Of a stretch of 27,573 nucleotides of DNA, positions 1-27,573 are shown piece by piece. The stretch is from the IMG/VR virus record IMGVR_UViG_3300022752_000316, positions 1 to 27,573 of that record; one strand, given 5' to 3'. Each line of letters starts with the position of its first letter. The stretch's first letter is position 1. Source of the DNA: a virus. The position numbers and the translations under genes were made by a program. The notes beneath the pieces are model-generated. The model searched no databases, was not told the origin of the DNA, and worked only from the letters and a program-made list of their open reading frames with translations.

Positions 1-47
1 CCTTACATATTCTTCCCGTCATAGCAGAGAAATATACCTTCCTCGGC

Positions 48-135
48 GTGTCGCACCAGTAGCGACACACCTAATCATTAAAATATGAGCGAAGCGAATA
101 AACAGTAACAACGTTCCGAGCCGCCTAGAGGCGGC
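48..135. other. Left-edge non-coding region with two GC-rich hairpins
   Basis: Bases 1-163 hold no convincing gene. Two inverted repeats are visible: GTGTCGC (48-54) with GCGACAC (62-68) around a 7-nt loop, and GCCGCC (120-125) with GGCGGC (130-135) around TAGA. Neither is followed by a T-run, so they are not typical intrinsic terminators. A TAAAAT at 79-84 could be a -10 box for the + strand gene at 164, but I see no matching -35 box. A 7-codon reading frame at 94-117 has no ribosome-binding site and is probably chance. Confidence 0.45.
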
Positions 136-163
136 GAGAGGCGACTGACATCAGGAAGGAGCC

Positions 164-400
164 GTGAACTCAATGATGTTCCGTCTACTTCGGCTGCTTA
201 GAATACCACCTGTCAGAGCAGCAGATCTCAGGTCTATTGGACCCACTCACGTCTGTAGCTGTGGCTGTACTATGTTTAACATTATGGCTCAGTTTGAAGA
301 CTATGAGATATCTTGGTACTTTCTTGATGCTACCTGTGTTAACTGCGGGAATCTAGTTCGTATCCCTTGTCCTGTTGATAAGAACGAAAATAGTTTTTAG
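164..400 (+). CDS. Small zinc-ribbon-like protein
   Basis: This 78-residue protein has two paired-cysteine knuckles, CSCGC (about residues 32-36) and CVNCG (about 58-62), spaced as in a treble-clef or zinc-ribbon fold. It therefore probably binds one zinc ion. No enzymatic motif is visible and the function is unknown. A purine-rich AGGAAGGAG lies at 153-161. The GTG at 164 uses its 5' half at normal spacing, while the ATG at 173 would leave 11 nt after the GGAG, so the start is uncertain by three codons. The gene converges on the minus-strand late operon and the two share the terminator at 405-440. It resembles the small Cys-rich proteins of the + strand operon at the right end, which suggests an early or accessory role. 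Confidence 0.6.
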   Translation: MNSMMFRLLRLLRIPPVRAADLRSIGPTHVCSCGCTMFNIMAQFEDYEISWYFLDATCVNCGNLVRIPCPVDKNENSF

Positions 401-404
401 GCAT

Positions 405-440
405 AAAAAAAGAAGCCCCCATCCCGTTAGGGATGAGGGC
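405..440. terminator. Bidirectional intrinsic terminator
   Basis: An 11-bp stem with one mismatch (GCCCCCATCCC at 415-425, GGGATGAGGGC at 430-440) and a GTTA loop lies between two converging genes. Read on the minus strand it is followed by TTCTTTTTTTATG, a strong U-tract, so it ends the late operon just after the holin-like gene. Read on the + strand the tract is only CTTTTG, so termination of the 164-400 gene would be weaker. Confidence 0.85.
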
Positions 441-467
441 CTTTTGCCTCGCGCTTGCTACAAACTG

Positions 468-653
468 TTAGTTTGAACCACGCCCAAATTCAGTAGCAGA
501 TGGATCTAGCCACTTTAGTACTGGACCTAGGAAGCCAGCCAAGGCTGCAGTTCCAAGGACTTTAAGGTTTGTCTCGCCTGATAGGTATAACGCGATTGCT
601 GCAGCAGCAGCAGCACGGAACCAGGTCAGACCGACTTGCTTTAATTGTTCCAT
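468..653 (-). CDS. Putative holin
   Basis: This 61-residue protein is mostly hydrophobic. It has an alanine-rich membrane segment at about residues 12-24 (FRAAAAAAIALYL) and a second one at about 30-46 (KVLGTAALAGFLGPVLKWL region), joined by a short polar turn, with a polar C-terminus. This size and two-helix plan fit small phage holins, which permeabilise the inner membrane to release endolysin. The start was chosen at the ATG at 653 because it overlaps the endolysin stop codon as TAATG and has AAAGG 6 nt upstream. The longer frame beginning at 698 lies inside the endolysin gene. Position as the last cistron, directly after the endolysin and before the terminator, supports a lysis role. Assignment rests on topology and context, not on a motif. 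Confidence 0.65.
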   Translation of the reverse strand: MEQLKQVGLTWFRAAAAAAIALYLSGETNLKVLGTAALAGFLGPVLKWLDPSATEFGRGSN

Positions 654-1177
654 TAGATTGCCTTTCGTTTTGTATTGTGAACCTTGCAGCAGGTGCATAC
701 TGGTACCAAAATGGTACCTTTTGCTACCTTCTTCTTAGATTGAGGCTGAAGTTTAGCCACAATCTGGTTCACAATTTTAGGTTGATTCATCCACCAGAAC
801 CAAGGGCTAGTATCATTAGCCAGGTCAGGGTTGATAGAAATATGAAGATGCTTAGTGTGAGGATTACTGCCAGTATAAACGCGATTGCCAGACTTAGCCT
901 TGTCGCGTGACCAAATTTTCTTATTGAAGATAAGGTAGGAAACCCTGTCATCTTCTTTAAGTTTCTCGAAAATCTTCTCGCAGTCAATACCAATATCAGG
1001 GTCGTGGGTCAGATCTACTGCTAGCCCAGTATTGTGGTCCGAATTCGGGCTGGCTTTCTGATGCGCTAACGAAGGCAACAATCCGTCTGACAGTTTCTTG
1101 CGCTTCGGAAATAGCGCTGTCGCTTGACGGAGCACAGCAATAGCAGCAGGACTTGCTTTCTTTGCAACAGGTTTCAT
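653..1177 (-). CDS. Endolysin, peptidase M15-like (VanY/L-Ala-D-Glu peptidase type)
   Basis: This 174-residue protein carries the M15 zinc-peptidase signature. SDHNTGLAVD (residues 46-55) matches SxHxxGxAxD, with H48 and D55 as likely zinc ligands, and HTKHLHIS (107-114) supplies the third ligand, H112. Such enzymes cut peptide cross-bridges of peptidoglycan, and in phages they serve as lysis enzymes. The catalytic domain spans roughly 10-125. A basic C-terminal tail follows (about 135-174) and contains CTCC at 161-164, perhaps a wall-targeting or metal-binding element. There is no signal peptide, so export would depend on the neighbouring holin-like protein. The start is an ATG at 1177 with AAGGAG just upstream; the stop overlaps the next start as TAATG. 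Confidence 0.85.
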   Translation of the reverse strand: MKPVAKKASPAAIAVLRQATALFPKRKKLSDGLLPSLAHQKASPNSDHNTGLAVDLTHDPDIGIDCEKIFEKLKEDDRVSYLIFNKKIWSRDKAKSGNRVYTGSNPHTKHLHISINPDLANDTSPWFWWMNQPKIVNQIVAKLQPQSKKKVAKGTILVPVCTCCKVHNTKRKAI

Positions 1178-1381
1178 TCATCTCCTTAGCGCTTCCTTAA
1201 CTAATTCAGTTAGCAAATCAACTTTTTCTTCTAACGCATTGACTTTATCTTTTAGAGATAAGCCGCCATTAGGTTTGAGTTCCATAAGAAAAGACTTGAC
1301 TATCCAACGTAATCCCATAAATACTGTTGAGATGATTCCAAGTATGGTGGCAACTAGCATTGCCCAGTCTGCTATTGTCAT
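1178..1381 (-). CDS. Membrane-anchored coiled-coil protein of the lysis region
   Basis: This 67-residue protein has one N-terminal membrane helix (about residues 5-30, WAMLVATILGIISTVFMGL) followed by a soluble heptad-like segment (about 42-67) rich in Lys, Glu and Leu, which should form a short coiled coil. Small proteins of this plan occur beside holin and endolysin genes in actinophages, where they are called holin-like or minor lysis proteins. It begins immediately after the stop of the 638-residue tail gene and ends next to the endolysin start. An accessory holin, antiholin or spanin-like regulator are all possible; the sequence does not decide between them. Confidence 0.6.
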   Translation of the reverse strand: MTIADWAMLVATILGIISTVFMGLRWIVKSFLMELKPNGGLSLKDKVNALEEKVDLLTELVKEALRR

Positions 1382-3298
1382 TTATACGCTCCGTATTGTT
1401 ACCAGCAAAGTGCCTCCAAAACCTGAGAAACGCTTATCTGTTGGTGTCCGATTTATAAAGTCCATCTCTTCTATGAGTCCGATGAAAGACTCACCTGTTC
1501 TAAAATCCTGAACGACAAGAGTATCGCCAAGATTTTCTACTGCTTCGAGTTGTTGCATACGATCCCAAGCAGAACCTTCATAACCTACCTCTACTCCAAA
1601 CTTATCTGTCTCGTGGTCATAACAGAAGACTGGATATTGAATCAGTCTTTGACGAGGGATTGCTGGTAGAGATTTGATTTGATAACCATTAAATGTAGGG
1701 CCAAGAAGTGAGTTGGCACTAGAGCGAGTAAATGTAAACTTGAATCCAAGATACTCTTGTGCTGATGCAGGATATGGGATACCACCTTCTGTGATGGTTT
1801 CACCCTGCGAATAAGTACCGATATTGTAGGTAGTTCCAGCAGAGTCAATAGACTGCAGGCTTAGACCACCATTGGTAGAGATAAATCTAGGAAAGAGCAA
1901 CTTAAATATCTTAGGCTCTAAGGTGTTATAGCGGATATAACCAGTCTGCAAGTAACCAGATGCAACCTTAACTCCGTAAGATTCTAGCCATACCCCATCA
2001 CCTGGAACAGCAAAACCTACGCGATCTGTAGCTCCAAGAAATGCTACTGAACTAGCAGTAACAGTCTCACCAGATGCGTATACATCCCAAGCATAAGCAA
2101 AGACAAGGCTATTAGGGATTACTGGTTGTGATAAGTCAATACGGACTAGACCTGATTCAGTTCCTTGAAGCGTAGAGACATAAGCAAACTTATCTCTAAA
2201 TACTACATCCTTACATTCAGCTTCAAATAACAATGGCCCATAAGAGATATCTCCTTCATTGCCTATGACTCCCACTCGCACACCTTTGTTAGTGCAGAGC
2301 ACCGCATAAGTGCCAAGGTAAGTATCAAAGGTATTGATAATCTCACCCTCTGGTAGGTCAACAACTACTGAAGGAACGCTAAGTTCTGGAAATCCAAGAG
2401 CATTAGCATTAGCAAGATCTAAAGTAATCTTATAGATAGATGAGTTCTTGCGACTATAGCCACCTACATAGATAGCCTGTGGTCCTTCTGAAATTGTGGT
2501 CCAAATCCAGTCTGTCTGTGGATGAGTATAGAAATCAGATGGTAGAGCTCCACCGCCAGTATGAGTAGCATCTAATTCATAAAGTTTATTATTAACGCTG
2601 GCAATAAGGCGTTGTTTGATGTATTTAATTCTTGCACTTGTAGTGCTAGTTGCATTATAGATTTCAACATCGCTGGTAGTTCCACCGATATTTCCTCGGT
2701 GAACGTGAGTAGCGTTGATAAACCAGTATCTGATTCCATCTGTAGTTAAATCATAAATCGTTGCAGGAGTACCTGCTTGGGTATAGGTAGATGAAGTAGC
2801 AGTATCATTGCTCATCGTTATTTTCTTTAGAGCAGTTCCATCTGTTACTACTAGACAGTCATTAGTGCCATCATTGGCACCTATAATTATCGGAGTATTT
2901 GAAGTGCTTAAGACTCTTACTGTGGTATTAAGTAGGCTTGCCTGACCTTTGGTCCAGATATCTACACCTTTGGACTCTGTAAACTGAAAGCGAAGCGACT
3001 CATCTTGTAGCGGTTCAAAATATTTGATACCAGCACCTAAGTGGAATGATGACTGTGAACGTAGCCACCAACCCGTAAGAGTCTGCTCACCAGGCTCTCT
3101 GGTCTGGTCAATTTGTTGTTTACGATACTGAGCTGTGACTCGGCGATAAGGTGTGTCATCACTAGCAGCCAGAAAGAATGGCAGACCAGCAAAGGCTACA
3201 TCGTATGCCTCGCCTGTAGATGAGTAACTGGTGGCACCTGCAGGATTGGAAAGTACATAGGGAATGCCTTCGGTAATATCGTCACCGTAAGGTGCCAT
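1382..3298 (-). CDS. Large tail protein, beta-propeller-like
   Basis: This 638-residue protein is rich in Thr, Ser, Gly and aromatic residues and alternates short beta strands with turns. The central 150-450 region has recurring YxWxI/YVGGYS/VGVIGNEG-type stretches that suggest a beta-propeller or beta-sandwich. The N-terminal region has WWLRSQSSFHLGAGIKY (about 77-93), a segment I associate with tail proteins of environmental actinophages. Candidate roles are a tail nozzle or tube component of a short-tailed phage, or a receptor-binding protein. It follows the recombinase gene by 16 bp, with AAAGGAAT upstream of the ATG, and precedes the lysis genes. Structural class is likely, exact role uncertain. 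Confidence 0.55.
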   Translation of the reverse strand: MAPYGDDITEGIPYVLSNPAGATSYSSTGEAYDVAFAGLPFFLAASDDTPYRRVTAQYRKQQIDQTREPGEQTLTGWWLRSQSSFHLGAGIKYFEPLQDESLRFQFTESKGVDIWTKGQASLLNTTVRVLSTSNTPIIIGANDGTNDCLVVTDGTALKKITMSNDTATSSTYTQAGTPATIYDLTTDGIRYWFINATHVHRGNIGGTTSDVEIYNATSTTSARIKYIKQRLIASVNNKLYELDATHTGGGALPSDFYTHPQTDWIWTTISEGPQAIYVGGYSRKNSSIYKITLDLANANALGFPELSVPSVVVDLPEGEIINTFDTYLGTYAVLCTNKGVRVGVIGNEGDISYGPLLFEAECKDVVFRDKFAYVSTLQGTESGLVRIDLSQPVIPNSLVFAYAWDVYASGETVTASSVAFLGATDRVGFAVPGDGVWLESYGVKVASGYLQTGYIRYNTLEPKIFKLLFPRFISTNGGLSLQSIDSAGTTYNIGTYSQGETITEGGIPYPASAQEYLGFKFTFTRSSANSLLGPTFNGYQIKSLPAIPRQRLIQYPVFCYDHETDKFGVEVGYEGSAWDRMQQLEAVENLGDTLVVQDFRTGESFIGLIEEMDFINRTPTDKRFSGFGGTLLVTIRSV

Positions 3299-3314
3299 TA
3301 ATTATTCCTTTCAA

Positions 3315-4106
3315 TCAACCAAGTAAATTAACCAGCGATCTAGCTCTTCCAGATGCCAGTTGGGTATAAACCTGAGTAGTAGCCACAGATGAGTGGCGCA
3401 TTAGGTCTCTTACTGCCAGCAAATCTCCGCCTGATTTCTCAAGCATATTGGTAGCAAAGTAATGACGACAGGCGTGGAAAGTCTTCTTTGGTATACCTAA
3501 GCGCTTCATCTCAGCAGAGCAGAGCTTGGTCAGGTTGTTAGGTGTTACCGACCATATCTTGCCAGAGGTCTCGTGCTTCAAGATGGTCTGGGCTACTATC
3601 GCAGCAACTGGTATGGATAGGTCTGTACCGCCCTTACCTGCCACTCTGAGGATGTATCCGTCATCTTGCTTCTCTAGGTCTACCCCACGAAGGTTTGCCA
3701 CCTCCATAGCCCTTAAACCCGCTTTACAGCCTATTATGAACCAGTCCCTCATAGGCAGGTCAGCCCTAGTCATAACCAGTTCAGCCTCACCAGGAGTCAA
3801 AGGATGAGGCAAACCTCGTCCCTTGCGTACAGCAGGTAGGTCTAGGTCAGCCATATTCTGTATCAGGCCCATCTTGCGTAGGGCTTTGAAGATACTTCTA
3901 ACCCTTGCAGCATAGGTTCCCTTAGTCGAGGCAGCCTTAACGCTCATTACAAGTCTTTGCAGATCTTCAACAGTTGCCAGCTCTGGGTGTACCCCAAGAC
4001 GGACAAGTAGGTTGTAATCATTTCTAAACAGGGCCATTGAATATCCCTGTGTTTCATAGCGATTCTGTAGTTTTTCTTTAATTATTTCTAATGGTATTAG
4101 TTCCAT
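3315..4106 (-). CDS. Tyrosine recombinase (phage integrase family)
   Basis: This 263-residue protein has all the catalytic residues of tyrosine recombinases. R132 sits in GCKAGLRAMEVANL, K158 in VAGKGG, H211 and R214 in HACRH, H238 in LMRHSS, and the nucleophile Y247 in TQVYTQ. Residues 5-95 form a short core-binding (SAM-like) domain. It lacks the extra N-terminal arm-binding domain of lambda-type integrases, so it is nearer the XerC/D size class. It should cut and rejoin DNA at short inverted core sites, for integration, excision or resolution. Its place inside the late operon, between a fibre-type gene and a tail gene and on the same strand, is unusual. It has no Shine-Dalgarno sequence; its promoter abuts the start codon. 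A candidate crossover site lies 37 bp upstream. Confidence 0.93.
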   Translation of the reverse strand: MELIPLEIIKEKLQNRYETQGYSMALFRNDYNLLVRLGVHPELATVEDLQRLVMSVKAASTKGTYAARVRSIFKALRKMGLIQNMADLDLPAVRKGRGLPHPLTPGEAELVMTRADLPMRDWFIIGCKAGLRAMEVANLRGVDLEKQDDGYILRVAGKGGTDLSIPVAAIVAQTILKHETSGKIWSVTPNNLTKLCSAEMKRLGIPKKTFHACRHYFATNMLEKSGGDLLAVRDLMRHSSVATTQVYTQLASGRARSLVNLLG

Positions 4107-4113
4107 AGCTTGC

Positions 4114-4143
4114 AGTTTAACAATGGGATTATTCTCCTGTCAA
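4114..4143 (-). promoter_or_regulatory. Leaderless-type promoter of the recombinase gene
   Basis: On the minus strand a perfect TTGACA (4143-4138) is followed after 18 bp by TAAACT (4119-4114), which fits the actinobacterial TANNNT -10 consensus. Exactly 7 bp separate the -10 box from the recombinase ATG at 4106, so transcription would begin at or next to the A of the start codon. No ribosome-binding site is present, consistent with a leaderless mRNA, a common arrangement in Actinobacteria. Inferred from sequence only. Confidence 0.6.
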
Positions 4144-4166
4144 GCACAATCCTCCGAGATTGTGCT
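4143..4166. repeat. 9-6-9 inverted repeat beside the recombinase (candidate core attachment site)
   Basis: AGCACAATC (4143-4151) and GATTGTGCT (4158-4166) are perfect 9-bp inverted arms around the 6-bp centre CTCCGA. A 6-bp spacer between inverted arms of about this size is the geometry of dif/XerCD-type and many integrase core sites. It overlaps the stop codon of the gene at 4165-4434 and the first base of the -35 box. It lacks a T-tract on either side, so it is a poor intrinsic terminator. A regulator-binding site is the other option. Confidence 0.45.
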
Positions 4167-4434
4167 ATAGACCGAGAGCGGTTTTTAGGTCAGGTAGACT
4201 TAGACCAACGCTTGCCAATTTATCTTCAATGGTTGGTTCTTTATCAATTCCAATATGATTAGCAACTACTTGCTTGGCTGCACTTTCATCAGTTTTAGAG
4301 ATTGCTAACCAAAGCAATTTTTCACCATCTGTTAAAATTGTATCTTTACCATCTTCAATTTGAACACCAGCAGCGCGTAATTCATCTCTTAATTGAAAGC
4401 CGTTTAATTGTGTTGGTTTTGTAAATTGTATCAT
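4165..4434 (-). CDS. Possible tail-fibre chaperone or fibre-associated protein
   Basis: This 89-residue protein starts with MIQFTKPTQLNGFQLRDEL, a beginning I associate with small phage proteins encoded just after fibre genes. It continues as a mixed alpha/beta protein with an acidic middle, ending in a helical region (about 68-89). The ATG lies directly at the end of the fibre gene (TAAATG), so it is probably translated by coupling. Position after the repeat fibre suggests a fibre-assembly or fibre-capping role, but there is no diagnostic motif. It is the last gene before the recombinase unit; its stop codon lies inside the 9-6-9 inverted repeat. Confidence 0.45.
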   Translation of the reverse strand: MIQFTKPTQLNGFQLRDELRAAGVQIEDGKDTILTDGEKLLWLAISKTDESAAKQVVANHIGIDKEPTIEDKLASVGLSLPDLKTALGL

Positions 4435-5328
4435 TTAAGCTCCTAAGTAAGTAATGGCCCAATTAGTTAAATTGCCGCCACCAGTTGCTAAATTAGCAGA
4501 TGAACCAGTGTTGTAAAAGTCAAACTCTACATAATCTGCGGCATCAAGGTCAAGAATAGTATGTGCAGCTAGTGTTTTTGTTGGACTTGTTGTAATATCA
4601 AATCGCCGTATATTAGTTCCATTTGCTTTTATGTAAGCTTCTAGGGTGCCTGTTTGAGTGCCAATAAAAAAATTAGCAATGAGTAAATAATAACCTGATT
4701 TTCCTGAAGGAATTGTAAATCTTGAAGTATTACTAGAAGTTGAATGATAGTTGTCGGTATCATAGTATTCACTATCCCAAGTAATTGTAGTGTTGCCACC
4801 ACCTGTCAGGGTTAAATCTGCACTTCTATAAATAGATGCGCCAGAAAATGATGCACCACCAGCAGGCGTAGCCCACTGAGGAGCAGTTGCACCAGAATTT
4901 ACTGTAAGAACCTGCCCAGCAGTTCCAATGCCTAATCTAGTTACTGTATCTGCTGCAGTTGCATAGAGTAAGTCACCTGCAGTAGTTACCACATCAGCTA
5001 CAGGATCAACTGCCCACTTAATTCCGCTGGTCTGAGCAGAATCCGCTACAAGTGTGTGACCATTTGTGCCTACACCTAGGCGTGCTACTGTGTCAGCAGC
5101 AGTTCCTACGATCAGGTCACCCTTGGTTGTCACAATGTCTGTGGTAGGGTCAACACCCCACTTAATACCTGCGCTAGCTGTAGAGTCAGCAATGAGGACT
5201 TGCCCATTGGTTCCTACTGCTACACGAGCAGGGGTATCTGCAGCAGTTGCTGAGATGAGGTCACCCTTAGCATCCAGGATTGCTTCCTGAATACCCGCTA
5301 AAGGTTCTGGAATACGTCCTATAGCCAT
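4435..5328 (-). CDS. Tail fibre with three internal repeats and a C1q-like C-terminal domain
   Basis: This 297-residue protein has three tandem repeats of about 46 residues between roughly 15 and 155. Each begins KGDL/AGDL, continues with TAADT and (V/L)G(I/V)GT, and the first two end in GIKW(G/A)VDP. The last repeat runs into a Gly/Ala hinge (about 150-165). The C-terminal 135 residues are beta-rich, with YYLLIANFFIG and YVEFDFYNTG, and resemble a C1q/TNF-like jelly roll as found at phage fibre tips. Such a domain would trimerise and may bind the host surface. The start at 5328 was chosen because it lies just after the preceding stop with GGAG upstream; a longer frame from 5397 would overlap the previous gene. 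The length suggests a short fibre. Confidence 0.7.
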   Translation of the reverse strand: MAIGRIPEPLAGIQEAILDAKGDLISATAADTPARVAVGTNGQVLIADSTASAGIKWGVDPTTDIVTTKGDLIVGTAADTVARLGVGTNGHTLVADSAQTSGIKWAVDPVADVVTTAGDLLYATAADTVTRLGIGTAGQVLTVNSGATAPQWATPAGGASFSGASIYRSADLTLTGGGNTTITWDSEYYDTDNYHSTSSNTSRFTIPSGKSGYYLLIANFFIGTQTGTLEAYIKANGTNIRRFDITTSPTKTLAAHTILDLDAADYVEFDFYNTGSSANLATGGGNLTNWAITYLGA

Positions 5329-5329
5329 A

Positions 5330-5659
5330 TTATGATAGCTCCGTTCCGAATGCGTTAAACGAGAAGTTAGCGTTGGATGCGTAGACTGATACAACATCTG
5401 TGGCAGCCAAGGTAATTCCCAAGGTCATAGTATCTGTAGAGTTAGCAGATAGCGAAGCGTCATAGATTAGGTACTGTGCGTTAGCAGCAGCAGCACCTGC
5501 GATTCTTACATAGACGCGATAGGTACCTGCAGAAGCGCCTCTATTGGCTACAGTGATTGTTGAGACAATCGAGGAAGTAGCAGCAGGCACTGTGTATAAA
5601 TCTGCTTGCGTTGTCGCAGCAGGGGCAGATTGCCCTAGTACTTTGTAGGTTGTAGCCAT
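5330..5659 (-). CDS. Small beta-sandwich protein of the tail/fibre region
   Basis: This 109-residue protein is rich in Ala, Thr, Ser and Val, with alternating strands (IVSTITVANRG, TYRVYVRIAG, DVVSVYASN) typical of an immunoglobulin-like or jelly-roll sandwich. Proteins of this kind (YKVLGQSAPAATTQADLYTVPA-type N-terminus) commonly occur next to fibre genes, where they decorate or link the tail tip. There is no catalytic motif. The ATG follows the stop of the upstream gene by a few bases with GGGAG upstream. It precedes the fibre gene by one base. A structural role is inferred from composition and context. Confidence 0.55.
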   Translation of the reverse strand: MATTYKVLGQSAPAATTQADLYTVPAATSSIVSTITVANRGASAGTYRVYVRIAGAAAANAQYLIYDASLSANSTDTMTLGITLAATDVVSVYASNANFSFNAFGTELS

Positions 5660-5662
5660 TAG

Positions 5663-6055
5663 TTATGCTCCCATATAGAGAAATGAAGTTGGTATTGTTC
5701 CTTGTTGTTGTGTAAGTCCATCTTCAAATGCCGTTAAGTCACTTGAGGTTAGGACGTGTTTTATTGTAGCGCCTGAGCTGTGGCTTGTAGCCGCAGATCC
5801 TGCTCTACCTCTGACGATAGTTAGTACATCGCCAGAAACTTGTTGTACGAAGCAAATCTCTTCGCTTGCGGTATCAGGGTCAATAGCAACGGTGAACTGG
5901 TCTGGGTATACGCCACCTACTGCTGCCCCTAGCGTCACACCACCCATAAGCGCAGAACCTGTTCCTGTAGCAACAGTTAACGATGTAACAGCGCTGTTGA
6001 TTCCAGAAGCAAGCGTTGTCTGAACGCTGATTGAGCTGAATTTTCTATTTGCCAT
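5663..6055 (-). CDS. Small tail-region protein with an integration-type beta domain
   Basis: This 130-residue protein contains the pattern TSLTVATGTG - FTVAIDPDT - EEICFVQQV - LTIVRGRAGSAATSHSSGA. This is a small all-beta module common in phage tail and adaptor proteins, in which the RG(R/Q)xGT or RGxAGSxAxxH turn is typical. The same module appears in the N-terminal part of the next upstream gene product (6065-6967), which suggests duplication. A short C-terminal helix follows (SSDLTAFEDGLTQQQ). A good AAGGAAGG precedes the ATG. Probably a virion component at the neck or tail; function not established. Confidence 0.5.
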   Translation of the reverse strand: MANRKFSSISVQTTLASGINSAVTSLTVATGTGSALMGGVTLGAAVGGVYPDQFTVAIDPDTASEEICFVQQVSGDVLTIVRGRAGSAATSHSSGATIKHVLTSSDLTAFEDGLTQQQGTIPTSFLYMGA

Positions 6056-6064
6056 AGCCCTTCC

Positions 6065-6967
6065 TTACTTGGTGTAGTGGATGCGAATTGGATACTTGTC
6101 TTGCAACTTCAGCGCTTCCTCCTGAAGTCTCTGTTGATACAGAGCAAACAGATATCTAGATGCAGATGCACCAGAGTTAAATGGATTCTTAGTATCGTTA
6201 AGATCAGCTTCAGCGCTAGATAGATTGATACGACCAGCATCAAGGAATGATAAGAGTTTGTAGCAGGCACCAAGGACTGTTACATCATAAGTGCTTGCAG
6301 GTAGACCAGTAACATCTTCATAGTCATCAGTACTAGCATCAAGAGTATTTGGTTCTGTGGTATACCAGACCTGAACTGTACGTCCTGGTTGAATGTTCTC
6401 GTAAATGTTTACAGTATTGTTTGTATTAAAGGTTGCAGCGCTTGCCATTGGGTCTGCTCGCCAACGATTGACTGGTAACCATTCCTGAGAAGAACCTGTG
6501 GTCTGCCAAGATATAAATAGAATCTGCTCTAAATCATCTGGTAAGGCATAGGTAGTCTGTGATGCGTTAAAAGTAAAAGTAGTTGAACTTACTGCCCAGA
6601 GTTTAGGATAGTAAGAGTTAATCGTATCGTTGATAGCCTTCTTGATATTGCTTCTAGGAAAGGTCGGAGATAAAGTAATCTGAGCATACTGTGCGTGTGG
6701 AGAAGCAGTAGTTCCCTGATAACCGCGACCAAAGCCAGGAGCTACAGTTAAAGTATTTGTAGCCTTATCAAAAGTATCAATCCAAAGTAATTCATCGTCT
6801 ATCTCAATAACACCCTTAGCAAGGTTACTTGCAGAGCCAATGTTGATACTGGTGCTAACAGCACTGATACCACCTGCATTGGTTACATATGATACGCGAT
6901 CTTGACGAAGGGCATAGCCTTGTAGGTTGGCTCTGACCTCATCAATCATTTCTCCCAGTGTTGGCAT
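6065..6967 (-). CDS. Head-tail adaptor or tail-tube-type protein
   Basis: This 300-residue protein begins with a helix (TLGEMIDEVRANL), then the beta module described for its neighbour (about residues 24-95: INIGSAS, IEIDDELLWID, GRGYQGT, AQYAQITL). A helical segment IKKAINDTINSYYPKLWAV (about 105-123) follows, then a beta-rich middle and C-terminal helices. Adaptor and tail-tube-A-like proteins of short-tailed phages have a similar helix-rich plan. The start at 6967 is preferred over 6991: AAGGAAACA precedes it at good spacing, whereas the upstream ATG has GGGGAG only one base away. Its 5' end overlaps the preceding glycosyltransferase gene by 26 bp. The adaptor role is moderately supported. 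Confidence 0.5.
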   Translation of the reverse strand: MPTLGEMIDEVRANLQGYALRQDRVSYVTNAGGISAVSTSINIGSASNLAKGVIEIDDELLWIDTFDKATNTLTVAPGFGRGYQGTTASPHAQYAQITLSPTFPRSNIKKAINDTINSYYPKLWAVSSTTFTFNASQTTYALPDDLEQILFISWQTTGSSQEWLPVNRWRADPMASAATFNTNNTVNIYENIQPGRTVQVWYTTEPNTLDASTDDYEDVTGLPASTYDVTVLGACYKLLSFLDAGRINLSSAEADLNDTKNPFNSGASASRYLFALYQQRLQEEALKLQDKYPIRIHYTK

Positions 6968-8027
6968 TGTTTCCTTCCGTATACCAGCCATCTCCCCACA
7001 GAGTTTCTAATCTGCGGAAATAGTATTCATATTGCTTGGCTATAACATCTACCGAGTAGAGCGATATAGCTCTATCTCTAATAGCCTGCCTATCCAAGTT
7101 CTTTACGTTCTGCGTTGCTAAGATAAACTCTTCTACATTGCGACATCTAAAACCAGTCACACCTTGCACTACAGTTTCTGTAAATGCACCCCAGTCTGTT
7201 GTGATTACTGGAGTTCCACAGGCTTGTGATTCAATATTCACATTACCAAAAGGTTCTAAGTAAAGCGTTGGGACAAATGTTGCTATCGCTCCACCCATCA
7301 ACTCTGCACGCTTCTCAGGTCCAACGGGACCTAGATACTCACCATAGTTTGGTATGTGTGGTCCAGGACCTGCAAAGATAAGTCTTGCTCCGATAGTTTT
7401 GCAGATATGCGCTGCAATGTCTATTCCTTTTCTCGGAATCATTCTTCCAATATACAGGTAATAATCTCCATCGCCTTTACCAATTGGAAACATTTCAGGA
7501 TCTAAATAACCTGGAATTACTGCATCAAAGAATGAACCATCTACTTGAGCAGCGTTCTTATGTTGAGCATAGATTGCGTGCATCCAAGCATAAGATTCAT
7601 AAACTCTATATTGAGAAAAGACTCCTGCATAACCTACGCCAAACTCTACTGTCATCATATGTGGCAGTGCATCTGCTATCGGCTTATGACTTGCTCCACC
7701 AATTACACAGATGAAGTCTTGCTTCTCTGCTCGTTTCTTAATCTCAATAGCAGCTTTCTTATTAAACTTTTGCCAGTGAGGTAAACGATAATCAAAGGGT
7801 GCTTCAACATAAGGCTTGTTACCTACAACGATTCTTCTCTGTGTTTCAGAGATGCAAGATATGTGCTCATCTACTTGAGCTTCATTCTCATCGCCTGCAT
7901 ATAGGTAGACCGTATGGCCTAACCCTTTCATCATATTGCAGAATCTGCGAACCTTTTCAGTGTACGCACAACCTGCAAATTCTTTAGTTACCTGTGTATG
8001 GGGTAGCGCTACTACGTGGAATCTCAT
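6942..8027 (-). CDS. GT4-type (GT-B fold) glycosyltransferase
   Basis: This 361-residue protein is a retaining GT-B glycosyltransferase of the group 1/GT4 type. The N-terminal half has the usual opening (MRFHVVALPHTQVTKEFAG) and Rossmann strands. The C-terminal nucleotide-sugar domain shows YLYIGRMIPRKGIDIA (about 190-205) and the EX7E signature EPFGNVNIE (E258, E266) followed by SQACGTPVITTDWGAFTE. It should transfer a sugar from a nucleotide donor, but donor and acceptor cannot be read from sequence. It lies nine bases after a GT25-type enzyme that itself overlaps a collagen-like gene, so the virion fibre is a plausible acceptor; host-surface or DNA modification are alternatives. No clear Shine-Dalgarno sequence precedes the ATG. 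Confidence 0.85.
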   Translation of the reverse strand: MRFHVVALPHTQVTKEFAGCAYTEKVRRFCNMMKGLGHTVYLYAGDENEAQVDEHISCISETQRRIVVGNKPYVEAPFDYRLPHWQKFNKKAAIEIKKRAEKQDFICVIGGASHKPIADALPHMMTVEFGVGYAGVFSQYRVYESYAWMHAIYAQHKNAAQVDGSFFDAVIPGYLDPEMFPIGKGDGDYYLYIGRMIPRKGIDIAAHICKTIGARLIFAGPGPHIPNYGEYLGPVGPEKRAELMGGAIATFVPTLYLEPFGNVNIESQACGTPVITTDWGAFTETVVQGVTGFRCRNVEEFILATQNVKNLDRQAIRDRAISLYSVDVIAKQYEYYFRRLETLWGDGWYTEGNNANTGRND

Positions 8028-8036
8028 ACCACAATT

Positions 8037-9773
<1,737 letters not shown>

Positions 9774-9774
<1 letters not shown>

Positions 9775-10061
9775 CAGGTAGAGACCGCCCTGAGAGCAGC
9801 CGCCGCAGGTAAGCCAGAAGTAGAAGCGATGTAATTGCATACACCACTAAAATCAAGCCAATTGGCTTTAGAAGCGATGCCAGCAATTTCATTTAAGACT
9901 CCTACGGTATCTGTGACGGTAAGAGTGACGCTACGTTGTGCAGCCCATTGTTGGGCAGCCTTAGCCATATCAACCATATTAGCAGCAATACGATATGTTC
10001 CACCATTAGCTAGACGATTTAACTCTGAATTGAGAGTTGTTCCTGCAACACCTAGTGCCAC
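9774..10061 (-). CDS. Small phage protein, helical then LxFSGVCNYIA-type end
   Basis: This 95-residue protein has a helical N-terminal half (LNSELNRLANGGTYRIAANMVDMAKAAQQWA region) and ends with WLDFSGVCNYIASTSGLPAAAALRAV. I associate this C-terminal element with short proteins in tail regions of environmental and actinobacterial phages. No enzymatic motif is seen. The start is a GTG at 10061 with AGGGGT upstream. Its TGA overlaps the next ATG. A virion or assembly role is inferred from position alone. Confidence 0.5.
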
Positions 10062-10071
10062 TATCTACCCC

Positions 10072-10230
10072 TTACTTTTTCTTTTTTGCTACTGCAGCGT
10101 TATCTATTAAGTTTGGATAAGGCCTACCTGCTGCCTTAGCTCTTTTCTTAGCAGCGCTTTTCTGTGCAGGCGTTAACTTCTTAGATGTTTTATTTGGGTT
10201 TTTTGTTTCCCAGAATGGTTTCTTCTTCAC
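10072..10230 (-). CDS. Small Lys-rich protein with AAGRPYPNLIDN motif
   Basis: This 52-residue protein has 15 lysines and follows the pattern KPFWETKNPNK - LTPAQK - AKAAGRPYPNLIDN - KKKK. I recognise this arrangement from small conserved phage proteins of unknown function. The GTG start at 10230 overlaps the upstream stop by four bases (GTGA). It was identified by direct translation. High positive charge suggests DNA or RNA contact, for example packaging with the genome, but this is inference. It is one of a chain of basic mini-proteins between the capsid and tail genes. Confidence 0.65.
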   Translation of the reverse strand: MKKKPFWETKNPNKTSKKLTPAQKSAAKKRAKAAGRPYPNLIDNAAVAKKKK

Positions 10231-10496
10231 CACTTCACCTTATCTGCCCAATATGCGGCGCTCATTTTACCTTTAGCGATATTCTTTGCGTGACGGGCTT
10301 TGAAAGACTTTTGCCTAGGTGAAGGCTGTCTATCTCCTGTTACGCCTTGCTGTCCGAATCTAATTGTCTTGATTTGAGATCCTTCTTTGGCAACAACAAC
10401 GTGGCTCTTAGTTGGGTGGCTAGGCGTACGCTTGGGTTTATTGAAGCCCGATACACCAGCTCGTGTAAGACGCGGATCACTTTTTTTCTTTGCCAT
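10227..10496 (-). CDS. Conserved small basic phage protein (RAGVSGFNKPKRTP family)
   Basis: This 89-residue protein has a distinctive series of blocks: RAGVSGFNKPKRTPSHPTKS, HVVVAKEG, KTIRFGQQGV, RQKSFKARHAKNIAKG and MSAAYWADKVKW. This combination is highly conserved in small proteins of many tailed phages, including marine and freshwater ones. I believe it matches a Pfam domain of unknown function (possibly DUF6321), but could not verify the number. It is strongly basic. Conservation and context in the late region suggest a virion or genome-associated protein. Its first 20 bases overlap the end of the preceding small gene, and its end overlaps the next by four bases. Confidence 0.75.
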   Translation of the reverse strand: MAKKKSDPRLTRAGVSGFNKPKRTPSHPTKSHVVVAKEGSQIKTIRFGQQGVTGDRQPSPRQKSFKARHAKNIAKGKMSAAYWADKVKW

Positions 10497-10617
10497 ATTC
10501 TCCGTACTTTCCTAAGATTGCTCGGATTGTTCCGTTCTTATTAAGTCTAACAATCATTCCATTCTTAATCTGAACAGAGTTAAATCCTCGGTGTGTCTTG
10601 TATTGCCCTGAAGACAT
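10477..10617 (-). CDS. Small protein, 46 residues
   Basis: Direct translation gives a 46-residue protein beginning MSSGQYKTHRGFNSVQIKNG and containing IVRLNKNGTIRAILG. This looks like two short beta hairpins with a basic end (KEKK). It starts by a TAATG overlap with the upstream gene and overlaps the next gene by 20 bases in another frame, which supports genuine compact packing. No family was recognised. Function unknown. Confidence 0.55.
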   Translation of the reverse strand: MSSGQYKTHRGFNSVQIKNGMIVRLNKNGTIRAILGKYGEYGKEKK

Positions 10618-10778
10618 TACTTTTTCTTCTTAGCCTTGCCAGCCTCAGAAAGAGCGATAGCAATGGCTTGCTTGCGAGACTTGACTACTGGCCCTTTTTT
10701 GCTACCTGAATGAAGTTTGCCACCTTTGAACTCGCGCATAACTTTCTCAACTTTCTTTGCGCTTTTGGTTTTTTTCAT
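10617..10778 (-). CDS. Small Lys-rich protein, DUF6496-like
   Basis: This 53-residue protein has 17 lysines. It contains EKVMREFKGGKLHSGSKKGP (residues 11-30) followed by SRKQAIAIALSEAGKAKKKK. The pattern VMxEFKxGKLxSGSKKGPxVxxRKQAIAIALSEA matches, as I recall it, the small domain family DUF6496 found in phages and bacteria; the name is from memory. Function unknown; DNA binding is plausible from charge. Starts and ends by TAATG overlaps with both neighbours, so it belongs to a coupled chain. Confidence 0.72.
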   Translation of the reverse strand: MKKTKSAKKVEKVMREFKGGKLHSGSKKGPVVKSRKQAIAIALSEAGKAKKKK

Positions 10779-10969
10779 TACTTACTGCCCATTTTCTTCT
10801 TCATTCCTGAAACTTTCTTTAGGCGTGGGTTAGCTTTGACAGCCTTAGCAGAAGCCTTACGAGCGCCTGCAGCAAGAATTGCTCCAGCGCGTTCCATACC
10901 AACTCCTTGCTTTGCAGCAATTTTCTTTTGGACTGCCTTAAATCCTGGATGTGCTTTTCCTTTTTTCAT
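10778..10969 (-). CDS. Small basic phage protein (KAHPGFKAVQ family)
   Basis: This 63-residue protein follows the pattern KAHPGFKAVQKKIAAKQGV - ERAGAILAAGARKAS - KANPRLKKV, which I recognise as a small conserved phage protein. Residues 10-45 should form two helices; the rest is basic (16 lysines in total). The ATG overlaps the upstream gene's stop as ATGA. It may bind nucleic acid or another virion protein, but no function is established. Confidence 0.72.
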   Translation of the reverse strand: MKKGKAHPGFKAVQKKIAAKQGVGMERAGAILAAGARKASAKAVKANPRLKKVSGMKKKMGSK

Positions 10970-11112
10970 TTTGCTGCCTTTCCTGGAGCACCCTTCATCA
11001 AGGACTCATAGGTCATAAAAGGCTTATCGTTTGTGTCTGGAGGCCAAGGTGTGTACTCGTCCTCTTCTGGCTCAAACTTGTTACCGTATTCTTCTGGATA
11101 GTTTCCTGGCAT
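10966..11112 (-). CDS. Small acidic protein, 48 residues
   Basis: Direct translation gives a 48-residue protein, MPGNYPEEYG - FEPEEDEYTPWPPD - KPFMTYESLMKG, acidic in its first half and basic at the end. AAGGAG precedes the ATG. Its stop overlaps the next start (ATGA). It stands out among its basic neighbours by charge and could be a partner of one of them. No family recognised. Confidence 0.6.
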   Translation of the reverse strand: MPGNYPEEYGNKFEPEEDEYTPWPPDTNDKPFMTYESLMKGAPGKAAK

Positions 11113-11113
11113 T

Positions 11114-11404
11114 TTAGTTCTCCTTGAACTTTAGAGTGTTTCCGTCAAAGGCTTTACCAGCCTCATTAGATAACATCATTGCTGCGTCTATATCTTTTTT
11201 CTTGGTGGATATTGGTTCTACTCCCTGCCTTAAAGCAGAATAGTAAGAATCCAATTCTTTATCCCAGTTCTTCTCTTTGTCCTTATCCCAACCTTGCCTA
11301 GTAGGGAAGCACCCTGCAAAGCCAAAGTTTGCTGATTGCAAACAATCGGAATAAGACTCGTGATCTTGTGTTTTGCAACCTGAACGACAATTTGGATTTT
11401 TCAT
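11114..11404 (-). CDS. Small Cys-containing protein (CRSGCKTQDHESY type)
   Basis: This 96-residue protein opens with PNCRSGCKTQDHESYSDCL. Cysteines at 6, 10, 21 and 32, plus a His at 15, could bind a metal. The rest is helical (WDKELDSYYSALRQG, about 47-61) followed by PISTKKKDIDAAMMLSNEAGKAF. I associate this N-terminal CxxGCxTxDHxSY pattern with small proteins found near capsid genes in actinophage-like genomes. The role is unknown. Its ATG overlaps the upstream gene's stop by four bases. Confidence 0.55.
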   Translation of the reverse strand: MKNPNCRSGCKTQDHESYSDCLQSANFGFAGCFPTRQGWDKDKEKNWDKELDSYYSALRQGVEPISTKKKDIDAAMMLSNEAGKAFDGNTLKFKEN

Positions 11405-11724
11405 ATTTGAGTTACGTAGCTCCCATATCCAGCGTCAATAAATATCTGTGCCTGTGCATCACTAATGGTATTTGTAGTACCACCAAGGTAGTATGAATCA
11501 GCAGCAGCTAGTGTATCTTGACTTGGTGTCTGCTCTACAGTAACAGTAGTTCCGTTAACGATAAATGTATAACCGCGAGGAATATCAGTAAGGAATGGAT
11601 TGATAGTTCCTGTTATTGAACCACCAGTTATTGGCCTACCAGCAAGGCGAGCATATGGAGTGAATTGGGTATAATCAGCTCCCCAAGTTTCCCAACGCCA
11701 AGGTGTTGTTAATGTGTAGGGCAT
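11401..11724 (-). CDS. Small protein after the capsid gene (possible neck or decoration protein)
   Basis: This 107-residue protein begins MPYTLTTPWRWETWGADYTQF, then has beta strands (GGSITGTINPF, GYTFIVNGTTVTVEQT) and a short helical end (ISDAQAQIFIDAGYGSY). It is the first cistron after the major capsid gene, where decoration, head-completion or neck proteins are usually encoded. There is no recognisable family motif. AAAGGAAGAG lies just before the ATG. Function inferred only from position. Confidence 0.5.
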   Translation of the reverse strand: MPYTLTTPWRWETWGADYTQFTPYARLAGRPITGGSITGTINPFLTDIPRGYTFIVNGTTVTVEQTPSQDTLAAADSYYLGGTTNTISDAQAQIFIDAGYGSYVTQI

Positions 11725-11739
11725 CTCTTCCTTTCAGAA

Positions 11740-11785
11740 TTGACTCACCACCAAGCAGGGTTTCAAGGCCCTGCCTGATAGTCAA
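11740..11785 (-). other. Two-tier hairpin directly after the capsid gene
   Basis: TTGACT (11740-11745) pairs with AGTCAA (11780-11785), and inside it GCAGGG (11755-11760) pairs with CCCTGC (11769-11774). On the minus-strand mRNA this lies just after the capsid stop codon. There is no U-tract, so it is more likely an RNA 3'-end stabiliser, a weak attenuator or a processing site than a full terminator. It may help set high capsid expression. Confidence 0.4.
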
Positions 11786-11792
11786 TCAACTA

Positions 11793-12734
11793 CTAATTGA
11801 TAGAAGTTGCAGTCTCAATGCGGTATAGAGCCGCTTCACGAAGACGTGCAAAGCCACCAAAGTAGTACCAGCCGATGGTGCGGAAACGGCGCAGAGCGTC
11901 AATTTCTGGACCAATCACAACTGATGTATCTTGGACGGTTGCTTCAGCAAGTGCTTCACGACCTGCAACTACTGCGCTATAGACAGTAACTGCTGGTGAT
12001 TGCGTATTTGCCGCAGACGGAACGCGAGGTGTTTCAACAATGAATGCACCTTCAAGAACGCCAACTGCTCCAGCAACGAACGGAGTACGATCAACGTACT
12101 TGGTTAGCTCCTGGAATCCACCAGTGCCTGATTCGGCACGGAGGTCAGCAGACTGACGTGGGTGTAGATATGCAGCATATAGATCGCCAATGCGAGGAAC
12201 TGCCTTGTTGCTGCGAAGCTGAACAACAGCCTTACGGATGTTAGCAGTAGTAATAGTGCCAGAGGATGTAATACCGTTGGTGCCAGTTGCGGCTCCACCG
12301 TAGATTACGTTAGTTCCTGTGGAACCAGTTAGAACGGCTGCTACTACAGAGTCAATAGAATCTGCAGCGTTGTATGCAATGATATCAGCAAGAGCTGCAT
12401 CAACATCATTAAATGATGTTAGGTTCAGCTTCTTGGTGGTTGTTACGGCTGAGCCGTACTCGTTTAGTGTTACAGTAACCTGTGATGGGTTACCAAGAGC
12501 AATAGAGGAAACATCAGAAGTTTCTGTCAAAGTACCAGTCGCTGTTGCAAGATCTGAGTAAATGGAGAATACAACTGACGAACCTGGCATTGCTTGCTGT
12601 ACTGGCTTAACATCAGCCAACGCACGCATCACTGGGATGGAGCGAAGAGCCATACGAACATACTGATCGTACGCACTCTGTACAAGGTTTTGCATTGACG
12701 AAATTTGTGTCAATGTACCTGTAGGAATTGCCAT
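11793..12734 (-). CDS. Major capsid protein (HK97 fold, N4 gp56-like)
   Basis: This 313-residue protein has the length and features of an HK97-fold major capsid protein of the N4 gp56-like group. The N-terminal helix region contains QNLVQSAYDQYVRMALRSIP. A beta stretch VTVTLNEYGSAVTTTKKLNLTSF leads into a helical spine (DVDAALADIIAYNAADSID). The A-domain contains YAAYLHPRQSADLRAES and VGVLEGAFIVETPRV. The last segment, GWYYFGGFARLREAALYRIET, is typical of the end of these proteins. It follows the scaffold gene, and a good AAAGG precedes the ATG. There is no fused protease or delta domain. It is the main shell subunit; the subfamily assignment is less certain than the role. Confidence 0.85.
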   Translation of the reverse strand: MAIPTGTLTQISSMQNLVQSAYDQYVRMALRSIPVMRALADVKPVQQAMPGSSVVFSIYSDLATATGTLTETSDVSSIALGNPSQVTVTLNEYGSAVTTTKKLNLTSFNDVDAALADIIAYNAADSIDSVVAAVLTGSTGTNVIYGGAATGTNGITSSGTITTANIRKAVVQLRSNKAVPRIGDLYAAYLHPRQSADLRAESGTGGFQELTKYVDRTPFVAGAVGVLEGAFIVETPRVPSAANTQSPAVTVYSAVVAGREALAEATVQDTSVVIGPEIDALRRFRTIGWYYFGGFARLREAALYRIETATSIN

Positions 12735-12762
12735 TTATTTTACCTTTCGGATAGGTTCGGTC

Positions 12763-13233
12763 TTAGAGACCAGACGACCTAATAATTTCATCCAGTTCTT
12801 CACGGCTATTTGCATTCATCAACTTACGATGAACGTCTGCTTGGAACTCAGGAGTAATTCCCTGCTCTACAGCATTAGTCATCCGTTGATATGCAGCCGC
12901 TTGCTTTGGGTCCACATTAGGCGTTGCCTGGTTTGACTGGGTTTCATAGCCGAATACATCGGCATAATCTTCCAGCCATTTTGATACAGACTCCTCAGTT
13001 GGGTCTATATCCTGTGGGATAAATGCAGCAATTTTGCTGTTTACCCCCCGACTAGCAAGAGCATCTTTGATTGCTCGCTCACGGTTGGATTTAGAGATAG
13101 ATTCAAACTGAACTTTTAGTTCAGCTAGTTCTTTCTCTTTTTGTTTATTTGCTTTTCGCAACTGTTTGACGAGATCATTGCCATCATTAGATGGTGTATC
13201 AAAGTCGTCATCTTCGTAGTCGTAGTTGGACAT
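12763..13233 (-). CDS. Capsid scaffolding protein
   Basis: This 156-residue protein has an acidic start (SNYDYEDDDFDTPSNDGND), a charged coiled-coil helix (about residues 20-55, LVKQLRKANKQKEKELAELK region), a middle with SRGVNSKIAAFIPQDIDPTEE, and a helical C-terminus (EFQADVHRKLMNA - REELDEIIRSSGL). These are usual features of phage scaffolding proteins, which direct capsid assembly and then leave. It lies immediately before the major capsid gene. The start at 13233 is chosen over 13275 because GGGAGAAGGACC precedes it; the longer frame adds 14 unconvincing residues. No protease is seen in the window. Confidence 0.78.
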   Translation of the reverse strand: MSNYDYEDDDFDTPSNDGNDLVKQLRKANKQKEKELAELKVQFESISKSNRERAIKDALASRGVNSKIAAFIPQDIDPTEESVSKWLEDYADVFGYETQSNQATPNVDPKQAAAYQRMTNAVEQGITPEFQADVHRKLMNANSREELDEIIRSSGL

Positions 13234-13272
13234 AGGTCCTTCTCCCATTTCTTTTTGAGTTGACGTAGACCT

Positions 13273-13349
13273 CATACAGACTTGGGGATTTCTGTATGGC
13301 TTCTACTACTGGTTTTGATATCTCTCTAACGGACCAGTCGTCCCGTTAG
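13273..13349 (-). other. Two hairpins in the scaffold leader
   Basis: CATACAGA (13273-13280) pairs with TCTGTATG (13291-13298), and CTAACGG (13326-13332) pairs with CCGTTAG (13343-13349). Both lie in the gap between the 429-residue gene and the scaffold gene. Neither is followed by a U-tract on the minus strand. Possible roles are RNA processing or protection, giving higher levels of scaffold and capsid messages. Confidence 0.4.
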
Positions 13350-13355
13350 CAGGCC

Positions 13356-14645
13356 TTAGTATTGACCAGCGCGTTCGCGGTCTAGTGCTCCGCCAGTAAT
13401 TCCAGTTGTTCCACTGAAGGCGGCTGTTTCAAGTTGTCCTAGTCTGCGTCTTTGACGGCGTGCTTTCTCAGCATCAGGTAGGGCAAAGACTTCTGCTTCT
13501 GCTACTTGTTGAGTGTATTCAGGTTGTTGATAAATCTGTGATAGTTGGCGACCACGCTCTAAGCCACTAGCGATAGTTCCGAAGCCTTGTAGAGCTGCCT
13601 CTTTAGTAACGCCATAGCGTTGCAACTCTTCTGCTCTGGCAAGTCCAGTCTTAAGACCTGCTTGCATTGCGCCTGCTCCGATTTCAGCAGCACCAACTTT
13701 ACGCTTAATGTTAGTAATTGCTTGAGCTGGGTCAAGAGCGTAGGCAAGAATATCTCCACCAGTAATCTCAGGATAGAACTCACGAAGTGCTCTAGAGACT
13801 TCTGGATTAGCATTGACTACTCTGGTTTGTGCGGTCTGGATACGATCTTCTAGTTCAACAGGAGATACATCTCCAGCGATAAACTTCTCAAATCCTTGTT
13901 GGATTCCCATATCACCGCGTGTGTAATAACTTTCAGGTAAGCCATATTGACGCATCACATTTTGATATTGGTCTTCAAGGTTAATATACTCTGCCTCTGA
14001 TAAAGCTCTAAGGCCTTTTTTAATTCGCTGAGAATTAGCTGCAAAACGTTTTTCATAAGCAGGCGTAGCTCGAAGTCTTAAAGTAAGTTCATCTTTTGAT
14101 AGACCTTGAACAATAAATTGCTTTACATCCTCAAGTAATCCACCCATACCATAACGGTCAAACTCTGCAAACAGTAAATCATAAGCAGATTGACCTTTAC
14201 GGCGCTTTTCCTCTGCTGCGGTTTGAGCAATGTAAGCATTGTAAGATGCTAGGTCAGTAAAGATTCTGCCATCTGGGGCTGTATAAGTTATAGGACCAGC
14301 ACCGCCAATAGCAGTTCCAGCACCAGCACTAGCACCAGCACCTGTTGCTCCTGTAGGTCCTGTTGCTCTTGTAGGAGTTACTGGAGTTGTTGATACTCTA
14401 CTAGCAGTTGCTTTAGGACCAGTAGCCCCTGGTGTTACTTCCATACCTGCTGCTGCAGCAGCTTCTGCAACAGCCTTGTTTGCTTCTACTTGAGCAGGAC
14501 TAAGGCCAGTTTTAGGATCGCGTACATAATAAGGGTCTACAGGTGTCTTAATAGGTGTTTTAGTAGGTGTCCTAGTGCCAGGAGAAATATCTAAATAGTC
14601 TCCACCGCCATCAATAAGGCTCATCCCTGGATTTATTCTAGCCAT
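13356..14645 (-). CDS. Virion-associated protein with short collagen-like linker
   Basis: This 429-residue protein has a low-complexity N-terminal part (1-130) with TPTKTPIKTP and a short collagen-like patch ([11 protein letters not shown] region, about 90-105). A helix-rich body follows, marked by LSKDELTLRLRATPAYEKRF, LSEAEYINLEDQYQNVMRQYGLP and FIAGDVSPVELEDRI. A basic C-terminal end contains DAEKARRQRRRLGQLETAAFSG. I associate the LRATPAY/YGLP body with uncharacterised proteins of environmental actinophages. Together with the two upstream large genes it fills the gap between portal and capsid, where internal or ejection proteins could be encoded. There is no enzymatic motif. Confidence 0.5.
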   Translation of the reverse strand: MARINPGMSLIDGGGDYLDISPGTRTPTKTPIKTPVDPYYVRDPKTGLSPAQVEANKAVAEAAAAAGMEVTPGATGPKATASRVSTTPVTPTRATGPTGATGAGASAGAGTAIGGAGPITYTAPDGRIFTDLASYNAYIAQTAAEEKRRKGQSAYDLLFAEFDRYGMGGLLEDVKQFIVQGLSKDELTLRLRATPAYEKRFAANSQRIKKGLRALSEAEYINLEDQYQNVMRQYGLPESYYTRGDMGIQQGFEKFIAGDVSPVELEDRIQTAQTRVVNANPEVSRALREFYPEITGGDILAYALDPAQAITNIKRKVGAAEIGAGAMQAGLKTGLARAEELQRYGVTKEAALQGFGTIASGLERGRQLSQIYQQPEYTQQVAEAEVFALPDAEKARRQRRRLGQLETAAFSGTTGITGGALDRERAGQY

Positions 14646-14649
14646 TTAT

Positions 14650-16053
14650 TTACCCCTGGAATCCGAAGTCACGAAGTACTCCTAATGCAATATTTGATAC
14701 TTCTTCACGAGCGTTATCTGTATATTGCCAACGCGGGTCTTTGCGAATTGTTTTTCTATAGTCATATAGAGTCTGCTCTTTATCTGGCCCAATAGCTTCA
14801 CGAAGCAACGGATCATCTAGACTAATAGCATCCTCATCTAACTCAAGCAGTGCAGCCATTTGACGGCGATAAGGATTGTATATTGTTTCAAGGTCCACAC
14901 CTTGGTCTAATAATCCACCAACTTTTTCAGGTAAACCTAGTTTTGCGACATTGCGAATAATTTGCTTATATGTATCAACTGATTCGCCTGCTTCAATATT
15001 TTGAATCCAGTTTTGCACCTCGGCACCAAATGCTTTATTTAAGTCAAGGCCATTAGCCTTAGCAGCCTTCTGTAATTTTGCTAGATTCTCACCAGCTCTA
15101 CCGCCTAAAACTCCATCTTTGCCAACAAGTATATTACCTCGTAGCATAGAAAGGACAGTGGCTCTATCGTTTTCTTGTCCACTATCATATATTTGTTGAG
15201 CAAAGTTTCTTGCTTCGTCATCTGTAATAGTAGCACCAGATTCCAAAGCATATTCTTTTACTTTATTGATTGTTTCAGTAAGGCCGCGACCATACTCAGT
15301 CTTTGCACCAGCAGAGGCTAGAGCATCACCAGTTAAACCTTTAGTTACTTGATTGTATATGCTTTTAAGTTTTATTCGCTTTTCAATTTCTGGATCTTTA
15401 AGGGCATTAGCATCTATCTCAGACTTAAAAGCCTTTGCAATGTTTTGCTCTAGCCAAAAATCGTCATCAAGTCCACCAGTAGTACTGGCAACATTTACTC
15501 CATCTTTAACAGAGTACTTGGTAGTAATAGGGTTTTTCTTTTGCTCTGCCTGAAGTTTCTTGCGCCACTCTTTAAGTCTTTCAGGAGTTATCTCTAAACC
15601 AAATTTTTCAAGTGCTTTTGCTACTCGAGCATCAGCAGTAGAATCATCATCTATGCGGGTAGTTCTTTGAGTAGATGGACCTTTAGGTGCTCCACTTGCA
15701 CTACGAGGCGCAGTGTTCTCAATTAAGAACTCTCGCAATGTTAAAGCAGGACGACCAGTTCTTGATGCCTCAATAGCAAGTTCACCATTAGCTCTACTGT
15801 AAGCATCTGCTATTGTCTTATTATATTTATTTGTAGATACTTTAAGATACCCAGCAGCAACTAATAAATCTGCAACTTCTTTGATTTGAGCAGGCGAAGA
15901 ATTTATCAAGTCCATAGCAAAAGGGTCTGTGGCTACAGATAACTGTCCACCTTTATATCCAGCATATCCGCCTTGAACATTGGAGATAGTGGAACCACTA
16001 GATGGAAGAGCTTGATTCTTCCAGTTGTTCCAGAATGCACCTTCTTCTGCCAC
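14650..16053 (-). CDS. Virion-associated (possible internal/ejection) protein, 467 residues
   Basis: This 467-residue helix-rich protein starts at a GTG with the textbook site AGGAGATATAC. Around residues 55-95, IKEVADLLVAAGYL - TIADAYSRANGEL resembles the layout of a small peptidoglycan-binding-1 type helix bundle. The middle is charged and helical. The C-terminal part has LLDQGVDLETIYNPYRRQMA and DPRWQYTDNAREE, elements I associate with uncharacterised environmental phage proteins. The gene follows the 1558-residue gene by 12 bp and precedes the 429-residue gene by 4 bp. A set of internal virion proteins ejected with DNA is the favoured reading, but not proven. Confidence 0.5.
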   Translation of the reverse strand: MAEEGAFWNNWKNQALPSSGSTISNVQGGYAGYKGGQLSVATDPFAMDLINSSPAQIKEVADLLVAAGYLKVSTNKYNKTIADAYSRANGELAIEASRTGRPALTLREFLIENTAPRSASGAPKGPSTQRTTRIDDDSTADARVAKALEKFGLEITPERLKEWRKKLQAEQKKNPITTKYSVKDGVNVASTTGGLDDDFWLEQNIAKAFKSEIDANALKDPEIEKRIKLKSIYNQVTKGLTGDALASAGAKTEYGRGLTETINKVKEYALESGATITDDEARNFAQQIYDSGQENDRATVLSMLRGNILVGKDGVLGGRAGENLAKLQKAAKANGLDLNKAFGAEVQNWIQNIEAGESVDTYKQIIRNVAKLGLPEKVGGLLDQGVDLETIYNPYRRQMAALLELDEDAISLDDPLLREAIGPDKEQTLYDYRKTIRKDPRWQYTDNAREEVSNIALGVLRDFGFQG

Positions 16054-16065
16054 GTATATCTCCTG

Positions 16066-19000
16066 TTAGTCTCTGATAAGTCTTGAGAATAGAGCAAAGT
16101 AAGCATCTTGTGCATTACGATTTGTCTTAGATAGACGCTCTAGTTCTGCTTTAGCCTGTTGTTTTAGTAAGTCTTTGTAGTTTTCTGCTGAAGTACCATT
16201 GCCGTATACAGAATCACGTGCATTGATGTATTGATTATAGACAGTCATCATACCTTCAATAGGTTTGCGAACTGCTGGATCAAGTTTTACGGTAGAATCA
16301 GCTAACATTCTTTCCAAATCAGCAAGTGCCTGTGAGCGTTGTACTGCACGCTCTGCGCCTTTACCTAGTTCTTCTTGTAGATTAGGGCGAGCCTTCTTGA
16401 AAGAATCTGACCAGCGTGACCATTGTTCCTTTAACTGACGCTTTGCGTAGTCATTGTAAGTATTGGCAAGTTCTGCTTCGTATTGGTCTTGTTGGTCATA
16501 ATAGAAGTTCTCGTCAAAGGCTGTATTGACTTCACGTAGATAATCTTCCATAGTCTTTGAACGCTTTAAGCCCATATTGATTAACAGTTTATAGGTACGA
16601 AAATCAAACTCACCTTCTTTTGGAATAAAGAAAGATGCAGCTTCTGGGTATGTTTCAAGAAGTTTTTTGTTCTTGTTAATCCAAGTATTGGCTTTGTCGT
16701 TAGCGCTAATAATTGCTATGACATTGCTCTCAGACTCAGATATTGTATATGGCATTTGGTCTGGGAATAATCTAACCCACTCAAGCATAGCCTTGTCATA
16801 ATCACCTGTCTTTTCAACAAGGTTATTCCAAGTCTGCTTAAAGTTTGTTTGACCATTCTGGCGTACCCAATCGGCAATCTCGCTCTTTAATGTAGTTTGA
16901 GGTGGAGCTGGGACTATAAATCCTAATATGAAACGTAAAGATAGGGCAGTAAAGGTTGATGCGTTTAGTTTATCTTGGTACTTATCAAGTTCTCCTGGTG
17001 TAATAGGAATCTCTTGACCAGTTTCTGGATCAATCTTTGGTTTTAATCCGTGACCAGTAGCCTCAAGGTATGAAGCTGCCTTACGGAAGGCTGATGCAAA
17101 CTGAGACTTACGTTCATTTCTATCCATCAACGCAAGGAATCTATTAAAGTGCGCTGGGAAAATTGCATTTACAATAGGTTGGTCTTCTCCATATTGACCT
17201 AAGAAAACTCTTTCAAGTTTATCTAAAGATGGCACTAAGGCAAATATAGCCTTCATTGATAGAGCAGATACAGGTCCTGCAAAGGTTGGGAATAATGAAT
17301 CTGGGTTAGATGATGGTGTAATCATCTTTAACTTAGCAGAAAATTCTATAGGCATTGGAGCCTTAATTGCTTCTTCTTGACCAAAAGCCTGCATAACTTT
17401 ATCTACGCTTTGATACATAGCAGTTGTGCCAGGATAGAAGAAGTATGATTCTCCAGTATCATCAGTTTGCACTAAGCCAGAGTGTGCAATACCATCGTAA
17501 GTCAATGATGCGCGAGTGATTGCTTCTGGGTTGTAGCGTACTGTGCGATAAAAACGGCGATAGAAGTCTTCGGTTGCGCGATAGAAACGAGCAAAGTTGC
17601 GACCAGTCATAGCAAGTTGAGTACGAACTGCTGGATTATCTAGGAAAGCAAGTGCGCTATCTTTAGCCAAGTCCTCAGCTATTGTATTGATATGGCGTTG
17701 AGCAGACTTAAAAGCCTTCTCATAGGCTTCATCTGTTTTATTAGCGGTAAACTGCTTGATAACTTTATCACTAAAGCCTGAACTATCTAACTCTTTACGG
17801 AAACGAATTAGTTCATTGATGACTATTGGTTCACGTGACCAACGGGCATTAGCCTCACCCATCGCATCCCAGCCCTTATCATAAAGAGCTGCAACAAAGT
17901 TATCGGAATCTGCAACAGGAACCAAAGTTGGTCCAGAGATAAACTCTGGTGCTAACTTAGGATCATCTGGTAGGTCTACAAGTTTTAATTCTTTTGCTGA
18001 TACTTTAACGTATCCGTCTTTATCAGTCTTTTTAACTTTATTAAGAAGTTCTCTGTTGAGATTACCATTCTTATCAGAGAATAGATTACGTACTGCAATG
18101 TACGCACGTTGAGCGTGGATTCGTTCATCTACGCCTTTTGAATAAAGCTGGAATCTTTTCTTTTCTTGCGCTGGTAAGTTCTTAAGAAACTTAACCATCT
18201 CATCAACTGCTGTTATATCATCCTCAAGATATCTAATAGCAATACGACCTAGGTCATCATTAGCCATAACACCTAGTTGGAATAGCCAACTTACCTTAGA
18301 TTGCTCACTTGCAACAGGATTAAACTGAGTAAAAGCCTTATCTCCAACAGAACGCTTATAGGCTTTACCATCAATAGTGATTGCTTCTAATTTACCAAAG
18401 CGTGATACATCATCTGCTATATTACTGTAGCGACTATTACCGCGAACAGCATTCTTAGCGCCTTCAGAAACATCGGCAAGTAATGAATCTAAGTCACCAT
18501 ACTTAGCGACATTAGCAATTATATCAGCAGATTCTTTATCAAGTTTATAGGCTAATTTACGGCGAAGAACTGCTTCTGCCATAACAGAACGAACTTCATT
18601 CTCATCGGTAGCAGCAGCTATCTTGCCTGCAAACTCTTTTAGTTCATCAGATCTAAGGAATTTATTTATAGCACCAAGTTCGCCTTGTTCACTATTAAGA
18701 AATACTGTGTCCTTAAACTTCTGTAAGGATGTTTCTTCTCCTGCTACACCCCTGCCAATACGAACGCGAGTAGACCATAAACGACCTTTTACCATATCCC
18801 AAGGATTACGACCACGTGCTAAGTAAAACATATCGTCTTCAATAGCATTACGGATTGCAAAGCGTGGTCCTGCAAGGGTCAAGAATGACCAACCAGATGT
18901 AATCTGGTCTACCCACTTATTATGAGAAAAGCCAATAAGTTTAGATATTAAACCTTGACGTGCTGTAAGTCTATCAAGATCTACTATTGATGGGATAACC

Positions 19001-20742
19001 ATTGATGATGATAGTTGATATGGGAACAAAGCCATCTGCTCGCCAGCAAATTCAGCAGGGTTTCCTACGCGAGTTCCATCTACAACTATATCTGCAGCGT
19101 AACGTTTTTCTAAACCGCGACCTGCAAACTGTTCCATAAATGTTTTGCCAGGGTCGCCCTTACGAACACCGCGAGTTGAGAAAATAGTGTTCCAAAGTCC
19201 CTTGGTAATCTGAATGCGTTGACCTTCATCTCCAGCAGCAAATGCCTCAGCAATAATTTTGCTATGATAACGAGAGTTTGTTAAACGCGCTGTGCGATAA
19301 ATTTGTTCAACAGCATTTGGTCCTGATACATCAAATACTGTAGATGTTGGATTAGGAACTTTTGTAAACTTACGGGCAAACCTATCAATACGACCTTGAA
19401 TTTGATTAGCTGTAAAACGGATTACTCCGTCTGGCCCTTTGATTCTGCCAACTTGTTTTTCTAGTGCAGCAATTTCATCAGAGCGACCAGTAATACCTGC
19501 AAGGATATCTTCATACTGTGGTCCAACTCCATACAATGCAGATACAAGTTTCTGTCCTACATTGTCAATATTAAGAACTTTATTGCCAGTAGTAAATGCT
19601 GCAATACGAGCCTTACGCCCTACAGTTAAACGTGGAATTAAAGGAGTCTCACGAGCTGCCTGACCTTTTAGTATGCCAAGCATATCTACGCTATTTTGAA
19701 AATAGTTCTTAGCGGTAGCAGAATCCTTTACGCCAGCTTTTAAGAACTCATCAACAGCAGCAGGGCCAAACTCTGGCGCTATACGCTTTAACATTGTTGA
19801 AGCTTTTTCAGCCTCTACAATATTTTTAGCTTTACGGGCCTTTTCTAAATTATCTAATTGGCTACCGTATACATTAAAGAAGTTTACTACTTCAGGCCTA
19901 GTAAATACTTCGTCTACTTTTTTAGGAGAACCAGCAATTTTAATAATTGAATAACGAGCTGCATCATAGGCTTTCTTAGCTTTACCTAGGAAAATAGTAG
20001 GATCTGCAAAGATACGATAAGACGCATCTGCTATTCCAGATATTCCTTTGTAAAGAAACCCTGAACCCTCTAAACCTTCTGGTAGAAATGTATTTGCTAT
20101 CTTTCTACCTGGTGAATATTTAGAAGCAAAGACTGCATCATAAGCATCTTGCCACAATGGGTCCCTGTTTTGTGCAGCAAGAGCTGCAATTTCTTTTTCT
20201 TCAGGTGCTCCGTTAGCAATTATGTCTGCTAAATCACGACCTTCTGTAACTTGTTGCGCTAATTTGACGCGGGTGGGTCCATATTTAGCAGTTGCTTTAG
20301 AAATACGTTGCTCATTGTAAAGAAATTCACCATTATCATTTGACTTATCCCAAGCCTGTGTAAGAATCTTTACTTTATCTAAAGGTGTTTTAGTAAAGTC
20401 AGGCTTAAAGTAACCTGATTCTGAAGCAAGTGCGCCTGTTCTATACAGGCGTGTCATAAAATCTGACACTTCAGTTAAAGCATTTACTACTTGCCCACCA
20501 CTATAGTGCCAAGCGGTACCTAACCAACCTCTTTTTTTAGGTTCAGGGTTAGTGCCAAAAGTATCTTTAAGTGTTTCTTGTTGATCCGTTGGTAAAGATT
20601 GAAACTTAATACGCGCTTCATTAGCAGGCATATCAAGTAAATTTTTATGAGTGCTAACAAGTTTAGATATAGCATCTACTTTTTCTTTATCAGTAGGTGA
20701 TAAGTTAGCTTGTGCGGATGCAAGTTTTAGATTTTTCTCCAC
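16066..20742 (-). CDS. Giant virion protein, 1558 residues (internal/ejection or tape-measure candidate)
   Basis: This is the largest gene of the window. The protein is mostly helical and charged, with a long C-terminal coiled-coil-like region (about 1380-1558: YNDYAKRQLKEQWSRW, KGAERAVQRSQALADLERML). There are short hydrophobic stretches near 1115 (FAGPVSALSMKAIFALVP) and 1215 (TALSLRFILGFIVPAPP). A central block has NFARFYRATEDFYRRFYRTV and YFFYPGTTAMYQ. No lytic transglycosylase, protease or nuclease signature is visible. It starts with a GTG overlapping the previous stop (TAGTG), with GAGG upstream. Located between portal and capsid rather than among tail genes, it fits an ejected internal virion protein better than a tape measure, but both remain possible. 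Confidence 0.55.
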   Translation of the reverse strand: MEKNLKLASAQANLSPTDKEKVDAISKLVSTHKNLLDMPANEARIKFQSLPTDQQETLKDTFGTNPEPKKRGWLGTAWHYSGGQVVNALTEVSDFMTRLYRTGALASESGYFKPDFTKTPLDKVKILTQAWDKSNDNGEFLYNEQRISKATAKYGPTRVKLAQQVTEGRDLADIIANGAPEEKEIAALAAQNRDPLWQDAYDAVFASKYSPGRKIANTFLPEGLEGSGFLYKGISGIADASYRIFADPTIFLGKAKKAYDAARYSIIKIAGSPKKVDEVFTRPEVVNFFNVYGSQLDNLEKARKAKNIVEAEKASTMLKRIAPEFGPAAVDEFLKAGVKDSATAKNYFQNSVDMLGILKGQAARETPLIPRLTVGRKARIAAFTTGNKVLNIDNVGQKLVSALYGVGPQYEDILAGITGRSDEIAALEKQVGRIKGPDGVIRFTANQIQGRIDRFARKFTKVPNPTSTVFDVSGPNAVEQIYRTARLTNSRYHSKIIAEAFAAGDEGQRIQITKGLWNTIFSTRGVRKGDPGKTFMEQFAGRGLEKRYAADIVVDGTRVGNPAEFAGEQMALFPYQLSSSMVIPSIVDLDRLTARQGLISKLIGFSHNKWVDQITSGWSFLTLAGPRFAIRNAIEDDMFYLARGRNPWDMVKGRLWSTRVRIGRGVAGEETSLQKFKDTVFLNSEQGELGAINKFLRSDELKEFAGKIAAATDENEVRSVMAEAVLRRKLAYKLDKESADIIANVAKYGDLDSLLADVSEGAKNAVRGNSRYSNIADDVSRFGKLEAITIDGKAYKRSVGDKAFTQFNPVASEQSKVSWLFQLGVMANDDLGRIAIRYLEDDITAVDEMVKFLKNLPAQEKKRFQLYSKGVDERIHAQRAYIAVRNLFSDKNGNLNRELLNKVKKTDKDGYVKVSAKELKLVDLPDDPKLAPEFISGPTLVPVADSDNFVAALYDKGWDAMGEANARWSREPIVINELIRFRKELDSSGFSDKVIKQFTANKTDEAYEKAFKSAQRHINTIAEDLAKDSALAFLDNPAVRTQLAMTGRNFARFYRATEDFYRRFYRTVRYNPEAITRASLTYDGIAHSGLVQTDDTGESYFFYPGTTAMYQSVDKVMQAFGQEEAIKAPMPIEFSAKLKMITPSSNPDSLFPTFAGPVSALSMKAIFALVPSLDKLERVFLGQYGEDQPIVNAIFPAHFNRFLALMDRNERKSQFASAFRKAASYLEATGHGLKPKIDPETGQEIPITPGELDKYQDKLNASTFTALSLRFILGFIVPAPPQTTLKSEIADWVRQNGQTNFKQTWNNLVEKTGDYDKAMLEWVRLFPDQMPYTISESESNVIAIISANDKANTWINKNKKLLETYPEAASFFIPKEGEFDFRTYKLLINMGLKRSKTMEDYLREVNTAFDENFYYDQQDQYEAELANTYNDYAKRQLKEQWSRWSDSFKKARPNLQEELGKGAERAVQRSQALADLERMLADSTVKLDPAVRKPIEGMMTVYNQYINARDSVYGNGTSAENYKDLLKQQAKAELERLSKTNRNAQDAYFALFSRLIRD

Positions 20743-21140
20743 TACAATCCTCGCGCAATAAAGTCCTGATACAGAATTGCAATTTCGCCAGACTCATCGT
20801 AAGGTAACAACTTAGCCAGAGTATCTGAATACTTCTCAACTGGTGTTGGACGCATTCCTAAAACTTCTGGTCCTGGACCTTCACCCATTGCGATACCTGC
20901 AGTAATCGGTTCATCAGGGCGCTCTGATGGAGCATACAATGGAGTAATCTGACTTGGAGCCATACCCATCTCTGATTGAGATGTAGGGCGCACATTTGGA
21001 GTTTTTGCTAGCGGAGCTCCTGCTTTAATTGCAGCGTTCTCAACGCCTGAACCATATTCTGTTGACTGAAATGAAATTCCATCTGTTCTCTTGGAGAATT
21101 TACCAGGTCCTGATACACCTGCCATAGGCCCTCTAGCCAT
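20742..21140 (-). CDS. Hypothetical Pro/Gly-rich protein
   Basis: This 132-residue protein is rich in Gly, Pro, Ala and Met in its first 95 residues (MARGPMAGVSGPGKFSKR, ITAGIAMGEGPGPEVLG), which are probably disordered. It ends in a short helix (EIAILYQDFIARGL). It overlaps the upstream gene by 8 bases and the 1558-residue gene by one. GGAGGATCC precedes the ATG. A chaperone or short virion linker for the giant protein is possible; no family was recognised. Confidence 0.5.
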   Translation of the reverse strand: MARGPMAGVSGPGKFSKRTDGISFQSTEYGSGVENAAIKAGAPLAKTPNVRPTSQSEMGMAPSQITPLYAPSERPDEPITAGIAMGEGPGPEVLGMRPTPVEKYSDTLAKLLPYDESGEIAILYQDFIARGL

Positions 21141-21351
21141 TTGGATCCTCCATCTTCTCTAAATCTGATGTGAACTGTTCCCATACTCTGGAAACTTTTG
21201 TTGTTCTATTTGCGTTATACACTGCTAAATCTAAAAGTTCTGATGCGAGCATCTCTACAGCTCGGACTATATTTACAAAGAAACCTGATATAACTACAAA
21301 GAAATCTGCGAGAGTGACAGAGCGCGGTACAAAATCTTTATCTTTATCCAC
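21133..21351 (-). CDS. Small protein with a hydrophobic helix
   Basis: This 72-residue protein has a charged start (DKDKDFVPRS) and a hydrophobic helix at about residues 13-30 (LADFFVVISGFFVNIVRAV), then an amphipathic helical end (SRVWEQFTSDLEKME). It starts at a GTG at 21351, with GAGGGG upstream. It may sit in a membrane or pack against the giant protein. No family recognised. Position between portal and internal proteins suggests a structural or assembly role. Confidence 0.5.
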   Translation of the reverse strand: MDKDKDFVPRSVTLADFFVVISGFFVNIVRAVEMLASELLDLAVYNANRTTKVSRVWEQFTSDLEKMEDPNG

Positions 21352-21375
21352 GCTCTATCCCCTCACTGTAAAACA

Positions 21376-21507
21376 CTAAGCCTTCTTGCCTTTACGAGCT
21401 TTGCCTGCATAGCCAAACTTGACCATACCGCCTGCTGGCTTTTTCATATCCTTCTTGCCCTCTGTTGGCTTTGCCATAGAGGCCTTTGCACGACCACCTT
21501 TTTTCAT
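21376..21507 (-). CDS. Lys/Gly-rich mini-protein after the portal
   Basis: Direct translation gives a 43-residue protein with 13 lysines: MKKGGRAKASMAKPTEGKKD followed by a Met/Gly-rich stretch and KFGYAGKARKGKKA. The very strong GGGAGGTG site upstream of the ATG and tight spacing after the portal gene support expression. It resembles in composition the other basic mini-proteins here. Function unknown; nucleic-acid contact is possible. Confidence 0.6.
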   Translation of the reverse strand: MKKGGRAKASMAKPTEGKKDMKKPAGGMVKFGYAGKARKGKKA

Positions 21508-21519
21508 ATCACACCTCCC

Positions 21520-23256
21520 TTACCCTGCAATAGATGCGAGTAATGACGCTATATCTGGACGAGAGCCAGCAGCAGGGGCCGCACCCATTTGTTCTGGAGT
21601 TGGCTGCGAGGCAGGAACGGGGGCCATACCTGCTGCTGGAACTTGTTCGCCCATCATTTCTGTTGGGACTTCTGGAGCTGGTTCTGGAGTAAATACTTCT
21701 TCAACTATCGTCTCAAGTTGTTTACCTTTTTGACGACCCTTAATAACCTCGGCGATTCTAGAAACAATCTGAGAAGGATCTTGACCTTGGGCTGCAAGTG
21801 CTGGAATGGCCTGAGCATACTGAGCAACAGCAACGCGCAAAGAATCACGCATCTCTTCAATATCCACACGCTGTTCTTCTTGAGTGACATTTAACTCCAT
21901 AGGAATTTCTCTGCGTACATAATCACGCGATACGAGTTTATCGGAACGCATCTGTAGTAAAGCAATAATGGCATTGTTTGGATTCATACCAGACATAATG
22001 CCGTAGCGAACATCTACACCGTATTCACCAGCAATCTGTTTGCTTGGTACATACTTCATATTAAACGGAGTACCGTCATCTACTCCCTTGATTTCCTTGG
22101 TCATAGAACCAAAGATTTTCTCGTCTACTTCAAAGCTAAGTGATACTAGCTCTGTAAATAGTCTTGCAAACTGTGCTTGTGCTGCACGTACTTGTGTATC
22201 AAAGCCAGCTTGTAGGGCTTGTACTCCGCGACCTGTAATGATTGAAGCATCAACATTACCGCTACGTACTTCTGGATAACGAGAACCAAGACGTAGTTCG
22301 CGCTCTAGTACACTAGACTCGGTAAAGACTCCATTAGGAAGTTCTAGCGGCACACGTCTAATTGCCTGCGGATTAGCAGAACGCATAATTGCATCAGGGC
22401 CAAGTGCAAGTTCTTGAACATCCTGGGGGATAGCAATAGGTGCTTGAATAGACTTTTCTGCTGCTTGAATCTGTAGAACAGCAAAACGAGCACGAGCTAG
22501 TTGTACCGCTAGAACATCATCAAATTGACCGCGTGCTTCTCCGTCTAGGGATGAACGCATTGCAACGCGGGCTAGGCACTTACCAATAACGTTAGGTAGG
22601 TTTAATAAAACTAGATTGTTACGATCTGGGACGTAGATTAAATCTTGGTCCTTATCGTGGTAGCGAACCATTGTGACATAAGGAGAGCTGGTAGCATAAC
22701 TTCTATTAGTAATGATTTGATTGTAGAACTCTGGATATTGCATTGCTAGAGTCTCTGCATCAGTAGCTATTACTTGAGTAATTGAGATACAACGACCAAA
22801 GCGGTCCATCTCAGGATAGACACCAAAAGGATTCAGCAAACGGATTCTAGGATTGTTTGTCTCGTAATCCATCTCAACTATTGCTGGTAGCATTCCGTAG
22901 GTGTTAAACCAGTCAGCACCTTGATACATCTGAATCTGCAACTCAGAACCTGATACAAAGTAGTTGGCAATACGAGTTCTAGTATCAGCAGCTTTACGTG
23001 CAGAATCTGAAACCATATTGGTAGCAGCGCAGTTGAAAGATGGTAGTGGTGCCATTACCTCTGCTAGGTCTCTGGCTGCAACATCAATGAAGTTAGCAAC
23101 TAAAGGTTTTGGATATTCCTCAGAGAACATAGCAGGATATACCTTGCTGATATCTCCTTGGCGCACAGATAGCACGTCACGCATACGCTGATCGCGTGCT
23201 GCATACTTAGACTGTAGCCTAGCTACCTTTGCAATTACTTCTTTAGTTGTAAGCAT
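21520..23256 (-). CDS. Portal protein
   Basis: This 578-residue protein occupies the portal position straight after the terminase and has portal-like length and layout. An alpha/beta N-terminal wing is followed by PYVTMVRYHDKDQDLIYVPD (about 192-211). The helical stem region includes VLAVQLARARFAVLQIQAAEKS, and the C-terminal part is helical (ITGRGVQALQAGFDTQVRAAQAQFA). The last 70 residues are Pro/Ala/Glu-rich and probably flexible. The portal forms the dodecameric DNA channel at one capsid vertex, where terminase docks and tail proteins attach. The ATG has AAGGAT upstream and follows the Lys-rich mini-gene by 6 bp. Confidence 0.82.
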   Translation of the reverse strand: MLTTKEVIAKVARLQSKYAARDQRMRDVLSVRQGDISKVYPAMFSEEYPKPLVANFIDVAARDLAEVMAPLPSFNCAATNMVSDSARKAADTRTRIANYFVSGSELQIQMYQGADWFNTYGMLPAIVEMDYETNNPRIRLLNPFGVYPEMDRFGRCISITQVIATDAETLAMQYPEFYNQIITNRSYATSSPYVTMVRYHDKDQDLIYVPDRNNLVLLNLPNVIGKCLARVAMRSSLDGEARGQFDDVLAVQLARARFAVLQIQAAEKSIQAPIAIPQDVQELALGPDAIMRSANPQAIRRVPLELPNGVFTESSVLERELRLGSRYPEVRSGNVDASIITGRGVQALQAGFDTQVRAAQAQFARLFTELVSLSFEVDEKIFGSMTKEIKGVDDGTPFNMKYVPSKQIAGEYGVDVRYGIMSGMNPNNAIIALLQMRSDKLVSRDYVRREIPMELNVTQEEQRVDIEEMRDSLRVAVAQYAQAIPALAAQGQDPSQIVSRIAEVIKGRQKGKQLETIVEEVFTPEPAPEVPTEMMGEQVPAAGMAPVPASQPTPEQMGAAPAAGSRPDIASLLASIAG

Positions 23257-23262
23257 TTATCC

Positions 23263-23403
23263 TTACTTTTTCTTAAGTTTAATTACTGGTTTCTTCTTAA
23301 AGCCTGGTAGTTTAACGTCTGTATCTCCAGGATACTTTTTGTTCTTAGAAGGAACTTTCTTCTTCTTAGCAATAAAATCATCAAGCGTTGGCTTCTTTGG
23401 CAT
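23263..23403 (-). CDS. Lys-rich mini-protein between terminase and portal
   Basis: Direct translation gives a 46-residue protein with 17 lysines, MPKKPTLDDFIAKKKKVPSK - KYPGDTDVKLPGFKKKP. GGGAG precedes the ATG, which lies 9 bp after the terminase stop codon, and its end lies 6 bp before the portal start. Such positioning suggests a virion or packaging accessory. No family recognised. Confidence 0.6.
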   Translation of the reverse strand: MPKKPTLDDFIAKKKKVPSKNKKYPGDTDVKLPGFKKKPVIKLKKK

Positions 23404-23412
23404 TACTTCTCC

Positions 23413-25275
23413 CTAGACAAATTGACGTTGTTGTTGTTCTGCTATTAAATCGTCTATGTTTACTACTAGACGCTTGCCTCGCTCGTAACGAGACAAAAAC
23501 GGATTCTTCAGATGATGCACTGTATGGTTGCCATTGTTGAGCCATTCTCTAGCTCTAATCTCACAGAACCATAGAGCCATAACCATATCGGTCTTACCCT
23601 TAGTAGTGGGTGACCAGGTAATAAGTTGCTCTATTAAAGCCTTAACATTCTCAGTTTGATCTGATGGCAGATGAATTATATTATCTCTATGATGCTTACC
23701 ATCAGGTTGCTTAGTTCCAAATAGGGTAGACATAGAAGCTACGCCAAAGCCTGAATCCCACTTATTGCTACCAGTATGATGTTCTCTTAATACTGTTCCC
23801 TTAGATGCTAGGAACTGTCTGATACCTTCATCCTGAGTTAAGAAAGACTGGAAAGCGTTACGCTCTACAACCCATTCAGCAGGTGTATAGACGTTGGTCC
23901 AATCAATAATCAACTGTCTAATCTGAGCAGGGGTAGGCTTGGTAATCTTGATAGCATCTACGATATAGCGCTTATGTGTGATGCGGTCTACTGCATAACA
24001 GATAGCGGCAGTATCACCGACCATAGCAGGATCTAATCCACATACAAAAGAAAAACCAGTTAAATCTCTAGGATGGCCTGGAGCTCCTGCTTGCAAGCGA
24101 CCAGCCTTACGCATACCATCAATAGAACCTCTAACAGATACTGGGTCAAATATGGCATCATCTGAGATATCTTGTTGCTGATAAATCAAAGCCCAAGTGC
24201 TGGCATCCATAGCTTGACGTTCTGCAAAGAGATGCTTACCGTTCCATCTAGGATAGAGACCTTCTTCGGTCTTATCAGCATCGCTCTGCCCATCAAAGGG
24301 TTGGTCTGAGTAAGGCCAGAGAGTTACCCACTTGGTGGGGTCCTCATTGGTTTCAAGTAAAGCTGGCATCGCCAGATATGTCCAAGGGACCAAGCCACCA
24401 GGGTATCTATCAGGAGAGCGTAGTTCTTTGTATAAGTCTACAGAGGCAACGCGGGTTCCGATAACAATTAACTTACCAGTAGGGTTAAGACGGGATCTAA
24501 CATCTTGGGTAAGCCATCTAATCTGCTTTTCAAACTCATTAGCGTTCTTCAAGGTAACAGCATCATCAACAATAATCATATCGGCACGCTTACCGTATAT
24601 CTGACCGCCAATACCAACAGCTTCTATATTGGGGTCTTTCTCAGATGATTCTCTGAGTTCATCACCGAAGGTAACCCTAGTAGTAGTCCAGGTAGCAGAT
24701 TTAGAGTTAAAGCCGACACCAGCAGCATAGGCCTGCTGTAGTTCCTCATACATTGGATGGGTAAGGCGCTGCTTGATAGCATATAAGAAATCTGCTGCAA
24801 GCTGCTGAGTCTGGGATACTATTAAAACTCTAAAGTTAGGATTCTGGACTATCTTCCAAGTTACATAGTCAACTGTGATAGTCATTGACTTGGCGTGATT
24901 GGGTGGAATGTTTATCAGGATGCGGTTATCAGCAATACCCTTTTCGTACTTCATAGAGCTGTGATACCAAGAGGGCTCACGCCCTTCTATAACATCTGCC
25001 AGGTTCTGCTGATGAGCAAAGGTCCTCTGATGAAGGAATCTCTGGCGGAACTCTGCAAAGGGTAGGTCGTGAACATCGGTAGATGCAAAGTTCTTAGATC
25101 TTAACCCTAGGCGGGTTCTATCAATTTTATCGGCAAAGACCTTATCGGTTCTACGGTAGTACTCATAACTTTTTATGGATTTACCAGCAGAGGCACAAGC
25201 CTGTTCTATAGTAATACCCTCTGCTACAGCGTTAAGGATTACCCTTTTAGCTATATCAGCAGTGTTGTTAGAAAT
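23413..25275 (-). CDS. terL: Large terminase with N-terminal HTH-like extension, apparent ATT start
   Basis: This packaging motor has ATPase motifs: a Walker A variant PPNHAKS (residues 124-130), Walker B DMIIVDD (232-238) and IGTR (272-275). RNase H-type nuclease acids are D415 (GLDPA), E471 (VERN) and D563 (TDMVMA). The first ATG in frame (24954) would give 513 residues and start only 16 residues before Walker A, with no adenine-binding region. The same frame stays open 107 codons further upstream. There, residues 10-60 (ILNAVAEGITIEQACASAGK onward) look like a helix-turn-helix of small terminase type, and about 68-105 (FRQRFLHQRTFAHQQNLADV) like the usual terminase entry. The upstream section has no ATG, GTG or TTG, but TAGGAG with 6-nt spacing precedes an ATT at 25275. 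Total 620 residues. Confidence 0.85.
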   Translation of the reverse strand: MSNNTADIAKRVILNAVAEGITIEQACASAGKSIKSYEYYRRTDKVFADKIDRTRLGLRSKNFASTDVHDLPFAEFRQRFLHQRTFAHQQNLADVIEGREPSWYHSSMKYEKGIADNRILINIPPNHAKSMTITVDYVTWKIVQNPNFRVLIVSQTQQLAADFLYAIKQRLTHPMYEELQQAYAAGVGFNSKSATWTTTRVTFGDELRESSEKDPNIEAVGIGGQIYGKRADMIIVDDAVTLKNANEFEKQIRWLTQDVRSRLNPTGKLIVIGTRVASVDLYKELRSPDRYPGGLVPWTYLAMPALLETNEDPTKWVTLWPYSDQPFDGQSDADKTEEGLYPRWNGKHLFAERQAMDASTWALIYQQQDISDDAIFDPVSVRGSIDGMRKAGRLQAGAPGHPRDLTGFSFVCGLDPAMVGDTAAICYAVDRITHKRYIVDAIKITKPTPAQIRQLIIDWTNVYTPAEWVVERNAFQSFLTQDEGIRQFLASKGTVLREHHTGSNKWDSGFGVASMSTLFGTKQPDGKHHRDNIIHLPSDQTENVKALIEQLITWSPTTKGKTDMVMALWFCEIRAREWLNNGNHTVHHLKNPFLSRYERGKRLVVNIDDLIAEQQQRQFV

Positions 25276-25459
25276 AGCAGGCTCCTAAATTTTTGACAGA
25301 ATACACCCGACTAAATGAGGCGACTTGCGCCTCGTTATCGGGCTTGAGCGCCCGAACGAGTCACAACGAAGTGAGGGGTAAGTCAGCTCCACCCCTTCTA
25401 GGGGCGTAGCGTGAGCGTAGCCCGCAGTAAGCTACAACCGTTCCGCTTACTGCTCCTAT

Positions 25460-25487
25460 ACTGTATTAGGCGGGAAAAAAAAGTCAT
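25460..25487 (-). promoter_or_regulatory. Possible late promoter upstream of terminase
   Basis: On the minus strand, ATGACT (25487-25482; 4 of 6 matches to TTGACA) and TACAGT (25465-25460; TANNNT) are 16 bp apart. They would drive a transcript with a leader of about 180 nt before the terminase. The match is weak, and phages often use phage-encoded factors for late genes. Confidence 0.25.
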
Positions 25488-25502
25488 TTCCCGCTTTTTT
25501 TC
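25470..25502 (+). terminator. Intrinsic terminator, + strand
   Basis: GCGGGAAA (25470-25477) pairs perfectly with TTTCCCGC (25487-25494) around a 9-nt loop, followed by a run of seven T. This is a textbook rho-independent terminator for transcripts moving right. No gene on the + strand lies just upstream, so it either ends a small RNA or blocks antisense reading. Confidence 0.75.
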
Positions 25503-25931
25503 TAAAAATCTTTATTTTGTGTTAAACATCACAATTAAATACGGACAAACTAGGACACTGTACGATCAACGTTCACTTTAGGAAAAAAATTTAGTTGGGG
25601 TACATACATACACCCACTCCGTAATTAAGCAAGGCTGGGTCCGCGTTTTCTACGCGGGCAGACTTGCGCGGGATAGTGCTAGGCGTGGGGAATTGTGGAG
25701 AGTAAGGGTAGAAAGTGGAGGGCGTGCTACGACATCGGCATACCCCGCGCCCATAATAATTCTCCAACTCTACTTAATAAACCGCTAACCGATAGCCCTG
25801 CCCTGCCTTGCTCTGCCCTGCCCGATAAGGCTGGAGCTCTCTCAGACAACTCTCAGGATTAGATCTTTAGTTGAGGGTTAAGGTTTCTATCCCTGCCACC
25901 GACACGCCCTAAAAGATTTATTCATAAACAT

Positions 25932-25959
25932 TTGACAAGATAGATTAGCCTGATATATC
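25932..25959 (+). promoter_or_regulatory. Early promoter of the + strand operon
   Basis: A perfect -35 TTGACA (25932-25937) is followed after 16 bp by TATATC (25954-25959; 4 of 6). Transcription should begin near 25966, about 37 nt before the first ATG at 26003. The position directly before the first early gene and the adjoining palindrome support it. Confidence 0.65.
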
Positions 25960-25970
25960 CTTGCTTTATA

Positions 25971-25987
25971 GATAGCAAATTGCTATC
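25971..25987. promoter_or_regulatory. Operator-like 17-bp palindrome at the early promoter
   Basis: GATAGCAA (25971-25978) and TTGCTATC (25980-25987) form a perfect 8-bp inverted repeat around one central base. It begins about 5 nt after the expected transcription start, a typical place for a repressor site. It could also fold as a small hairpin in the mRNA leader, but the one-base centre makes a dimeric protein site more likely. Confidence 0.55.
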
Positions 25988-26002
25988 GGATAAGGATAAA
26001 AA

Positions 26003-26308
26003 ATGGAAATCTGTTTGGTTTGTTCATCAGATAAAGATGATAACGGCTTGGTAATCTGCTCATCTTGCGATTCTGTTGATTTTGTTCCTGTTGATTCAGA
26101 TGGCAGGGCTTGCGGTGCTTGCGGTGATTTCATCGTTGAGATAGATACCGCCCGCCATAACTGCTCAGAAGAAAGCACTATTCAAGACCGCATAATGAAA
26201 GTTATTGAAATCTTGAAAACGCCAGAAAGTAGCGATGAAATCTGGTGGTGTATCGGAGAATTAGAAACCTTAGTGAAAGACCTCAACTCAGAAAAGGAAA
26301 ACGCATAA
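26003..26308 (+). CDS. Small double zinc-ribbon-like early protein
   Basis: This 101-residue protein has three paired-cysteine knuckles: CLVC (4-7), CSSC (19-22) and CGAC (37-40). The first two plausibly form one zinc-binding ribbon and the third joins C54 or H52 nearby. A helical C-terminal half follows (about 58-98, acidic). This plan fits a small regulator or adaptor with a zinc N-terminus. It is the first gene after the early promoter, with AAGGAT 6 nt before the ATG. Early phage genes of this kind often modify host processes, but nothing specific can be read here. Confidence 0.6.
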   Translation: MEICLVCSSDKDDNGLVICSSCDSVDFVPVDSDGRACGACGDFIVEIDTARHNCSEESTIQDRIMKVIEILKTPESSDEIWWCIGELETLVKDLNSEKENA

Positions 26309-26568
26309 TGAAAAAGACACTAGCAGAAATCGCAACAGAAAAAGGTTTTCAAGAGGGCTTATACCCTAGCGGAGATTATGTAGAAATTGAGCTCTTTCGC
26401 TACGCGATAGCCTACAAAAATGGATCTTTTTACCTGTTAGATGTAAGCAAAACCCTATTCAATGCCCGCCAAATCGGGCGCAAATCGGGGGCAACAGAAA
26501 AGGGTTTTGAGTTTCAACTAGCACAACTAAAGCGGTGGAAAAAACAGTTAGGCGAATTAATAGCCTAG
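26308..26568 (+). CDS. Hypothetical early protein, 86 residues
   Basis: This 86-residue protein opens MKKTLAEIATEKGFQEGLYP, then has strands YVEIELFRYAIAYKNGSFYLLD and a basic helical end (FQLAQLKRWKKQLGEL). The start at 26308 was chosen because it overlaps the upstream stop as TAATG and has AAAAGGAAAA before it. A longer frame from 26245 overlaps the previous gene out of frame and lacks a ribosome-binding site. No family recognised; the layout suggests a compact alpha/beta fold. Confidence 0.55.
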   Translation: MKKTLAEIATEKGFQEGLYPSGDYVEIELFRYAIAYKNGSFYLLDVSKTLFNARQIGRKSGATEKGFEFQLAQLKRWKKQLGELIA

Positions 26569-26579
26569 TGCTTGCCTTT

Positions 26580-26606
26580 CCTACTAGGTTAGATTAACCT
26601 AGTAGG
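26580..26606. repeat. Perfect 12-bp inverted repeat between early genes
   Basis: CCTACTAGGTTA (26580-26591) and TAACCTAGTAGG (26595-26606) are exact inverted arms around GAT. No T-run follows on either strand, so it is not a normal terminator. It lies 38 bp before the start codon at 26645, ahead of that gene's AAAGGA site. An RNA stability or processing hairpin, or a regulator site, is likely. Confidence 0.6.
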
Positions 26607-26644
26607 GAGGGGAGGAACTAGCCTCCACTATGAAAGGATAAGAA

Positions 26645-27013
26645 ATGAGCATAGCAACACTTAGCAAGAAAGCGCAGAAAGAGCAAGAGAGGGAGAGCGC
26701 ACGCGCTTACCTCTTGAGCATATTAAGCAAGCAAAACAAGCCAACTCTTTATACTAATCTCAAGAGCGTATCCTCATCGGGTATGTCTAGAGATATGAAA
26801 GTGCTTGCGGTGGTAGAGGGTGAAATCGTAGATGTCACTTACTATGTCGGAAAGTTAGACATAGGCACGATTAAAGAGCGCAACGGGCAGAGAGTTATCC
26901 GCGTGGGCGGTTGCGGTATGGATATGGGTTTCCACGTGGTCTATGAAGTTTCCGCCATATTGTATGGCTATGAAAATCGCGGAGCCTATACTATCCAACA
27001 CGAGTGGATTTAA
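26645..27013 (+). CDS. Conserved phage protein with GGCGMDMGFHVVYE signature
   Basis: This 122-residue protein contains two blocks I recognise from a common but uncharacterised family of phage proteins: LYTNLKSVSSSGMSRDMKVL (about 36-55) and VGGCGMDMGFHVVYEVSAILYG (about 88-109). Gly, Cys, Asp and His in the second block could form a site for a metal or ligand, but no function is established. The N-terminal 25 residues are a charged helix. AAAGGATAAGA precedes the ATG. It belongs to the early operon, after the 12-bp inverted repeat. Confidence 0.75.
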   Translation: MSIATLSKKAQKEQERESARAYLLSILSKQNKPTLYTNLKSVSSSGMSRDMKVLAVVEGEIVDVTYYVGKLDIGTIKERNGQRVIRVGGCGMDMGFHVVYEVSAILYGYENRGAYTIQHEWI

Positions 27014-27023
27014 GGGGGAACGC

Positions 27024-27299
27024 GTGAAGCATAACCTAACCGAGTGCGACAATAGCTCTACCGCTTATTTTGATGTATGTGATGAGTGCGGAGAGTTATC
27101 CGCGTGTATCTGCTTGGGATCCCTAGTTGATGAGTGGGAGATAGAGCAGATAGGAAGAGAGGGCGAGAGCTTTGCCTATCGCTATCAATTCAAGGAGAAA
27201 GCGAGCGATTTAGTTGCCCGCTTTGGCTATGCCTCCACCTACCGAGAGGCGATGGATAACATAGCTTGCTCAGTTCAATGTAAGGAGGAGAGCAAGTGA
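27024..27299 (+). CDS. Small Cys-containing early protein
   Basis: This 91-residue protein has a CDECGELSACIC stretch (about residues 19-30) that could bind zinc with C8, followed by an acidic middle (VDEWEIEQIGREGES) and a helical end (REAMDNIACSVQCKEE). The GTG at 27024 is chosen because AAGGGGG stands 5 nt upstream and it clears the previous gene. A frame beginning at 26943 would overlap that gene by 71 bases. Function unknown. Confidence 0.6.
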   Translation: MKHNLTECDNSSTAYFDVCDECGELSACICLGSLVDEWEIEQIGREGESFAYRYQFKEKASDLVARFGYASTYREAMDNIACSVQCKEESK

Positions 27300-27463
27300 T
27301 GAAGTTAGAACACACCAACGCCGACACCTGCCCATTTTGGGTGTGTGCCCAATGTGAGTGGGAGGCGAGCAACCTTAGTTGGTGCTCTATCTGCTTTCGT
27401 ATGGAGAACAATTTAGAGTGCCAGCACGACAAGCAATACCTAACTAGAGGAGGGGGAAAGTGA
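27299..27463 (+). CDS. Very small zinc-finger-like protein, 54 residues
   Basis: Direct translation gives a 54-residue protein with C11, C16, C19, then CSIC (29-32), C41 and H43: TCPFWVCAQCEWEASNLSWC is the core. This fits a compact zinc-binding fold. The ATG overlaps the upstream stop as TGATG, with AAGGAGGAG upstream, and its stop overlaps the next GTG. The layout strongly supports expression; no function can be named. Confidence 0.6.
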   Translation: MKLEHTNADTCPFWVCAQCEWEASNLSWCSICFRMENNLECQHDKQYLTRGGGK

Positions 27464-27573
27464 GCCTAGAGTTCATACTAGAGAGCCTAACTAGCGTTCA
27501 GGTGGGGGGATTTTGGGCTCTAATTCAAGTTATTATCTATGCCCTAGCTATATGGCTAGGGCTAGTCATAGTA
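27460..27573 (+). CDS. Membrane protein, truncated by the window edge
   Basis: Only the first 38 codons are visible. The frame starts at a GTG overlapping the previous stop (GTGA) with AGGAGGGGG upstream. After SLEFILESLTSVQVGG it is strongly hydrophobic (FWALIQVIIYALAIWLGLVI), predicting a membrane helix. The rest lies outside, so no function is offered. A GCCCTAGC/GCTAGGGC hairpin (27541-27562) lies inside the coding part. Confidence 0.55.
   Translation, partial: MSLEFILESLTSVQVGGFWALIQVIIYALAIWLGLVIV

Follow-up and report, generated by a model that had tools for sequence, protein, structure and literature searches.

The closest annotated relatives of the virus studied here are the Beephvirinae phages of Streptomyces and the phages of Planktophila, with a terminase identity of 46–49%. 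At the left end of the Beephvirinae genomes (Immanuel3, FlowerPower, WRightOn and Manuel), the terminase gene lies opposite the early genes, and the region harbors several hairpins, a conserved edge box (GCAACTCAAACG), CRP-type palindromes, a TATA-like box on the terminase strand (TATAAT, TATACT or TATAGT) and the sequence GGGGACT at the edge of the terminal repeat. The records of Immanuel3, FlowerPower and WRightOn have identical repeats at both ends, of 275, 253 and 264 bp, respectively, with the inner edge GGGGACT/CACTCC (the slash marking the edge) in the divergent noncoding region. On the early side, two Beephvirinae loci (L184 and L188) contain early-leader repeats like TTTGAGAACTCAACAGTG, which resemble the boxA antitermination sequences of actinobacterial rRNA leaders. 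Planktophila phages E7 and F5 (PMC10202952), like the G2-type phages, are actinophages of fresh water that carry WhiB-like and sigma-70-like genes.

The locus described here shares the layout of the Beephvirinae left end. However, its hairpins differ, a covariance model built from them found no match at the Beephvirinae left ends searched, and the terminal repeat, visible in the Beephvirinae records, is only predicted here. The window, i.e., the whole stretch of DNA analysed, is the 27,573-base record IMGVR_UViG_3300022752_000316 (positions 1 to 27,573).

Genomic context of the element

The structural genes of the window read leftward, the terminase gene being the first in that unit, and small rightward genes begin at 26003. 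The hairpin-bearing element occupies the gap between these early and terminase operons, which diverge from each other; a CRP-type palindrome and a probable late promoter reading leftward adjoin it (Table 1). No ORF of at least 60 aa was found in 25276–26002, except one on the minus strand overlapping the right end. On the plus strand, the 25290–25510 region contains no ORF of this length, which bears out the sequence-only reading that no plus-strand gene lies at the hairpins.

The terminase, a TerL of 620 aa, is extended at its N-terminus; a separate small terminase gene was not noticed beside the element. The start codon is likely ATT at 25275, with AGGAG 6 nt upstream (25286–25282). The spacing is ideal (25273–25286, minus strand), and relatives have ATT, ATA or ATG at this place (ATG in locus L010), a rare terminase start codon being kept in part of the phage family. 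Among the tail-side genes, a tyrosine-recombinase-type integrase is encoded (3315–4106, minus strand; Pfam PF00589, E = 2e-12). No relative of the terminase was found in bacterial and archaeal genomes, and hence no prophage context. The noncoding sequence to the right of the element (25620–25960) is hypervariable among relatives, and contigs tend to break there.

Table 1. Coordinates of the terminase gene and of the features in the adjoining noncoding region of the window.
Feature	Position	Strand	Remarks
Terminase large subunit	23413–25275	−	PHROG 38, E = 1.4e-64; start codons aligned across relatives
Left-edge box ACACCCGACTAAAT	25303–25316	+	Conserved edge across loci; family consensus TAYACCCMACTAAAA or TATCCCCACTAAAA
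H1 hairpin	25317–25333	+	Covariation
H2a hairpin	25339–25354	+	Alternative to the outer part of H2b; missing from some clades
H2b hairpin, GA/GA internal loop	25351–25378	+	CCC-GA-AC-GA-GT-CACA-AC-GAA-GT-GA-GGG
H3 hairpin, GNA/GNA internal loop and GNNA loop	25402–25423	+	GGGC-GTA-GC-GTGA-GC-GTA-GCCC
H4 hairpin, 9 bp stem, 12 nt loop	25424–25453	+	Stem changes compensated within and between clades
H5 inverted repeat GCGGGAAA...TTTCCCGC	25470–25494		Followed in the window by a T-run, 25495–25501 (TTTTTTT)
Candidate −10 box TACAGT of a leftward late/terminase promoter	25460–25465	−	Placed like TATAAT, TATACT and TATAGT of the Streptomyces relatives
CRP/GlxR-type palindrome TGTGTTAAACATCACA	25518–25533		TGTGACTAACGTCACA in relatives; predicted site, one per genome here in most
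Conserved block CACTTTAGGA..TTGGGGTAC	25574–25603		Likened to GGTGGAWWTTTNNGGGGACT at the Beephvirinae repeat edge
Predicted terminal repeat	25604–25745		Distal edge about 25694–25745; contig-end pile-up in relatives

Hairpins and covariation

All the hairpins proposed from the sequence (H1, H2a, H2b, H3, H4 and H5) were located. The plus strand of 25290–25510 folds with −80.8 kcal/mol (z = −4.25; of 200 dinucleotide shuffles, one was equally good) and the minus strand with −80.3 kcal/mol (z = −3.41). A mutually exclusive pair of hairpins had also been proposed; H2a and H2b do overlap in the window, but the alternative is missing in some clades that keep H2b (e.g., L058, L060, L064 and L074). 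In some relatives, H4 may form a pseudoknot.

MAFFT alone fails to align the hairpins between clades. As the hairpins are not the same in every clade, RNAalifold yielded nothing informative from the plain MAFFT alignment; instead, each hairpin was cut out and aligned separately. The share of paired cells, somewhat favored by the picking of sequences by motif patterns, was 97.7% for H1, 100% for H2b, 98.1% for H3 and 99.3% for H2 and H3 combined. The corresponding covariation values were 0.439, 0.349, 0.447 and 0.367 vs. 0.083, 0.168, 0.121 and 0.125 in shuffled controls, and every slid version of the combined alignment scored far lower. The pattern used for H2 required no pairing at the varying positions. 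In H3, the two inner pairs between the GNA/GNA loops covary, and the terminal loops are mostly GNNA. Covariation on related phages had been put forward as a check, and H1, H2, H3 and the combined alignment all exceeded the controls. Judged by this covariation above shuffled and slid controls, it is a genuine conserved structured RNA element, whose transcription is predicted. Some clades have lost H1 or have H2 or H3 replaced by other hairpins; the CTAAAAG motif is kept even where H1 is not.

The primary sequence and spacing of H5 are better conserved than its pairing. The sequence AGGCRGRAAAAATANNNCATTTCC around it is conserved, with a spacing that hardly varies, also in relatives with a weak stem, and this conservation looks like a DNA signal. 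A plus-strand terminator had been read near 25502, and the window does have the H5 stem followed by seven T. However, at least six T within the 9 nt after H5 were found in only 10 of the 91 unique relatives, belonging to few lineages, and a conserved intrinsic terminator at 25502 is not supported for this reason. Thus, of the phage small RNA suggested earlier, the conserved structured RNA is supported (by covariation, one copy per genome and the pairing chemistry of the plus strand), and the conserved terminator is not.

Distribution among related phages

The relatives were taken from two terminase searches of IMG/VR, as the best 80 loci from each. According to the region profile, the element is present once in 149 of the 159 sequences, all of them terminase relatives; the other 10 are apparently contigs that end short of the element or barely inside it. 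All carriers have it upstream of the terminase in identical orientation, and it remains one unit in loci where an insertion of small genes separates it from the terminase (L005, L010, L016 and L054). In 11 relatives of 31–41 kb, the profile search gave a match at the place of the element only, and the covariance model of H2 and H3 recovered the element with no second match (in G006, the match was marginal and partial, at the same place). One locus of these viruses, L083, encodes WhiB-like and sigma-like proteins (10395–10742 and 7042–7674, minus strand), as reported for related freshwater actinophages (PMC10202952), and a protein with a proteasome-subunit domain (12572–13195, minus strand; Pfam PF00227, E = 6e-07).

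No credible match to the covariance model was found in the Streptomyces phages or in Planktophila phages E7 and F5, although the latter have the closest terminases among the records (49% identity). A match in L189 (E = 0.15) falls in the terminase, not at the left end, and the same model finds no such RNA in more distantly related terminase loci. The phage records yielded no nucleotide match, and an exact 29-mer from H1/H2a was absent from the viral contigs searched. Rfam gave no matches for the window at the gathering score, for the element at E up to 1 or for the Beephvirinae ends at the gathering score. The literature searched contained no report of the element. It occurs, as a noncoding element present once per genome, in a family of freshwater actinophage-like viruses; this RNA family and its placement are new, whereas phage noncoding RNAs and structured leaders are already known as kinds.

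Functional strand and the late promoter

A G-U pair on the plus strand corresponds to A-C on the minus strand. Pair changes, counted per sequence in H1–H3, comprised 28 G-U cells and 0 A-C cells, the G-U changes being few as independent events. At one pair of H2b, A-U, G-U and G-C all occur. The middle H2 helix, with 18 G-U cells, is the cleanest part of the comparison because the pattern required no pairing there. The GNA/GNA motif of H3 was found on the plus strand in 58 of 99 unique sequences and on the minus strand in none of the 99. The folding energy does not separate the strands (family-wide mean difference of 0.5 kcal/mol, standard error 0.75). Strand bias, like the presence, position, covariation and uniqueness of the element, is read directly from the sequences, and since G-U changes occur without A-C and the GNA/GNA motif is confined to the plus strand, the latter is the likelier functional fold.

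The minus-strand box beside H4 is TACAGT in the window and TATAGT or TACAGT in relatives. The Beephvirinae boxes are equivalently placed and likewise have CRP-type palindromes on their far side. The agreement suggests a late promoter that reads leftward, with a leader complementary to the structured RNA; the promoter role is predicted. The half-sites of the TGTGA-N6-TCACA palindrome agree at 8–10 of 10 positions in all listed loci and at 9 of 10 in the window, where the site is predicted from sequence only. In its exact form, the palindrome is nearly always the sole one in the genome among the relatives having it, and it is common to freshwater and Streptomyces phages (in the window and at the Beephvirinae left ends). 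It suggests that late expression of the phages may be tied to a global regulator of the host. Counted from the GGC in the H5 motif, the palindrome is 29, 34, 40 or 49–50 nt away. Exact DnaA boxes (TTATCCACA) occur between the element and the early genes in L008, L046, L047, G002, G004 and G008, mostly at 400–620 bp from the start of the element, and may indicate a replication origin; the window has no exact DnaA box.

The explanation that we prefer, while giving it somewhat less than an even chance, is that the sequence from 25303 to about 25455 encodes a plus-strand noncoding RNA of the left-end control region, antisense to the late leader and situated between the predicted late/terminase promoter and the start of the terminase gene. 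The RNA would start at the conserved ACTAAAA edge and run toward the genome end. The left-edge box is a candidate 5′ end with a presumed promoter role; a weak −10-like CAGAAT is located at 25297–25302 (TAGANT in many relatives), and no convincing −35 was seen for a plus-strand promoter. Such an RNA would be complementary to almost all of the 5′ leader on the leftward terminase/late mRNA and would probably regulate late or terminase expression. It would restrain or time the expression of late and packaging genes, either by pairing with or shielding the late leader or through transcription that converges on the CRP-flanked late promoter. The promoter, transcript ends, target and effect ascribed to this RNA are all predictions. 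The earlier idea of a decoy of the late leader holds as to location, the element being antisense to the leader predicted for the late/terminase transcript that runs leftward; the role itself is likewise hypothetical.

The main rival, which we regard as rather unlikely, assigns the hairpins to the opposite strand, where they would structure the leader of a late/terminase mRNA made leftward. Transcription would start near 25455, and the hairpins would make up a 5′ UTR of ~180 nt that attenuates, provides a site for antitermination or controls translation, like lambda pR′-6S RNA-tR′ ahead of the late genes. The candidate −10 box shared with isolated relatives, the CRP-type palindromes on its upstream side and the terminase gene coming first in the leftward operon are consistent with such a leader, as are the TTTTAG after H1 in many relatives, which resembles a weak minus-strand terminator, and the long structured leaders of Beephvirinae, different as their hairpins are. 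The spacing from palindrome to promoter is mostly near helical steps (29, 40 and 49–50 nt), but that of one clade (34 nt) is out of phase. The strand comparison speaks against the leader: the pair changes proceed via G-U on the plus strand, which would be A-C in the leader, and the GNA/GNA and GNNA motifs are found on the plus strand only. The CTAAAAG motif, moreover, is conserved where H1 is absent.

Predicted genome end

The conserved block to the right of the palindrome is predicted to be the genome-end signal, at the proximal edge of a terminal repeat, and its TTGGGGTAC part (25595–25603) lines up with the Beephvirinae repeat edge. Matches of the right-block profile to Beephvirinae are individually weak (E of at least 0.19), the best ones being at or near the repeat edge; because of these E-values, the homology rests partly on position and layout. 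Contig ends in the phage group of the window number 41 within 600 bp of the element start vs. 11 in the next 1500 bp. Their peak, 390–441 past the element start (about 25694–25745), may mark the distal edge of the terminal repeat or an assembly break where the variable sequence starts. The early-side contigs, few in number, have no matching pile-up at the predicted repeat edge. The element lies about 150 bp from the equivalent of the Beephvirinae terminal repeat.

With the genome end this near, the hairpin array could act in packaging or end formation as DNA, recognized or extruded as the terminase cuts concatemers. We consider this improbable. The element does adjoin the predicted end, in a divergent region equivalent to that of the 253–275 bp Beephvirinae repeats, the best right-block matches are at the repeat edge, and contig ends of relatives cluster just past the element. 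However, a cruciform is not expected to have internal loops or G-U pairs, and the covariance model has no equivalent in Beephvirinae. The covarying core is 150–290 bp from the predicted cut, and the conserved block beside the cut is the better pac candidate.

The sequence-only reading had also mentioned a packaging RNA. The location agrees, as the element adjoins the predicted genome end; the role itself is a possibility from position only. An RNA acting in the motor, analogous to phi29 pRNA, would have its gene next to the terminase and within a few hundred bp of the predicted end, with predicted transcription toward the end and with no separate small terminase gene noticed nearby. Nevertheless, we hold it to be highly improbable: Rfam, searched at E up to 1, has nothing that matches the element, the 620 aa TerL with its N-terminal extension is not a phi29-type ATPase, a conserved kissing-loop pair was not seen, and more distant relatives of the terminase lack the RNA. 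A plus-strand RNA that is a working part of packaging or end formation, as a packaging RNA outside the phi29 group, is given scarcely more credence; if true, the gene for it would adjoin the terminal repeat in a freshwater phage family that is abundant. Chance or bidirectional terminators or palindromes with no RNA function, for which one could cite the GC-rich palindromes common at intergenic ends and the similar folding energy of both strands, are barely credible, being already contradicted by covariation far above the controls, by single-copy positional conservation and by the conserved internal loops and spacing.

Comparison with known systems

The element adds an RNA family that is absent from Rfam and clearly covaries; its carriers are related to phages that infect very abundant actinobacteria of fresh water. 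The family is placed in a switch region where the early genes, the predicted late promoter and the predicted genome end come together. This layout is common to isolated Streptomyces phages, and therefore laboratory work can address what structured RNA does at ends of this kind.

In phage lambda, pR′, 6S RNA and tR′ form a ~200 nt leader between the late promoter and the late genes. The leader predicted here is of similar length and would likewise lead from a late promoter to late genes; however, the fold is favored on the opposite strand, and the terminator is not conserved. The pRNA of phi29 is a structured RNA encoded near the genome end where packaging starts. The element is also a structured RNA near a predicted genome end, but it differs from pRNA in the lack of an Rfam match and in the type of terminase. 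P22 sar and lambda OOP are noncoding antisense RNAs of phages, complementary to an mRNA region. The plus-strand RNA that we prefer would resemble them in its complementarity to a phage mRNA region, predicted in this case from sequence alone; unlike them, the element covers a leader and has a conserved internal-loop structure of its own.
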